Assembly (NCBI GenBank): GCA_028345965.1
Contig: JAOMEP010000001.1
Location: forward strand, 65,872-129,871
Reading direction: 5' to 3'
Length of the DNA stretch: 64,000 bases
Source of the DNA: Candidatus Nitrosopelagicus sp.
GTDB lineage: Archaea; Thermoproteota; Nitrososphaeria; Nitrososphaerales; Nitrosopumilaceae
Shown: piece after piece, positions 1 to 64,000 of the stretch
Layout: every line of letters begins with the position of its first letter
How positions within the stretch are numbered: the stretch's first letter is position 1
Made by a program: the position numbers and the translations under genes
The notes under the pieces: model-generated
The model's input: only the letters and a program-made list of their open reading frames with translations
What the model was told of the DNA's origin: nothing
Database searches by the model: none

Positions 1-11
1 AATTTGGTCCA

Positions 12-1721
12 ATGATTATGGTTGGAATTGGGGGGATAATGACAGAAATTTTTAAAGATATTTCATTTAGGATGCTTCCAATTACTATTTCTGATGCAAA
101 ATCAATGATAAATGACTTAAAAGGAGTAAGACTTCTAAAACAATTTCGAAATAAACCATCTGTAAACATTAACATGTTATGTAAGCTTTTAGTTCAAATC
201 GGAAAGATAGGTATTGATAATGCAGATTATATTAACAGTATTGATTTTAATCCAGTTATTGTATATCCAAAATCCTACTTTATACTTGATGGAAAAATCA
301 TCCTAAATAAAAAACTAAAAAAGAACACAATCTCAAAAGCAAAACCTGTAATTAATTCGATGAAAAAATTCTTCATACCAAAATCAGTTGCATTAATTGG
401 TGCATCAAGCACTCCAGGTAAAATCGGAAATTCTGTTTTAGATACTTTATCTAAGCAGGGTTATAAGGGTAAAATTTATCCAATCAATCCTAAACAAAAG
501 AAAATTTTTGGGATCAAATGTTATCCATCATTAGAATCAATCAAGAAAAAAATTGAACTTGTTATTGTATGTGTTAATCTCACAACATGTGTTCCCATCA
601 TGAAAACTTGTGCTAAGAAAGGAATTCATAATGTTATCATAATTTCAGGCAATGGTAAAGAGATTGGTGGTGAGAGAGCTGCTATAGAAGCAGAAGTAAA
701 ACAATTAGCATTAAAACATAAGATTCGGGTTATTGGTCCTAACTGTATTGGAATATTTAATGCAGAGAACAGATTCGACACAACATTTTTTGATTATGAA
801 AGAATGATTCGTCCAAAATTAGGGAATGTTGCATTCTTCTCACAAAGCGGCACAATTGGAATCAGTATGTTAGATACATCCGATTCATTTGGTTTATCAA
901 AGATGATTAGTTATGGAAATCGATCTGATGTTGATGAGGCGGATATGATTTGGTATGCTGCAAATGATCCTCAAACTAAAGTAATTGGATTGTATATTGA
1001 AGGATTTGGGGATGGAAGAAAATTTATCAATACAGCTAAACGTGTTATTAAAGAAAAAAAGAAACCAATTGTAGTTTGGAAGAGTGGTCGAACTACTGTA
1101 GGTGCAAAACAAGCAGTATCTCATACTGGTTCTCTTGGTGGTTCAAATACAATGATCATGGGCGCATTCAAACAAGCAGGAATTATCTCAGTAGATAGTT
1201 TTCAAGAATTATCAGGGGTAGTTAAAGCATTAGCATGGCAACCAACTGCAAAGGGTAATCGTGTTGCCATAACCAGTAATGGTGCGGGTCCAATAATATC
1301 TTGTATTGATTCTTTGCAACAGCGAAAAATGACTACACCTAATTTATCATCAATGACTCTCAAAAAAATTTATAATCATTTTCCTAAATCATACATTATT
1401 ACAAAAAAAGGAAATCCTATTGATATTACTGGAGGTGCAACAGCAAATGACTACAAATTCATAATAAAACAATTTTACGATGAAAAAAATGTAGATATTA
1501 TTATGCCATGGTTTGTTTTCCAGGATAATCCTTTAGAAGAAAAAATTGTAAAATATTTAATGAGTTTTTCCAAGAAAAAGAAGAAACCGCTCTTAGTTGG
1601 ATGTAATGGGGGGCAATATACTGAAAAAATGATTAAATTAATTGAGAAACATCAAATTCCAGTCTATCAAGATATCAGAACATTGGTTGCAGCAGCATCT
1701 GCTTTATCTCAACCAAGATAA
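12..1721 (+). CDS. ADP-forming acyl-CoA synthetase (ATP-grasp C-terminal part followed by CoA-binding/ligase domains), 5'-truncated by window edge
   Basis: ATP-grasp tail '[20 protein letters not shown]' precedes CoA-binding domain '[41 protein letters not shown]' and '[12 protein letters not shown]...[14 protein letters not shown]'; reversed beta-alpha domain order. Confidence 0.9.
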
Positions 1722-1729
1722 AATATGCA

Positions 1730-2905
1730 TTATTTTTTTACACGATTAATTGGAATTGAGAAGTAGTGTTCCATATCAGCCTTTTTTTCTGAAATTTTCA
1801 AACTATCTTTGTCATCTTTGCCATCAGGGTACCAGACTCTCAAAAAGCCATTTTTATCTTCAAAACATGATTTTGGAATTTTCCACGATGGGTTTCGATA
1901 TTTGAAATCTTCAACTGTATAATGAGATTGAATTAATAATTCATTTTTTTCGTTACGTTCTAAAATTGTTCCATGAATTAATGTAATTTTTCCTAAATCT
2001 GTCATTAATGTATACATAGGTTTTGCACGACCTGAAACAGAACCTGAATTTGTAATTTGTGCTGCAATTTCTAAGCCTTTTTGAACAGATGTTCTGTGCT
2101 GTTCCATTCCTTGCATCGGTATACAATGAAAAAGATAATGTGATTCAATTCCTAAATATCTAAATTCATCATACAGCTCATTGAGAACCTCAACATTATC
2201 ATTAACTCCTTTTAGTAAAACTGATTGATCATAAATTTTGAATGCGGCATTATAAATATTGGAATATGCTTCTTTAGCCTCCAGAGTTAATTCAGATGGA
2301 TGATTAATATTAGTTCCAATTTCTAATTTGATCGGATCTGCGGATTTGAGTATTGTAATCAATTCCTTATTGATTTTTAATGGATCTTGAACTGGTAATC
2401 TTGTACCTATACGTATAATCTCTATATTTGGAGCAAATTTACTTACTTGAGAAAAAATAAATTCTAATCTCTTTGGTACCATTAATGGATCACCGCCAGT
2501 GATCAGAATTTCTTTAAGGTCTTCTTTGACCTCATCACTTCCAGTATACTTTGCAAAAGTAGTAATTTCATCTTCCGTTAAACCAAATTGTGGATATTGA
2601 CCTCGCAGACACCATCTACAATGAGCTGCACATACCATAGTGGGTTCCAGTAAAATAGTTCTACGATACAGTCGCTCTACTCCTCTCAAAGCTTTTCCTT
2701 CATAATGAACATCTACTTCTGATTGATAATGTCTTAAACGATCTTCATGGTTTATTTTATCTTCATCGTCTGATTTCAAATATTGTCTTTCAAATGCCTT
2801 ATACTCATCCGAATCAATTCCATATTTTTCACTAGTTTCCACAAGTTTCTGTTTTAGATATGGCGTAAGTTTTTCTGCAAAATTTGAATTCTTAGCTCCA
2901 GCCAT
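1730..2905 (-). CDS. KamA-family radical SAM aminomutase (lysine/glutamate 2,3-aminomutase-like)
   Basis: Radical SAM CxxxCxxC motif 'CAAHCRWC', 'ILITGGDPLMVP', 'RIGTRLPVQDP'. Confidence 0.88.
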   Translation of the reverse strand: MAGAKNSNFAEKLTPYLKQKLVETSEKYGIDSDEYKAFERQYLKSDDEDKINHEDRLRHYQSEVDVHYEGKALRGVERLYRRTILLEPTMVCAAHCRWCLRGQYPQFGLTEDEITTFAKYTGSDEVKEDLKEILITGGDPLMVPKRLEFIFSQVSKFAPNIEIIRIGTRLPVQDPLKINKELITILKSADPIKLEIGTNINHPSELTLEAKEAYSNIYNAAFKIYDQSVLLKGVNDNVEVLNELYDEFRYLGIESHYLFHCIPMQGMEQHRTSVQKGLEIAAQITNSGSVSGRAKPMYTLMTDLGKITLIHGTILERNEKNELLIQSHYTVEDFKYRNPSWKIPKSCFEDKNGFLRVWYPDGKDDKDSLKISEKKADMEHYFSIPINRVKK

Positions 2906-3210
2906 TTTACAACATTTACAATTATACTTTACCGTTTTAAAAACTTCTCATTATGAATACTATTATTTTATGAAAATAATGATGTTTTTTTCAAATTTTG
3001 ATAATAAGTGAATATTTAGACATGTTAAATCATATTTTCGACTATGGTTGCCAAGCTATTTTTATAATTGTATTTAATACGATACTAATTATGAAGTTCA
3101 GATCGCAAAACATATGTTTAAAATATTTAATTCAGAATAAATTTAATATTTTTGAAATCAAGATATAGTGAAAGAGATTATAACTATAGTAATAAAATTA
3201 AGAATAAATA

Positions 3211-4353
3211 TTATGTAAATTCATTTATACAATTGATTATTTTTTTAATTTGAAAATTTTTTAGATTTGGATGAGTTGGGAGTGTAACTATTTTCTTACC
3301 AGCAGATTCAGTTATTGGTAATTTTTGTTTTGTTTTATACATCGACATTTGGTGAATTGGTTTGTAATGAGTGCCAGTTTCAATTCCATGTTCTGCTAAT
3401 TTATTCATAAGTTTTTCTCGATTTTTTGATAGAATCCAGTAAAAATGATATGATGCATTATTATCAAATGGCATTTTTTGTTCTAAATTTATTTCATTAA
3501 AATATCTTAGAGCTATTTTTCTTCGTAATTTATTATTCTTATCCAATTTTTTTAATTGTATTAATCCTATCCCAGCTGATAATTCATTCATATAATAATT
3601 CCAACCAACATTTTTTACATCATAATTAGTGCCAATACGATCTGTAATCCCACACCAGCGTCTTTCATTTAATATTTTTTTTAGTTTTTTGTTTTTATCT
3701 CCATTAATTGCTATCAATCCTCCAGTAGGCATTGCAAGATTTTTTACAGGATGGAAACTAAAACATATTGCCATTCCATGTTTCCCAATTCTATTTGATT
3801 TGTATTTTGTTCCGGCCGCATGTGCAGCATCTTCTATTAAATATAGATTATTTTCTTTGCAAATTTTTGAAATATGATCTAAATTACATGCAATTCCAGC
3901 AAAATGTACAGGTAATATTGCAATTGTTTTTTTAGATATAGAAGATTTGATTTTTTTAGGATCAATACATAATGTTTTAGGATCAATATCGACAAATTTT
4001 GGAATTCCACCATTTAATGTTACAGCATGAGCAGTCGAAACAAATGAGAGAGAAGGTAAAATAACTTCTTTATTTTTTAGATCTAATAAAGACAATGAGA
4101 GGTTAAGAGCTGCCGTTCCACTATTAACAGCTACACATTGTTTTGAACCAACATAATCACAAAATTTATTTTCAAATTCAAAAACTTTTCCATTACCTGC
4201 ACCAGAAGCCCAATTACCGCTTTTCAAAATTTTAATTATTTCTTTTTCTTCATCAAGTCCAATGACAGGATCAAATAATTTGATTTTTTTACTTCTTTTT
4301 GGTTTGATTTTTTTAGATTTAGTATTTTTAAAAGATTGTTTCGTTGATTTCAT
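3211..4353 (-). CDS. DegT/DnrJ/EryC1/StrS family PLP-dependent sugar aminotransferase
   Basis: 'GNWASGAGNGKVFEFENKFCDYVGSKQCVAVNSGTAALNLSL', 'LYLIEDAAHAAGTKYKSNRIGKHGMAICFSFHPVKNLAMPTGG'. Confidence 0.92.
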   Translation of the reverse strand: MKSTKQSFKNTKSKKIKPKRSKKIKLFDPVIGLDEEKEIIKILKSGNWASGAGNGKVFEFENKFCDYVGSKQCVAVNSGTAALNLSLSLLDLKNKEVILPSLSFVSTAHAVTLNGGIPKFVDIDPKTLCIDPKKIKSSISKKTIAILPVHFAGIACNLDHISKICKENNLYLIEDAAHAAGTKYKSNRIGKHGMAICFSFHPVKNLAMPTGGLIAINGDKNKKLKKILNERRWCGITDRIGTNYDVKNVGWNYYMNELSAGIGLIQLKKLDKNNKLRRKIALRYFNEINLEQKMPFDNNASYHFYWILSKNREKLMNKLAEHGIETGTHYKPIHQMSMYKTKQKLPITESAGKKIVTLPTHPNLKNFQIKKIINCINEFT

Positions 4354-4446
4354 AACATCAATTACAATATACTAAAAATATATCTATAATAACTTTTGAA
4401 ATTAATTCTTCTAAAGTAATTAATATCACAACAAGTTTGAACTCAT

Positions 4447-4770
4447 ATGAAAATCCTCATCATTGTTGCACATCCCGATGATGAAGTACTTGGTATGGGA
4501 GGTACAATTGCAAAACATAACAAAAATGGTGATGACGTGACTGTAGCATATTTAAGTACAGGAATAACCTCCAGACGTAGTTCAAATTATAATAATTCAT
4601 CATCATATAATTTTTCAAAAAATGACTCTCAAAAAACAAATTTCCTCATCCACGATGATTAGAAAATATCGAAAATTCTGCGAAGCGATGGGGAACAATT
4701 TGTGATTTTCATGCAGATGAAGCTTTTGAAATTATACGAAAAATACAGATGCAATTTAGTATTATCATTT
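4447..4770 (+). pseudogene. Decayed PIG-L/LmbE-type deacetylase: intact N-terminus, then premature stop at 4660-4662 and unrelated coding remnants
   Basis: 71-aa ORF starts 'MKILIIVAHPDDEVLGMGGTIAKHNKNGDDVTVAYLSTGITSR' (AHPDDE motif) then loses similarity; downstream a disrupted frame reads 'ENIENSAKRWGTICDFHADEAFEIIRKIQMQF'. 3' boundary approximate. Confidence 0.65.
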
Positions 4771-4796
4771 ATTAGATAATACTTTGGGTTTTTCAT

Positions 4797-6317
4797 ATGA
4801 AACCAAAATTATTGTTTTGGATTGATCAAGGATTATTTCATTATGGTTTGGCAAAATTTATACAAGAAAATTTAGATTGTCAAATGTATTCGATTTTTGA
4901 AGTTACAGAAAATGAAAAGAAATTTTTTGAGAGTCAACAGATTGTAAATTTTGAAAAAAGTTGGTTTTTTCATGATAATATTTTGAAACAAAATTCTGCC
5001 TTAGACTTGGAATATTTAGAGAAAATTGAAAAGAAATACAATCTCGATCTTCAATTAATAGTATTCAATGATAGAATTTTCTATCATTTTAATTCATACT
5101 ATAAATTTTCACGTAATGAAATATTATGTATTTTACAAGATGAAATAAAATTTTTTGAATCAATTTTAGATGAAATAAAACCAGATTTTTTGATAATATT
5201 TGAAACACACCAACAGCATAATCATATTTTTTATGAAATTTGTAAAGCACGAGGAATAGAAATCATTATTCCAGTAGGAAGTAGGATTGGAATTAATCCA
5301 AAGAGCTCCTTAAAACATGGTAGCAGATGGTATCTATCTGATGATACAGATCAATGTTTACCATTACCAAATGAAAATAATAATTCGATCAATGAAATAA
5401 AAAATAATTCATTTACAGATGCTAAATTTTCCCATGAATTTCAAAAATCAACTACCAAATACTTGAAAGCCGCATTGAAATATTTTTTTACGGAAGAAAA
5501 TAATATAAAAACTCATTATTCATATTTTGGGCGTTCAAAAATTAAAGTAATATTCAAAATGTTACATTATGAATTAAGGAAGAAGTATAGAGAAAATTTT
5601 ATGGAGAAAAATCTCAACTATGAAATTAATGATAAATTAAAAATTGTGTATTTCCCAATGCATCAAGAGGAAGAACGTATTTTATTAATTGGCGCACCAT
5701 TTTATACAAATCAATTTGAATTGATTAGAAATATTTCTAATTCACTTCCAGTAGGTTACGTTTTAGCAGTTAAAGATCACAGTGTCATGAATGTACGTGG
5801 TTGGAGAGGAGTTAGAGAAGTAAAACAAATAATGGGATTACCAAACGTCATAATGTTTCATCATTCTGTTGACTCAACGGAATTAATTAAAAAAAGTAAA
5901 TTAGTGATTAGTATTAGAGGCACCACTTCGATAGAAGCAGCCTTTTATCAAAAACCATCAATAGTATTTGGGAAAGTTGGGATGTATGAAATTTCTACTA
6001 TGACAATTGTAGATTCTCTCAAAAATTTACCTAAAATTATTAAAAATTCATTAACACAAAAAGTAAATGAAGATGAAATTAAAAAGTATGAAAAAACTGT
6101 GTATGAAAACACATTTGAGTTTCCAATGTATCAAATAGGAAATGCATTTGAAGATGAATTTAAAATGGGAGGGTATTATGCGAATGTAAAAATTGAATCT
6201 GAAAAAATTATAAAATTTTTAAAAAAATATGAAAAAGAACTAACATTTTTAGCATTGAAGCATATTGAGAAAATAAATAATCATAAAAAAATACTAAGAG
6301 ATTCAAATCAAAATTAA
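4797..6317 (+). CDS. Putative surface-polysaccharide biosynthesis protein (capsule-type glycosyltransferase-like), function unassigned
   Basis: 506-aa ORF inside glycan cluster; C-terminal half 'VLAVKDHSVMNVRGWRGVREVKQIMGLPNVIMFHHSVDSTELIKKSKLVISIRGTTSIEAAFYQKPSIVFG' resembles GT-B/capsule transferase acceptor region. Confidence 0.6.
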   Translation: MKPKLLFWIDQGLFHYGLAKFIQENLDCQMYSIFEVTENEKKFFESQQIVNFEKSWFFHDNILKQNSALDLEYLEKIEKKYNLDLQLIVFNDRIFYHFNSYYKFSRNEILCILQDEIKFFESILDEIKPDFLIIFETHQQHNHIFYEICKARGIEIIIPVGSRIGINPKSSLKHGSRWYLSDDTDQCLPLPNENNNSINEIKNNSFTDAKFSHEFQKSTTKYLKAALKYFFTEENNIKTHYSYFGRSKIKVIFKMLHYELRKKYRENFMEKNLNYEINDKLKIVYFPMHQEEERILLIGAPFYTNQFELIRNISNSLPVGYVLAVKDHSVMNVRGWRGVREVKQIMGLPNVIMFHHSVDSTELIKKSKLVISIRGTTSIEAAFYQKPSIVFGKVGMYEISTMTIVDSLKNLPKIIKNSLTQKVNEDEIKKYEKTVYENTFEFPMYQIGNAFEDEFKMGGYYANVKIESEKIIKFLKKYEKELTFLALKHIEKINNHKKILRDSNQN

Positions 6318-6381
6318 AGTGAAACCGGTTTATGACAAATTATTCTAACGTCTTATTAACAACAAATTATGGAGAAATTAT

Positions 6382-7374
6382 ATGAAAATTTTAGTTACAG
6401 GTGGATTAGGTTTTATTGGAAGTAATTTTATTCTACATGTTCTAAAAAACTATGAAAACTATGAAATCATTAATCTTGATGCAGAACTTCATGGATCAAA
6501 TCATGACAATTTAATCAAAATAAAAGATTCTAAAAAATACACATTTGTTAAAGGCAATATCACAAATAAAAAATTAATCGAAGAATTAATTTCAAAATGT
6601 GATTGTGTAGTAAATTTTGCAGCTGAAAGTCATGTAGATAGAAGTATTTTAGATGCAAATCCATTTTTGATTTCTAATATTAGAGGTGTATTTACAATTT
6701 TAGAAGTAATTAAACAACAAAATAAAAGATTGGTACATATTTCAACTGACGAAGTATATGGTACTATTTTAAGTGGAAGTGCTACAGAAAAAACTAGATT
6801 TAATCCATCCAGCCCATATTCAGCAACAAAAGCATCAGCAGAATTATTGATTAATGCTTATTTTGTTACACATAATTGTGATGTAATAATTACTAGATGT
6901 ACAAATAATTATGGGCCATGTCAATTTGCTGAAAAATTAATTCCAAAAACTATTGCATTAACAGAACAAGGGGGAAAAATTCCAATTTATGGTACAGGAA
7001 AAAGTATCAGAGATTGGATATATGTCGAAGATCATTGTGAAGGAATTATGTTAGCATTACAAAAAGGAAAATCTGGAGAATCTTATAATATATCCGCAGA
7101 TAATGAAATTGATAATTTGACAATCGTTAAGCAAATTCTTGAATTATTGGGAAAATCAGAAAAGAGTATAGAATTTGTAGAAGGAAGACCAGGAGAAGAT
7201 ACACGATATAGTTTAGACTCAACAAAAATTCGTACTAAATTAGGATGGATACAAAAAACTAGTTTTGATAAAGGTTTAGAGAAAACAATTCAATGGTATA
7301 ATGAAAATCATAAAGCTTTAGAAAATTTATCAGATAATACTTTAAGCTCTACACCTTGGAAAGATACATCTTGA
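6382..7374 (+). CDS. rfbB: dTDP-glucose 4,6-dehydratase
   Basis: SDR motif 'MKILVTGGLGFIGSNFI', 'AAESHVDRSILD', 'STDEVYG', 'YSATKAS', 'RCTNNYGP'. Confidence 0.95.
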   Translation: MKILVTGGLGFIGSNFILHVLKNYENYEIINLDAELHGSNHDNLIKIKDSKKYTFVKGNITNKKLIEELISKCDCVVNFAAESHVDRSILDANPFLISNIRGVFTILEVIKQQNKRLVHISTDEVYGTILSGSATEKTRFNPSSPYSATKASAELLINAYFVTHNCDVIITRCTNNYGPCQFAEKLIPKTIALTEQGGKIPIYGTGKSIRDWIYVEDHCEGIMLALQKGKSGESYNISADNEIDNLTIVKQILELLGKSEKSIEFVEGRPGEDTRYSLDSTKIRTKLGWIQKTSFDKGLEKTIQWYNENHKALENLSDNTLSSTPWKDTS

Positions 7375-7390
7375 AAAAATCAAATTTTGA

Positions 7391-8458
7391 TTGGAAATGA
7401 AAGGTATAATTTTACACGGTGGACATGGAACTCGTTTAAGACCATTGACTCATACAGGTCCAAAACAGCTTTTACCAATAGCAAATAAACCAATGTCTGA
7501 ATATTGTTTAGAATCAATAAGAGATGCAGGAATTGATGAAATTGCAATAATTATTGGAGGTGTAGGCTCAAACAAAGTTAGAGAATATTATGGGGATGGA
7601 AAGGAGTTTGGAGTAAATATCACATATATCAAACAAGAAGAACCTAAAGGTATTGCACATGCAATAAGATTATGCAAAAAGTTTGTAAACGATGAAAAAT
7701 TTCTTGTTTTTTTAGGAGACAATATAATACAAAAATCAATTAAAGATTTTGTAGAAAATTTTAAGAATTCTGATTATGATTCTACTGTTCTTTTATGCGA
7801 AGTAGATAATCCAAGTAGATTTGGAATTGCAGACGTAAAAAATGGAAAAATTATTAAAATTACAGAAAAACCAAAGAACCCAATATCAAATCTTGCAGTT
7901 ACTGGAATTTACTTATTGACACCATTAATTTTTAAAATTATTGATAATTTGAAACCATCATGGCGTAATGAATTAGAAATTACAGATGCATTAGATGATT
8001 TATTGAAGCAAAATCAGAATGTCAGTTATGAGAGAATTACAGACTATTGGAAAGATACCGGAACACCTGACGACATAATACATGCGAATGGTGAAATTAT
8101 TAAAAAAATGGAAAAAAAGTTTGAAGGTAAAAAAGAAAGAGATGTGGTTTTGGATGGAAAAATCATAGTAGGTAAAAATTCAGATATTGAATCAAATGTA
8201 AAAATTATTGAACCAGTAATTATTGGCTCCAATTGTAAGATTTTAGAAAACTCAATAATTGGTCCCAATGTTAGTATTGGAAATGATTCAATTATTTCTG
8301 TGTCTTCTATAAAAAATTCAATCATTATGGAAAAATGTAGAATTAATTCTTTTACAAAAATTAAAAACAGCATTATAGCAAACAACTCAGATATTAAAGA
8401 TGAAGAGGGTGATGAAAAGATCTTTTTACTTGGTGAAGGTTCAAAAATTTCACTATAG
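7391..8458 (+). CDS. rfbA: Glucose-1-phosphate thymidylyltransferase (long form with left-handed beta-helix C-terminus)
   Basis: 'MEMKGIILHGGHGTRLRPLTHTGPKQLLPIANKPM', 'FLGDNII', C-terminal hexapeptide repeats. Confidence 0.93.
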   Translation: MEMKGIILHGGHGTRLRPLTHTGPKQLLPIANKPMSEYCLESIRDAGIDEIAIIIGGVGSNKVREYYGDGKEFGVNITYIKQEEPKGIAHAIRLCKKFVNDEKFLVFLGDNIIQKSIKDFVENFKNSDYDSTVLLCEVDNPSRFGIADVKNGKIIKITEKPKNPISNLAVTGIYLLTPLIFKIIDNLKPSWRNELEITDALDDLLKQNQNVSYERITDYWKDTGTPDDIIHANGEIIKKMEKKFEGKKERDVVLDGKIIVGKNSDIESNVKIIEPVIIGSNCKILENSIIGPNVSIGNDSIISVSSIKNSIIMEKCRINSFTKIKNSIIANNSDIKDEEGDEKIFLLGEGSKISL

Positions 8459-8476
8459 TTTTGGAGAATTAAATTA

Positions 8477-9448
8477 TTGAATTTAATAAATAAAATTCTA
8501 ATTGTAGTTATTGCAATTATTGCAATTTATGCAGTATTTTTGATATATTCTGATTTGAACCTTGTAAAAGATCATTTTGGTAAATTCAAGATTGAATTTT
8601 TGCCACAAATTTTAGGTTTAGTAGTTCTAGGATGGTTTGTATTATTCTATAGATGGATATTACTATTAAAAAAATCGGATATTGATATTCCAAAATTATC
8701 AAATTTTTATATTTTGATGTCTGGACTTGCATTATCGATAGTTCCAGGAAAAGTTGGTGAATTAATAAAATCACAACTACTCAAAACAAAGTATAATATT
8801 CCAAGAACAAAGACTGCACCTATAATTATTGTTGAACAACTGAATAATCTTCTAGGAATAATTACAGTTTCATGTGTAGGATTAGGAATAATGGGATTAT
8901 TTAATATTAAATTTTTTGATATATCAAATTATGTAATCATCTCAGCTACAATTGTATTAGCAACCATATTGATCATAGTCAATTCAAAGAAGATTTTTAG
9001 AAAGATATTTTTAAAAATTTCAAAATTTAGATTTATTTCAAAATATGAACTATCAGTAGATTCATCATATGACATACTAAAAAATTCACTTAGTGGAAAA
9101 TTCATGATTAGTTCGATAGCATTATCATCTTTATTTTGGATTATTGAGGGCTTGATAGTTTACTCAGTACTCTTAGCATTCAATATAGAAACTTTGGTTT
9201 TTATGACAACAATTACAACTTATACAAGTTCAATACTTTTGGGTTTTATTTCATTTTTACCTATGGGAATTGGAGTAACCGAAGGCACGTTAACAGGATT
9301 TCTTTCTTTACAAGGAATAGAGATTTCACTTGCTGCAACTATTGTAGTTTTTATTAGAATTTTTACAAGATGGTTAGGAGTAGGAATTGGATTTATATTT
9401 TTAAAAATGGCAGGTGGGTTTTCATCAAATAATGAAAAAATAGAATAA
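8477..9448 (+). CDS. Lysylphosphatidylglycerol synthase TM-region/UPF0104-like membrane protein (TTG start)
   Basis: Multiple TM segments; 'SGLALSIVPGKVGELIKSQLLK', 'GFISFLPMGIGVTEGTLTGFLSLQGI'. Confidence 0.8.
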   Translation: MNLINKILIVVIAIIAIYAVFLIYSDLNLVKDHFGKFKIEFLPQILGLVVLGWFVLFYRWILLLKKSDIDIPKLSNFYILMSGLALSIVPGKVGELIKSQLLKTKYNIPRTKTAPIIIVEQLNNLLGIITVSCVGLGIMGLFNIKFFDISNYVIISATIVLATILIIVNSKKIFRKIFLKISKFRFISKYELSVDSSYDILKNSLSGKFMISSIALSSLFWIIEGLIVYSVLLAFNIETLVFMTTITTYTSSILLGFISFLPMGIGVTEGTLTGFLSLQGIEISLAATIVVFIRIFTRWLGVGIGFIFLKMAGGFSSNNEKIE

Positions 9449-9468
9449 GTTTAAAAATAATAATTTTG

Positions 9469-10182
9469 TCAGTAATTTTTTATTATCATAGCTTGAGAAC
9501 CAGTTAATTCAATTAGATGTATTTCATTATCATTTTTGAATTCTTTAATTGCTTTTTGTATACCATCAGAATGATAATCATGAATTAAAATTATTCCGCC
9601 TGACACCATCTTCGGGAAAAAAAATCTTAAGGATTCAATGGTACTTTTATACAAATCAACATCCAAGTGTACAAAACAGAATTTCTTATCAATAATTTCT
9701 TTTCCAGATTCAGGAAAATTTCCTTGAATTATAGATACATTTTTGTATTTTTTTAATAATTCTTGTATAGATTCAATACTTGTATTACTAAATTCATTTT
9801 CATACCAGTGTTTATTGCCAAAATGTGTATCGTCATCGGATACTTTTGGGAGTCCTGTGAATGTATCAAATAGATATAATTCTTTTTCGTTCTTTACTTC
9901 ACAAATTAATTTGGCAGATCCACCTTGATAAACACCTACTTCTGCCAGATCACCTTCTAAAGAAGTTTGAGTTTTTACAATTGAATAAATCATATAAGCT
10001 TCATAAGGATAAAATGCAAAATCTACTTCATTTTTGATTTCTTTGATCAAGTCTACAATTTGTTTATCTTTATAAAAAGACAAAAGTTTGAATTGGAAAG
10101 TTGTTGCTAATTTACTTAAAATACCTCCTATACTTTTTGAACTATAAACAATCTTCCGTGTATTATCTACCATAATATGCAA
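9469..10182 (-). CDS. TylF/macrocin-type O-methyltransferase
   Basis: 'GDLAEVGVYQGGSAKLICEV...LYLFDTFTGLPKVSDDD', 'FVHLDVDLYKSTIESLRFFFPKMVSGGIILIHDY'. Confidence 0.88.
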   Translation of the reverse strand: MHIMVDNTRKIVYSSKSIGGILSKLATTFQFKLLSFYKDKQIVDLIKEIKNEVDFAFYPYEAYMIYSIVKTQTSLEGDLAEVGVYQGGSAKLICEVKNEKELYLFDTFTGLPKVSDDDTHFGNKHWYENEFSNTSIESIQELLKKYKNVSIIQGNFPESGKEIIDKKFCFVHLDVDLYKSTIESLRFFFPKMVSGGIILIHDYHSDGIQKAIKEFKNDNEIHLIELTGSQAMIIKNY

Positions 10183-10271
10183 AGTATTACAATGTAATTA
10201 ATAATTTAACATTATTGCTAGTATGTTTTATGCGTCTTCAATATATTATACCTCATTAAGGATTTATCAAA

Positions 10272-11318
10272 TTGGAAGTAAAAGGTGAAGATCCGCTTGT
10301 CAGTATAATTATTCTTAATTATAATGCAGGTAAATTAATAGAAGAATGTGTAGATTCCATCTATCAAAGTAATTATAAAAATTTTGAAATTATTCTTGTT
10401 GATAATAATTCAAAAGATGAGAGTCATGTGAAATGTAAAGAAAAATTTCCGTTAATCAATCTAATATCAAATAAAGAAAATTTAGGTTATTGTGAAGGAA
10501 ATAATGTAGGTATTCGAGTTGCTAATGGAAAATTTGTAATCATACTTAATCCAGATACAATTGTTGAACCAAATTGGATAAATGAATTACTACGAGGATA
10601 CGAAAAATTTGGTGATGGAATTTATCAACCAAAATTTTTAACAATAGATAATGAATCAATTTTGCAAAGTACTGGAAATATGATTCAATTATTTGGTTTT
10701 GGATATTCAAGAAATAAAGGTGATAAAGATGAAAATCAATCTAATAATATAGAAAACATCAATTATGCATCTGGAACATGTTTGTTTACAACAAAAGAAA
10801 TATTCACACAGTTAGGATTTTTTGATTCATTTCTTTTTGCTTATCATGATGATTTAGATCTTTGTTGGAGAGCTAGTATGCAAGGAATTCGATCATATTA
10901 TATTCCAACTTCGATTGTTTTTCATCCTTCGGAAGGATTTAGTTTTAAATGGAGTAATTTTAAATTTTTTCTTCTAGAAAGAAATAGGCTATACTGTTTG
11001 TTTACTCATTATTCACATAGTACTATTCTAAAATTTCTACCTTCATTAGTATTAGTAGACATTGCTGTTAGTGTTTTTTATTTAAAAAATGGATTATTTA
11101 CTGAAAAAATTAAAGCATCATTAAATATTTTAAAAAATTCAAAAATTATACATTCAAGATATAATTTAATTCAGAAAAATAGAACAGTTGATGACAAAGA
11201 AATAATTTTATATTTTAGAAATGAAGTAATTCTTCCAAAAGGAACTAATATTAAAAATAAAATGCCCTTTAACTCGGTACTTCGAGTTTTAGCGAAAATG
11301 TGTAGAAAAGTAATTTAA
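10272..11318 (+). CDS. Family 2 glycosyltransferase (TTG start)
   Basis: 'PLVSIIILNYNAGKLIEECVDSIYQSNYKNFEIILVDNNSKD', 'IILNPDT', 'HDDLDLCWRA'. Confidence 0.92.
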   Translation: MEVKGEDPLVSIIILNYNAGKLIEECVDSIYQSNYKNFEIILVDNNSKDESHVKCKEKFPLINLISNKENLGYCEGNNVGIRVANGKFVIILNPDTIVEPNWINELLRGYEKFGDGIYQPKFLTIDNESILQSTGNMIQLFGFGYSRNKGDKDENQSNNIENINYASGTCLFTTKEIFTQLGFFDSFLFAYHDDLDLCWRASMQGIRSYYIPTSIVFHPSEGFSFKWSNFKFFLLERNRLYCLFTHYSHSTILKFLPSLVLVDIAVSVFYLKNGLFTEKIKASLNILKNSKIIHSRYNLIQKNRTVDDKEIILYFRNEVILPKGTNIKNKMPFNSVLRVLAKMCRKVI

Positions 11319-11683
11319 TTTCTCAGTGCAATTGCAATAGCAATTGCATAGTCTTTTTCATGACTCATCGATATTTTGAATAAATATTTTGAATGAAAGT
11401 TTTTTAGTTTAATTTGAGGTTTTGAATTTTTATAAGAAATTTCTATATCTAAAGGCATGATTTTTTCATCAATTGATTTAATTACAGCCTCTTTGATTGC
11501 AAACTTTCCTGCAAAATGCTCGTATGGAAATTTAAATTTATTACAATAATCAATTTCTGATTGTAAAAAAATTTTTTTATAAAAGGTGATATTTTCTGAA
11601 AAAATTTTTTTTTTGAATCTCTTGATTTCTACAATATCAATTCCAACATTTTCAATATTAAAATTTTTTATATTTTCAATCAT
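11315..11683 (-). CDS. acpS: Holo-ACP synthase (4'-phosphopantetheinyl transferase, AcpS type)
   Basis: 'NVGIDIVEIKRFKKKI', 'FAGKFAIKEAVIKSI', C-terminal 'ISMSHEKDYAIAIAIA'. Confidence 0.88.
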   Translation of the reverse strand: MIENIKNFNIENVGIDIVEIKRFKKKIFSENITFYKKIFLQSEIDYCNKFKFPYEHFAGKFAIKEAVIKSIDEKIMPLDIEISYKNSKPQIKLKNFHSKYLFKISMSHEKDYAIAIAIALRN

Positions 11684-12077
11684 TTTTAGTTACTAACTCT
11701 ATCAAATTACAATTAGTATTTTTCATATTTAGATGGAGGAATGAAATCAATCGATTTTCAAATCCCAGTACAGGCTTAACAATTAATTGCGCACCGTTTT
11801 TTTCTAATTCATTAATTTTTTCATCTATATCATCTACTTCAAAACACAAATGATGAAATCCTCCACCATTAGATAAAAAGGAAGAGATAGGTGAATCTTT
11901 TTCAGCAGGTTCAATCAATTCTAGATTTATTGGTCCAATTTTTAAAAAACATACATTGACTTTTTGGGAACCAACAAGTGTTGGAATACCTATAGTATCA
12001 AATTTTAGGAATTTTCTTAGATCACCAATTGAATCATTGATTTTTGGAACAACTATACCAATATGATGAAGCTTCAT
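11676..12077 (-). CDS. VOC-family (glyoxalase/methylmalonyl-CoA epimerase-like) protein
   Basis: 'MKLHHIGIVVPKINDSI', 'FHHLCFEVDDIDEKINEL', 'CNLIELV'. Confidence 0.85.
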   Translation of the reverse strand: MKLHHIGIVVPKINDSIGDLRKFLKFDTIGIPTLVGSQKVNVCFLKIGPINLELIEPAEKDSPISSFLSNGGGFHHLCFEVDDIDEKINELEKNGAQLIVKPVLGFENRLISFLHLNMKNTNCNLIELVTKND

Positions 12078-12310
12078 TTGTTTTCACAACCATGTTTTAC
12101 AAGTAAGTTTTCAATATTTTGAACATTTTGTATTTCTAAAATTTCATCTAGTGAAAATTTTATACCAAATTCTGTTTCTACTTCATTAATTAGTACATAC
12201 ATATTCATAGAATCCCATGTATCAATTGTTTTTGGACTAGAATTATTATTTATTAAAGAAATATCTATATTGAAAACCCTGGAAATAATTAGATATAATT
12301 TATTATTCAT
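12074..12310 (-). CDS. Acyl carrier protein
   Basis: 78 aa, 'TIDTWDSMNMYVLINEVETEFGIKFSLDEI' with Ser in D-S-M phosphopantetheine site. Confidence 0.88.
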   Translation of the reverse strand: MNNKLYLIISRVFNIDISLINNNSSPKTIDTWDSMNMYVLINEVETEFGIKFSLDEILEIQNVQNIENLLVKHGCENK

Positions 12311-14064
12311 TCTTCCTTCGATATATGAAGATGTGATGTAGTACTATCTATATGATTCTCAATTTGATAAACCCATTGATCATTTAATTTCTTAAAACCA
12401 AAAGAAGGTAAGAAACTTTCTGCTGGCTGATTTTTTTTAGTAGGTATAAAATTTGCAGTTAATTTAGAAACATTTTCTTTTTTTGCTAAAGAAATAATAT
12501 AATTAATAATTCCTTGCTCAATTCCTCGTCCAATAATCCTACAGCTTAAGAGAAATGTATCAATTATCCATTCTTTATTATTTTTATCAACAATAAATAC
12601 TCCAGTAATCCCATTATCTCCAAATTTATCTTCAACACGTGCACATCCAATTATTTTTTTATCGTCTTGAGAAAAATTTCTAATATCTTCTTCCTGATAA
12701 CGTTTAGTAGTAAGATTGAATTGATTTGTTTTTAATGTTAATTGAGAAATTCTAGGAATTGTGAATTCATCTGCATTTTTAATAAATAATTTAATATTCA
12801 ATTGTTTCAAATATTCATCAAAGTCATTAGTTGATTTTTCTAATTCAGTTCGTTTTCTTTGTTCCCTATACATTTTCCCACGTGATTTATCTTCTTCAGT
12901 GATCTTTAGAACATTAAAATCAGTTAATTCTAATAATGTAGGCACGTATTGAGATGGATCTTTTGGCATTTCAACTGTTAAGACTTCAGGAAGTACAGAA
13001 ATAATAAAATCTCTATTCACTTTATCATCATCAAAAAACACGATACTATCTAAACCAATATTCACTTCTTGTGAAATTTCTCTAAGATTTCTAGATTTAT
13101 CATTCCAATTAATTTTCAAACATGCAAAATTTTCTTCACGAAGAATCATGTTTGGATGTTCTTTTATAACTTTCATAGCATCTTCGTAATTATTTTTACT
13201 ATTTACAGCAAGAATTATTCCACGTTTGTGTAAAGAAAGTAAATGTTTCTGAAATTCAATAAATGATTTCCCGATAGGATCATTATGTCCAAGTTTTATT
13301 CCATTAAAACCATCTTCACCAATAATTCCACCCCATAAAGTATTATCAAGATCTAATACAATACATTTTTTATTTATTCCAAGTATAGGTTTAACATAAC
13401 CCATAAGTTCATTAGCCAAGTATGGAATTTTCTCAAGTGAAATTTTTACGTCACCCAAATAGTATTGCCTATAATCAAAAACAGTATTCAAACCATGATT
13501 AGTAACAAAGCCATTGAAATTATACAGAAAAGTAAGTGGATCATTTTTAAATTCATTTGATAATTTTTGGTTAAGATCATGTATCATTTCTTGTAAACCA
13601 TACTCAATTTTGGATTCAAAAATACCATATGAAGAATATGTAGGAGGTACAAAGTTTGAAAAAATTATTTTAGATTTAGATTTATTAGTATAAAACTTAA
13701 TTAAATTTGAAATTTCTTCAAATTTTTTATTTACAAAAATTCGTCTATCATTTTCAGTTACATCATAAGTGGAATAAAATAGATCTTCCAAGATTGTCCT
13801 CGTATCTAAAATTAGAAAACAAATTTCAGGGTTGAATGAATATAGATCACTGTTAGAGTTAAGAATCTCTTCATTATATCGATTGTATCCACCAGAGAAA
13901 ATATGACTAAAAATGTTTGATTTAGCACATTTGACTTGTAAGGTTTCTGCAAGTCCATTTAATGTGAAACTACCAATTACTGCTATACGAGAAACTTTCT
14001 CAAAATCAGATTCTTTTAATTTTTTAGATTCATTAATGAAATATGATAATTTTTCTTCTAGCAT
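12307..14064 (-). CDS. FkbH-like HAD-IIIC protein with C-terminal GNAT-like domain
   Basis: 'KKCIVLDLDNTLWGGIIGEDGFNGIKLG' (DxD HAD motif), 'VFFDDDKVNRDFI', C-terminal 'LLSCRIIGRGIEQGIINYIISLAKKE'. Confidence 0.92.
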   Translation of the reverse strand: MLEEKLSYFINESKKLKESDFEKVSRIAVIGSFTLNGLAETLQVKCAKSNIFSHIFSGGYNRYNEEILNSNSDLYSFNPEICFLILDTRTILEDLFYSTYDVTENDRRIFVNKKFEEISNLIKFYTNKSKSKIIFSNFVPPTYSSYGIFESKIEYGLQEMIHDLNQKLSNEFKNDPLTFLYNFNGFVTNHGLNTVFDYRQYYLGDVKISLEKIPYLANELMGYVKPILGINKKCIVLDLDNTLWGGIIGEDGFNGIKLGHNDPIGKSFIEFQKHLLSLHKRGIILAVNSKNNYEDAMKVIKEHPNMILREENFACLKINWNDKSRNLREISQEVNIGLDSIVFFDDDKVNRDFIISVLPEVLTVEMPKDPSQYVPTLLELTDFNVLKITEEDKSRGKMYREQRKRTELEKSTNDFDEYLKQLNIKLFIKNADEFTIPRISQLTLKTNQFNLTTKRYQEEDIRNFSQDDKKIIGCARVEDKFGDNGITGVFIVDKNNKEWIIDTFLLSCRIIGRGIEQGIINYIISLAKKENVSKLTANFIPTKKNQPAESFLPSFGFKKLNDQWVYQIENHIDSTTSHLHISKEE

Positions 14065-14134
14065 GAAAATAATGAAAATTTAACATATTTGATATTTACT
14101 ACCATTAATAATGAAATTATGATGTTTTTTATTG

Positions 14135-14368
14135 TTAAATTTCAATACTGTGATTTTTTAGATGTTTTTTAATATCAGCCACAGTTTTTACATCAGTAAT
14201 TTCAGAAATAGAAAATTGGATATTAAATTCCATTTCAAGTGCATCAATTAATGCAAGTCCATGAAAAGAATCCCAGTTTTCAATTGTTTCAGGACTAGAT
14301 TGATCATTAATTAATGAAATATCAATATCAAAAACCTGAGATAATATTTCATATAATTTGCTTGTCAT
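14135..14368 (-). CDS. Acyl carrier protein
   Basis: 77 aa, 'TIENWDSFHGLALIDALEMEFNIQFSISEI' with WDS phosphopantetheine site. Confidence 0.88.
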   Translation of the reverse strand: MTSKLYEILSQVFDIDISLINDQSSPETIENWDSFHGLALIDALEMEFNIQFSISEITDVKTVADIKKHLKNHSIEI

Positions 14369-14409
14369 CTAAAAAGTTGTTAAATGAGTGCTATAAATTA
14401 ATTTTAAAT

Positions 14410-15888
14410 TTAGAATTGGAAATAGATGAATTCTTGTGCACTACCTACATAAAACAAACTAATTGGCAATACTACACAAAATAGGAATAAAATCCAATAT
14501 CGAAGTTTTAATTTTGAAATTAGTTCAGGAAGATTTCCTTTTTTGTATGATATATAATGTAAAATAGTAAATAAAATCAAAAGTAAAATTGGAAATTCAT
14601 TGTTTTTAATTATTTCAATAGTTTGTGAAGTATTAAAGTCAAGTAAAATGTACTTTTGCATCGCGTACCACATATGATCAAAATTTTGAATTCTAAATGC
14701 AATAAATGTAAAAAATATCAGGTATTGTGTCACGACTATACTAAAGATTTTTCCAAATTTTGTTTTGAAGAATGATTCAGTTGATTTTCCATATTTTTTT
14801 CTAAGAACTGTAAATACTGCTAGAAATATTCCATGTAGACCACCCCAAATTATGAAATTCCATGATGCACCATGCCACAAGCCCATTACTAACATAGACG
14901 CCAATAAACAAGAAAATACCATAATATTTGAGCGTCTATGTTTGAAAACTAAAGGATAGTACAAATAATCTCTTACCCAAGTTGACAGACTAATGTGCCA
15001 TCTTGTCCAATAATCTGATGGAGATGTGGCAAAGAATGGTTTATTAAAATTTAGAGGTATTTTAAAACCAAGAATTGCTGCGGCGCCTATTGCAATATCA
15101 GAATAACCAGAGAAATCACAATAAATTTGCACACCGAAAGCTATAGCACCAAGAATTATAGAAAATGATTCCATACCAATTGGATTTGAAAAAATATTAT
15201 TTACTAATGGTGATATATTATCTGCAAAAAACATTTTCTTAAAAAAACCAATAGCCATTAATGATATTCCAAATTTTAAATCAGCATTTTTAATAATGAA
15301 TAGTTTTAGTCTCTCTGAACCGTTTGATTTTTCAAGTTTTTCTTTAAGTTGAGGTAAAAAGTGACTTGCACGTAATATTGGACCAGCAACTAACGGAGGA
15401 AAAAATGCAACAAATAATGCATATTCTTTTAACGATTTCGTGGGAGTTAAGCTTCCACGATAAATATCAATGATATAGCTTAAGGATTGGAAAGTGTAAA
15501 ATGATATACCAATTGGTAAGGCCAGATTTAAGAGAGAAATTTCTGAACCAAGATCGAATATGTTGCCTAGTATGTTAAATTGTGTTATTGAGAAATCAGA
15601 ATATTTGAAAAATCCCAACAACCCTAAACTTCCTGCTAGACCAACTACAAACAGTGCTTTTTTTCTACGTAAAGAATTAGCATTAAAAATTGCTCTTCCA
15701 ATGTAAAAGTGTAGTAAAATAGTAAAAATCAGTAATGTTACAAGATAATTATCAGTATAATACAAAAAGAATAAACTGGCAAAAATAAGAAATATGTGCT
15801 GGAATTTTCTATAATGAAAAATTGCTATTATTCCAAGTACTATAGGTAAAAAAATTAAAAAATCTAGAGTGTTAAATAGCATTATCAT
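14410..15888 (-). CDS. MBOAT-family membrane-bound O-acyltransferase (AlgI/DltB-like)
   Basis: 'GISFYTFQSLSYIIDIYRG', 'QIYCDFSGYSDIAIGAAAILGFKIPLNFNKPF...YWTRWHISLSTWVRDYLYYPL', 'GLWHGASWNFIIWGGLHG' with catalytic His. Confidence 0.95.
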   Translation of the reverse strand: MIMLFNTLDFLIFLPIVLGIIAIFHYRKFQHIFLIFASLFFLYYTDNYLVTLLIFTILLHFYIGRAIFNANSLRRKKALFVVGLAGSLGLLGFFKYSDFSITQFNILGNIFDLGSEISLLNLALPIGISFYTFQSLSYIIDIYRGSLTPTKSLKEYALFVAFFPPLVAGPILRASHFLPQLKEKLEKSNGSERLKLFIIKNADLKFGISLMAIGFFKKMFFADNISPLVNNIFSNPIGMESFSIILGAIAFGVQIYCDFSGYSDIAIGAAAILGFKIPLNFNKPFFATSPSDYWTRWHISLSTWVRDYLYYPLVFKHRRSNIMVFSCLLASMLVMGLWHGASWNFIIWGGLHGIFLAVFTVLRKKYGKSTESFFKTKFGKIFSIVVTQYLIFFTFIAFRIQNFDHMWYAMQKYILLDFNTSQTIEIIKNNEFPILLLILFTILHYISYKKGNLPELISKLKLRYWILFLFCVVLPISLFYVGSAQEFIYFQF

Positions 15889-16822
15889 CTAACTCCTTAA
15901 AAATTATTTTTGATATATCATTAGTGTAAATTTTTGCATCAGAATGAATGGATATGTGAAATGAATCTCGCCATATATCTAAATCAATATAGCTGTCATG
16001 AAAAAAATATACAGGTATTTCAAAGTCATGTGCATTTTGATTAAGCATTCTCTGAAAAGATTCAATTTCATTTTCACTAATTGAATTAATTACTATTTTA
16101 TGTTGAGGATTAGAAAATAAAATGACTTTAATTCCATTATCTTCAAACTTTTGTAAAATTTGTTTTAAAGCAATAATTTTTTTATTTTTTTCAGTAAAAT
16201 TAAAACCATTAGATTCAGGATAACCATATTCCTCTATAATTTTTTCATAGCTGTTAATTGGTGTCGGATCAAATTTAATGAAAGGATGAAAATGTTGATC
16301 TGGACCACGTAAAATATATTTTAATAACATTAATGAACGATCTTTAGGTGAACTAGGAATTTGTTCTCGAACAGAAGAATCCATAGTGTTTTCAAATAAA
16401 GATATGAAAATATTCCTAGGTTCTAGTAAAAAATTTGTATTAGAGTAAGATTTAGCTTTAAAATTTTGAAATTCCCAAATTCCAATTCCATATAGAACAA
16501 ATTTTGGTTTGTGCGAAATAATATTATCAATACTGGTAATACGTTTTGTCGTAGTATCACTCATGTCTGCTAAATTATATACAAGATAGTTTTTTTGTTG
16601 TTCTACAAGTTCAGTATTTATTATTTCAGCATTAATTGAATAGACATTACTTGAACCAATAATGAAGATTTTATCTTTGACAATTTCATCCATATTTTTA
16701 GAATTTATGAGTCCATACCAACTTGGATCATAAGATTGTATGTAAAAATCCATTGAATATGAGAAAGTTATTGCTACAATTATTATCACAAAAATTAAAC
16801 ATGACAAAATTTTGTAGTTCAT
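15872..16822 (-). CDS. Membrane-anchored SGNH-hydrolase-like protein (DltD/AlgJ/X-like role proposed)
   Basis: N-terminal TM; block I-like 'IFIIGSSNVYSI'; C-terminal DxxH 'WRDSFHISIHSDAKIYTNDI'; 17-nt overlap with MBOAT gene. Confidence 0.7.
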   Translation of the reverse strand: MNYKILSCLIFVIIIVAITFSYSMDFYIQSYDPSWYGLINSKNMDEIVKDKIFIIGSSNVYSINAEIINTELVEQQKNYLVYNLADMSDTTTKRITSIDNIISHKPKFVLYGIGIWEFQNFKAKSYSNTNFLLEPRNIFISLFENTMDSSVREQIPSSPKDRSLMLLKYILRGPDQHFHPFIKFDPTPINSYEKIIEEYGYPESNGFNFTEKNKKIIALKQILQKFEDNGIKVILFSNPQHKIVINSISENEIESFQRMLNQNAHDFEIPVYFFHDSYIDLDIWRDSFHISIHSDAKIYTNDISKIIFKELDDNAI

Positions 16823-16944
16823 AATAAACCAGCAATATTTACTAATTAAAATTCTAATCGAATTTTAGTAAATTATTTAGCTGAAAATTTCCTATATTTT
16901 ATCAGAAAGGTTTAGAAGCAAAACTTACTCTAAATTATGATATT

Positions 16945-17478
16945 ATGAAGCGTGAAGATGATGTATTTTCCATTAACGAGAAAGAAGTAATGGATTATTA
17001 TGGTTTTGTTGGAGAGGTTGGAAAATTAAAAATGAAATCAAAATTCACTAAAGGTTGGATTTTACATTCATTGGCATATTCATCTCCACATTCAGGCTTT
17101 GCAATAAAAATGCAGAAAATGAGAGGCGTGAAGATTGGAGAAAATTGCCATCTTAATCCATATGTTCTACTTGATCTAGTTTACCCAGAGCTAATTGAAA
17201 TAGGTAATAATGTTACATTAGGTTCGAACTCTATGATTTTTGCACATAATAACCCAACTGCAAATTTATTTTTAAAACAAGGCGAATATCCAAGAAAAGT
17301 TGCTAAAGTGAAAATAAAATCAGGTGCGGTTATTAATCCAGGAGTAGTTGTTAATGCAGGAGTTACAATTGGTGAAAATTGTATAATTGGACCACGTAGT
17401 GTTGTAGGTCAAGATATTCCAGATTATTGTGTTGCCATTGGAAATCCAGCTCGTGTTATAAAAAAAATCGAACGGTAG
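16945..17478 (+). CDS. Left-handed beta-helix (hexapeptide) acyltransferase
   Basis: 'KIGENCHLNPYVLLDLVYPELIEIGNNVTLGSNSMIFAHN', 'AGVTIGENCIIGPRSVVGQDIPDYCVAIGNPARVIKKI'. Confidence 0.9.
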   Translation: MKREDDVFSINEKEVMDYYGFVGEVGKLKMKSKFTKGWILHSLAYSSPHSGFAIKMQKMRGVKIGENCHLNPYVLLDLVYPELIEIGNNVTLGSNSMIFAHNNPTANLFLKQGEYPRKVAKVKIKSGAVINPGVVVNAGVTIGENCIIGPRSVVGQDIPDYCVAIGNPARVIKKIER

Positions 17479-17500
17479 TTGTTTATATGATATTTGTTGA

Positions 17501-18346
17501 GTGTTTGTTTTGAATCTTCTAGGAATTGATTTCGAGGATTGGTATCACCCACAATTAATTAAAGAGAATCTCCCTCCGGGAGGGAAACTAGAACCTAAAG
17601 TGATTCAAGGTATTGACAAAATATTAGATTGGTTAAGACAAAACGATACATTAGCAACATTTTTTGTAGTAGGAGAATTACTTGAATATGAACCAGAATT
17701 ATTAGATAAAATTATTGAAAATGATCATGAGATTGGATTTCATACAATGCATCATAATCGATTAGACGAAGATGACTTTAAAGGAAAGTTTTCTCAAGAA
17801 TTAGATAGATTCACAGAACTTACTCAAAAAAGATCTATAGGATTTAGAGCTCCAACATTTTCATTAAATAATATTTCATCATGGGCAATAGATACTTTAG
17901 AACAAAAAAAATATTTGTATGACAGTAGCATCATTCCAGCAAAAACTAGTTTATATGGAAATCCAGATGCAGAAAAAAAACCATATAAAATTTCCAGTAA
18001 CTCATTAGAAAAAAATGATGAAAATGGGAATTTAATTGAATTCCCACTTTTAACAACAACATTTCTAGGTAAAAAAATTCCTGCTGCAGGAGGATTTTAT
18101 CTGAGAACATTGCCAATGAAGGTAATCAAAAATGCAATTAAAAATCAAGAAGAAAAACAAATTCCATCTAGTTTCTACATCCATTCATGGGAATTAACTC
18201 CAGAATTCATGCCAAGAATTGATTTGCCAATTAAAGAGAAATTTATCACATATCATAATTTGGAAAAATCTATGTCAAAAATGACTGAAATTATAAAGAA
18301 ATTTGAATTTACAACGTTCAAAAAGTATATTTCAAATTTAAACTAA
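17501..18346 (+). CDS. Polysaccharide deacetylase (NodB-like; TTG start)
   Basis: 'LGIDFEDWYHP', 'TFFVVGELLEYEPELLDKIIENDHEIGFHTMHHN', 'GFRAPTFSLN'. Confidence 0.9.
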   Translation: MFVLNLLGIDFEDWYHPQLIKENLPPGGKLEPKVIQGIDKILDWLRQNDTLATFFVVGELLEYEPELLDKIIENDHEIGFHTMHHNRLDEDDFKGKFSQELDRFTELTQKRSIGFRAPTFSLNNISSWAIDTLEQKKYLYDSSIIPAKTSLYGNPDAEKKPYKISSNSLEKNDENGNLIEFPLLTTTFLGKKIPAAGGFYLRTLPMKVIKNAIKNQEEKQIPSSFYIHSWELTPEFMPRIDLPIKEKFITYHNLEKSMSKMTEIIKKFEFTTFKKYISNLN

Positions 18347-18416
18347 AATTCAGATGATTTTGTTAGTATATTTTATACGTGAATATTATAACGGGATATT
18401 TAATTAGAAATTTAAG

Positions 18417-19304
18417 ATGAATATTACAGTCGGAATTCCTGCATATAATGAAGAAAAAAATATTGCAGGAATAATTATAAAATTGAAGGATATTGCGGAT
18501 ACCATCATAGTATGTAATGATGGTTCTTCAGATTCAACTTCCGAAATTGCCAAAAAATTGGGTGCCATCGTGATAGACCATCCTAAAAATTTAGGATATG
18601 GTGCAGGTATAAACAGTATATTAAAAAAATCAAGAGAACTTAATTCAGATATTTTAGTGACTTTTGACGCAGATGGACAACATAGAATTGAGGATATCAA
18701 GAAAGTATCCGAACCAATCAAACAAAATATTGCAGACATAGTTATTGGTTCAAGATTTCTTGATGAGGCAAAAGAGAAAATACCAAATTATCGAAAATTA
18801 GGAATTAATATTATAACTAAAGTAACAAATTCAACATTAAAAGAAAAAATTACAGATTCACAAAGTGGTTTTAGAGCTTATAGTAAAAATGTAATTTCTA
18901 AACTTAACATATCGGATATTGGTATGGGTATTTCAACTGAAATTTTAATCAAATCTAGTTCTTTAAATTTTAAAATTATCGAAGTTCCAATAGTAGTAAA
19001 TTATGATGGCAATACCTCAACTCATAATCCTGTTTCACATGGAACATCCGTATTATTTAGTACCATAAAATATACTTCAATAGAACATCCACTAAAATTT
19101 TATGGCATACCATCATTGATTTTTTTCATAATTGGATTTTCATTTACATATCTATCTGTACAATATTATACTGAAATTGGTAGAATTAATCCAAATTTGA
19201 CAATAATTGCAGCCGGAACTGTTTTACTTGCAGTAGTATTATTGATAGCAGCAATACTTCTTTATTCATTAGTTAGTGTAGTACGGGAAAATAATCAAAA
19301 ATAA
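18417..19304 (+). CDS. Family 2 glycosyltransferase (dolichyl-phosphate mannose synthase-like) with two C-terminal TM helices
   Basis: 'MNITVGIPAYNEEKNI', 'VCNDGSSDST', 'VTFDADGQH', 'DSQSGFRAYSKNV'. Confidence 0.92.
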   Translation: MNITVGIPAYNEEKNIAGIIIKLKDIADTIIVCNDGSSDSTSEIAKKLGAIVIDHPKNLGYGAGINSILKKSRELNSDILVTFDADGQHRIEDIKKVSEPIKQNIADIVIGSRFLDEAKEKIPNYRKLGINIITKVTNSTLKEKITDSQSGFRAYSKNVISKLNISDIGMGISTEILIKSSSLNFKIIEVPIVVNYDGNTSTHNPVSHGTSVLFSTIKYTSIEHPLKFYGIPSLIFFIIGFSFTYLSVQYYTEIGRINPNLTIIAAGTVLLAVVLLIAAILLYSLVSVVRENNQK

Positions 19305-19322
19305 TATTTTAAAATAAGAATT

Positions 19323-20501
19323 ATGACTAACTATTGGAATAATATCAAAGAGAAGATTATAGGTCAACAAAATTTAGCATCCATAGGATTAGCGAATTTA
19401 GTAGGAAGTGGGTTAGCAGCAATTTTTTGGTTCTACTTAGCATCAATAATTAATCCTGAAAATTATGGAGAAATTCATTATTTTTTGGGTATTGCAGGCA
19501 TGGCACAAATGATTTCATTAGTTACAACACCTAATGTTGTAACTGTATATACTGCAAAGAATATTAAAATTCAATCTACTTTATTTTTCCTTTCTATATG
19601 TGCAGGAATAATATCTTCAGTGATAGTATTTATTTTATTTGAAAGAATTGATGTAAGCTTACTAATTTTAGGATATATTATTTTTGAATTAGTTAATGGC
19701 GTATTAATTGGACAGAAACTTTTTAAACGCTATGCAAAGTTTTTCTTAATACAAAAAATACTAACTTTAGTTTTAGGAATTAGCTTCTACTTTGGATTTG
19801 GATTTGAAGGAGTAATTTACGCATTAGTAATTAGTTATGTTCCATCAATTTGGATTGTAGTGAATGAATTTAGGAGTTCTCGAATTGATTTTTCATTACT
19901 AAAACCACGAAAAGGTTTCATTTTAAATAATTATGGAATAAATATTTCTAATGCAGTTTCAGGTCAAATTGATAAAATAATAATTGCGCCAATTCTTGGT
20001 TTTGAATTATTAGGTAATTATGCACTAGCAGCACAATTTCTTGTGGTTTTGATGATGCTATCAAATATAGTTTTCAAATACATTTTATCACAAGAGTCTA
20101 GTGGACAAAACACAAATAGATTAAAGAACTATACAATTTTACTTTCAATTGTTATTGCAGTTTTTGGAGTACTAGTTATACCAAAAATTATACCTATTTT
20201 ATTTCCAAAATTCATTTTAGCCATAGATGCAATTCAGATTATTAGTCTTTCAGTAATTCCAGGAACAATCACACTTCTTTATGAATCAAAACTCCTATCT
20301 ATGGAAAAAAGTAAATTTTTAGTTATTAGTAAAATTTCTGCTACAATTATTGTTGTTGGAGGATTTTTAACATTAGGAATTATTTATGAAATTAAAGGAC
20401 TTGCGTTAACATTGTTAATTGCGGCTATATTTCAAGCAGTATTACTTTTCATAGCAAATCGCATATTAAACAAGAATAGGGAGGAGGAGAATGTCGCATA
20501 G
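19323..20501 (+). CDS. Oligosaccharide flippase/polysaccharide biosynthesis membrane protein (Wzx-like)
   Basis: 392 aa polytopic protein; 'NLVGSGLAAIFWFYLASIINPENYGEIHYFLGIAGMA'. Confidence 0.85.
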   Translation: MTNYWNNIKEKIIGQQNLASIGLANLVGSGLAAIFWFYLASIINPENYGEIHYFLGIAGMAQMISLVTTPNVVTVYTAKNIKIQSTLFFLSICAGIISSVIVFILFERIDVSLLILGYIIFELVNGVLIGQKLFKRYAKFFLIQKILTLVLGISFYFGFGFEGVIYALVISYVPSIWIVVNEFRSSRIDFSLLKPRKGFILNNYGINISNAVSGQIDKIIIAPILGFELLGNYALAAQFLVVLMMLSNIVFKYILSQESSGQNTNRLKNYTILLSIVIAVFGVLVIPKIIPILFPKFILAIDAIQIISLSVIPGTITLLYESKLLSMEKSKFLVISKISATIIVVGGFLTLGIIYEIKGLALTLLIAAIFQAVLLFIANRILNKNREEENVA

Positions 20502-22065
20502 TTTACACGAAATAAAAATTCAAAATAAGCATATTGTATTAATTTTAGCTTCAATCATTTTTTCAACAATTTTAGTTAGAGCTTTTTTCTATCCTTATGA
20601 TCTTCCAATAACCCATGATGGAAATAATTATTTTTCATATGCGTTAGATACATCAATTTTGAATAGTTTGCCTACGGATTATACTCTACCGAATAATGGA
20701 TGGCCAGTATTTCTTTCATTGTTTTTTAAAATTTTCCAGTTTGATTCGGCATTAGGGTATATGGATCTTCAACGTGTATTATCAATAATAATATCAGTTA
20801 CAACTATAATACCAGTTTATTTTCTTTGTAGAAAGTTTTTCTCACCAATATTATCGCTAATAGGATGTATACTTTTTGCATTTTCACCACAACTTATTCA
20901 AAATTCACTTTTGGGAATTGCAGAACCACTTTATATTTTTCTTATTACAGTTTCATTATCTCTATTTCTTAGTAAGAAACCCAAACTGGTTTATTGTAGT
21001 TTTTGGATAATTACACTAGCATCAATTGTAAGATATGAAGGAATAGTTTTACTAATTCCACTTTCAATAATATTTTTTATAAAATTTGAAAATAAAAAAA
21101 AAATAATCCCAAAATATTTTTTTATCATAATAATTTGTATTTTGATTTTATTACCAATTGCATATTTACGAATGGAAACAACAAATAACGATGGTTTTTC
21201 AAATGTAATAAAAGGACCACAATATATTATCAATGTATCAACAACTGAAGAATATTATCATAAGAGCATCATTGATTTTATTAAAGATGGAATAACCGGT
21301 ATTTTCAAATATTTAGGATGGTCTCTAATTCCATATTTCTTAATTTTAGTTCCGTTTGGAATTATGAAAATATTTAGAAACATGAATTATAATAAAAAAA
21401 CAATAATATTATTTTCAGCATTTTTACTCATACCAGCATTTTATGCTTATTCCCGTGAATTTGAAGATGGCAGATATGTTTTTGTGATGTATCCAATATT
21501 TGCTTTAATTTCATTATATCTAATTGAATTTTTTATGAATAAAAAAAATAATGTAAAATGGATTAGTGGGATAGTGATTGGCATCATAGGATGTTCATCA
21601 ATATTTTTTCTGATTGACCAAGTGACAGATTATGATTATGAAAGGGAATATTTGGACATTGCATTTTATATTTATCATAACATGGGTGCTGTGAATAATT
21701 ATTATCCTGAAGGGAAATATTTGAATTTCTTAAAATATGATGCGTCGAATGATTTTCCGAAACTCAGTAAGGATTTTCCATTGATGAGAAATTATAAAAT
21801 TATATCCGAGGCAGAAGTTCCAGCAACAAATTCAATTATAGAATATATTGAATTTACAAAGGAGAAGAATTTAACACATATAGTAACAAATGGGGTTAAT
21901 GCAAAACCAGATATTCTTAATTCTATTTTTTCCAATGAAAATGATTATCCATATTTGGAAAAAATATTTGATTCTAAAGAACAAGGATATCAAGTTCATG
22001 TAAAAATTTTTAAAGTGAATTACGATATGATTGAGACCAATGTGGAGAATGAATTATCTAAGTAA
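20491..22065 (+). CDS. GT-C fold integral membrane glycosyltransferase (family 39/PMT-like)
   Basis: Multi-TM; 'PITHDGNNYFSYALD', 'SIVRYEGIVLLIPL', 'DGRYVFVMYPIFALIS'. Confidence 0.8.
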   Translation: MSHSLHEIKIQNKHIVLILASIIFSTILVRAFFYPYDLPITHDGNNYFSYALDTSILNSLPTDYTLPNNGWPVFLSLFFKIFQFDSALGYMDLQRVLSIIISVTTIIPVYFLCRKFFSPILSLIGCILFAFSPQLIQNSLLGIAEPLYIFLITVSLSLFLSKKPKLVYCSFWIITLASIVRYEGIVLLIPLSIIFFIKFENKKKIIPKYFFIIIICILILLPIAYLRMETTNNDGFSNVIKGPQYIINVSTTEEYYHKSIIDFIKDGITGIFKYLGWSLIPYFLILVPFGIMKIFRNMNYNKKTIILFSAFLLIPAFYAYSREFEDGRYVFVMYPIFALISLYLIEFFMNKKNNVKWISGIVIGIIGCSSIFFLIDQVTDYDYEREYLDIAFYIYHNMGAVNNYYPEGKYLNFLKYDASNDFPKLSKDFPLMRNYKIISEAEVPATNSIIEYIEFTKEKNLTHIVTNGVNAKPDILNSIFSNENDYPYLEKIFDSKEQGYQVHVKIFKVNYDMIETNVENELSK

Positions 22066-22091
22066 AAATAGAGGAGAGAATGTGAGTAAAT

Positions 22092-22616
22092 ATGGTTGAC
22101 AAGTATGAAGACCCTTTTGTAAAAATTGCAGCAATGATTGGAGGAGATGAATATCTCAAAGTTGCACGTTCTTTATTAAAAACAGAAGACGCAACTGATG
22201 AAGAAATTGCTAGTTCAACAGGTCTTAGAATTAACATGGTTAGAAGAGTATTGTATGATTTGTTTGGAAAGGGCTTGATTACTGGTGTTCGTGTAAAAGA
22301 TGAAAGAAAAGGCTGGTTTGTTTACAGATGGCGTTCAAGAAGAGATGAGGTCGAAAACTTCATTGAAAACCAAAAAAAGAAAATTCTCAATAGACTACAA
22401 CAAAGATTAGATTATGAGAATTCTTCTGACTTTTACCATTGTGGTAATGAGGATTGTTCAAGAGCAACATTTGAAGATGCATTAGAATTATTTTTCAAAT
22501 GTCCATCATGTGGACAAGTTCTAAAACGTGGTGATTCAGATATAAAGAAACATGAAAAAACAAGAAAAAGCTTTTCAAAGAAAATTGATCAAATTAAAGG
22601 CGACTTAAGAGTTTAA
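22092..22616 (+). CDS. tfe: Archaeal transcription initiation factor TFE, alpha subunit
   Basis: N-terminal wHTH 'ATDEEIASSTGLRINMVRRVLYDLFGKGLI' + zinc ribbon 'YHCGNEDCSRATFEDALELFFKCPSCGQVL'. Confidence 0.9.
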   Translation: MVDKYEDPFVKIAAMIGGDEYLKVARSLLKTEDATDEEIASSTGLRINMVRRVLYDLFGKGLITGVRVKDERKGWFVYRWRSRRDEVENFIENQKKKILNRLQQRLDYENSSDFYHCGNEDCSRATFEDALELFFKCPSCGQVLKRGDSDIKKHEKTRKSFSKKIDQIKGDLRV

Positions 22617-23266
22617 AATTTATAATTTAAAATAATTTCATTATCACTTTTTTGAACTTTTTTTAGTTTTAGAGGTAACTTTAATTTTAATTCTGGAAAT
22701 GACATTCCTTCAAACAAACCAATTGTATTTTTTGAACCTAAAATATAAGGAGTTAGTGCTATGATCATTTCATCAATTAGATTTTTTTTCAAAAAAGAAC
22801 GATTTAATGTTCCACCACCTTCTAAAAGTATAGTCTTAATTCCATTTTTTGATAAGATAGATAGTAATTTTGTTATGTTTACTTGATTTTTTCCACAAAC
22901 AATTACATCAAGAGGTAATTTTTGTAATCGATTTAGATTTGATTTTGATACAAGTTCAGATACAACAATTATTGTTGAAACACGCTTACATGTTTTAATA
23001 ATTCTTGAATCATTTTTGATTGCTCCGTGTGAATCAAGAATTATTCGAATTGGATTTTTTCCTTTAGCGTATCTAACAGTTAGGAGTGGATCATCTTGTT
23101 GGACAGTGTTTTTACCAACTAGTATGGCATCGGATTTTGCTCGAAGTTTATGAACTCGTATTTTATCAGATTTTGAGGACAAAACAATTTGTTTATTTTT
23201 TTGACCAATCTTTCCATCAAGACTTATGGCAGCACTAAGAGTAACTTTTGGTTTAGAGTTTGCCAT
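22613..23266 (-). CDS. RibD C-terminal-type reductase (2,5-diamino-6-ribosylaminopyrimidinone 5'-phosphate reductase)
   Basis: 'PKVTLSAAISLDGKIG', 'DAILVGKNTVQQDDPLLTVR', 'ILLEGGGTLNRSFL'. Confidence 0.9.
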   Translation of the reverse strand: MANSKPKVTLSAAISLDGKIGQKNKQIVLSSKSDKIRVHKLRAKSDAILVGKNTVQQDDPLLTVRYAKGKNPIRIILDSHGAIKNDSRIIKTCKRVSTIIVVSELVSKSNLNRLQKLPLDVIVCGKNQVNITKLLSILSKNGIKTILLEGGGTLNRSFLKKNLIDEMIIALTPYILGSKNTIGLFEGMSFPELKLKLPLKLKKVQKSDNEIILNYKF

Positions 23267-24437
23267 TTACAATTTCACCTCCAATCATTACAGCTTTTAT
23301 TGATTTTTCAGATGCACGATGGACTACAGATGCATAAACATTATTCATTGGCTCCAAATCAAGTGATCTTTTATCAATAAAAATACAATCTGCAAGATAA
23401 TTTTCTTTGATACAGCCAATTTTCTGATTCAGTATTTTACCTGCGTTTACAGTAGCCATTTTCAATATCTCTTTTGGATCAAATCTATCTTGTGATATTC
23501 CCATAGTTACCTTCCAAAGATAATCCATTTCTCTAAAAATATCTGGAGAATTAATCATTACATTATCTGTTCCAATTGTAAGATTACAACCAAACTTTTG
23601 CATTAATGAAATATTGGGAATCCCTTCTGATAATGCAGAATTTGCACGAGGACAAACAACAATTCCACGTGTATTTTTTGCTGCAAGTTTCAAATCTTTG
23701 TTTGTTGCAAAAGTCATGTGAATTAGAAATGATGGATTAAGAAGCATGGCTCTTTGAACCTCGGTTTTTCCAGTAATTTTTTTAGAGGTATTTGCACTAT
23801 CTTGTGTCTCAGCTGCATGTATTGCACGAATTTTTTTTGTTTTTGCATATGATTTTAGGTTTGAACTAGCATTTTCATTAGTTCCACTAATGCCAATTCC
23901 ATCACAGTTTTTCAATAATTGAGTTAATTTTTTGGTATTTTCATTAGGGAAAGAAAGATTTTGTTTGATTTCATTTTTTGTATTGTAATAATCAATTCTT
24001 CCTAAAATTACACAACGGATAGGTATGTTAGATAATGATGATTTTAAAAGTAAAACGCCGTCTAAACCTCCTTCTCTAAAATCAATAAATGTTGTAATTC
24101 CTTTTTTTATCATAGATTTTGCAGAGTTACGAATGTATTTTACTAGAGATTTTTTTGGAGTTTCTTTGAGAAGTTTTTGTTTTAATCCAAACATTGGATG
24201 AATTTTTGAATCAACATCTGCATTAATTGAGAGATCTTTTCCAATTGAATCTGCAATATGTGTATGAGAATTAATGAAACCAGGAATTAATAATAAATTT
24301 GAACAATCAATAGATTTTTCTTTTGAAGAAATATTTTTTGAAATTTTTTGAAATTTTTCATTTTTTATTTGCACATTAGTAGATTCTATTAATTTTAATT
24401 GATTTCCATATAATATGCTAATATTTTTTAGAATCAA
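23253..24437 (-). CDS. Amidohydrolase of the cytosine-deaminase/ATZ-TRZ type
   Basis: Metal motifs 'PGFINSHTHIAD', 'RAIHAAET', 'FLIHMTFA', 'LTIGTDN'; overlaps RibD-like gene by 14 nt. Confidence 0.88.
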   Translation of the reverse strand: MILKNISILYGNQLKLIESTNVQIKNEKFQKISKNISSKEKSIDCSNLLLIPGFINSHTHIADSIGKDLSINADVDSKIHPMFGLKQKLLKETPKKSLVKYIRNSAKSMIKKGITTFIDFREGGLDGVLLLKSSLSNIPIRCVILGRIDYYNTKNEIKQNLSFPNENTKKLTQLLKNCDGIGISGTNENASSNLKSYAKTKKIRAIHAAETQDSANTSKKITGKTEVQRAMLLNPSFLIHMTFATNKDLKLAAKNTRGIVVCPRANSALSEGIPNISLMQKFGCNLTIGTDNVMINSPDIFREMDYLWKVTMGISQDRFDPKEILKMATVNAGKILNQKIGCIKENYLADCIFIDKRSLDLEPMNNVYASVVHRASEKSIKAVMIGGEIVNGKL

Positions 24438-25186
24438 TTTAATTCATAGATTTCAGGTTTTTCTTTTCCTGCATCTCTAATTTCTCTTATTGTATCTAGG
24501 GATTCTGTTGCAAGTTTTACTGCATCTCTAGAAGTTGATGCAGTACCTATTCCACAGTTTAGTTCAATTTGAAATTCATCTTTACATATTTGGATGAAAT
24601 CTTTTGCAAAAGTTTTGAATTCAGAGTTTGTTACAACCATGAAATTATCACCACCCATGAAAAATGTAAGTGAATTTTTTGAAAGAAAGTATTCAGACAT
24701 TCTTGAATAAATTTTGAACATCAATGAAGAAGTATCATATGGAGACATGCTCTTTTTTCTTATAGATGTTATATCATCAACATCCAAGTGCATTACGGTA
24801 ACAGAATGTTCTGAATGCCCATTTAGTGTTCCAAAAATAGAATATTGTTCATTTAGGAATTTTTGAGATTTTTTTGCTTCATATGCATCTAAATTTGCAT
24901 CGTATGGATTTTCTCCATAGCCAATTGACATCGAGAGTTTGATATCAAAAGATGACTCTAATTCTTTTTGTATTGCTACATGATCATCAAGTGAAAGGCC
25001 ATTTGTGACTGCAAAGTATTCATCAGAACGATTGAGAAATACTAGACAATTTTTCTTTGAGAATAATTCTTGAAGCTTGTTGTATAATTTTGATTGTAAC
25101 ATTTGTAATTCATGTTCACGATCAAATCCTAAAGTTAGTGTCCAAGGCCCATATCCTGTAATTTTCATTATTGTTAGCTGAATCAT
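24434..25186 (-). CDS. GTP cyclohydrolase III/IIa (archaeal)
   Basis: 'MKITGYGPWTLTLGFDREHELQMLQSKLYNKLQELFSKKNCLVFLNRSDEYFAVTNG', 'SIGYGENPYDANLDAYEAKKS', second half 'FFMGGDNFMVV'. Confidence 0.92.
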   Translation of the reverse strand: MIQLTIMKITGYGPWTLTLGFDREHELQMLQSKLYNKLQELFSKKNCLVFLNRSDEYFAVTNGLSLDDHVAIQKELESSFDIKLSMSIGYGENPYDANLDAYEAKKSQKFLNEQYSIFGTLNGHSEHSVTVMHLDVDDITSIRKKSMSPYDTSSLMFKIYSRMSEYFLSKNSLTFFMGGDNFMVVTNSEFKTFAKDFIQICKDEFQIELNCGIGTASTSRDAVKLATESLDTIREIRDAGKEKPEIYELN

Positions 25187-25599
25187 TTCTCTATTTCCTT
25201 AATCTCATGGTATACTTTGACTACAGCATTGACAGCATTTTCAGAAACTGGTCTTATTCTTGCATATGCTTGTCTTACTTGCATACCAGGACCTGAAATT
25301 CCAAGTGAAACAGGTTTTTGATGTTTGAGGGATAATTTAGTTATATTTCTTGCAGTTGAATGTGCAATTACTTCATCATGTTTTGTCTGACCTTTAATTA
25401 CCGCACCCAAAGTTACTACAGCATCTATATCACTTCTTTGTAATAATTTATCAATAATTAATGGCATATCAAAAATTCCTGTAACATTACTTGTATGTAC
25501 AACATCAACATTGAGTTTTTTTGCAGTTTCTAATGCAACATCATACATACGTGATGTTATCTTTTGGTTAAATTCTGCTACCACTATTGCAATTTTCAA
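25183..25599 (-). CDS. ribH: 6,7-dimethyl-8-ribityllumazine synthase
   Basis: 'KIAIVVAEFNQKITSRMYDVAL', 'AVVTLGAVIKGQTKHDEVIAHSTARNI'. Confidence 0.93.
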   Translation of the reverse strand: MKIAIVVAEFNQKITSRMYDVALETAKKLNVDVVHTSNVTGIFDMPLIIDKLLQRSDIDAVVTLGAVIKGQTKHDEVIAHSTARNITKLSLKHQKPVSLGISGPGMQVRQAYARIRPVSENAVNAVVKVYHEIKEIEK

Positions 25600-25601
25600 A
25601 A

Positions 25602-26333
25602 TTAATTCACCTTAGCAAATTCAAGTAATTCTTTACCATCAATGAAAGGAATTGCATTTTCTTTTGCATATTTTTCTGCTTTATCAACAGATAATGCAGA
25701 ATATGTTTCAGAATCCATCATTTCACATATAGCTGTAATTGGAGAAAGATTTGCTAATTGAGCCAAGTATACTGACATTTCTGTATGACCAGTTCTAGAA
25801 GATAGAAGACCATTTGATGCAATCAATAATGGAACATGTCCAGGAGTTTTAAAAGTTGAATTGAAATATTGTTTTGGATTTTCATTTTTGTATAATGTTG
25901 ACATTTCTTTGATAGTTAATGCTCTGTCTCTATCAGTAATTCCAGTATAGGTTTGTTTATGATTAATACTAATTGAAAATGTTGGATGATCACCATATGG
26001 AGCAGTTCCCATAATCATTTTTTTAGATTCTTCATCAAGTTCATTTGAGGAAGATAACATGTTATGCATGTATTTCAGTTGTAATTTTTCTGCAAGTGAA
26101 TTATCAATTGCAAGACAGAGTAAACCTCCTGCATGCATTCTCATTCTGACAATATGTTCAGGTGTTACAAACTCTGCTGCAACTACCATATCAATTTCAT
26201 TTTCACGACCATCAGAATCATGAATCATTACAAACTCACCTTGTTTTAATGACGAAAGTGCAGAATCAAAGGTCATAGAAAAAAATGGATTTTTAGTTAT
26301 TATAAAGTTTACTAGATTTATTGTTATTACCAA
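25602..26333 (-). CDS. ribB: 3,4-dihydroxy-2-butanone 4-phosphate synthase
   Basis: 'LKQGEFVMIHDSDGRENEIDMVVAAEFVTPEHIVRMRMHAGGLLCLAI', 'RTGHTEMSVYLA'; true start is probably the internal Met at MTFDSAL. Confidence 0.93.
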   Translation of the reverse strand: MVITINLVNFIITKNPFFSMTFDSALSSLKQGEFVMIHDSDGRENEIDMVVAAEFVTPEHIVRMRMHAGGLLCLAIDNSLAEKLQLKYMHNMLSSSNELDEESKKMIMGTAPYGDHPTFSISINHKQTYTGITDRDRALTIKEMSTLYKNENPKQYFNSTFKTPGHVPLLIASNGLLSSRTGHTEMSVYLAQLANLSPITAICEMMDSETYSALSVDKAEKYAKENAIPFIDGKELLEFAKVN

Positions 26334-26351
26334 TAAATTGGTAGATAGTAT

Positions 26352-26936
26352 TTATTTTAAAATATATTTTCCTAATACATCAGTCTCGATGTTTAGTTTA
26401 TCTTCAATATTTTTTGTTTTAAAATTAGTAATTTGAATTGTATGTGGAATGAGACAAACAGAACCTAAATCATTTTTTACATCAACAACTGTTAGACTTA
26501 TTCCGTCTAAAGCAATGGAGCCTTTTTTAACAACATACTTTTTTAAATTTTTTGGAATCTTAAACCAAATTTTTACTTCTTTTGGTTTTTTTTCTATTTT
26601 TTTAATTTGTGCAACACCATCTACATGACCTAATACAAAATGTCCTTCTAATCTTTCACCAACTTTCAAACTTCGTTCAACATTAACAATACTTCCAACC
26701 TTAAGATTTCCCAAATCTGTTTTTTTCATTGTTTCATCAATCATTTCAAATGTAGAAATATTTTTTACAATTTTTGTTGCACTAAGACATACACCGTTTA
26801 ATGCAACACTTTGACCAATTTTCAATCCCTTTGAATCTTTACCAAGATCAACAGATACTTTGATTGCACTACGATTTTTTGTATTTTGTTCTATTTTTTT
26901 AATTTTCCCAGTGCTAGTGATTATTCCAGTGAACAT
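26352..26936 (-). CDS. ribE: Riboflavin synthase, bacterial alpha-subunit type
   Basis: Duplicated lumazine-binding domain: 'MFTGIITSTGKIKKIE', 'SVALNGVCLSATKI', 'EGHFVLGHVDGVAQIKKI', 'SIALDGISLTVVDV'. Confidence 0.95.
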   Translation of the reverse strand: MFTGIITSTGKIKKIEQNTKNRSAIKVSVDLGKDSKGLKIGQSVALNGVCLSATKIVKNISTFEMIDETMKKTDLGNLKVGSIVNVERSLKVGERLEGHFVLGHVDGVAQIKKIEKKPKEVKIWFKIPKNLKKYVVKKGSIALDGISLTVVDVKNDLGSVCLIPHTIQITNFKTKNIEDKLNIETDVLGKYILK

Positions 26937-26968
26937 ACTACATGATATATTTTCTGTATAAATAATGT

Positions 26969-27823
26969 TTAGATAATTTCTAGTAATGCTTTAGCCCGTT
27001 TATAATGAACTTCATCAATCATTTTTCCATCAATCACGATTGCGCCTTTTCCCTTCTTTGTTGATTTTTCATATTCTTTGACCACTGATTTAGACCAAGA
27101 AATTTCTGAGGAGTTAGGATAAAATATTTTATGAGTTATTTTAATTTGATCAGGATGAATGACACTTTTTCCTGAATAGCCTAATTCTTTTCCAAGTTTA
27201 CAATCTTTCTCTAAACCTTTTTCATTTTTAATTTCTTGCCAAATTCCATCTATAGCAGCAACTCCTGCTGCAGCTGCTGCAACAGGTACTTTGTATCTAG
27301 AATATTTTCCACCGAAAGGATTTCCTTTTGTATATTCAATTTGCATATCGTTCAATAAATCAAATATTCCAAATACTACAGCATCAATTCTCTTACTTGA
27401 TGATGCAATTTCATAACAATTAATCACGCCTAAAGCAGATTCTATAGATGGAATTAGACGAATTTTTTTTAATTTTCTTTTCTTTTCCAAGTTTGAGATA
27501 ATTTTTTCAATTTTTTTCAGTTCTTTCGCTGAATCAACTTTTGGTATTACTATGCCATCCAACCCTTTTTGAACAATTTTTTCTAAATCACTAGGAACTT
27601 TTCCAGATTGTGGTGAATTAATTCTAACAAAGATTGATGCCTTGAAATCTTTACGCTCTTTCAATTTTTTTGCGATTAAAGTTCTAGCATTTTGTTTTTC
27701 TTTATCAGGTACAGAATCTTCTAAATCAAAACAGACAATATCTCCAGAAAGTGATTTTGCTTTTTCTAAGAATCGTGGATTATTTCCGGGTACAAAAATT
27801 AGACTTCGAAAAAGATTTGTCAT
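26969..27823 (-). CDS. HpcH/HpaI aldolase / CitE-like CoA-thioester lyase
   Basis: 'RSLIFVPGNNPRFLEKA', 'CFDLEDSVPDKEKQNAR', 'LIPSIESALGVINCYEIA', 'GKSVIHPDQI'. Confidence 0.9.
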   Translation of the reverse strand: MTNLFRSLIFVPGNNPRFLEKAKSLSGDIVCFDLEDSVPDKEKQNARTLIAKKLKERKDFKASIFVRINSPQSGKVPSDLEKIVQKGLDGIVIPKVDSAKELKKIEKIISNLEKKRKLKKIRLIPSIESALGVINCYEIASSSKRIDAVVFGIFDLLNDMQIEYTKGNPFGGKYSRYKVPVAAAAAGVAAIDGIWQEIKNEKGLEKDCKLGKELGYSGKSVIHPDQIKITHKIFYPNSSEISWSKSVVKEYEKSTKKGKGAIVIDGKMIDEVHYKRAKALLEII

Positions 27824-27830
27824 TAAATGA

Positions 27831-28907
27831 CTATGCGCCTTCAGGCTTCAAAAGGATTTTGCCGAAGAACTTACCAGATAGCATTTTTGTGTGAGCCTCT
27901 GCTGCTTGCTCAAATGTATAAACTGAGTCAACTGCGGCTTTAATTTTTCCTTGACCCATCCAGTATAGACCTTCATCAAGTTCAGCCTTTGTTCCTTGTG
28001 TTGAACCTAGAACATTAATTCCTTTGAAAAATATGTGTCTAAGATCGATTTTGGCATCATAGCCTGTTGTTGCACCACATGAAACTAGAGTTGCACCGTA
28101 TTTGAGCAATTGTAGTTGCTTGTTAAAGTGAGTTTCACCAATATGATCAAATGATAAATCAATTCCTGGTGCTTGACCTTTTGTTTTAGCAATTTCTTTT
28201 GAAATTTTGAAGACTTGTTTACTCCAGTCTTCTTGTCTATGATCTACTGCATGATCTGCACCTAATTCAAGACATTTATCAAGTTTGTCAGGACTAGCAG
28301 TTGCAATAACATCACAGTTGTATAATTTAGCAATTTGAATTGCAAAACTTCCAACACCAGAACCACCACCCATAACAAGTACGGTTTGACCTGGAGTAAT
28401 TTTTGCTCTTCCAACTAACATGTGCCATGAGGTTAAAATTGTCATGGATGCAGCTGCTGCATCTTCATATGATACTCCTTCTGGAATATGTGAAACATTA
28501 ACTTCTGGTAAATGAACTTCTTCACTGTATGCGCCCCATAGCGGGCCGGTTTGGAAACCCCAAACTTGTCTTCTGGTACAATCAAATTCTCTTCCACTTG
28601 TACAAGCACTACAAACTCTACATGCTAGATTAGAATGAGAAACAACTCTATCACCAACTTTGAAACCTTTTACATCTTCTCCAACTGCAATAACATCTCC
28701 TGCAACATCAGAACCTGAAACGTGTGGTAGAGGAATTGCAATTGGAACACCTCTCATTCCCCAAATATCATTATAGTTTAGAGCAGATGCTTTATTTGTA
28801 AAAACTACCTCATCTGGTTTTGGCTTTGGTGAATCAATGTCTTCAACCTTGAGGATTTTTGCATAATCATCATCAGGTGCGTATTCACGATAAACAACTG
28901 CTTTCAT
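27831..28907 (-). CDS. Zinc-containing MDR-family dehydrogenase/enoyl reductase (crotonyl-CoA-reductase-like)
   Basis: 'HVSGSDVAGDVIAVGEDVKGFKVGDRVV', structural Zn Cys 'CRVCSACTSGREFDC', 'VLVMGGGSGVGSFAIQIAK'. Confidence 0.88.
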   Translation of the reverse strand: MKAVVYREYAPDDDYAKILKVEDIDSPKPKPDEVVFTNKASALNYNDIWGMRGVPIAIPLPHVSGSDVAGDVIAVGEDVKGFKVGDRVVSHSNLACRVCSACTSGREFDCTRRQVWGFQTGPLWGAYSEEVHLPEVNVSHIPEGVSYEDAAAASMTILTSWHMLVGRAKITPGQTVLVMGGGSGVGSFAIQIAKLYNCDVIATASPDKLDKCLELGADHAVDHRQEDWSKQVFKISKEIAKTKGQAPGIDLSFDHIGETHFNKQLQLLKYGATLVSCGATTGYDAKIDLRHIFFKGINVLGSTQGTKAELDEGLYWMGQGKIKAAVDSVYTFEQAAEAHTKMLSGKFFGKILLKPEGA

Positions 28908-28947
28908 GATTTCAACCTGATTTACCCCTAATTATATTTTTTTGAGA

Positions 28948-29235
28948 TCAGATTCTGTTGATTTTAAAATCTTTTTTTGGTTGTTGAGCAGATAGAAGAA
29001 TCTGTTTTAATTGATCGTCTGTGATTTGCCCAGGAGATCTACCTTGACTGGCAAGACCTAAAAGATAATTTTCAACCATATTTGCTAGATCAGGTTTAAC
29101 CATTTTGACATTATTTAATCTCAATCTAGCTTCAGAACTTAGAATTTGTTTTAGTAGCATGTCTTTTTGTGCATTAACTTGATCTTCGTTTGGTTGGTTA
29201 TTTGCATCAGGTGCTGGTTCACTCATTTCTAACAC
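28948..29235 (-). CDS. PDCD5/TFAR19-family DNA-binding protein
   Basis: 'LKQILSSEARLRLNNVKMVKPDLANMVENYLLGLASQGRSPGQITDDQLKQIL'; overlaps S19e gene start by 1 nt. Confidence 0.9.
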   Translation of the reverse strand: MLEMSEPAPDANNQPNEDQVNAQKDMLLKQILSSEARLRLNNVKMVKPDLANMVENYLLGLASQGRSPGQITDDQLKQILLSAQQPKKDFKINRI

Positions 29236-29690
29236 TAAGAATAAATTTTTAGTTTTGGAGTTGTTTGAATTAATTCTGCTAAAATTTCAGTTGCAAGTTT
29301 ATCTAGCTTTTGCATTCCTTGACGGCTAACAACTCTACCTTTCTTTTCTACTTGTTCAAGATAACCCAATTTTTCTAATCCGTGAATTGCATTTCTAACT
29401 ATTGCGCCACTAGCATCTCTGTGATGACGTGCACCATAGTACATTTTGCGTTTGCCGTCACCGTAAATTGTTCTAAGATCATTTACAGTGAGAGGACCGT
29501 GAAGGTAAATTTTTCTCATTATTGATGCACATCTAGTGTACCACCAATCAGGTTGTTGTGGAGGTTTATCTGCATGTGATCCGGTTTTGACAAAAGATGA
29601 CCAAACAGGTGCAGGAATTTCTTCAGTTTTTAGTATCTCAGAAAGTCTTGAGATAAATTCCTGTTGCGGTACATCGTAAACTTTAGCCAT
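29235..29690 (-). CDS. rps19e: 30S ribosomal protein S19e
   Basis: 'WYTRCASIMRKIYLHGPLTVNDLRTIYGDGKRKMYYGARHHRDASGAIVRNAIHGLEKLGYL'. Confidence 0.96.
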   Translation of the reverse strand: MAKVYDVPQQEFISRLSEILKTEEIPAPVWSSFVKTGSHADKPPQQPDWWYTRCASIMRKIYLHGPLTVNDLRTIYGDGKRKMYYGARHHRDASGAIVRNAIHGLEKLGYLEQVEKKGRVVSRQGMQKLDKLATEILAELIQTTPKLKIYS

Positions 29691-29720
29691 TGCAAAAAAT
29701 CTCGATAATCGTCTTATAAA

Positions 29721-30020
29721 TCATTGAGAAATAATCTTCCGATATGTGTGATTACAGTATGAACATGTTATTCGTATAGATTTTGGTTTAGAACCAAGAC
29801 GAATTTTCGATGCGATCCCAGGAGCTATGAATTGTTTACATTTTTTACAAAAACTCGAACTAATTTCAAATGGCATCTTGATCTTAAATTTCAAGCTAAT
29901 CTTTCTTGCAATTTCAGCCTGTCTTTGAGCTAAGCCAGGATTATTTTTTGCATTTGATAATGCATTGTTAAATAGAATTTCCATACGTTTTATTGCTATC
30001 TGTTTTTTCGAGTTTTTCAT
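29721..30020 (-). CDS. rnp4: Ribonuclease P protein component 4 (Rpp21/Rpr2)
   Basis: 'KKQIAIKRMEILFNNALS', 'RQAEIARKISLKFKIKMP', Zn site 'CKKCKQFI...CSYC'. Confidence 0.88.
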   Translation of the reverse strand: MKNSKKQIAIKRMEILFNNALSNAKNNPGLAQRQAEIARKISLKFKIKMPFEISSSFCKKCKQFIAPGIASKIRLGSKPKSIRITCSYCNHTYRKIISQ

Positions 30021-30060
30021 AGTGTAATGTATTAGAATTATTTAGAAATAAATCAATAGA

Positions 30061-30134
30061 TGCAGTCAGCGGGATTCGAACCCGCGTCACAGGGTTGGAA
30101 ACCCCGAATACTAACCAGGCTATACTATGACTGC
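30061..30134 (-). tRNA. tRNA-Gly (UCC anticodon)
   Basis: Minus-strand 74 nt: acceptor GCAGTCA/TGACTGC + discriminator A, D stem GTAT/GTAT, anticodon stem CGGGG/CCCTG with loop TTTCCAA (anticodon TCC), T arm GCGGG-TTCGAAT-CCCGC. Confidence 0.9.
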
Positions 30135-30156
30135 ATAAGGATTAAAAAAAAATTAC

Positions 30157-30825
30157 CTAAATAAAAATGGTTTTTTCGTATTCATAGACAAGTCTACTTG
30201 CTACAAGATGTGCTTCTAAAGAAGAATCATGAATTGAAAATGCCCTTTCAATTATTTTTTGATTTTCTTCATTAAAATGCCCTTTTTGAAATCCACCTAT
30301 TAAGATGCATGAATTTTCTTTAGTTTGATGAATTAATTTTTCAAAAGTGGTCTTTTGACCTTCAGTTGTTAGTGCAATTATTTCATCAGGTTTAATTTTA
30401 GAAATTAATTTTGATAGAGAAGAATTTTCCATTTCCATTAAAATTTCAGTTTCCGATTCAATTTTTTTAGTAAGAAATAATTTTTCCATTAATCCTTGAA
30501 ATCTGTGATATGATTTTGGTAAGCGTGTATTATTATTTATTGAAATAATTTCATTATTGACAGTATGAATAAATAATTTAATTTTATTTTCATAAAATGC
30601 AGGAGATGTACAAATTGATAATAATGTTAAATGTACGATATCTGGCCTTCCACGCTTAATTTCATTTTTTAATCCTTTCATAGCTCCAAAATGCCAAGAA
30701 TTATCTAACAAAGTATTTGAAATTATTTTTTTAAATTTTTTTGAATATGCCAAGACAGATTGATGACGAGATAACTCTGGAGGAATTAATTCAAGTGATG
30801 ATTCTACTAAAATTATAGTAAGCAT
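30157..30825 (-). CDS. nep1: Nep1/EMG1 rRNA pseudouridine N1-methyltransferase
   Basis: 'RHQSVLAYSKKF...LDNSWHFGAMKGL', 'RGRPDIVHLTLLSICTSPAF', 'IGGFQKGHF'. Confidence 0.9.
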   Translation of the reverse strand: MLTIILVESSLELIPPELSRHQSVLAYSKKFKKIISNTLLDNSWHFGAMKGLKNEIKRGRPDIVHLTLLSICTSPAFYENKIKLFIHTVNNEIISINNNTRLPKSYHRFQGLMEKLFLTKKIESETEILMEMENSSLSKLISKIKPDEIIALTTEGQKTTFEKLIHQTKENSCILIGGFQKGHFNEENQKIIERAFSIHDSSLEAHLVASRLVYEYEKTIFI

Positions 30826-30829
30826 TTCA

Positions 30830-31954
30830 TCATTTAGGAATATTTGTTTTTAATTGTGTCCATGAAGGTTTTTCATTTTGATTTGTATCAATTAGACCAG
30901 AATTACAAACGTATTCGTCTACTCGTTCAAGACGAAATGAGTTACTAGTAAAGCCAGAACCATCTATGGATTGAATATCTTGAGAAACACAACTTCCCTT
31001 GGGTTTATCATATAATCTAGATATTGTGAAGAATTCTATTTTAGATTCATTTTCTTCAAAAAAGTTTAAACTTGATTTAACAAACTCTGCTTGATCATCA
31101 ATATTTCCATTCACAAAATCTGATGTACTCCAGCTAACTTCAAAAAATGCTATTGGATAAGAAGGGAATATTTCAATAGATTGTTTTAGATCATCTATAG
31201 CTTCTTCTGGAGTTCGATTTATGTCTCCAACAGCATCAGTAGGTTTGTATGAAAGAGCTATAAAATCACCCATCTCTAATTTTGGAGTCAATTCAAATGA
31301 ACCACCAGGTTCCATCCCTTTATTTAAAATATTTTCAAGTGACATACTATTTCCAATTTTTACATCAGGATGTTTTGATTTAATTTCTGAATAAACGTCA
31401 TCAAAAAATTCAACATATATTGGTATAGAACCACTCGCTCTTTGAAAATGATAATCTACATCTCCGGCAAATATTACATAATCTATGTTTTCATATCTAG
31501 AAAGAATTGAATCCAATATACGAATTGTTTCATCTTCCAATGTTTCTCCTAATGCTTGGTTACCCATCCATGATGGAAATGGACCTAATCTATCAGCATT
31601 AATTACTGAAAAGAAAAGAGTTGTTTTGAAATTATATTTTTCATTTAATTTCATCATAATATCAGTAACACGCCAATCAAAATTTCCTTTTTCAGGTTCA
31701 AGCTGATTCCAATGTACATACAAATTTGTTCTTCCAGCACCCGATGTTGATGCAACTTTGTATACTTCTTCTAAATCATCGACACTTTTTGGAGGATTAA
31801 TTGTATTGATAACTATACTAATTTTTTCGTTTTGTGAAATTGATTGATTTGAAAATGAATTAGTATCTACGGAATCGCTTTTTGTTAGAAAATAAGCAGA
31901 TGCGCCACCTATTGCAACAACTAAAATTATAATTCCAATGATTTTACTATTCAA
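30830..31954 (-). CDS. Membrane-anchored glycoside-hydrolase-like TIM-barrel protein
   Basis: N-terminal TM; 'NLYVHWNQLEPEKGNFDWRVTDIMMKLNEKYNFKTTLFFSVIN', 'YPIAFFEVSWS'; family assignment by eye only. Confidence 0.6.
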   Translation of the reverse strand: MNSKIIGIIILVVAIGGASAYFLTKSDSVDTNSFSNQSISQNEKISIVINTINPPKSVDDLEEVYKVASTSGAGRTNLYVHWNQLEPEKGNFDWRVTDIMMKLNEKYNFKTTLFFSVINADRLGPFPSWMGNQALGETLEDETIRILDSILSRYENIDYVIFAGDVDYHFQRASGSIPIYVEFFDDVYSEIKSKHPDVKIGNSMSLENILNKGMEPGGSFELTPKLEMGDFIALSYKPTDAVGDINRTPEEAIDDLKQSIEIFPSYPIAFFEVSWSTSDFVNGNIDDQAEFVKSSLNFFEENESKIEFFTISRLYDKPKGSCVSQDIQSIDGSGFTSNSFRLERVDEYVCNSGLIDTNQNEKPSWTQLKTNIPK

Positions 31955-31997
31955 TACGTTCTAAAACTGGTTTGTATTCTAAAATGTTGTTATTTTA

Positions 31998-34652
31998 TTA
32001 TCCAGATGTACAACCACTATATCCACATTCAATACAGATGTGGCATCCTTCAGTTAAAACAAGAGTATTTTTACAAGTTGGACATAATTTTTCTTCAATA
32101 TCAGGCTCAGCTACAACATGATTTTCGTGAGGAAGTTCTTGAGGAGTTGTTACTTTGAGTGCTTCATTGATTTGTTTTAGAATGTATGGGTTTTTGATAT
32201 TATTTGTAATGTAGTCATGTAGATAATCAGTTGCTGTAACTTCAAAGGTTTTTTGAGAATTTTCACCAGTCATATGGAGAACTTGTTTATGTCTTGAACC
32301 ATCACGATAAACTGTAATTCCTTTGAGACCTAATTCATGTGCCAATAGATATGCTGCTTTGACATCTTCTGCAGATACATCATTAGGCATATTGATTGTT
32401 TTTGCAATTGCATTTCCAATCCAATCTTGCCATACTGCTTGAGCCATTAGATGATCAGTCCAGTGAATATCCATAGCAGTGACAAAGATATTTTGAATCC
32501 ATTCTGGAATTTCATCAATTCCTTTAACTGAACCATAATTATCAGCAACTTTTGCTAATAATTCCTCGCTGTAAAGACCGTTTTCTCTTAGAACTTCTTC
32601 AAATATTTTATTGGTATAAAAGAATCTTCCAACAGTAACGCGTTTTTCAAATACAAGAGCAAATGTTGGTTCCATTCCATTTGAACAATCTGCTAACATC
32701 GATAATGTTCCAGTTGGTGCAACAGTTGTTGTGAGAACATGTCTAACTCCATGCTTCTGAATTTTTGCAATTAGAGCATCCCAATCATAATAATGTCGTT
32801 GTTTTGGTTTTTCATAATACCCTGCAATTGGAATCTTACCTTCAGGATATTCTGTCTTTGAACAAAGTGGGAATGCACCACGAGATTGTGCCAAAGCAAC
32901 ACTTTCTTCCATTGAGTAATATGATAATGCTTCTGATAGTTTACCCATAAACTCGTAACCTTCTTTTGAGTTGTACGGAATTCTTAATTTGTATAGTAAA
33001 TCTGCTACACCCATTACGCCAAGACCAATTCTTCGTGATTCTTTTGATGCAACATTAATTTCTGGGACGGGATAATGATTTACATCAATTACGTTATCTA
33101 GGAAACGGGTTGTCTTTCTAACAATTTCTTCATATTTTTGCCAATCAAATTCGTATTGACCATCTGCAGTTCTTTTAGTGAGATTTGCTAAATTGATAGA
33201 TCCTAAATTACAAGATTCGTAAGGATACAAACTTTGTTCACCACATGGATTTGTTGCACGTAGTGGTCCACCACGTGCTTTAGCAAATACATTGTATTTG
33301 TTAATTAGATCAAAGAAGATTAAACCAGGTTCTGCACTTTTCCATGCAGATGTTGCAATAAGATCAATTAGATGATGTGCATTGATTTCACGTACTGGAC
33401 TACCATCCCTAGTGCTTCGTAGTGTATATGCGCCATCTTCACTATCTACAAGTGCATTCCAAAAGTCACCCCAAACACCAACACTAACATTAAAGTTCTC
33501 TAGAACACCAGGTTCTGTTTTGTTAGTAATGAATTTCTCAATATCTGGATGAGATACATCCATAATTCCCATATTTGCACCTCTTCTCTTACCTCCTTGT
33601 TTAATGACGTCAGTTACGGTGTTGATAATATTCATGAATGATACGGGTCCAGAAGCAACTCCAGATGTTGATGCAACAATATCACCTTCCTCTCTTAATT
33701 CAGAATAGTTTATTCCAACACCTCCACCTGACTTGAAAATTAATGCTGCATCAGAAGTTGTTTTCATAATTTTACCCATGTCATCAGGCATTCCCAATAC
33801 AAAACATGCAGACAATTGTCCAAGACGTCCACCAGCATTCATCATGGTAGGTGAGTTTGGTAAGAAAATTTGGTTAACCATTAGATCAAAGTATTCTGTA
33901 ATTCTTGCACCATAATCAGTAAATTCTTTTGCTGCAAGTTTTGTCAACAGATCTTTAAAGCTAATCTTTGCTTGCCCTTTTTGTGCAAGATCAATATAGC
34001 CATTTACTAAACCTCTAAAGTGGTATTGATTGAGATAATATTCATCAATTTTAAATTTGTAGTTGAATTGATCTAGCTTCGTAAGATATTCTTTTGCCTC
34101 TTCAATATTTTGTGGTGTATTTCCTGTTGGATTGAATATGGATGAGTCATGTAAAAGATCACCAATTGTGATTAAAACTGCAACTCTTTCAAATAATTGA
34201 GTTGGACTTTCAGTAATCTCATTCTTATTATTTCTGAATAGATATCTAGATGCTAATACTCGTAGACAGTTAAGATCAAATTCTTTTGAAACAGGATCTA
34301 GAACTTTAGTATTAAGAACCTTCATTTTCTCATCACGAATCTTTCGTCTTTCATGTCTGTACAAGATGTATGATTTTGCAATTTCACTGTGTCCCTGCTC
34401 TATCAGAGTAGATTCCACCATATCTTGGATATCTTCTACGCTAGGTGGATTTTCAGTACCAAATCCTTGAGATGATAATTTACTTAAAACACCATTCGTT
34501 AAGTTTTGTGCAAGATCACGATCGCCTTCACTTGTTGCAAGTAGTGCTTTATAGATCGCATTTGTAATTTTATCTTGATCAAACTTTGTTGTGTCTCCAT
34601 TTCTCTTTCGAATTTCCGCGAAAGATGACTCTATCTGTGAATTTTCAACCAA
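31998..34652 (-). CDS. nrdJ: Adenosylcobalamin-dependent (class II) ribonucleoside-diphosphate reductase with N-terminal ATP-cone and C-terminal Cys motif
   Basis: ATP-cone 'IRKRNGDTTKFDQDKITNAI', 'NSPTMMNAGGRLGQLSACFVLGMPD', 'ATNPCGEQSLYPYESCNLGSINLA', 'TVAPTGTLSMLADCSNGMEP', C-terminal 'CPTCKNTLVLTEGCHICIECGYSGC'. Confidence 0.96.
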   Translation of the reverse strand: MVENSQIESSFAEIRKRNGDTTKFDQDKITNAIYKALLATSEGDRDLAQNLTNGVLSKLSSQGFGTENPPSVEDIQDMVESTLIEQGHSEIAKSYILYRHERRKIRDEKMKVLNTKVLDPVSKEFDLNCLRVLASRYLFRNNKNEITESPTQLFERVAVLITIGDLLHDSSIFNPTGNTPQNIEEAKEYLTKLDQFNYKFKIDEYYLNQYHFRGLVNGYIDLAQKGQAKISFKDLLTKLAAKEFTDYGARITEYFDLMVNQIFLPNSPTMMNAGGRLGQLSACFVLGMPDDMGKIMKTTSDAALIFKSGGGVGINYSELREEGDIVASTSGVASGPVSFMNIINTVTDVIKQGGKRRGANMGIMDVSHPDIEKFITNKTEPGVLENFNVSVGVWGDFWNALVDSEDGAYTLRSTRDGSPVREINAHHLIDLIATSAWKSAEPGLIFFDLINKYNVFAKARGGPLRATNPCGEQSLYPYESCNLGSINLANLTKRTADGQYEFDWQKYEEIVRKTTRFLDNVIDVNHYPVPEINVASKESRRIGLGVMGVADLLYKLRIPYNSKEGYEFMGKLSEALSYYSMEESVALAQSRGAFPLCSKTEYPEGKIPIAGYYEKPKQRHYYDWDALIAKIQKHGVRHVLTTTVAPTGTLSMLADCSNGMEPTFALVFEKRVTVGRFFYTNKIFEEVLRENGLYSEELLAKVADNYGSVKGIDEIPEWIQNIFVTAMDIHWTDHLMAQAVWQDWIGNAIAKTINMPNDVSAEDVKAAYLLAHELGLKGITVYRDGSRHKQVLHMTGENSQKTFEVTATDYLHDYITNNIKNPYILKQINEALKVTTPQELPHENHVVAEPDIEEKLCPTCKNTLVLTEGCHICIECGYSGCTSG

Positions 34653-34743
34653 TTATAATCCCCAAGTACATGTTAAACTGATGAGCTAAAAAACTCTTTG
34701 GCAATTATTTTTCTAACAATGGGTAAATTAATTTCACAACGGT

Positions 34744-34757
34744 ACGAAAAACTTCGT
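34744..34757. promoter_or_regulatory. Inverted repeat ACGAA-AAAC-TTCGT upstream of nrdJ (candidate operator)
   Basis: Direct reading of 34741 line 'ggtACGAAaaacTTCGTttt'; shares half-site with the repeat at 34821. Confidence 0.45.
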
Positions 34758-34820
34758 TTTAGTAATTTTCATAGTGTAAATATCAAAAAAAGATTTTAGT
34801 GAAAGTTCAATAAATGATCG

Positions 34821-34835
34821 AAACGAATTTCGTTT
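34821..34835. promoter_or_regulatory. Inverted repeat AAACGAA-T-TTCGTTT upstream of nrdJ (candidate operator)
   Basis: Perfect 7-bp arms, 1-nt centre, in the nrdJ/regulator intergenic region. Confidence 0.45.
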
Positions 34836-34903
34836 TAAAATTAGTACAATAACAAAAAGTAGAATAAAATTGAAAATTTTGTGTCTAAAAAATAGAGATT
34901 ATT

Positions 34904-36979
34904 TTATTTTATTGGCTTAAATGACGAAATTAGTGAAGAAGCTTTCTCAATTGCTTTTTTGATATCAGATTCTTTGGCCTTTGCATCAAATGGCAGTTTA
35001 ACGAGTACCCCACCATCTAATATTTTTGCAATTTTATTATAGTCAGTTATGATCTCACTTTTAGCAGTTAATTTATCAAGTCCTATAGAGTTTAATTCTA
35101 ATCCCTGAGAATAATGATCGCCTTCTAAAACATCCATGATTGAATTTTTACCATATTTTTCACTGTCAAGTGTAACAAATCTTGTTAGATCATTACTGTC
35201 AACCATAGAAATGGAGACATCAATTCCCATTTCTTGACCTTTTTTATGTGCAATATCAACGGCTGTTTCTAAAACTTTATTCAAAATTTCTTTTCCTTCT
35301 TTGTCTTCATTATGTCCAAGTATTTTATGTACTGCTTCTTTTAGTCCAACAAAATTTAGAACTATGGATGTGTTATTTTTTTGCATGAATTGTGTTTTTT
35401 CCGCTAAGATTGGATTTACGCCACGTCTAATTAGATCTGATACATCTTTTTTGCGAGTTGCCATTGCAGCAATTGCAGGTTTCATTAATAAAACAAGTCT
35501 AGCTCTAAAGTAAGTTTCATCCTTACTGGATTCTAATGCTAAACGCGGAAGGTTAATTGTTAATGATCCTAGTTTAATCGATGGTTCAGGAGTTTTGTTT
35601 AAATTTTTAATTGCATTAGTTGAACACGTGCCTTTTGAGAATGTTATATTGCCACCCAATGACACAGTTTGTGCAAGTATTTGAGAATGATCAATAACTT
35701 TTCCTTTTTCATAATCAATAACTAAACCGATTTTTGGTGCAGGAGTGGATTTAACAAAAGTATTGTATGCTGAAAAAATTGTATTGATTAATTTTTTATC
35801 ACCTGAAAGTGGTATTCTAAAGGACAATACAGTTGGTGATTTATCCAGACTAGTAGATGTAGAGGACATTGTGAAAACATCAACAAGCATTTTTTCAACG
35901 TCATCAGTACTCTTTGAGAACTTTCCTAGTACGGTAGTTAGATCATCAATTACTATTTCTTGTGATGATTCCTTTGATACTAAATTAAAGATCATCGGTA
36001 GTAATTTTCTTAGATCATCAAGTGTTTTTGGTGAAGAAACTCGTGTAACATCAGGACATTTACCCTTTAGATCAATTCCATCATCAATTAGTTCTTTAAG
36101 ATTTAGAAATATGGTATCAGGAATTAATGACCATAAACCAAGATTGGAAATATGTAATTCTCCAGATAAATGAGAATCAGCTATATCTTTTGGTAGTGTA
36201 TTTGTGAGTAAATATTCAGCCAGAGTGTTTTTTCCACTAGTGAAAAGTACATCTTCAACACCATTTCGAATATTTTCAACATTAGTGAACATTTCTTGAA
36301 CCTCAAATACAGGCATGCCAAGTCTTGCCAGTTTATTTCTATATTCTTCATGGCCATGCTCTAATAGTACATTATTTACCATTTCACGAATTAATGAACC
36401 AGTAAGATATGTAGTTTGGAATTTGTATATTCTATTTTCTACTTCTTCGGTAATTTTTTGTGATAATTCAAGTGGGAGACTTCCCTCTCGAACTAGTGAT
36501 TGAATTATTTTATCAGAATTGAACTCTTCAATTGAATCATGTGATGTACGAACATACATTTTTCCACTCTCAATAATAGAACGTTCTTCGATTTGTCTTG
36601 CTAGACTGAGTACTAACTTTCCTAGATTTGTTATAGTGTAACGTCTTTCAGACTTGTTTAATGCAACAAGAGACTGTCGAAGTAGTTTTCTTAGATGATA
36701 AGCAAATTTTCCACTTTCCTTTTTTGATTTAAAGCCTGCCAGAGATTTTAGCTCAGAATAGGTCAAAGGACCTTTAGAGTTTAAGATTCTTAAAATATCG
36801 ATTCTATTTGGGCTAGCCATAACAGAGAAGATCATTCTAACACGTTTCGATGTAGATTGTAAACGTCCATCTCCTGAAGAACCATCATCTATTTCTAGAT
36901 CTAGATCATCATCGTCATCGACACCAGCATCGACATCCATATCTAATTCTTCTTCAAAATCTGCGTCCTGCTTCCCCAT
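34904..36979 (-). CDS. Winged-helix + ATP-cone + degenerate class III RNR (NrdD)-like protein; putative regulator
   Basis: Acidic N-terminus; HTH 'SVMASPNRIDILRILNSKGPLTYSELKSLAGFKSKKESGKFAYHLRKLLRQSLV'; ATP-cone 'MYVRTSHDSIEEFNSDKIIQSLVREG...GHEEYRNKLARL'; NrdD-like 'LPKDIADSHLSGELHISNLGLW', 'SLTINLPRLALES', 'NFVGLKEAVHKILGH'; only two Cys in the translation, no C-terminal Zn Cys cluster or RVCGY-type glycyl radical motif. Confidence 0.85.
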   Translation of the reverse strand: MGKQDADFEEELDMDVDAGVDDDDDLDLEIDDGSSGDGRLQSTSKRVRMIFSVMASPNRIDILRILNSKGPLTYSELKSLAGFKSKKESGKFAYHLRKLLRQSLVALNKSERRYTITNLGKLVLSLARQIEERSIIESGKMYVRTSHDSIEEFNSDKIIQSLVREGSLPLELSQKITEEVENRIYKFQTTYLTGSLIREMVNNVLLEHGHEEYRNKLARLGMPVFEVQEMFTNVENIRNGVEDVLFTSGKNTLAEYLLTNTLPKDIADSHLSGELHISNLGLWSLIPDTIFLNLKELIDDGIDLKGKCPDVTRVSSPKTLDDLRKLLPMIFNLVSKESSQEIVIDDLTTVLGKFSKSTDDVEKMLVDVFTMSSTSTSLDKSPTVLSFRIPLSGDKKLINTIFSAYNTFVKSTPAPKIGLVIDYEKGKVIDHSQILAQTVSLGGNITFSKGTCSTNAIKNLNKTPEPSIKLGSLTINLPRLALESSKDETYFRARLVLLMKPAIAAMATRKKDVSDLIRRGVNPILAEKTQFMQKNNTSIVLNFVGLKEAVHKILGHNEDKEGKEILNKVLETAVDIAHKKGQEMGIDVSISMVDSNDLTRFVTLDSEKYGKNSIMDVLEGDHYSQGLELNSIGLDKLTAKSEIITDYNKIAKILDGGVLVKLPFDAKAKESDIKKAIEKASSLISSFKPIK

Positions 36980-37042
36980 TGAATTTGTAAAGAAGAAATT
37001 AGGTATTAAGGCTTGTTGTCACTAGTACATCGGACAAAAAGA

Positions 37043-37204
37043 TCATTTCTCTTCAACATCTAAAGAAAATTCTGACGTCGACAGAGTTTGATTACATGAT
37101 GGACACTTGTTATTGTAATGTTTTAGAACATCTTTGACAGACTTCAACATTTTCATTGTAGAGATTTTTTCTCCACATTTTCCACAAACAACTTCTACTG
37201 ACAT
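37043..37204 (-). CDS. 53-aa zinc-ribbon-like protein
   Basis: Not in ORF track; reads MSVEVVCGKCGEKISTMKMLKSVKDVLKHYNNKCPSCNQTLSTSEFSLDVEEK with two CxxC pairs. Confidence 0.7.
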   Translation of the reverse strand: MSVEVVCGKCGEKISTMKMLKSVKDVLKHYNNKCPSCNQTLSTSEFSLDVEEK

Positions 37205-37273
37205 AGTAGATCAAGTTTTAGATGGCAATTAAAAATTGTGAAAATTTTTTTTAATAAATTCAATAAAAATGAT

Positions 37274-37690
37274 TTACAGTTTTTCTAAGACAATCCCACG
37301 TTCGTCAAATCCCGTAATTTTGACAGGAGTCTCAATTGGTAAATCTTCAGGAGTTGGTATTTTGCCCAGAAAGCCAGATACTCTTATGCCTGAATCATCT
37401 AATTCCATTACAACCCAAGCATATGGAGCCAATTCCTCAAATCCTGCTGGAGGGACGGTCATGATAGTATATGTGACAACTTTTCCGGTTCCTTTTAGAA
37501 TAGTATCTTCAAATTCTTTGCTTCCGCATGATCTACAATAATAAACAGTTGCCAAAAGTATCTCACTGCATTTAGTACATTTTCTAGCTAAAATATTACC
37601 AGCCTTTGCTGCTTCTATGAATTCAGGTTTTGCAGACAATTTACACACTTTCAAACACATGAACTGCACAACTTGCTCCAGTTGCACCAA
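37274..37690 (-). CDS. DUF35-type Zn-ribbon/OB-fold acyl-CoA-associated protein (start uncertain; possible TTG near 37639)
   Basis: 'NILARKCTKCSEILLATVYYCRSCGSKEFEDTILKGTGKVVTYTIMTVPPAGFEELAPYAWVVMEL'. Confidence 0.87.
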   Translation of the reverse strand: MVQLEQVVQFMCLKVCKLSAKPEFIEAAKAGNILARKCTKCSEILLATVYYCRSCGSKEFEDTILKGTGKVVTYTIMTVPPAGFEELAPYAWVVMELDDSGIRVSGFLGKIPTPEDLPIETPVKITGFDERGIVLEKL

Positions 37691-38801
37691 AGTTTTGTGT
37701 CAATCCAATTTTTGCATCGTTAACGGTTCGTTCACCAGATTTTCCTGTTAATTGTTCATATACTTCAACAACTTGTCCAACACCGGTTGCACCTATTGGA
37801 TGTCCTTTTGATTTCAAGCCACCAGAGGGATTAATAGAAATTGAACCGTTTAGTTTAGTCTCACCGTTTCTTGCAGCAGTTGCACCTGTACCTTTTTCAA
37901 AGAAACCCAAGTCTTCACTGTCAACTACTTCTGCAACTGTAAAGCAATCATGAACTTCAGCAAAGTCAACATCCTTTGCAGTAATTCCAGCCATTTTGTA
38001 TGCAGCTGCTGCTGCAATCTTAGTACTTGGTATAGTTGTTAATTGTTCACGTCCTTGTAATGCTGCAGGAGAACCTCCACGACCAGAACCAATTACTTTG
38101 ACATAATCTTTTGAATGCTCTTTAGCAAATTTTTCATTACATAAAATAACAGAACTTGCCCCATCAGAAAATGGACAGCAATCATATAATTTTAAAGGAC
38201 TTGCAACTACTGCAGAGTTCATTACATCATCAATACTAATTTTTTTTCTCAAGTGTGCTTTAGGATTTAATACACCATTTTCGTGATTTTTTACCGCAAC
38301 GCTTGCAAGATCTTCTTCAGTTGCATTAAATTCATGTAAATATGCACGTGCCATCGATGCAAACAAACCAGGAAATGATGCACCTGCTTGACCTTCATAA
38401 AAGAAATCAGAACAATAAGAAAAGTAAGTTGTCGTCCAGTCAGTACCTGTGTGGGTAACTTTTTCAGTTCCTGTAACTAGTACTGCATCATAAAATCCTG
38501 CTGCAACATTTGCAAATGCTTCTCTAAAAGAAACAGAACCACTGCCACATGCAGATTCAATTGATAATGATGGACATTCAGAAATTCCTAGATTACTCAT
38601 AACTACTGGGCCTAAGTGAACCTGTTTGTCTGCTACACCAAATACATTAGAAATGTAACCTGCTTCAATCTCTTTAGGTTCAATTCCTGCACTTTCAATT
38701 GCACCAACAGATGCTTGTAAAGTGATATCAGATATACTATCATCGAGTTTACCATATTTTGTACTACCTCCACCTAAAACACAAACGCTTTCTCTTTCCA
38801 C
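37641..38801 (-). CDS. Thiolase family protein (acetyl-CoA acetyltransferase / SCP-x thiolase-like)
   Basis: 'SIESACGSGSVSFREAFANVAAGFYDAVLVTGTEKVT', 'EVHDCFTVAE', 'INPSGGLKSKGHPIGATGVGQVVEVYEQL'. Confidence 0.93.
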   Translation of the reverse strand: MERESVCVLGGGSTKYGKLDDSISDITLQASVGAIESAGIEPKEIEAGYISNVFGVADKQVHLGPVVMSNLGISECPSLSIESACGSGSVSFREAFANVAAGFYDAVLVTGTEKVTHTGTDWTTTYFSYCSDFFYEGQAGASFPGLFASMARAYLHEFNATEEDLASVAVKNHENGVLNPKAHLRKKISIDDVMNSAVVASPLKLYDCCPFSDGASSVILCNEKFAKEHSKDYVKVIGSGRGGSPAALQGREQLTTIPSTKIAAAAAYKMAGITAKDVDFAEVHDCFTVAEVVDSEDLGFFEKGTGATAARNGETKLNGSISINPSGGLKSKGHPIGATGVGQVVEVYEQLTGKSGERTVNDAKIGLTQNFGATGASCAVHVFESV

Positions 38802-38873
38802 GAAAAATTGCTGACCTAGTCCCTATAAAAATTGATCAAGTAATTTCATAAACTTGAATCAATCTTAAATGAT

Positions 38874-39314
38874 GTGAGAAAAAAGATCCAAGTTACTGTT
38901 ACAAAATCAGAAAAACGAAATGTAACAAAGTCAACAAAAAAAATTATAGAAAATTTCAAGATAGAAATTGATCAATACTATGATGAAAAGGGATTTGTTT
39001 CATTTTCAGCAAAGAGTAAAAAATATACAATTTTAGGAACAAATTCACCAAAAGAAGGCATTTGTGAATGTCCAGAGTGTCACAAAGGACAGTTATCAGT
39101 AATCAAATCAAATACAACAAAGAAACGATTCATTGGATGTACGAATTATCAAAATGGTTGTAATGCATCAGCACCGCTTTTACAAAAAGCAATGCTAAAG
39201 GTTCTAAAAACTAAATGTCCAGAATGTCAATGGCCTACTGTAATTTTTAGATATACAAGAAAACAAGAGTGGAGAAGACAGTGCGCCAATATGAAATGTA
39301 AAACTAGATCTTAA
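38874..39314 (+). CDS. Stand-alone topoisomerase-type C4 zinc-finger protein (GTG start)
   Basis: 'CECPECHKGQLSVIKSNTTKKRFIGCTNYQNGCNASAPLLQ', 'CPECQWPTVIFRYTRKQEWRRQCANMKCK'. Confidence 0.82.
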   Translation: MRKKIQVTVTKSEKRNVTKSTKKIIENFKIEIDQYYDEKGFVSFSAKSKKYTILGTNSPKEGICECPECHKGQLSVIKSNTTKKRFIGCTNYQNGCNASAPLLQKAMLKVLKTKCPECQWPTVIFRYTRKQEWRRQCANMKCKTRS

Positions 39315-40113
39315 AATCAGAATAAATGTCTGTTCTTCGATTCTTTAGTAGTGGAAGTTTCTTTCTAATTTCATGAACTTTATCTAAAGAGATGTTAACA
39401 TAACCAATTCCTTGTCGCTTTTTCATATCTAGTAAGATACGACCATAAGGATCAACTGCTAAACTTCTTCCAGAATATACATGACCTAAATGGTCTGGTG
39501 CTATCACATAACATCCATTTTCAATTGCGCGTGATTTGTTTAATGTTAACCAATGTTCTTCTTTCATAGGACCATCCACCCATGCAGATGGTACAACTAA
39601 AATTTCTGTACCTGATGATGCCAATGTTCTTGACATTTCAGGGAATCGTAAATCATAACAGATTAGCATTCCCATTTTTCCAACAGAAGTTTTTGTTGGT
39701 AATGGAATTTCTGTACCTGATGACATTTTATCAGATTCTTTAAAGCCTAAAGCATCGTAAAGATGGATTTTTCTGTATTTTCCAGTAACTTCTCCTTTTT
39801 TATTTATGATAAATGATGTATCGTACACGCGGTCTTTTTTTCTACTCTTCTCATACATTGTACCAACTATACCAATTGAGTTATCTTTTGCAGATTCTGC
39901 AACAGCAGATACAAATTCACCGTTAATTGTTTCAGCCTCTTGTGCAACTTGTCTTGCTGTTTGTTTTGATGTAGTGTAAAACATCATGTATTCAGGAAAG
40001 GTGCACATGTCAGCACCATTTTTTGCTGCTTGTTTTATGTAATCTAAAATTTTTGAAAGATTTTTTTCTTTTTCAGTTGATGCTTTGAATTGAACTAATG
40101 CAATTTTTGACAT
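39304..40113 (-). CDS. Carbon-nitrogen hydrolase (nitrilase/omega-amidase-like)
   Basis: 'CTFPEYMMFYT', 'GKYRKIHLYDALGFKESD', 'GMLICYDLRFPEMSRTLA' (Glu-Lys-Cys triad). Confidence 0.92.
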   Translation of the reverse strand: MSKIALVQFKASTEKEKNLSKILDYIKQAAKNGADMCTFPEYMMFYTTSKQTARQVAQEAETINGEFVSAVAESAKDNSIGIVGTMYEKSRKKDRVYDTSFIINKKGEVTGKYRKIHLYDALGFKESDKMSSGTEIPLPTKTSVGKMGMLICYDLRFPEMSRTLASSGTEILVVPSAWVDGPMKEEHWLTLNKSRAIENGCYVIAPDHLGHVYSGRSLAVDPYGRILLDMKKRQGIGYVNISLDKVHEIRKKLPLLKNRRTDIYSDFKI

Positions 40114-40148
40114 GATTAATCTAAAGATTATGAAAATAAAAAGATAGT

Positions 40149-40325
40149 TTAGAGTTGATCTCCTGCAAGAAACCAGTTCTCTTTTGGGTTTTCGTCAAAG
40201 ACTATAATCACATGTTCTTTCTTTGTTTTTAGAATCTCAACTGCAGATTCAGTGACAGCCTTTGCAAATTCCTGTTTTTGTTCTTCGGAACGTCCAGGAT
40301 ATAGTGATACGTGTACGTATGGCAT
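40149..40325 (-). CDS. 4-oxalocrotonate tautomerase-family protein, 58 aa
   Basis: Not in ORF track; reads MPYVHVSLYPGRSEEQKQEFAKAVTESAVEILKTKKEHVIIVFDENPKENWFLAGDQL with catalytic Pro after initiator Met. Confidence 0.88.
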   Translation of the reverse strand: MPYVHVSLYPGRSEEQKQEFAKAVTESAVEILKTKKEHVIIVFDENPKENWFLAGDQL

Positions 40326-40363
40326 GAATTGGAATTGTAAGAGAGATAATTTAATTGATTAAA

Positions 40364-41131
40364 TTAACGCCAGTCGTCTCTATACCCATACCTAGAACCA
40401 TAAGTCTCAGAATGGTTTGTCTTTTTATAGAAATATCCAACTCCTAGTCCTAAAAAGAATCCACCAATGTGCGCCAAAAATGCAACACCACCACCTGCAA
40501 CACCAAAGCCTCCTATGAAGAATGGTAATAGATTTTGAAAGATTAACCAGAACGGTAAGAAAAACTTTGCAGGAATATGCATCATGCGCCAGAAAAATCC
40601 TAACATTACAAACGTCATGACCTTTGCACGTGGGAACATTACAAGATATGCGCCTAAAATTCCAGCTATAGCTCCTGATGCACCAACTGCAGGAATTCCA
40701 CTACCTGCATCACCATAAATGTGAATTAATCCCGCGCCGACTCCCCACATCAAATAAATTCCAATGTACTTTACTCGACCAAATTTGGCTTCAATATTAT
40801 CACCAAAGATCCACAAAAACAACATGTTTCCTCCAAGATGCATTATTCCTCCATGCATGAACGTTGACGTAATCAAAGTCAGTTCAGGAATCGCAGGGCA
40901 ATTAATAATTTCAGCGCCGGTATTGATTCCATCAATCTGACCTGTAACACATCCAGGAACAGCACCCCATGTCAAAAACATGTTCATTGCTTCACGGTTT
41001 GAAAATTCAATGAATTGACCAGTTATTGTGACCTCAATTCCAAATACTATGACATTGATAATGATAAGTGCAATTGTTAGTTTTGGTTTAAATCCTGGCG
41101 GATGTGGATTTTCATCTCTTAATGGAAGCAT
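40364..41131 (-). CDS. Rhomboid-family intramembrane serine protease
   Basis: 'TFMHGGIMHLGGNMLFLWIFGDNIEAKFGR', 'AVGASGAIAGILGAYLVMFP' (GxSG), 'AHIGGFFLGLGVGY'. Confidence 0.94.
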   Translation of the reverse strand: MLPLRDENPHPPGFKPKLTIALIIINVIVFGIEVTITGQFIEFSNREAMNMFLTWGAVPGCVTGQIDGINTGAEIINCPAIPELTLITSTFMHGGIMHLGGNMLFLWIFGDNIEAKFGRVKYIGIYLMWGVGAGLIHIYGDAGSGIPAVGASGAIAGILGAYLVMFPRAKVMTFVMLGFFWRMMHIPAKFFLPFWLIFQNLLPFFIGGFGVAGGGVAFLAHIGGFFLGLGVGYFYKKTNHSETYGSRYGYRDDWR

Positions 41132-41178
41132 GAATCAATCAAAGTTTGTTTGGTTTGTATAAGAATTTTCAGGTAAGT

Positions 41179-42834
41179 CTAAACTGAGATAATTCCTTCT
41201 TTAACTAGGAATTGAATTCCAGATGCAAATGTGTTATCATCAATTTCACCATTAGCCCACCATGCTGCATTATTTCTTACCCAATCAGGAATAGTTGCAT
41301 TATCATTTTGTGCACCACTAGATGTAGTTGGTACCGAGATAATTCCTTGTTTTATCATAAACTCAATTCCAGATGCAAATGTGTTATCATCAATTTCACC
41401 ATCAGACCACCACTTTGCATTGTTTTTCACCCAATCAGGAATACTAACAGATTGTTGTGTTGATGGAGTTGGTACAAATGAACTACTAGTAGATACTCCT
41501 ACCTCAAACATTTGAGATGACTGGAAAAATTCATCATAGTTAGAGAAACCTTCACCGGTTAATACCAAATTCAAGGTGTACATATCATCATCAGGTATGG
41601 TTATCATATGAGTAGCAATTCCTTCTACTGACTTTGTTCCTACAAATAGCTCAGGATTGTCACCGGTAACCAAATTGAATTGTTCACCTTGTGGATTTAC
41701 CAAACCAAATGCATAGATTACATCTTTTACTAAACCATTATTATTATCAAAGAATGAAAACTCAAATGGAATTTCATCTCCTGCGCCATATTTAGAATCC
41801 CAAGCTATGATTGCTTTGTAACCATTATCAAATCTCATGTCAAACGAATTTTTCTCAACAGTTCCTTCGGGAACTAATTCAAAACTCATCGATTTAGATG
41901 AATAGTGAGATTCTCCTAAGAGTTCATTAATTCTTTGTAATTCAGTTCCTGTAACTAAAAAGTGAACAATATTTTCAGTCTCTGATGAATATGGATCCAT
42001 TACTAGAACTCTTTGATCAACTTCAACACCATCTACATAACCCTTGAATGATGTTTCAGGGTTGTATGGATCAAATGATTTAGGTACACGAATCTCTTCA
42101 TGAACCATTTGAACTAGTTCAATATATTCAGGATCCCAATCAAAAGGCATGTCAAATGATATTGCATTATTACCTTGATTAAATGAAAAATTTTCTACAT
42201 CATCATAATAGGTTTTCACTGTGACAGGAACTTCTGCAGCTTCTGCAGTTTTAATAAAGAAACTTTGGTCTTGTGCAACACTAACAAATGTATCAAAGTT
42301 TAGTGGTTGTGCAACTAATGATCTAGGACTAGTTGCCCCTTCAATTGATACTTTGACATTGTATAATCCACCTTTTTCAAAGATTGGTCCATCAATGAGT
42401 GGGCGACCGTCACCTCTTGCAAATAATCCACCTGCGGTTCCATGTACCTCACCATAATATTCGGTACATTTCCAAGGCTTTGCTTCGTAACAATCACCTT
42501 TTGGTCTAACCTCTACATTTAGTTCACCATCATCATCATAGAAATAATTTCTAGCTAAAAGATCACCGCTTCTCCAAACTTCAACACGATATGTTACTTG
42601 TTCCAAGTTTTCATCAGTTAACATATCATAGAAACGAATTGCGATATTTGCTGAATCAACTTCACCTGCGGTCATATCAGCAGGATCTAATTGTGTGAAA
42701 ATTGTAACCTCCATACCTTCAAAACTAATTGGAGGGGCAGCGTCACCACCTAAACCATGACCAAAAGCATCTTCACTTAGAAATGGTAAAGTTACACAGA
42801 CAGCTGCAATGAGTAAGAAACTTTTGTAGTACAA
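41179..42834 (-). CDS. Secreted protein with two C-terminal IPDW-KNNA-WW repeats; mature N-terminus predicted to be His
   Basis: Signal peptide 'MYYKSFLLIAAVCVTLPFLSEDAFG/HGLGGDAAPP'; tandem 37-aa repeats; paralogous to 48959-50530. Confidence 0.8.
   Translation of the reverse strand: MYYKSFLLIAAVCVTLPFLSEDAFGHGLGGDAAPPISFEGMEVTIFTQLDPADMTAGEVDSANIAIRFYDMLTDENLEQVTYRVEVWRSGDLLARNYFYDDDGELNVEVRPKGDCYEAKPWKCTEYYGEVHGTAGGLFARGDGRPLIDGPIFEKGGLYNVKVSIEGATSPRSLVAQPLNFDTFVSVAQDQSFFIKTAEAAEVPVTVKTYYDDVENFSFNQGNNAISFDMPFDWDPEYIELVQMVHEEIRVPKSFDPYNPETSFKGYVDGVEVDQRVLVMDPYSSETENIVHFLVTGTELQRINELLGESHYSSKSMSFELVPEGTVEKNSFDMRFDNGYKAIIAWDSKYGAGDEIPFEFSFFDNNNGLVKDVIYAFGLVNPQGEQFNLVTGDNPELFVGTKSVEGIATHMITIPDDDMYTLNLVLTGEGFSNYDEFFQSSQMFEVGVSTSSSFVPTPSTQQSVSIPDWVKNNAKWWSDGEIDDNTFASGIEFMIKQGIISVPTTSSGAQNDNATIPDWVRNNAAWWANGEIDDNTFASGIQFLVKEGIISV
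41182..41292 (-). repeat. IPDWVRNNAAWWANGEIDDNTFASGIQFLVKEGIISV repeat copy 2
   Basis: Tandem protein repeat readable in translation and DNA. Confidence 0.9.
41332..41442 (-). repeat. IPDWVKNNAKWWSDGEIDDNTFASGIEFMIKQGIISV repeat copy 1
   Basis: Tandem protein repeat readable in translation and DNA. Confidence 0.9.
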
Positions 42835-42929
42835 TTACCATTTTTTGCCTTGAATCACCTATTAATGATTCGATGAATTTCAATAATTATCACGAGATCA
42901 TTTTTATTATATTCAGATGGATTTTCACT

Positions 42930-43745
42930 ATGAAATACCTTCTAGGATTAATGTTAATTCCTTTATTGTTAGCACCAGCCTTTGCAGAGAGTCCAGAAGA
43001 TTATGAGCAAATTTTACCATCAGAAAATGGAACACTCAACATTGGATTAACAGTTGATCCACCAGCAAAAGCAAATGAAGTTTCAAAACTACACATTGGA
43101 TGGATGAAACCAGGATTCAACAAAATTCAAGAACATATTGATTATAGAATTACAGTTATCAAAGATGGTCAAAATACATTTGGGCCAATTCCACTTACAC
43201 ACACATCTATCGGTACAGTAAAAATTCCGGTAGAGTTTACATCAAACGGTGAACACCAGATTAAAGTAGAGATGGAGGGAATTTTGTTCCAACCAATTCC
43301 ATTAGAGACAACATACTTTACAATTGAGGTTGGAGGAGAACAACCAATACAAGAAAACAATGAAGAAGGTGGCGGATGTTTAATCGCAACTGCAGCATTT
43401 GGTTCTGAAATGGCACCACAAGTTCAATTCCTAAGAGAAATTAGAGATAACACTGTAATGACAACACAATCCGGTACAGCATTCATGACAGGATTCAACC
43501 AATTCTACTATTCTTTCTCACCAGCAGTTGCTGACTATGAAAGAGAAAATCCAGTCTTCAAAGAAGCAGTCAAAGTTACACTAACTCCAATGTTAACATC
43601 ACTAACACTACTCAACTATGTTGAAGTTGACACTGAAGAAGAAATGTTAGGATATGGAATTAGTATAATCCTACTCAACATCGGAATGTACTTTGTAGCA
43701 CCGGCAGCAGCAATCGTTGTAATCAAAAAGAAACTTAGAAAATAA
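42930..43745 (+). CDS. Secreted/anchored protein with CFI-box-type 'CLIATAAFGSEMAPQVQFLREIRDN' domain and C-terminal TM
   Basis: Signal peptide 'MKYLLGLMLIPLLLAPAFA/ESPEDYEQ' (ORF track start 42873 extends upstream); C-terminal hydrophobic helix and KKKLRK. Confidence 0.8.
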   Translation: MKYLLGLMLIPLLLAPAFAESPEDYEQILPSENGTLNIGLTVDPPAKANEVSKLHIGWMKPGFNKIQEHIDYRITVIKDGQNTFGPIPLTHTSIGTVKIPVEFTSNGEHQIKVEMEGILFQPIPLETTYFTIEVGGEQPIQENNEEGGGCLIATAAFGSEMAPQVQFLREIRDNTVMTTQSGTAFMTGFNQFYYSFSPAVADYERENPVFKEAVKVTLTPMLTSLTLLNYVEVDTEEEMLGYGISIILLNIGMYFVAPAAAIVVIKKKLRK

Positions 43746-43747
43746 AA

Positions 43748-44404
43748 TTATTTTTTCTTTACAAAAGATGCAGAAGCAATTACTATTCCTGCTATTCCTA
43801 ATCCTATAGCAGCAATTATCATAATACCACTCATTTCATTATCAATTTCAGTTTGTTCTTTTAATTCGTTAATTGTTTCTTGTAATTCTCTAATATCACC
43901 ACGTAAATCATTTACTTCACGTTCAAAGTCACCAGATTCAACAACAGTTGATTCAACTGGAGGAAATTGCAAAATCTCTTGTTCCTGTACCTTTAGTGGA
44001 TGTAACGCTAAATTCACATTTTGTTCGTTAATTGTTCCAAGAAAGTTTAGTTGTGACCAACCTGAAAACGTAGGAGTGATTGCTGACTCGTATTTTCCTG
44101 GAATGTCAGTTGGTTGTAATGGTAAAGTAATTGATTCTTCTTCAACAATTAGTTTTATTTTCAAAGTTTTTTTCAAACCTTCAATTCCTGTATTAGAATT
44201 AAATGGTTGATCTGCGGCTTCTTTGCTCTTATCCATTAAATTGACATAAACAATAATTGCATTTGATTCACCAGTTACAATCGGCTTATTCTTCCAATCA
44301 ATCTCAATTCTATAATCACCAACAGAATCAGACTGATGTGCAAATGCAGTATTAAGGAATAAAGGAAATATCAAAAGTAAAGCAATTAGATGTGTTTTTT
44401 TCAT
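43748..44404 (-). CDS. Secreted membrane-anchored protein, predicted mature N-terminal His; paralog of 45415-46065
   Basis: Signal 'MKKTHLIALLLIFPLFLNTAFA/HQSDSVGDYRIEIDW'; coiled-coil then C-terminal TM + KKK. Confidence 0.75.
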   Translation of the reverse strand: MKKTHLIALLLIFPLFLNTAFAHQSDSVGDYRIEIDWKNKPIVTGESNAIIVYVNLMDKSKEAADQPFNSNTGIEGLKKTLKIKLIVEEESITLPLQPTDIPGKYESAITPTFSGWSQLNFLGTINEQNVNLALHPLKVQEQEILQFPPVESTVVESGDFEREVNDLRGDIRELQETINELKEQTEIDNEMSGIMIIAAIGLGIAGIVIASASFVKKK

Positions 44405-44510
44405 AAATTATGGAATAATGGTTTGAATAAAAGTCAAAGTAGTACAATTTTCAATCATTTAGGCTGAAAATTGGAGATCATTTTTATTATCAAAGTTCAA
44501 AATTTACCTA

Positions 44511-45389
44511 ATGAATAACAAGACTGTAAGTTCCTTATTCGTTCTTTTTGCAATTGTTTCAATCGGAATGACTGCAGCACCTGGTGCATTTGCTGAACAC
44601 AGCATGAATGCAACAGTAGAGAACGCAGAGGGTTCTTCAACCCCGGGATGTGAACCAGATTGTTTCATCCCAGCAACAGTTACCATCGGTGCTGGTGGAA
44701 TGGTTACATTCGCTAACAATGATTCTGCAGCACACACATCTACAGCTGGTACTCCAGCAGATGGACCAAGTGGTGTATGGGACAGCTCATTAGTAATGAT
44801 GGGAGCAGCATACACAACTCCAGCATTAGATGCAGGTGAATATCCTTACTTCTGCATGGTACATCCATGGATGGAAGGATTAGTAATTGTTGAAGAAGAA
44901 AGTCACGACGATCACGGTGATGAACATGGCGACGAACACGGCGACATGAAAGATCACGGTGAAATGGAAATGCAAACACTAACTGCAGCAGATATCTCAA
45001 TTGATATCGCAGATGGTGCAAAAGCAGGTGAAAGAGTATCAATTGATGTTACAATTAGCGGTGAACACGTTAACTATGACATTGTTGCAACTCACGGTGG
45101 TGAAGAAATCCTAAATGAAAGTGGTAACCACTCACACACAGGAGAAGGTCAACACATTACATCAGCACTTGCAGCAGATGCATCTGATGATTTGCCAATT
45201 GACGTCACTGTAACATTCCAAGGATTTGGTATACCAGGTGAAGAATTCACTGGTCCAATTGGATTAACCAGCGATGCACAAGCAGTTCCAGAATTTGGTA
45301 CAATAGCAGCCATGATTTTAGCAGTAGCAATTGTTTCAATAATTGCAGTATCAGCAAAATCAAGACTTAGCTTTATGCCAAGAATCTAG
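44511..45389 (+). CDS. Plastocyanin-like cupredoxin with His-rich linker and PEFG-CTERM sorting signal
   Basis: Cu site 'NNDSAAHTS...YPYFCMVHPWMEG'; linker 'HDDHGDEHGDEHGDMKDHGEM'; C-terminus 'VPEFGTIAAMILAVAIVSIIAVSAKSRL'. Confidence 0.92.
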   Translation: MNNKTVSSLFVLFAIVSIGMTAAPGAFAEHSMNATVENAEGSSTPGCEPDCFIPATVTIGAGGMVTFANNDSAAHTSTAGTPADGPSGVWDSSLVMMGAAYTTPALDAGEYPYFCMVHPWMEGLVIVEEESHDDHGDEHGDEHGDMKDHGEMEMQTLTAADISIDIADGAKAGERVSIDVTISGEHVNYDIVATHGGEEILNESGNHSHTGEGQHITSALAADASDDLPIDVTVTFQGFGIPGEEFTGPIGLTSDAQAVPEFGTIAAMILAVAIVSIIAVSAKSRLSFMPRI

Positions 45390-45414
45390 AAGACTTTTTT
45401 TTCTCTTTTTATTT

Positions 45415-46065
45415 TTATTTTCTTCTAAGCATTGCTATAACTGCTAGAATAACACCAGCAGCACCCAATGACAAACCAAATACACCAAAGTTGTAAGCGT
45501 TTTGAATATCAACCCCACCTGCCGTAAGACTTACTTCACCAACATTTGATTTTATGTTAGAGACATCTTTTTGTAAAGATGATAATGCATTTTTTACCGC
45601 ACCAATTTCACCAGCAGAAGATGAACCGCTAACTGGTGGGAATGCAATAACAGATTGACTCTCAACATCTTCTATAGGAATTATAGCATCAATTTGTAAT
45701 CCATTAAGTTCACCTACCAATTTTACAGACATTGAACCTGTTTTAGTTGGTAAAATTTTTGCATAATAGTGACCAGGACGAGGATCAGAGTTGATGTCTA
45801 ACTCTTTAGTTGCACCACCTGCCACTAGAGTTGCGGTCATACTTTTGAAAGCGCTATTTACTCCAATTCTTAATCCTTCTTTTTCTCCAGATTCTGCAAC
45901 CTCAATTACAATTTTGTTAGGTAAATTAACGACTGGAGGTTCATCTCCCCAGCCTGCCTCAATCTCATATTGATCAATGTAAATTGTTGTGTGTGCAAAT
46001 GCTGAAGACATGCCAAAACCGGAAATTAGAAGAATGCTTAGTAGGAGAAAAGATTTTTTCAACAA
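45415..46065 (-). CDS. Secreted membrane-anchored protein, predicted mature N-terminal His; paralog of 43748-44404
   Basis: Signal 'MLKKSFLLLSILLISGFGMSSAFA/HTTIYIDQYEIEAGWGDEPP'; C-terminal TM + RRK. Confidence 0.78.
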   Translation of the reverse strand: MLKKSFLLLSILLISGFGMSSAFAHTTIYIDQYEIEAGWGDEPPVVNLPNKIVIEVAESGEKEGLRIGVNSAFKSMTATLVAGGATKELDINSDPRPGHYYAKILPTKTGSMSVKLVGELNGLQIDAIIPIEDVESQSVIAFPPVSGSSSAGEIGAVKNALSSLQKDVSNIKSNVGEVSLTAGGVDIQNAYNFGVFGLSLGAAGVILAVIAMLRRK

Positions 46066-46160
46066 ATATCATTTTCTTCATTACATTATTATCTTTACTA
46101 AGATGGTATAATTTTCAAAGAGGCATTTCTTTAAATTATAAGTAAACGAATTTCATACAA

Positions 46161-48932
46161 TTGAAAAAAATTTGGATTCTGCCTGTGCTAGTATTCTTTT
46201 TAGGATTTCCTTTAGCAAGCGCACATCCATTTTTGTTAGATTCTGAACCTGGACAAGGTCAAAATGCACCAGCAGGAACTATCCAAATTATTACAAATTA
46301 TTCTGAAGCAGTAGAGATTGGTTTTTCTGAATTAAAAGTATATGATGCAAATGGAAATCAAATTGACAACAGAGATACGGCATATAATGATGGAGAAACA
46401 TCACTGATAGTTACTACACAACCTCTTGAAGATGGAGTTTATACAATAACTAGCAAAGTTTTATCAAAAGTTGATGGTCATTTAGTTCAAGCAGCAATAG
46501 TATTTGGAGTTGGAGACGTAAAAATCGATTCAGCTTTATTAGAAAAACAAGAAACCTCAGAGAGTACATTCATTCCAGAATCAATTGCAAGATTTCCAGG
46601 ACTGGTTGGACAAACAATAATTCTAGGGGGAGTAATAGTTTCAATTACAATTTGGTCATCACAACAAACAAGATTTAGAGAAGTTTTTGCGGACATTAAT
46701 GAACAGTTCAAACTAAAATTTTCAAAAATTATTGGATATGGTGTAATTGCAACCTTTGCATCAAATTTCATAATGCTAGGTGTTCAAACATGGAGATTAG
46801 AAACTTCTCCATTAGATGTTATTGGAACTACATTTGGTACAACATGGCTAATTCGAATGATTATCACAATAATCATAATTGGACTTTGGTTCTGGATGGA
46901 AAGAAAAAAACAGATTACAATGAAAGGACAAATTCCATTGTTAATAGCATCATTAATTTTGATTGCAACTACTACAATGATGGGGCATGGTGCATCAACT
47001 GAATTAGAAGCTCCATGGATTTTAGATTACACTCACAATTTGTTATCATCAATTTGGATTGGTGGAGTAATATTTTTTGCATTTGTTGCATTACCAACAA
47101 TTACAAAAACCGATAATTCAACAAAAGAGAAAATTGCTCTAAGTTTGATTCCAAGATTCTCAGGATTATTCATAATTGCAATCGGAATTTTAATCATAAC
47201 AGGTCCAACTTTGCTATGGTTCCTAGATGATAATGTAGCCTCACTCACTGACTCCACATATGGAAAATTGATTTTAATAAAAATTGGAATTGCTGCTGTA
47301 ATGATTGCGTTTGGCGGTTTGTATCAAGTCAAATTCTTAAAAAATACACATGATTTTGAGAAATTGAATATTACGAAAAAAATTAGTAAGCCCTTAAAAG
47401 TTGAAGCTGGATTAGGAATTGCATTACTTGCAGTTGTTGCACTTTTAGTAAATTCTTCATTACCTGCAGGAGAAATTCAATCAGCTGATGCGCTACAAGG
47501 AACATTTGGGTTTGAATCTACATTATTTTCTGAAAATGCAAAGTTTGATGTCAAAGTATTACCAGCAGGTATTGGATCAAATACAATTTCAGTTATAGTT
47601 TCATCATATGATAATAAACCACTTGCAGATATTTCTGGCGTAAAAATTAAAGTTTCAAATCCACAAAAAAATATCTCACCAATAGAAGCTGATGTTACCG
47701 AGAACATACAAGATTCAATTACAAAGTATTCAGGAGATGCAACATTTGGATTTGCAGGAAATTGGCAAATTGAGTTAGAAGCACAAAGAACAGAAAACTC
47801 TAATGAAAATGCAATTTTCAATCTTCAGATAAAACCGTCGTTAAATGACATTAGAACTGAGATTACTGAATATGATTTTCCGGCAGACGAGGTAGCACCG
47901 TTATTCCCAGTTTATGATGGAGAAAATATTTGGATTTCTGATGCACAAAAACCAAGACTTTGGAAGTTTTCAATAGAAGATGAAAAATTTACACCATACA
48001 CATTTGATGGATTAACAACAATTTTCATGGATATCGGTAAAGATGGTAAAATTTGGTTTACAGATACACCTAATTCAAAAATTGGAAGTTTTGATCCTAA
48101 AACAGAAAAATTTGAAACAATTCAATTACCACAATTCAATTTGGCTATAAAAAAATCACTGCCAACATCTGTAGCAGTTGATAATGACAATGATGTTTGG
48201 GTGGCAGTAATTGATCAATCATTGTTGTTAGAGTATAATCAATCTACAGAAAAATTCAAAATAGTAAATACAATCACACCTGAAGCAGGTCCAACTGCAA
48301 TTGAGATTGATAGTTCAAACAACGTGTGGTTTGCTGAATCACTAGTAGGAAAACTTGGTAAAATTGATGGAAATACAAAAGAGGTAACTGAATTTGTTCC
48401 TCAAGCAGAACCGATGGCAGAACCGTTTGCACTAATGATTGACAAGGAAGAAAATGTTTGGATTGCAGAACATATTGGTCCTGCAATAACAAAATTCAAT
48501 CCAATTTTAGAAGATTTTGAGCAGATAAAAATTTCAAATCCAGACTCATTGCCATTTGGAATGGCTTTTGATAAATATGATAACATGTGGGTGGCACAAC
48601 ATGTGATAGACAGTTTAGTTGTGTATGATCAAAGCAGTAATCAAATTATTGAAATTGCTATACCAACTGAAGGTTCATTCACACAATTTGTTATTGCAGA
48701 CAATAATGGAGATATTTGGTTTGTAGAACAACGAGGAGGAAAACTTGGTAAAGTTTCAATCAGTGCAGTACCTAGTCAGATAGTAACAGTTCAAGAAGAA
48801 ACATCTCAAAGTATAATGTATGTGGAATTAGTAGCTCCAATTATTGCAGCAGGAATTATTGCAACATCATTGTTTTATGTTAAGAGTATAAGAGATAAGA
48901 GAAAAATTGATGAGTTAATTTCCACTAAGTAA
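46161..48932 (+). CDS. CopC-CopD-type copper protein fused to a C-terminal Vgb/streptogramin-lyase-like beta-propeller and terminal TM (TTG start)
   Basis: CopC 'ASAHPFLLDSEPGQGQNAPAGTIQIITNYSEAVEIGFSELKVYDANG'; multi-TM CopD region; repeated 'IWISDAQKPRLWKF', 'IWFTDTPNSKIGSFD', 'VWFAESLVGKLGKID', 'VWIAEHIGPAITKFN', 'IWFVEQRGGKLGKV'. Confidence 0.9.
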   Translation: MKKIWILPVLVFFLGFPLASAHPFLLDSEPGQGQNAPAGTIQIITNYSEAVEIGFSELKVYDANGNQIDNRDTAYNDGETSLIVTTQPLEDGVYTITSKVLSKVDGHLVQAAIVFGVGDVKIDSALLEKQETSESTFIPESIARFPGLVGQTIILGGVIVSITIWSSQQTRFREVFADINEQFKLKFSKIIGYGVIATFASNFIMLGVQTWRLETSPLDVIGTTFGTTWLIRMIITIIIIGLWFWMERKKQITMKGQIPLLIASLILIATTTMMGHGASTELEAPWILDYTHNLLSSIWIGGVIFFAFVALPTITKTDNSTKEKIALSLIPRFSGLFIIAIGILIITGPTLLWFLDDNVASLTDSTYGKLILIKIGIAAVMIAFGGLYQVKFLKNTHDFEKLNITKKISKPLKVEAGLGIALLAVVALLVNSSLPAGEIQSADALQGTFGFESTLFSENAKFDVKVLPAGIGSNTISVIVSSYDNKPLADISGVKIKVSNPQKNISPIEADVTENIQDSITKYSGDATFGFAGNWQIELEAQRTENSNENAIFNLQIKPSLNDIRTEITEYDFPADEVAPLFPVYDGENIWISDAQKPRLWKFSIEDEKFTPYTFDGLTTIFMDIGKDGKIWFTDTPNSKIGSFDPKTEKFETIQLPQFNLAIKKSLPTSVAVDNDNDVWVAVIDQSLLLEYNQSTEKFKIVNTITPEAGPTAIEIDSSNNVWFAESLVGKLGKIDGNTKEVTEFVPQAEPMAEPFALMIDKEENVWIAEHIGPAITKFNPILEDFEQIKISNPDSLPFGMAFDKYDNMWVAQHVIDSLVVYDQSSNQIIEIAIPTEGSFTQFVIADNNGDIWFVEQRGGKLGKVSISAVPSQIVTVQEETSQSIMYVELVAPIIAAGIIATSLFYVKSIRDKRKIDELISTK

Positions 48933-48958
48933 AATAAGAGTAAGAATAATTTTACAAT

Positions 48959-50530
48959 ATGAAGATCATATTCGGAATACTATTAGCTTTTTTTGTTACA
49001 TTTTCAATTGGAACAGCATATGGTCATGGTGCAGGTATTGAAGCATCGCCATTAATTTTTACAAATGATAGACAAGTCAAGGTTACAGTAGAATTACTTC
49101 CAGCCGATTTTTACAAATCAGATGAGAAAATAATCAAGATTGATGCGTATGACCATACAAACCGTGAAACCATTACAAATGCTAGTTTCAAAGTTCAAAT
49201 TTTCAATGACAATCAGTTAATGTTAGATGAATGGTTTTACACACAAGATGGAAATTTAATTTTAAAAGTTGACCCAGATGTAATCGTAACAAGTAGGGAT
49301 ACTATTGAGATTTCTGGAGAGAAAAATGATTTTGGATTATGGCAAAAAACAGATACAACACCATTAATTGTAACTGGACCAATTTTTGATAAAGGTGGGA
49401 TATACACATTCAAGATTATACTTGATGCACAAGACGAGATTGGAATAATCAGCAATGTTGAGTTTGAAGTACAAGTAAGCGTAACTGATGTATCATATTA
49501 TCAAGAAAATACAGGAGAAAAAGAGACAGAATTTAGAGTAAAATCATACTATGATAAAATTAGCAGTTTTGAGTATGATGCAAAGGAAAACGTTGCAAAG
49601 ATTAGTTTTCCATTTGATTTTTCTGAAACAAACATTTCACATACAAATGTAATACACACAGAAATAATGTTTCCAAAAAATACACTAGAATTTCTTTCGC
49701 CAAATTATTCAGGGACAGGTAATGGTGTAGAACTATTCAAATCATCTATATTTATCGACGATTATTCTGAAGAAGATAATCGTATAGTTCATTTTGTACT
49801 ATTGCCAGATCATGTAAGACACATCAAGAATCAATTAAAGAAGATGGATGCAGATAGTTCATCTGTAGTATTACCTAATTCAATTGATTTAGTGCTCAAT
49901 AAAGGAAAAGAAATAGAATTTCCATTACGAACCTTAACACTTAGTGAAGAATATCAAGTTGATTTATCATGGGACCCTAAAGTTATCATTCCTGGAGAGA
50001 AAGTCAAGTTCATCTATACATTCAGAGATACGACGGACTTGGGTCCAATTAGGGATTCTGATTACACATTTACAATATTACAAGATGGTAAAACAATTTT
50101 TTCTGAAGACAGATTTGCAAAGATTGGTGCAGACTTTACAGACTTTACATTTACAGAAGAACAAACAGGATTAACGGTTGCCAGATTTTCAAATATTTCA
50201 GGTAGTGGACAACAAACAGAATTTGCGTTTGTAGTAGGCGGACAAACAGAATCAAAATCATCATCAGTTCCTGAATGGGTGAAAAATAATGCTGGATGGT
50301 GGGCTGATGGCCAGATACCAGACTCTGCATTCATTGATGGAATTGAATATTTGATCAAAGATGGAATTATTGTTGTTTCAAATGCAAAACAGAGTGAATC
50401 ACAAGCAGATGGAATTCCAGAGTGGATAAAAAATAATGCTGGATGGTGGGCTGATGGACGAATTCCAGACTCTGCATTCATTGATGGAATTGAATATTTG
50501 ATCAAAGATGGAATTATAAGAATAAATTAA
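48959..50530 (+). CDS. Secreted protein with two C-terminal PEW-KNNAGWWADG repeats; mature N-terminus predicted to be His
   Basis: Signal 'MKIIFGILLAFFVTFSIGTAYG/HGAGIEASP'; paralog of 41179-42834. Confidence 0.8.
   Translation: MKIIFGILLAFFVTFSIGTAYGHGAGIEASPLIFTNDRQVKVTVELLPADFYKSDEKIIKIDAYDHTNRETITNASFKVQIFNDNQLMLDEWFYTQDGNLILKVDPDVIVTSRDTIEISGEKNDFGLWQKTDTTPLIVTGPIFDKGGIYTFKIILDAQDEIGIISNVEFEVQVSVTDVSYYQENTGEKETEFRVKSYYDKISSFEYDAKENVAKISFPFDFSETNISHTNVIHTEIMFPKNTLEFLSPNYSGTGNGVELFKSSIFIDDYSEEDNRIVHFVLLPDHVRHIKNQLKKMDADSSSVVLPNSIDLVLNKGKEIEFPLRTLTLSEEYQVDLSWDPKVIIPGEKVKFIYTFRDTTDLGPIRDSDYTFTILQDGKTIFSEDRFAKIGADFTDFTFTEEQTGLTVARFSNISGSGQQTEFAFVVGGQTESKSSSVPEWVKNNAGWWADGQIPDSAFIDGIEYLIKDGIIVVSNAKQSESQADGIPEWIKNNAGWWADGRIPDSAFIDGIEYLIKDGIIRIN
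50267..50371 (+). repeat. VPEWVKNNAGWWADGQIPDSAFIDGIEYLIKDGII repeat copy 1
   Basis: Nearly identical at DNA level to copy 2, including a 53-nt identical run 'ccagactctg...gatggaattat'. Confidence 0.92.
50414..50518 (+). repeat. IPEWIKNNAGWWADGRIPDSAFIDGIEYLIKDGII repeat copy 2
   Basis: See copy 1. Confidence 0.92.
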
Positions 50531-50541
50531 AAAAATCTTAG

Positions 50542-50673
50542 TTACTCAAAAGCTGAAACAAAACTAGATTCTTCAACTTTTGATTTTGTACATTTGCATT
50601 GATTAGAGTCTTCACCACACTCAAAGCAAATTAGGAGATTTCCTTTTTTGTAGTCATAAAGTGACATTTCCAT
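50542..50673 (-). CDS. Small Cys-rich protein, 43 aa
   Basis: Not in ORF track; reads MEMSLYDYKKGNLLICFECGEDSNQCKCTKSKVEESSFVSAFE (CxxC...CxC). Confidence 0.5.
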   Translation of the reverse strand: MEMSLYDYKKGNLLICFECGEDSNQCKCTKSKVEESSFVSAFE

Positions 50674-50738
50674 ATCTTATTACAAAGTTTGTATTTAATG
50701 ACACTTGGGTATATAGATCAAGTATGACTATTGTTTTC

Positions 50739-51668
50739 TTATTTTAAGAGTAGACTTAGGATTGCTGCACGAGTAAATTTTCCGTATTCAGCTTGTTGGA
50801 AATATTTTGCTTGTTTTGTAGAATCAACATCGGTAGAAATTTCATCAATTCTTGGAAGAGGATGTAATAGTATTGAATCTTCTTTCATTTTATTTACTAC
50901 ATCTAGACCTATTACATAACTACCCTTGACTTTAACATATTCTTCTTCATCAGGAAACCTTTCTTTTTGAATTCTTGTAACATACAAGACATCCAAATCT
51001 TCTATGTACTCATCAAGATTTTCAGATTCAGTATATGATAAATTTTCTTTAAGATTGTATGTAGAATCGCTTCTAATTTTTAATGATTCAGGAGATATCA
51101 GATGTACATTAACATCATAATTGCTTAATCCATACAACAAAGAGTAAACTGTTCTTCCATATTTCAGATCACCAACTATTCCAATATTTTTTCCATCAAT
51201 TTTACCTAATTCTTTTTTTATTGTATACAAATCTTGAATTGCTTGTGTAGGATGTTCTTCTGTTCCACTACCTGCATTAATTACAGGTTTTGCCGATACT
51301 TCTGCTGCAAATTTACTGGAACCATCTAGAGAATGGCGTAGAACAATTGCGTCAGTATATCCAGCCATTATTCTAACAGTATCAGCTAGACTTTCACCTT
51401 TTTGAACAGATGAAGATGTTGCATCGGCAATTCCAAATGATGTTCCCCCAATCAAAGCCATTGCTGATTGAAAGCTAAGTCTAGTTCTAGTACTTGGTTC
51501 AAAGAAAAGATATCCCAAAGTTTTTCCTCTGGCTATTTCCCGTCTTTGTTCTGCCTTCATTTCGATGATTTCATTAGTTTTAGAGTAGATTTGCTCTAGA
51601 TCATCCTTGGATAAATCACGTATAGATATGATATTTTCTTGAGAAAAATTATTCATTCTTTGAATCAT
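50739..51668 (-). CDS. pyrB: Aspartate carbamoyltransferase catalytic subunit
   Basis: 'FFEPSTRTRLSFQSAMALIGG', 'VLRHSLDGSS', 'INAGSGTEEHPTQAIQDLYTI', 'LLHPLPRIDEI'; start may be internal Met at 51656. Confidence 0.95.
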   Translation of the reverse strand: MIQRMNNFSQENIISIRDLSKDDLEQIYSKTNEIIEMKAEQRREIARGKTLGYLFFEPSTRTRLSFQSAMALIGGTSFGIADATSSSVQKGESLADTVRIMAGYTDAIVLRHSLDGSSKFAAEVSAKPVINAGSGTEEHPTQAIQDLYTIKKELGKIDGKNIGIVGDLKYGRTVYSLLYGLSNYDVNVHLISPESLKIRSDSTYNLKENLSYTESENLDEYIEDLDVLYVTRIQKERFPDEEEYVKVKGSYVIGLDVVNKMKEDSILLHPLPRIDEISTDVDSTKQAKYFQQAEYGKFTRAAILSLLLK

Positions 51669-51696
51669 ATATAGTGGCAGATATACAAACTATTCT

Positions 51697-52167
51697 ATGG
51701 AACAATCTGATCTTATAGTCAGACGTATCAAAGATGGGACGGTAATTGATCATATTAACGAAGGAAAAGGTCTCAATGTTTTAGAAGCACTTGAAATTGA
51801 TGGTAGTCGTGGAAATGTCATAACAATTGCATTAAACATGCCTAGCGGTAAATTAAAGAAAAAAGATATGATAAAGGTAGAAGGTAGATTTCTAGAAGAC
51901 GATGATACAAACAAACTAGCCGTAATTGCTCCATCTTCCACTGTAAATATTATCAAGAATTACAAATTGGTTGAAAAAAGACGAGTTTCACTACCAAATC
52001 AGATAGAACAAATTTTTAGATGCTCAAATCCAGATTGCATAACTAACAGTCAAGAACACATTGAATCTACAATGGAGGTCATGGATAAAGAAAATCTTGT
52101 GCTAAAATGCAGATACTGTGGAAGAATTTTAGATGTTAATGATCTAAAAATTAGCAAAAAGAATTAA
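51697..52167 (+). CDS. pyrI: Aspartate carbamoyltransferase regulatory subunit
   Basis: 'LIVRRIKDGTVIDHINEGKGLNVLEAL', Zn site 'CSNPDCITN...CRYCGRIL'. Confidence 0.95.
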   Translation: MEQSDLIVRRIKDGTVIDHINEGKGLNVLEALEIDGSRGNVITIALNMPSGKLKKKDMIKVEGRFLEDDDTNKLAVIAPSSTVNIIKNYKLVEKRRVSLPNQIEQIFRCSNPDCITNSQEHIESTMEVMDKENLVLKCRYCGRILDVNDLKISKKN

Positions 52168-52194
52168 AAAATTTTAAAAAAATTATTTTTTTGA

Positions 52195-52506
52195 TTATTG
52201 TCCTAAGATAATGAACATCATGACGATACCGTAGATTGCAATTGATTCTACCATTCCGATGAAGATGAACACTTTGGATTGTAATGCTGGGTTTTCAGTA
52301 ATTACTGCTAAACCTGCAGAACCGACATAACCTAAACCAATTCCTGCACCCATTGCTGCAAGACCAAATGCAAGACCTGCACCGATTAATTTTGAACCAT
52401 CACCGCTACCAGAAGAAGCGTCTCCTTCAGCAGCATGTGCTACGCCGGTAAGTCCTGTAAATGAAACTGCGATGACTGCAAGTAAGAATATTGATAGGGG
52501 TCTCAT
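52195..52506 (-). CDS. atpK: A/V-type ATP synthase subunit K (proteolipid), start at MRPLSIF preferred
   Basis: 'KLIGAGLAFGLAAMGAGIGLGYVGSAGLAVITENPALQSKVFIFIGMVESIAIYGIVMMFIIL'; ORF track start 52551 adds 15 residues. Confidence 0.93.
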   Translation of the reverse strand: MRPLSIFLLAVIAVSFTGLTGVAHAAEGDASSGSGDGSKLIGAGLAFGLAAMGAGIGLGYVGSAGLAVITENPALQSKVFIFIGMVESIAIYGIVMMFIILGQ

Positions 52507-52556
52507 TTTCAATTTTTGAATTCTAGTAACCATATTTAAACCAACACCCAATTTTA

Positions 52557-52688
52557 TTAGATCTTATCCAAAGTTTTCTTTTTTGCAGTTTGAAGTTTAT
52601 CTTTAATTGATTTTGAAGAATTTTCATATTCTTGATCTAAAGTTTTCTTAGAATTTTCAAGTAGTCTTTTAATTTCGTCTTTTGCCAT
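52557..52688 (-). CDS. 43-aa charged coiled-coil protein inside ATP synthase operon
   Basis: Not in ORF track; reads MAKDEIKRLLENSKKTLDQEYENSSKSIKDKLQTAKKKTLDKI between atpD and atpK. Confidence 0.65.
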   Translation of the reverse strand: MAKDEIKRLLENSKKTLDQEYENSSKSIKDKLQTAKKKTLDKI

Positions 52689-52689
52689 T

Positions 52690-53322
52690 TTATTGCCTTT
52701 TCTCCATTGAAGCTTTCACTTTTTTTAACCTTGCGAATTCCTCTCTTTCTCGTTCTTCTAGTGTAGCAAGTATAAAGCGAACTCGCTGTTTGTATTGAGG
52801 AATAATTACATTTTCTAAAGCATTTAGAAGTTTTTGTGTTTTTTCAAGAGCCTTTGCAAGACTAAAAATTGAGTTTTCGTATTCAGCAGCCTTACAAATT
52901 TTTGGAAGTAAATCTTTAATTAATTTTGCACCACGATCAATTGATGCATTTGTATCTGCAAATCCATAAGGAATTGATTTTGTGTCTTTTTCAGTGACAC
53001 TTAGTACAGGAATAGTCACATCTACTACACGTTTTACATCAGATTCTACCTCCATCACACCAGGCGTGGATTGCGCTACAGAATCAACTGTTGCTACACC
53101 TAAAGATAGGTATGATTCGTTAACTGATTTGTAAATATCCTGTAGAGGTTCCCAAATTCCACCTCTAGTTTTTTGTGCTTCAGCAATCATTTCTTCAATA
53201 TTTTTTAGTAAAACTTTACGTTTATCATCTAAAATTCCCTGTACCATAGTAGCAACTTGACTAGAACGTTTGTACTTGAAAAGCTCAATCTTTGTTGCTG
53301 TTACGTTTTGTCCAAATGACAT
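52690..53322 (-). CDS. atpD: A/V-type ATP synthase subunit D
   Basis: 'VTATKIELFKYKRSSQVATMVQGILDDKRKVLLKNIEEMI', C-terminal 'LENVIIPQYKQRVRFILATLEEREREEFARLKKVK'. Confidence 0.94.
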   Translation of the reverse strand: MSFGQNVTATKIELFKYKRSSQVATMVQGILDDKRKVLLKNIEEMIAEAQKTRGGIWEPLQDIYKSVNESYLSLGVATVDSVAQSTPGVMEVESDVKRVVDVTIPVLSVTEKDTKSIPYGFADTNASIDRGAKLIKDLLPKICKAAEYENSIFSLAKALEKTQKLLNALENVIIPQYKQRVRFILATLEEREREEFARLKKVKASMEKRQ

Positions 53323-53327
53323 TAGAA

Positions 53328-54710
53328 TTATTCCTTGTAGTATTGGTCTACGTATTTGTCTTTAACTTTGGTTAATTCATTCTTTGGAAGTTTTGAAACA
53401 CAGTTCCATTGTAAGCCTAGTGTTTCTTCAATTGTTCTATTTTCATCAATTGCTTGTGTTAAGAATTTCTTTTCAAATTCATCACCAAAGTTCATGTAAT
53501 TAAGATCAACTGGTGTAAGTCCTGCTTTTCCTACAATTCCTGCTAACGCTCTTACTTCTTGAGCACGAGAATATGCATCATAATTTTGATTTGAAATCTC
53601 TTGATGATCAGCACGGGTACTTCCTTCACCAATTCCGTCTTTCATGATTCTAGAAAGACTCATCAAGATGTTGATTGGTGGATAAACTCCTTGTCTAAAC
53701 AAATCACGTCCTAGTACAAGTTGTCCTTCTGTAATGTATCCAGTAAGATCTGGAATTGGATGTGTAATATCATCAGATGGCATTGTTAAGATAGGTACTT
53801 GGGTTACGCTTCCTTTTTTGCCTTTTAATCGTCCTGCCCTTTCATAAATTGTAGAGAGATCAGTGTAAAGATAACCTGGATAACCTTTTCTTCCCGGTAC
53901 TTCTTCTCTTGCTGCACTAATTTCACGAAGTGCTTCTGCATAGTTTGTCATATCAGTAAGAATAACCAGTACGTGCATTCCTAAGTCATACGCAAGATAT
54001 TCTGCTACAGTTAATGCAACTCTAGGTGTGATAATTCTCTCAATTGCAGGATCATCTGCAAGATTCAAAAATAGTACACTTCTTTTGAGTGCACCAGATT
54101 CCTCTAAACTTCTTTTGAAATATTCTGCTTCACTGTATTGCACACCAATTGCTGCAAATACTACAGCAAAACTATCATCTGTTCCAATAATTGCTGCTTG
54201 GCGTGCAATTTGTGCAGCCAAAATGTTATGTGACATACCAGAGCCTGAAAATATTGGAAGTTTTTGTCCTCTTACAAGAGTGAGCATTCCATCAATAACA
54301 GAAACTCCTGTTTGAATGAAATCTTTTGGATACTCTCTTTGTTCAGGATTCATTGGTGCTCCGTTAATATCTAAAAATGAATCTGCAACCGGTTCTGGTA
54401 GACCGTCTTTTGCTCTTCCTAAACCATCAAAGACTCTACCAAGTACTTGTTCTGATACTGGCATTTCCATAACTTTGCCTACAAATTTTGCATTTGTTCC
54501 AGATACAGAAAGACCTGTTGTTCCTTCGAAGACCTGTACAACTGCTTTACCGTTTCCAACTTCTAAGACTTTACCTAGACGTCTTTCACCTTCAGTTGTT
54601 TCAATCTCAACAAGTTCATCAAATGCTGCATTATCAACACCATCAACAATTACAAGCGGTCCTTTAATCTCAGCAATTTTGCTGTATTGAACTCCACCTT
54701 GATTACTCAA
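53328..54710 (-). CDS. atpB: A/V-type ATP synthase subunit B
   Basis: '[22 protein letters not shown]', '[41 protein letters not shown]'. Confidence 0.97.
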
Positions 54711-56485
54711 TTTTGAACCTTTACTCCTGTAACACTATTGAATTGTTCTATCATATCAGTTTCTATTTTATCTAATTTTGGCATCTCATCATCTTTGACA
54801 TCCATTCTTGCTTTTAGTAATAATGAGATTACATCCATGGAACGAATGTCAGCTAGTGATGCACCATCTTTTAGTGCTTGTTGACCTTTATTGTAAAAGT
54901 CAACTTGTAATTTCATTAATTTGAATTGTTTTTCAGGACTACAATAGGTATCGACATCATCAAAGGAGTTTTGTTGTAGAATTCCAATTTTAATCATTCT
55001 TGCAACTTCAAGAATTAATTTTTCTTCATCTGGAAGTGCTTCTGGTCCTAGCAGTTTGACGATTTCTTTTAGTGTATCTTCTCTTTGTAAGATTCCATAT
55101 GTTTGACTCCTAATATCTAACCAATCTTTACTGATGTTTTCTGACCACCATTTTGCAATATCTGCAAGATATCCAGAATAGGAGTTCATCCAGTTAATTG
55201 ATGGATAATGTCTTGAATATGCTAAACTGGCATCTAAAGCCCAGAATGTTTTGATAAATCTCATTGTGTGTGTTGTAACAGGTTCAGTAAAGTCACCGCC
55301 AGATGGAGATACTGCACCTACTAGAGATACTGAACCATCTCTTTCAGGAGAACCTCTTGCTTGAACACGTCCTGCTCTTTCATAAAATTCTGCTAATCTT
55401 GATGCAAGATATGATGGATAACCTTCTTCTGCAGGCATCTCTTCTAGTCTTCCTGACATTTCACGAAGTGCTTCTGCCCATCTGCTTGTAGAATCTGCTA
55501 CAAGCACAACGTCATATCCCATATCACGATAATATTCTGCAATTGTTACACCTGTGTAGATACTTGCTTCTCTTGCTGCTACTGGCATGTTACTTGTATT
55601 TGCAACAAGGACAGTTCTGTCCATGAGTGGTTTTCCGGTTCTTGGGTCTTTGAGTTCCGGGAATTCAACTAGTACTTCAGTCATCTCATTACCTCTTTCA
55701 CCACAACCAATGTAGACTACAACTTGAGAGTCAGCCCATTTTGCAATTTGATGTAATGTTACAGTTTTACCAGTACCAAATGCTCCTGGAATAGAGCCAG
55801 TACCGCCTTTTGCTAATGGGAAAAATGTATCGATAACTCTTTGACCAGTAAGTAATGGAACGGTTGGATCATATCGTTTAAGATATGGACGTGGTTGTCT
55901 TACAGGCCATTTATGCCACATCATTAGTGTTGATGTTTGACCATCTTTTTCTACGGTTGCAATTTCTGTATCTAAATTATAATCTCCTTCTGAAACAATT
56001 TTTGTTATTTTTCCACCTTGATGATCTGGCGGAACTAGAATTTTATGTTCAATTAATGATGATTCTGGAACGGTTCCGATAATGTTACCGGCTTCAACTT
56101 CATCACCAACTGCAACAGTTGGATTAAAGTGATATTCTTTCGTCATATCAACAGGAGTGGTTGTTATACCTCTACCAATGAATGAGCCTGATTTTGCGGC
56201 TAAGTCTTTTAGCGGTCTTTGAATTCCATCGTAAATTTGACCAATAATTCCAGGTCCTAAGAAAACACTAAGAGGATCTCCAGTACCAACTACCGGTTCA
56301 CCAGGCTTTAGACCTGATGTTGATTCGTAAACTTGAATAAATGCTACATCGCCGGTAAGACGAATTACTTCACCAATTAATTTTGAGTCACCAACAGATA
56401 CGGTTTCATACATTTTGGCATCAGCCATACCATCAGCTTTTACAGCCGGTCCGCTAATCCATACAATTTTGCCTTGTGCTACCAT
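54707..56485 (-). CDS. atpA: A/V-type ATP synthase catalytic subunit A
   Basis: P-loop 'GAFGTGKTV', '[44 protein letters not shown]'. Confidence 0.97.
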
Positions 56486-56486
56486 A

Positions 56487-57089
56487 TCAATTATTACCTA
56501 AGTTGAATTGTGCTGCAATATCTTTTCTAATTAAAGGTTTCAATAATTCAATTCTTGCATCGATGGTATTATCAAAACTCATAGATCCATCTTTTGAAGT
56601 TACTTTAACTCCACCCATACAATCAATTGTATCATTTGATAGTTCTGCACCAGAGATACTTGAAACTGCAGATTGAACTACATCCTTGTCTTTAGAATTT
56701 GTGAAAACTATAACGTCACTAGTGTTTAGTGCGGAGGTTGCTTCAGTAAGTAATTTTGCGATTAAACTTGAATATTCGGAATTTCTATCCATATTTGAGA
56801 TCTTTTCTTTTGCTTTTTCAAGAACCTTATCAGTAGATTCTTGAACAATTAGAAGAGTTTTGTTTCTAGATTGTAGATCGGCGCTTCCAATAATTTGTTT
56901 TTCAATCTTGTCTGCTTCTTTTTTACCATCAGCGATGATTTTTTCATATTCTTCTTCAAGCATAGGTAATGAGTCTGAAAGCGTTTTTTGGGCATCTGTG
57001 AGTGAATTTTTCAGACTTTGTGAAAATTCGGATGAATTACGTTCTAAAACTTGATCGATGGTAGATTCTAAACCAGAATTAGAAGACAA
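56487..57089 (-). CDS. atpE: A/V-type ATP synthase subunit E
   Basis: Position upstream of atpA; '[39 protein letters not shown]' and C-terminal '[27 protein letters not shown]'. Confidence 0.9.
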
Positions 57090-57171
57090 TGAATGCCGTT
57101 TTAAAGAATTGAATTTTAATGTTGGGGTTTTGGAAAGATTTTAAACATACACGTTTCACAACATCGATATC

Positions 57172-59271
57172 TTGGTAGTAGCAGATCTAAAAATCGGGAC
57201 GGTTGTTTTACCTAGATCGGAGACACCACAGATTGTTTCTAGATTAACAGAATTCGAGTGGTTTCACAAAATAGATTCTACATCAGAGACCGTTACTCCC
57301 GAAGTTGATGATATTTTGCTTAAAGCCCAACAAACATTTCAAGAAGTTGATGAGGTAATCAAGGGATTAGGAATTCCAAGAGAGGTTGGAATGATTGAAA
57401 TTTTGTTTAAAGGAACTGTATTCAAAAAAGAGAATCAAGAATTAGATGAATTAGAGAAAATGGTCGAGGATGTCATGAAAAAGGCACCTGGAATAATTGA
57501 TGCCCCTGCAAAATTACTCAAAGAACAAGAGGAGTACAAAAAAGAGATTGGGGATTATACAACACTAAAAGAGACATTAGAAGTAGTAAAGAAGCTAAAC
57601 ATCGATCTTGCCGGATTTGGACTAATGAAGCAGTTTTACACAAACTTGTTTATCGTTCAAACAAAAGATATTGATGAAATTAGAAGAACGCTAGATGACA
57701 TTACAATTAACCAGTATGACTTGAATACAAAAGAAGAATCAGCAATTATGATTATTGCAGATGTTGCAAACTTGGAGAAAATTCTCAAAGTGATGCGTAG
57801 TTTTAACGCAAATCCATTTTCCATCCCAGAAGGCGTAGAACAGGTTCCAACAAAGGCATATGCAACTGCAGAATTAAAAATTAAAGAATTTGAGGAAAAA
57901 CATAAGAAGGTATCAAAAGAACTTGCAAAGTTAACTGCAAAAGTTAGAAAAGACATACTAACACTACATGAAAAGGCACAAGTCGCAAAAGATATTTTAG
58001 AATTATTAAGAAAACCTGGCGGAACAAAAAACTTTGCGGTAATTCAAGGATACATTCCAAAGAAGATGGAGAAGAAATTCAAAGATGTTACAAGTAAATG
58101 GATGTCTGTCGTAGAAGATGTTTCGGATCCTGAACTAGTAAAAAAGACACCAACTCTATTTGATAATAAAATTTTTGTTAGAACATTTGAGGTAATCACA
58201 CAAAGTCAAGGAATTCCAAAGAAAGGCGAATCAGACCCAACACCAATGATTGCACTAATGTGGCCAATCTTTTACGGATTGATGTTTGCAGATGTAGGTC
58301 ATGGATTATTACTAATGGGATTAGGTTTAGTCTTCAAGCTAAAAGGACAGGGAAATCTTTCCAGATGGGGAATGCTCATTGCAATTTCTGGTGCAGCAGC
58401 AGCAATAGCGGGAGTTGGAACAGGTGAAGCATTTGGATTCCATATAGACCACATCCAACCATTTGAAGGACTCTTAGAAGAGGGTGGAGCATTATATTCA
58501 ATCTCATGGTTAGTAGGCGTGATTAGTGTAGCAGAACTAAACTTTGAACAAGTAATTATGATTCTAAAGGTTTCATTATTTTTGGGAATAATTCACATTG
58601 TTTGGGCATTTTTGCTACACATCAAAAAATTGGCAAAAGAGGGAAAGAAAACTACAATGTTTACAGAAGCAATTCCAAATGTTACACTTTACGGTGGAAT
58701 CGTTGTAATCATGATGTGTGCAATTGGTTCAGGTTATGATGTAATGAACATGTATTCAAAAATACACACAGAAGCCGTCCCATGGGTTACTGTTTTCTTA
58801 GGAGATTGGGCTCAAGTTTGGATTATTACAAGAATTGCAGGCGTTATAGTAATTGCATCAATTGTGGTAATGATGATTGGTGGATTAAAACACATCAAAG
58901 CACACCCAGAAGAAGGAGGAAGTCCCGCAAACGTCTTCATGGAAGTTCTACTTGGAAAAAGTGTTGAGTGTCTTGCACATACAATTAGTTATGCTCGGCT
59001 TGGAATTATGTTACTTGTGCATGCAGCGCTACTACTTACAGTCAATAATTCATTTGTCTCATTAGGTGGAGTAGAATCTCCAGGAGCATTAGCATTACTT
59101 ATCGGAGGAAATATTGGAATCATGATGATTGAAGGATTAATCGTGTACATCCAATCATTAAGACTTCACCTTTACGAGTTCTTTACAAAATGGTATGATG
59201 GCGGTGCACAACCATTCAGACAAGTGGTTCCAGAAATGCTCTATAATCAATTCAAGTGGAATAAAAAATAA
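57172..59271 (+). CDS. atpI: A/V-type ATP synthase subunit I (a-subunit; TTG start)
   Basis: 'DPTPMIALMWPIFYGLMFADVGHGLLLMGLGLVFKL', 'LGKSVECLAHTISYARLGIMLLVHAALL', 'LRLHLYEFFTKWYDGGAQPF'. Confidence 0.95.
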   Translation: MVVADLKIGTVVLPRSETPQIVSRLTEFEWFHKIDSTSETVTPEVDDILLKAQQTFQEVDEVIKGLGIPREVGMIEILFKGTVFKKENQELDELEKMVEDVMKKAPGIIDAPAKLLKEQEEYKKEIGDYTTLKETLEVVKKLNIDLAGFGLMKQFYTNLFIVQTKDIDEIRRTLDDITINQYDLNTKEESAIMIIADVANLEKILKVMRSFNANPFSIPEGVEQVPTKAYATAELKIKEFEEKHKKVSKELAKLTAKVRKDILTLHEKAQVAKDILELLRKPGGTKNFAVIQGYIPKKMEKKFKDVTSKWMSVVEDVSDPELVKKTPTLFDNKIFVRTFEVITQSQGIPKKGESDPTPMIALMWPIFYGLMFADVGHGLLLMGLGLVFKLKGQGNLSRWGMLIAISGAAAAIAGVGTGEAFGFHIDHIQPFEGLLEEGGALYSISWLVGVISVAELNFEQVIMILKVSLFLGIIHIVWAFLLHIKKLAKEGKKTTMFTEAIPNVTLYGGIVVIMMCAIGSGYDVMNMYSKIHTEAVPWVTVFLGDWAQVWIITRIAGVIVIASIVVMMIGGLKHIKAHPEEGGSPANVFMEVLLGKSVECLAHTISYARLGIMLLVHAALLLTVNNSFVSLGGVESPGALALLIGGNIGIMMIEGLIVYIQSLRLHLYEFFTKWYDGGAQPFRQVVPEMLYNQFKWNKK

Positions 59272-59279
59272 CCATTTTT

Positions 59280-59489
59280 CTAAATCATTTTTTTGTGTTC
59301 TTTGAGTTTGTCTCCTAGTACCTTTATGTCATTACGTAATTCTTCGTAACTTTCTCCTAAGATATTGATCTTTGATGGTTCTATCATCAGTATTTTTTGA
59401 AGTTCATTAATTTCTTTTTGTTTCTGAATAATTATTTGATCAATTTTTACTATCTCTTGTTTTGTTTTTTCAATATCATTTTTAGACAT
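59280..59489 (-). CDS. Small coiled-coil protein, 69 aa
   Basis: 'MSKNDIEKTKQEIVKIDQIIIQKQKEINELQKIL'; convergent with atpI. Confidence 0.6.
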   Translation of the reverse strand: MSKNDIEKTKQEIVKIDQIIIQKQKEINELQKILMIEPSKINILGESYEELRNDIKVLGDKLKEHKKMI

Positions 59490-59524
59490 ATCTAGTCTTC
59501 AGCATATTAATTAAAAATCGTATG

Positions 59525-60301
59525 CTATTTTTCTATAGGAAGATCCAAGTTATTTCCCCATTCCCCCCAAGAACCCAAATACACCTTGACATTTTTGAAT
59601 CCAAGTTTTTTCATGGAGAGATAGCTGTTTGCAGCACGATATGCACCCTGGCAATAAGTAACAATTGGGGCATCCTTGTCCATTTGATAAAGAGATTCTA
59701 GCTCCTTGTCAGATTTGAGTTTTCCAGAATCATCTAAGTTGTTATTCCAATCAATGTTTTTTGCAGTTGGAATATGGCCACCTCGTGCTGCTCTTGGAAC
59801 AATTCCATCAAATTCTTCAGGTGAACGAGCATCAATTATTGTCACTTTGCCAATATTTTCATATAATTCCTCAAATCCAATTATGATTGAAGGGTCAATT
59901 GGCGTGGTAAGGCTAGAAGGTTTGTAAATAGTAGATTGAGTTTCAGTCGGTTGATTTTCCCCGGCCCAGTTTGATAAACCACCATCTAACATTTGAACAT
60001 CTGGATGTGAGAAATACAGACACATCCATACGCCTCTAGCTGCAAGCATTCCAGATGTATTATCATAAAAGATGATTTTCTTATTTTCATCGACTCCAGC
60101 ATATGATAGAATTTTTCTCATATGTTCTCCAAAACTCACTAAACCATTTTGAGATGTATCAGCCCAATGAAATGAAAATAGATCTAAGCTTACAGCACCT
60201 GGAATGTGCGCTTTAGAATAGTCCTTGTAAGAACGTGCATCTATTATGAGAACAGAATCATCTTGGTAGATTTTTTCCAAGTCTTGTGTTGAGATTAACA
60301 T
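59525..60301 (-). CDS. Two-domain rhodanese (thiosulfate/3-mercaptopyruvate sulfurtransferase)
   Basis: 'VLIIDARSYKDYSKAHIPGAVSLDL', active-site 'VTYCQGAYRAANSYLSMKKLGFKNVKVYLGSWGEWGN'. Confidence 0.93.
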   Translation of the reverse strand: MLISTQDLEKIYQDDSVLIIDARSYKDYSKAHIPGAVSLDLFSFHWADTSQNGLVSFGEHMRKILSYAGVDENKKIIFYDNTSGMLAARGVWMCLYFSHPDVQMLDGGLSNWAGENQPTETQSTIYKPSSLTTPIDPSIIIGFEELYENIGKVTIIDARSPEEFDGIVPRAARGGHIPTAKNIDWNNNLDDSGKLKSDKELESLYQMDKDAPIVTYCQGAYRAANSYLSMKKLGFKNVKVYLGSWGEWGNNLDLPIEK

Positions 60302-60391
60302 GAACTAACTTTTCGTAAGTGGAATAAAAATTAGTTTAGCATCCGCTGTTTGGTAAAGTTAAAAAAAGAAAAAAAGAAAAGTATTTTTTTT

Positions 60392-61972
60392 CTATTCGTT
60401 TACGTATGCTCTTTCACCGTTTTGTGAGAGATCGAGTCCAATTTCCTCCTCTTTTGGAGTGACTCTGATTCCTCCAGGCCATACTGCATCCATTACCTTG
60501 AAGATTACAATGGAGACACCAAATGCGTATGCAATTGACATTCCTGCAGCAACTATTGAAATTGCTTGTTGTTCATAACCTTCTGGTGTGCCTGTCCATG
60601 CGCCGATACCGTCACCTGTGTCCCAGATATGTGGACTAGCTAGTGTACCTGTTAAGATAGCACCTGTTAAACCACCCATACCGTGAACTCCCCATACATC
60701 GAGGGCATCGTCCCACTTTCGAGCGTTCTTGAATGCAACACATCCATAACAAACTGTACCTGCAGCAATACCGATAATTATTGCAGCCATTGGTCCAACC
60801 CAACCAGATGCTGGTGTGATTGCGACTAAGCCTGCGACGGCTCCTGTTGCGGCACCTACTATACTAGGTTTGCCGGTGTGTGCCCATGACATCAACACCC
60901 ACGTAACTGTCGCCATACCGGTGGCAGTGTTTGTGACTGTCCATGCGCTTACAGTGATTCCATCTACCATTACTTCACTTCCAGCGTTAAAGCCGAACCA
61001 TCCGAACCATAGAATTGATGCACCAAGAACTACCATAGGTACATTGTGTGGCTCCATTGGAACTTTGCCATAACCTAATCTTCTTCCGAGGATTAAGGCT
61101 CCTGCAAGTGCTGTAAATCCAGATGAAATGTGAACCACAGTTCCGCCTGCGAAGTCAAGTGCATATGATGGTGATAAGTCAGGGTTGAAGTCTAAGCTTC
61201 CTCCGCCGATGTAACCACCGCCCCATACCCAATGACAAATTGGGTCATAGACGAATGTTCCCCATAAGAGAACAAAGACTACAATTGCACTGAATTTCAT
61301 ACGGTCAACTAAACCACCAACAATTAGTGCTGGTGTGATGATTGCGAAGGTTGCTTGGAACATAGCAAATAGTTGGTGAGGCACTGTGCCTGGCCATGTA
61401 TCACTACATACATCTCCCTCCTTCATCGTTTGCATTTGGTAATAGTGTGCCCAAGTATCTTCACAAGGACTTGGAGCACCTAATGGTGCCCAGTGTGAAA
61501 CTTGGTTGAAACCAACATAATCAAGGTTGCCCATGAACATGTTTGCATCATTATCTATTCCGCCGAATGCAAGTGAATAACCCCACAATACCCATTGTAC
61601 ACTCATGAGACCCATGATAATGAACACCATGCCAATTGTATTGACTGCGTTCTTTGATCTTGCTAATCCTCCGTAGAAGAATGCAACACCTGGAGTCATG
61701 AAAAGTACTAGAGAGCTTGCGGTTAGCATCCAAGCCATGTCACCTGTATCTACATAACAGTACATGTCTGGGACGCCGTCATCATCAGTGTCATACCAAC
61801 ATTCGTTTGGGTTACCGGTATAGATACCAGCACCTCCATCGGGATCACCGACTACATAGCCGTCCATACCATCAGAGGTTTGTTGGGCATATGCTGTTGA
61901 TAGAGCACCTGTTGCCGTCATAGCGACTGCGGCCATAAGTATTAGAGCATACTTATGGTTTCGAGATTTCAT
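60392..61972 (-). CDS. amt: Ammonium transporter (Amt/Rh family)
   Basis: 'DTGDMAWMLTASSLVLFMTPGVAFFYGGLARSKN', 'DFAGGTVVHISSGFTALAGALILGRR', 'ASILWFGWFGFNAGSEV', 'DDALDVWGVHGMGGLTGAILTG'. Confidence 0.97.
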   Translation of the reverse strand: MKSRNHKYALILMAAVAMTATGALSTAYAQQTSDGMDGYVVGDPDGGAGIYTGNPNECWYDTDDDGVPDMYCYVDTGDMAWMLTASSLVLFMTPGVAFFYGGLARSKNAVNTIGMVFIIMGLMSVQWVLWGYSLAFGGIDNDANMFMGNLDYVGFNQVSHWAPLGAPSPCEDTWAHYYQMQTMKEGDVCSDTWPGTVPHQLFAMFQATFAIITPALIVGGLVDRMKFSAIVVFVLLWGTFVYDPICHWVWGGGYIGGGSLDFNPDLSPSYALDFAGGTVVHISSGFTALAGALILGRRLGYGKVPMEPHNVPMVVLGASILWFGWFGFNAGSEVMVDGITVSAWTVTNTATGMATVTWVLMSWAHTGKPSIVGAATGAVAGLVAITPASGWVGPMAAIIIGIAAGTVCYGCVAFKNARKWDDALDVWGVHGMGGLTGAILTGTLASPHIWDTGDGIGAWTGTPEGYEQQAISIVAAGMSIAYAFGVSIVIFKVMDAVWPGGIRVTPKEEEIGLDLSQNGERAYVNE

Positions 61973-61995
61973 TGATCAAAACCGCTGGATGAATG

Positions 61996-62002
61996 TATAT
62001 AA
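61996..62002 (-). promoter_or_regulatory. Candidate TATA box of amt (minus strand TTATATA)
   Basis: Centred about 27 nt upstream of the amt start codon, consistent with an archaeal leaderless promoter. Confidence 0.45.
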
Positions 62003-62061
62003 CAATTAAGATTTAAATTCTGTACATGGTGTAAATTATTATATTCTAGTATATTATGATA

Positions 62062-62089
62062 GTAACATAAAATGAATAAATCATGTTAC
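62062..62089. promoter_or_regulatory. Inverted repeat GTAACAT-N14-ATGTTAC in the amt/62110 divergent intergenic region
   Basis: Perfect 7-bp arms; ends about 20 nt before ATG of the 62110 gene. Confidence 0.4.
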
Positions 62090-62109
62090 ATAATGAGGCA
62101 AAATAAGCG

Positions 62110-62778
62110 ATGAAATCTGAAAAAACACGCTTGGCAATATTTGATACCTTCAAGACAAAAAAACAGCAGATAACAGGCGAGGCAATTAGACAAAGAGCAA
62201 TCATACATCATCTATCAAATTCAACTAATTCCGCATCAAAAACGAGAACTGCGATATCTCAGAGCATAGCAGAGGAAAATAAAATCTTGTGGAAGAATAT
62301 CTATTCAGGAATATTCAGAGATTTGGACGAGGTTTTGATTCCATTAGGAATAGTAGCAGAAGAAGGAAGACTTCCTCTCAAAAGAGGACCAAAAGCACTA
62401 CAGCAAAATGGAATGCCATTTTATCATTTAACAAAAAAAGGAATGATTGTATCTTTAGCGATCGATAAGATTTCAGATAGGAAAAAGATTCTCAAAGCAA
62501 TAGTGCATCAGGCAGCAGATGATAATGAAAAACAGGCATTCGAGATCATGGAAAAATTAGTTAAGATTGCACCTCATTTTGGTTTCTCAGTTTTTGAAAG
62601 ATATGTCAAAGCATATTGTGAAAGTAACATAGACGATCTGCTTCCATTTACGGTAGAAAATGTGAGTAAATCTGCAGATAATTCAGCTCAACTTCAGATG
62701 GAGTTGTTAGAAGGATTTTCAAAGCTTTCAAAGGCAGATCGGGATCAAACTATCGATTTTCTAAAGAAGATTGACTGA
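62110..62778 (+). CDS. Conserved-looking protein of unknown function, possibly winged-helix; divergent from amt
   Basis: 222-aa ORF, 'MPFYHLTKKGMIVSLAI' resembles wHTH wing region; no enzymatic motif recognised. Confidence 0.65.
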   Translation: MKSEKTRLAIFDTFKTKKQQITGEAIRQRAIIHHLSNSTNSASKTRTAISQSIAEENKILWKNIYSGIFRDLDEVLIPLGIVAEEGRLPLKRGPKALQQNGMPFYHLTKKGMIVSLAIDKISDRKKILKAIVHQAADDNEKQAFEIMEKLVKIAPHFGFSVFERYVKAYCESNIDDLLPFTVENVSKSADNSAQLQMELLEGFSKLSKADRDQTIDFLKKID

Positions 62779-62824
62779 GATATTTAACAAACATTTAAAA
62801 TCAGTTCGGCGTGAGAAAAGCTAA

Positions 62825-63874
62825 ATGGGCTCTGGAGGTTCTCAGAAAATTTTCGTTACTGTAAAATCCTATAGTAAGCGTGGTCAATTACTAAAAAGAC
62901 CAGATCTCCAAACATTAGCCGAATCTCGTGATCTAGATGAATTAGTTACTAGAATTAAAAATACAAAATATCTTGAAGCAGTCAATTCTGTCTCAAAGCC
63001 ATATACAGCCGAAAAATTGGAAATGGCTCTAAAAACGTATTTAGCAAATCAGCAATTTAAGATTGCAAAAGCCTCTGGAAACGCAAAAATTCTTGATGCC
63101 TTTTTTCAGAAATTTCTTATATCAAATTTAAAACTTATTTTGAAAGGAAAAATTCTTGGAAAAACTCAAGAGGAAATTTCAGCCTACTTTAACATGCATG
63201 CTGAAGAATTAACAAAACAAAGAGATACCGTAGTCAAAGCGCTAGTTGCAAAGGATTTGGAAGAAGCAGTATCGTCATTAGGTTCATCACCATTTAATGC
63301 AGAAATTCAAAAAGCAGTTGAGCTATACAATGAGACTAAAAATATTCAAGCATTTGATATCTACTTTGATAAGATGTTTTACCAAAATGTTTCAAAATCA
63401 CTACGTAGTGAAAATGACCAAGACATATCTCATGTCTTTGGAATGGAAATTGACTTTTACAATGTGATGAGCGTTGTTAGAGGAAAGTTCTGGGGATTAG
63501 ATGATGAGAGAATTCAAGACTTGAGTTGCTCTGCAACGCTAAACATTCCAAACCAAGTAATGGACAGAATGAGAGCAGCAGAGAGTGTCAAAGATGCATT
63601 AGATGAATTAGCATCAACACGATACAAGGATTTGGTACCAGAGACAGAAGATGAAGTAGAAGCAATTGCAGAATTTGAACATGCATTTGAAATGGCATAT
63701 TACAAAGCCATTAACGGATCATTTTCAAAAATGTTCAGTTTTGCAACGGTCATAGGAATTTCAAAATTAATAGGATATGAAGTTAGAAACATTGGAGCAA
63801 TTGCATTTGCAGTTGAACAAAAAATTCCAGTTGAAACCACAATGTCAAAATTAATCATAAAAGAAGCTGAATAG
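62825..63874 (+). CDS. atpC: A/V-type ATP synthase subunit C (AC39-like)
   Basis: 'DLDELVTRIKNTKYLEAV', 'EMALKTYLANQQFKIAKAS...FFQKFLISNLKLILKGK', 'EIDFYNVMSVVRGKFWGLDDERI'. Confidence 0.87.
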   Translation: MGSGGSQKIFVTVKSYSKRGQLLKRPDLQTLAESRDLDELVTRIKNTKYLEAVNSVSKPYTAEKLEMALKTYLANQQFKIAKASGNAKILDAFFQKFLISNLKLILKGKILGKTQEEISAYFNMHAEELTKQRDTVVKALVAKDLEEAVSSLGSSPFNAEIQKAVELYNETKNIQAFDIYFDKMFYQNVSKSLRSENDQDISHVFGMEIDFYNVMSVVRGKFWGLDDERIQDLSCSATLNIPNQVMDRMRAAESVKDALDELASTRYKDLVPETEDEVEAIAEFEHAFEMAYYKAINGSFSKMFSFATVIGISKLIGYEVRNIGAIAFAVEQKIPVETTMSKLIIKEAE

Positions 63875-63878
63875 AATA

Positions 63879-64000
63879 TGCAACTAAGAGTCATTCCAAA
63901 TAACAAACTGTATTATGTAATCAAGGAACGAGCTCAACCAGAAATCAAAAGGGTAATGAGCCCATACAAAGATGCACAAATTGATTTTCTTGCGTTAGGA
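63879..64000 (+). CDS. Partial CDS running off the window, unknown function
   Basis: Open frame MQLRVIPNNKLYYVIKERAQPEIKRVMSPYKDAQIDFLALG... immediately after atpC. Confidence 0.5.

Follow-up and report, generated by a model that had tools for sequence, protein, structure and literature searches.

A probable carrier-protein-based acylation cassette in a surface-glycan locus of a marine ammonia-oxidising archaeon

The window examined here, i.e. the whole analysed stretch of 64,000 nucleotides, originates from a marine ammonia-oxidising archaeon (named relatives of the source genome: Ca. Nitrosopelagicus and Marine Group I). It harbours a cassette of seven minus-strand ORFs, encoding, in order, an SGNH-like protein, an MBOAT acyltransferase, a carrier protein (ACP1), FkbH, a second carrier protein (ACP2), a VOC enzyme and AcpS; all residues and motifs given below for these proteins lie on the same strand. 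From the SGNH-like gene to the AcpS gene, the six junctions consist of a 17-nt overlap, gaps of 41 and 70 nt, and overlaps of 4, 4 and 8 nt, in full agreement with an earlier note on this DNA. The gene arrangement is conserved in relatives and is therefore not attributable to chance, and an archaeal origin holds, since the same window encodes TFE-alpha, subunits of an A/V-type ATPase and an ammonium transporter. The surrounding genes are those of a surface-glycan locus, which also encodes glycosyltransferases, a flippase, a nucleotidyltransferase and an aminotransferase.

The phosphopantetheinyl transferase AcpS (11315..11683) scored above cut-off against PF01648 and TIGR00556, and represents the sole PF01648 match in the (incomplete) source genome. 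Both carriers exceeded the PF00550 gathering threshold: ACP2 (12074..12310) with 27 bits and ACP1, which adjoins the MBOAT (14135..14368), with 23 bits. The phosphopantetheine-accepting serine of ACP1, Ser34 (14267-14269), is the Ser of a WDS motif present in 31/31 sequences, and Ser34 of ACP2 is encoded at 12209-12211. In the ACP phylogeny, based on a short protein and with weak support, ACP1 clustered with MaoC-type rather than VOC-type ACPs, whereas ACP2 grouped with those of VOC-type operons. A second ACP beside MBOAT/SGNH genes, distinct from the ACP of the FkbH operon, was observed in G000, G122 and G027.

FkbH (12307..14064), which is predicted to charge ACP with a 3-carbon acyl group, matched TIGR01686 with 319.9 bits (cut-off 146.65) as well as FkbH_N (PF21211), carries the HAD motif D-x-D-N-T with invariant D238 and D240, and has 3slr as a PDB relative. 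The FkbH homologue Tmn16 has been shown to put glyceryl on ACP in vitro (PMC3625739). The VOC enzyme (11676..12077; PF13669, E=1e-18) is methylmalonyl-CoA-epimerase-like, with 79 bits against TIGR03081 (below the 114.95 cut-off) and with the conserved His/Glu residues retained (His5, Glu53, His76 and Glu127, each 11/11); its predicted substrate is the ACP-bound acyl group. In other genomes MaoC takes the place of VOC, the two never being found together.

Divergent to the cassette lies a gene for a hexapeptide (left-handed beta-helix) acyltransferase (16945..17478, plus strand; PF00132), which adjoins FkbH across archaea as a constant partner of the core genes; LpxA/LpxD and sugar O/N-acetyltransferases are among its relatives in the PDB. 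It is followed by a polysaccharide deacetylase of the DUF3473 type (17501..18346, plus strand; PF01522 and PF11959), in which neither a hydrophobic signal segment nor a membrane segment was found. The deacetylase was present in 14/14 AcpS-positive versus 2/17 AcpS-negative genomes of the genus. In G006 and G022 the hexapeptide acyltransferase and deacetylase genes stand at a contig end, and the missing ACP genes are therefore uninformative. G017 and G020 carry an AMP-ligase-ACP pair instead of FkbH beside the same two protein types. XrtA-type exopolysaccharide loci (TIGR03006 deacetylase, TIGR03098 acyl ligase) share the deacetylase superfamily, and relatives of their AMP ligase occur in G027; however, the proteins of the window and its relatives fall below the family cut-offs (191.5 bits for the window deacetylase against TIGR03006, cut-off 276.2).

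The SGNH/DltD-like protein (15872..16822), a predicted extracytoplasmic acyltransferase, has a single N-terminal membrane helix (hydrophobic residues 1-29). No Pfam or NCBIfam family, the DltD Pfam included, was matched above cut-off; its AlphaFold2 model (mean pLDDT 80.5) matched GDSL/thioesterase-I (TesA) and DltD structures (E about 1e-6 to 6e-5), the modelled fold appearing equally close to DltD and to general SGNH enzymes. Among MBOAT neighbours, Ser58 (16649-16651) is kept in 29/29 and His289 of D286-x-x-H289 (15956-15967) in 27/29. The MBOAT (14410..15888; PF03062, E=2e-28; DltB structures, 99 bits) possesses His298 (14995-14997) and His339 (14872-14874), both invariant (29/29), and a fused C-terminal FIYFQF sequence (14413..14430) corresponding to the FXYXXF acyl-tyrosine shuttle as defined in PMC12148441. 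A search of the source genome for MBOAT_2 (PF13813) gave no match. The SGNH-like, MBOAT, ACP, VOC and AcpS assignments of the earlier note were thus all recovered; of its FkbH/GNAT assignment the FkbH part stood, while the match to a GNAT domain of its own is weak (PF00583, E=0.19) and the FkbH model already spans that region.

Sequence comparison with CoA-type MBOATs revealed a difference in the segment between the two histidines (residues 305-355, 14824..14976): the window MBOAT reads YYPLVFK where CoA-type proteins have YIPLGGN, and the LGG/RTYxNL segment of its CoA-type relatives is missing. The LGG motif was absent in 14/15 ACP-linked MBOATs (DltB included) and present in 33/34 unlinked ones, i.e. 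those with no ACP neighbour (p=3e-10); as the signature was spotted on the archaeal set after inspection, the bacterial sequences alone constitute an independent test. Three further MBOATs also agreed. Contrary cases were G108, with a CoA-type MBOAT although ACP genes adjoin, and G257, with a carrier-type MBOAT and its ACP module elsewhere on the same contig. Alignment with DltB places V314/F315 (14944-14949) opposite DltB V305/I306, which we take to be the DltC contact. The absence of LGG, as in ACP-linked MBOATs, points to ACP rather than CoA as the most likely acyl donor, the link between motif and donor type being one that we infer from these comparisons.

Among the 31 genomes of the genus, FkbH was found in 12 and the MBOAT, with its SGNH partner, in three. 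Co-occurrence with AcpS was observed for FkbH in 32/33 genomes (p=3e-28) and for MBOAT in 15/29 versus 31/221 (p=1e-5), and MBOAT co-occurred with FkbH in 9/29 versus 24/221 (p=0.006); these counts are phylogenetically non-independent, include many incomplete genomes and miss the AcpS genes of G201, G246 and G095, which were detected by other searches. FkbH-ACP-AcpS cassettes are present in Thor-, Loki-, Heimdall-, Bathy- and Woesearchaeota and in Nitrososphaeria, and, with the hexapeptide acyltransferase and deacetylase, in Nitrososphaeria and in Bathy-, Thor-, Loki- and Heimdallarchaeota. Outside the window, MBOAT stands next to FkbH-ACP in seven loci from distant lineages. Such neighbourhoods occur in loci L182, L225, L183 and L188, in Tistrella, on Sinorhizobium meliloti pSymB (VOC-MBOAT-SGNH-like-ACP-FkbH) and on a Rhodobacteraceae plasmid (SC52; ACP-FkbH-MBOAT-SGNH-VOC-hexapeptide transferase); the combination that includes an SGNH-like gene recurs in Patescibacteria and on these two replicons. 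The association of MBOAT/SGNH with ACP/FkbH genes is thus real at the genome level and in distant lineages. The S. meliloti and SC52 clusters share FkbH, ACP, VOC, MBOAT and an SGNH-like gene with the window but are bacterial and lack an AcpS gene within the cluster; the literature examined gave no function for them.

The cassette is therefore two joined modules, a core (AcpS-FkbH-ACP2-VOC) and an optional add-on (SGNH-MBOAT plus ACP1). The earlier reading as one self-contained cassette needs correcting in this respect, as most relatives carry FkbH-ACP-AcpS without MBOAT, and its span (11315-16822) leaves out the constant partners of the core, which fall just beyond it at 16945-18346. Nor is the cassette a plain Dlt system, an identity ruled out by DltA, DltB, DltC and DltX tests: FkbH is present instead of the D-alanine ligase DltA, no AMP-binding gene being found in the cassette; the MBOAT scored 177.7 bits against the DltB equivalog TIGR04091 (cut-off 375) and ACP1 15.2 bits against the DltC equivalog NF003464 (cut-off 68), with no match listed for ACP2; FXYXXF is fused to the MBOAT, whereas Dlt has it on the separate microprotein DltX; AcpS and VOC lie in the operon; and no teichoic acid is known for the window system. 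What the two share is a carrier protein, an MBOAT with a carrier-type donor segment and an SGNH-fold protein, the window model of which matches DltD and general SGNH enzymes alike, and a Dlt-like, ACP-fed MBOAT-SGNH pair, as the earlier note envisaged, is supported for the add-on by this signature and by its recurrence in distant lineages.

On this evidence, the cassette probably constitutes an ACP-based acylation system of the surface-glycan locus with two outlets, the hexapeptide acyltransferase and MBOAT-SGNH export. In the cytoplasm, AcpS would convert ACP to holo-ACP, FkbH would load a glyceryl (C3) group from 1,3-bisphosphoglycerate and VOC may modify the ACP-bound acyl group by epimerisation or dehydration, yielding a glyceryl derivative; in other genomes MaoC, or MaoC plus SDR, would perform the equivalent step. 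The deacetylase may expose a sugar amine, and the hexapeptide acyltransferase would then acylate that sugar. In the add-on, the MBOAT would draw the acyl group from ACP (with ACP1 as likely partner), not CoA, and pass it to Tyr489 in its own FIYFQF motif, and the membrane-anchored SGNH protein would, via Ser58, deliver it to a putative acceptor glycan outside.

Alternatively, the two modules may be unrelated, with FkbH-ACP2-VOC-AcpS feeding the hexapeptide transferase only, SGNH-MBOAT O-acetylating a glycan from acetyl-CoA like PatA/AlgI, and ACP1 a remnant of a former MaoC-type operon, which the phylogenetic position of ACP1 would fit. Most genomes with FkbH have the complete core without SGNH-MBOAT, many archaeal SGNH-MBOAT pairs lack a nearby ACP, and acyl-CoA is the donor of those FXYXXF-fused MBOATs that have been studied to date (PMC12148441). 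Moreover, the window MBOAT groups as sister to that of G018 but their FkbHs are not sisters, and the SGNH-MBOAT pair therefore moves on its own; when bacterial FkbH-linked MBOATs were joined to the archaeal MBOAT tree, long branches made the result unusable. The PatA/PatB and AlgI/AlgJ/AlgX O-acetylation systems likewise combine an MBOAT bearing a C-terminal FXYXXF with a separate SGNH protein (PMC12148441), the partner in the window having the catalytic Ser and D-x-x-H. Against this stand the recurrence of MBOAT beside FkbH-ACP in the seven other loci, the occurrence of archaeal carrier-type MBOATs in AcpS-positive genomes in 6/6 cases versus 7/21 for other archaeal MBOATs, and the lost donor segment, which is present in N. 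gonorrhoeae PatA and whose loss speaks against a PatA/AlgI system as the identity of the cassette, to which ACP, FkbH and AcpS are moreover added. Separate, unrelated modules are accordingly considered unlikely.

A soluble polyketide-like or other secondary metabolite as the product, instead of a glycan modification, is very improbable. It is in polyketide and peptide biosynthesis that FkbH is most familiar, and the tetronate/aeruginosin-type pathways (Tmn16/Tmn7a, AbyA2/AbyA3; PMC3625739, PMC13122637) likewise pair it with an ACP and a predicted glyceryl-S-ACP; the MaoC and SDR partners, too, are fatty-acid/polyketide-like. However, no ketosynthase or NRPS genes, and thus no polyketide or peptide assembly line, were found in or beside the operon, which lies with sugar acyltransferases in a locus of glycosyltransferases, flippase, nucleotidyltransferase and aminotransferase, and its constant partners belong to sugar-modifying families. 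Least credible of all is a bacterial-type fatty acid pathway, which ACP, AcpS and the MaoC and FabG-like SDR of related operons might suggest, as neither a FAS II condensing enzyme nor a malonyl transferase was recognised beside the window operon and AcpS accompanies FkbH in all but one of 33 genomes.

According to published work (PMC3533463, 2012), ACP is for the most part missing from archaea, and the earlier statement that they rarely carry ACP/AcpS agrees with that literature but not with the cassettes now seen in several archaeal groups. No FkbH-MBOAT glycan system was found described in the literature search, in which papers naming both concern aeruginosin-type peptides, and literature on gellan, O-antigen and Nitrosopelagicus gave nothing relevant; the composition, for which the earlier note knew of no described archaeal system, also occurs in bacteria. 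The ACP-based acylation reading may extend further, and the balance is even as to whether it represents, next to Dlt, a second MBOAT-SGNH acylation system fed by a carrier protein, one that is loaded by FkbH and spread over archaea and bacteria. FXYXXF-fused MBOATs would then repeatedly have lost the LGG donor segment to accept C3 hydroxyacyl groups from ACP, and in archaea the system would be grafted on the core FkbH-ACP/hexapeptide-transferase cassette, which would be among the chief reasons for the retention of ACP and AcpS in several archaeal phyla. If true, MBOAT-SGNH surface-acylation systems would gain a new loading route (FkbH), a sequence signature would predict CoA or carrier-protein donors for such MBOATs, the S. 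meliloti copy would offer a prediction testable in a tractable organism, and archaeal ACP/AcpS would gain a role beyond fatty-acid synthesis.

ORF calling on the window reproduced exactly the seven minus-strand ORFs and six junctions of the earlier note (11315-16822; SGNH-like, MBOAT, ACP1, FkbH, ACP2, VOC and AcpS), while Pfam and NCBIfam confirmed the identities of the MBOAT, FkbH, VOC, AcpS and both ACPs. FkbH had also been credited with a GNAT domain, which was weaker than claimed (E=0.19 alone in Pfam). No Pfam or NCBIfam family above cut-off was obtained for the SGNH protein in the sequence-family search, yet its assignment agrees with the predicted fold and conserved residues: an AlphaFold2 model (mean pLDDT 80.5, built from 22 sequences) matched thioesterase-I/GDSL enzymes and DltD (E about 1e-6 to 6e-5), Ser58 is retained in 29/29 aligned MBOAT-neighbour proteins, and a D-x-x-H motif is located close to the end of the protein.

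The source genome (1.0 Mb, 72% complete; its contig 1 contains the window) has Ca. Nitrosopelagicus and Marine Group I as its nearest named relatives, and genes around the cassette are archaeal (TFE-alpha, A/V-ATPase and ammonium transporter). Its flanks, at about 3 to 22 kb of the window, are glycan-locus genes, encoding a DegT aminotransferase, a sugar epimerase/dehydratase-type SDR, GT2 glycosyltransferases, a flippase, a GT39-type transferase and, as read from its own sequence, a nucleotidyltransferase-like protein. A TylF/macrocin-O-methyltransferase-like gene is located near the core (9469-10182). As such genes occupy this core-adjacent place in VOC-type operons only (window, genomes G025 and G027, locus L148), the acyl group or sugar might be methylated by this enzyme.

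The cassette consists of two modules, a constant core and an SGNH-MBOAT add-on. Profile searches detected FkbH_N in 12 and MBOAT in three of the 31 genus genomes, and neighbourhood maps showed FkbH-ACP-(VOC or MaoC)-AcpS to be constant at one place, with genes for a hexapeptide acyltransferase (16945-17478, plus strand) and a polysaccharide deacetylase (17501-18346, plus strand) running divergently from it. Because VOC (nine) and MaoC (24) were mutually exclusive among the 33 Nitrososphaerota FkbH loci (both in none), they may perform equivalent jobs. The deacetylase was present in 14/14 AcpS-positive versus 2/17 AcpS-negative genus genomes (p=5e-7), both of the latter two having a locus that stops at a contig end. 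This co-occurrence, together with the neighbourhood maps, suggests that the hexapeptide transferase is the acceptor enzyme of the core; its PDB relatives include LpxA and LpxD, which are acyl-ACP users. In G017 and G020, an AMP-ligase-ACP takes the position of FkbH beside a hexapeptide transferase and deacetylase of the same type. FkbH is likewise replaced by AMP-ligase-ACP, next to AcpS and the hexapeptide transferase, at loci L046, L047 and L109, followed in L109 by a CoA-type (LGG-containing) SGNH-MBOAT pair. G035, which has an MBOAT and no AcpS match, carries a GNAT-family gene (L030:15199-16251) in the usual AcpS/FkbH/hexapeptide transferase slot.

An FkbH-alignment scan of named genomes followed by neighbourhood maps, in which the best 80 loci were retained and which is not a census, showed that genomes of Thor-, Loki-, Heimdall- and Bathyarchaeota carry AcpS-FkbH-ACP with the hexapeptide transferase and deacetylase, and their FkbHs form a clade separate from those of Nitrososphaerota. 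AcpS-FkbH-ACP facing these two genes is a conserved archaeal cassette. The earlier statement that archaea rarely carry ACP/AcpS matches the published view that most archaea lack ACP (PMC3533463), but such cassettes do occur in the lineages named above. The facing arrangement was seen at L213, L214, L216, L199 and other Asgard/Bathyarchaeota loci. FkbH and adjoining genes are interrupted by frameshifts or stops in G142 (L133:6834-11721) and G083 (L118:548-1683), representing decay or assembly errors.

In the window as well as in G018, G027, G108, G122 and G142, SGNH-MBOAT adjoins ACP-system genes; G000 (the window's own genome), G122 and G027 have a separate ACP next to MBOAT/SGNH. The co-occurrence predicted for MBOAT with FkbH and AcpS was borne out across 250 Nitrosopumilaceae genomes, by a statistic that ignores descent: AcpS accompanied FkbH in 32/33 cases (p=3e-28), while MBOAT-positive and -negative genomes carried AcpS in 15/29 versus 31/221 (p=1e-5) and FkbH in 9/29 versus 24/221 (p=0.006). 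In phylogenetic trees, the window MBOAT is sister to that of G018, whereas the FkbHs of these two do not pair in this way, indicating that the SGNH-MBOAT pair has shifted between FkbH operons yet kept its linkage with them. In G018, two genes (499 and 519 aa; L028:11326-14424) lie between MaoC and GT2, the 499-aa product having no Pfam match. In genus g37 (L113, L115, L122 and L124), the SGNH protein is a portion of a far larger MBOAT neighbour of ~950 aa.

The association of SGNH-MBOAT with ACP-system genes recurs across other lineages: Magasanikbacteria (L182, AcpS-FkbH-ACP-MaoC-SDR-MBOAT-SGNH), Patescibacteria (L225), Woesearchaeota (L183), Omnitrophota (L188), Rhodobacteraceae SC52 (ACP-FkbH-MBOAT-SGNH-VOC-hexapeptide transferase), Tistrella, and Sinorhizobium meliloti pSymB (L246:6844-12723, VOC-MBOAT-SGNH-like-ACP-FkbH). 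An FkbH match was present in 40 Sinorhizobium plasmid records; the sequence record labels the pSymB SGNH-like gene a TonB-dependent receptor.

Known MBOAT-SGNH pairs other than Dlt use an acyl-CoA donor and acylate the Tyr of a C-terminal FXYXXF motif, while Dlt uses a carrier-protein donor and has this motif on DltX (PMC12148441); the window MBOAT bears it at its own C-terminus (FIYFQF). When six carrier-associated MBOATs were compared with 23 other archaeal MBOATs, nearly all group-specific columns fell within residues 305-355, which start shortly past His298 and include His339; here, the 23 share L-Y-I-P/T-L-G-G with minor variants, unlike the six. Across a broader panel, 33/34 MBOATs without an ACP neighbour, including Neisseria gonorrhoeae PatA, carried LGG (or FGG), which was missing from 14/15 ACP-linked MBOATs, including DltB (p=3e-10), the two exceptions being G108, whose CoA-type MBOAT adjoins an ACP and hexapeptide transferase, and G257, whose carrier-type MBOAT has its ACP module apart, though on the same contig; the pattern was first noticed in the archaeal set, making the bacterial sequences the independent test. 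Three MBOATs inspected later also fit: one from Sulfitobacter near an AMP-ligase-ACP fusion lacks LGG, and one beside AlgF and one without an ACP possess it. We infer from these alignments that the motif probably determines the donor, CoA or carrier. The main rival, an MBOAT fed by CoA that neighbours an unrelated ACP module, is unlikely but retains appreciable probability; against it, the window MBOAT lacks LGG, as does DltB. The cassette is not classed as a PatA/AlgI system, as the CoA-type donor segment present in N. gonorrhoeae PatA is missing from the window MBOAT. Nor is it classed as a Dlt system, given negative tests for DltA, DltB, DltC and DltX in the window cassette. The earlier Dlt-like reading is supported for its mode of working.

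For a carrier-fed MBOAT, the acyl group would pass from ACP to MBOAT, Tyr489 and SGNH Ser58 before transfer outside. FkbH would charge the ACP with glyceryl from 1,3-bisphosphoglycerate, by analogy with its homologue Tmn16, which loads an ACP in this manner (PMC3625739), and VOC would modify the ACP-bound acyl group, which in the cytoplasm the hexapeptide transferase would spend after deacetylation; we infer the identity of the acyl group, what accepts it and how the two ACPs share the work. The cassette is of the MBOAT-SGNH kind, probably working like both Dlt and PatA/AlgI and belonging to neither.
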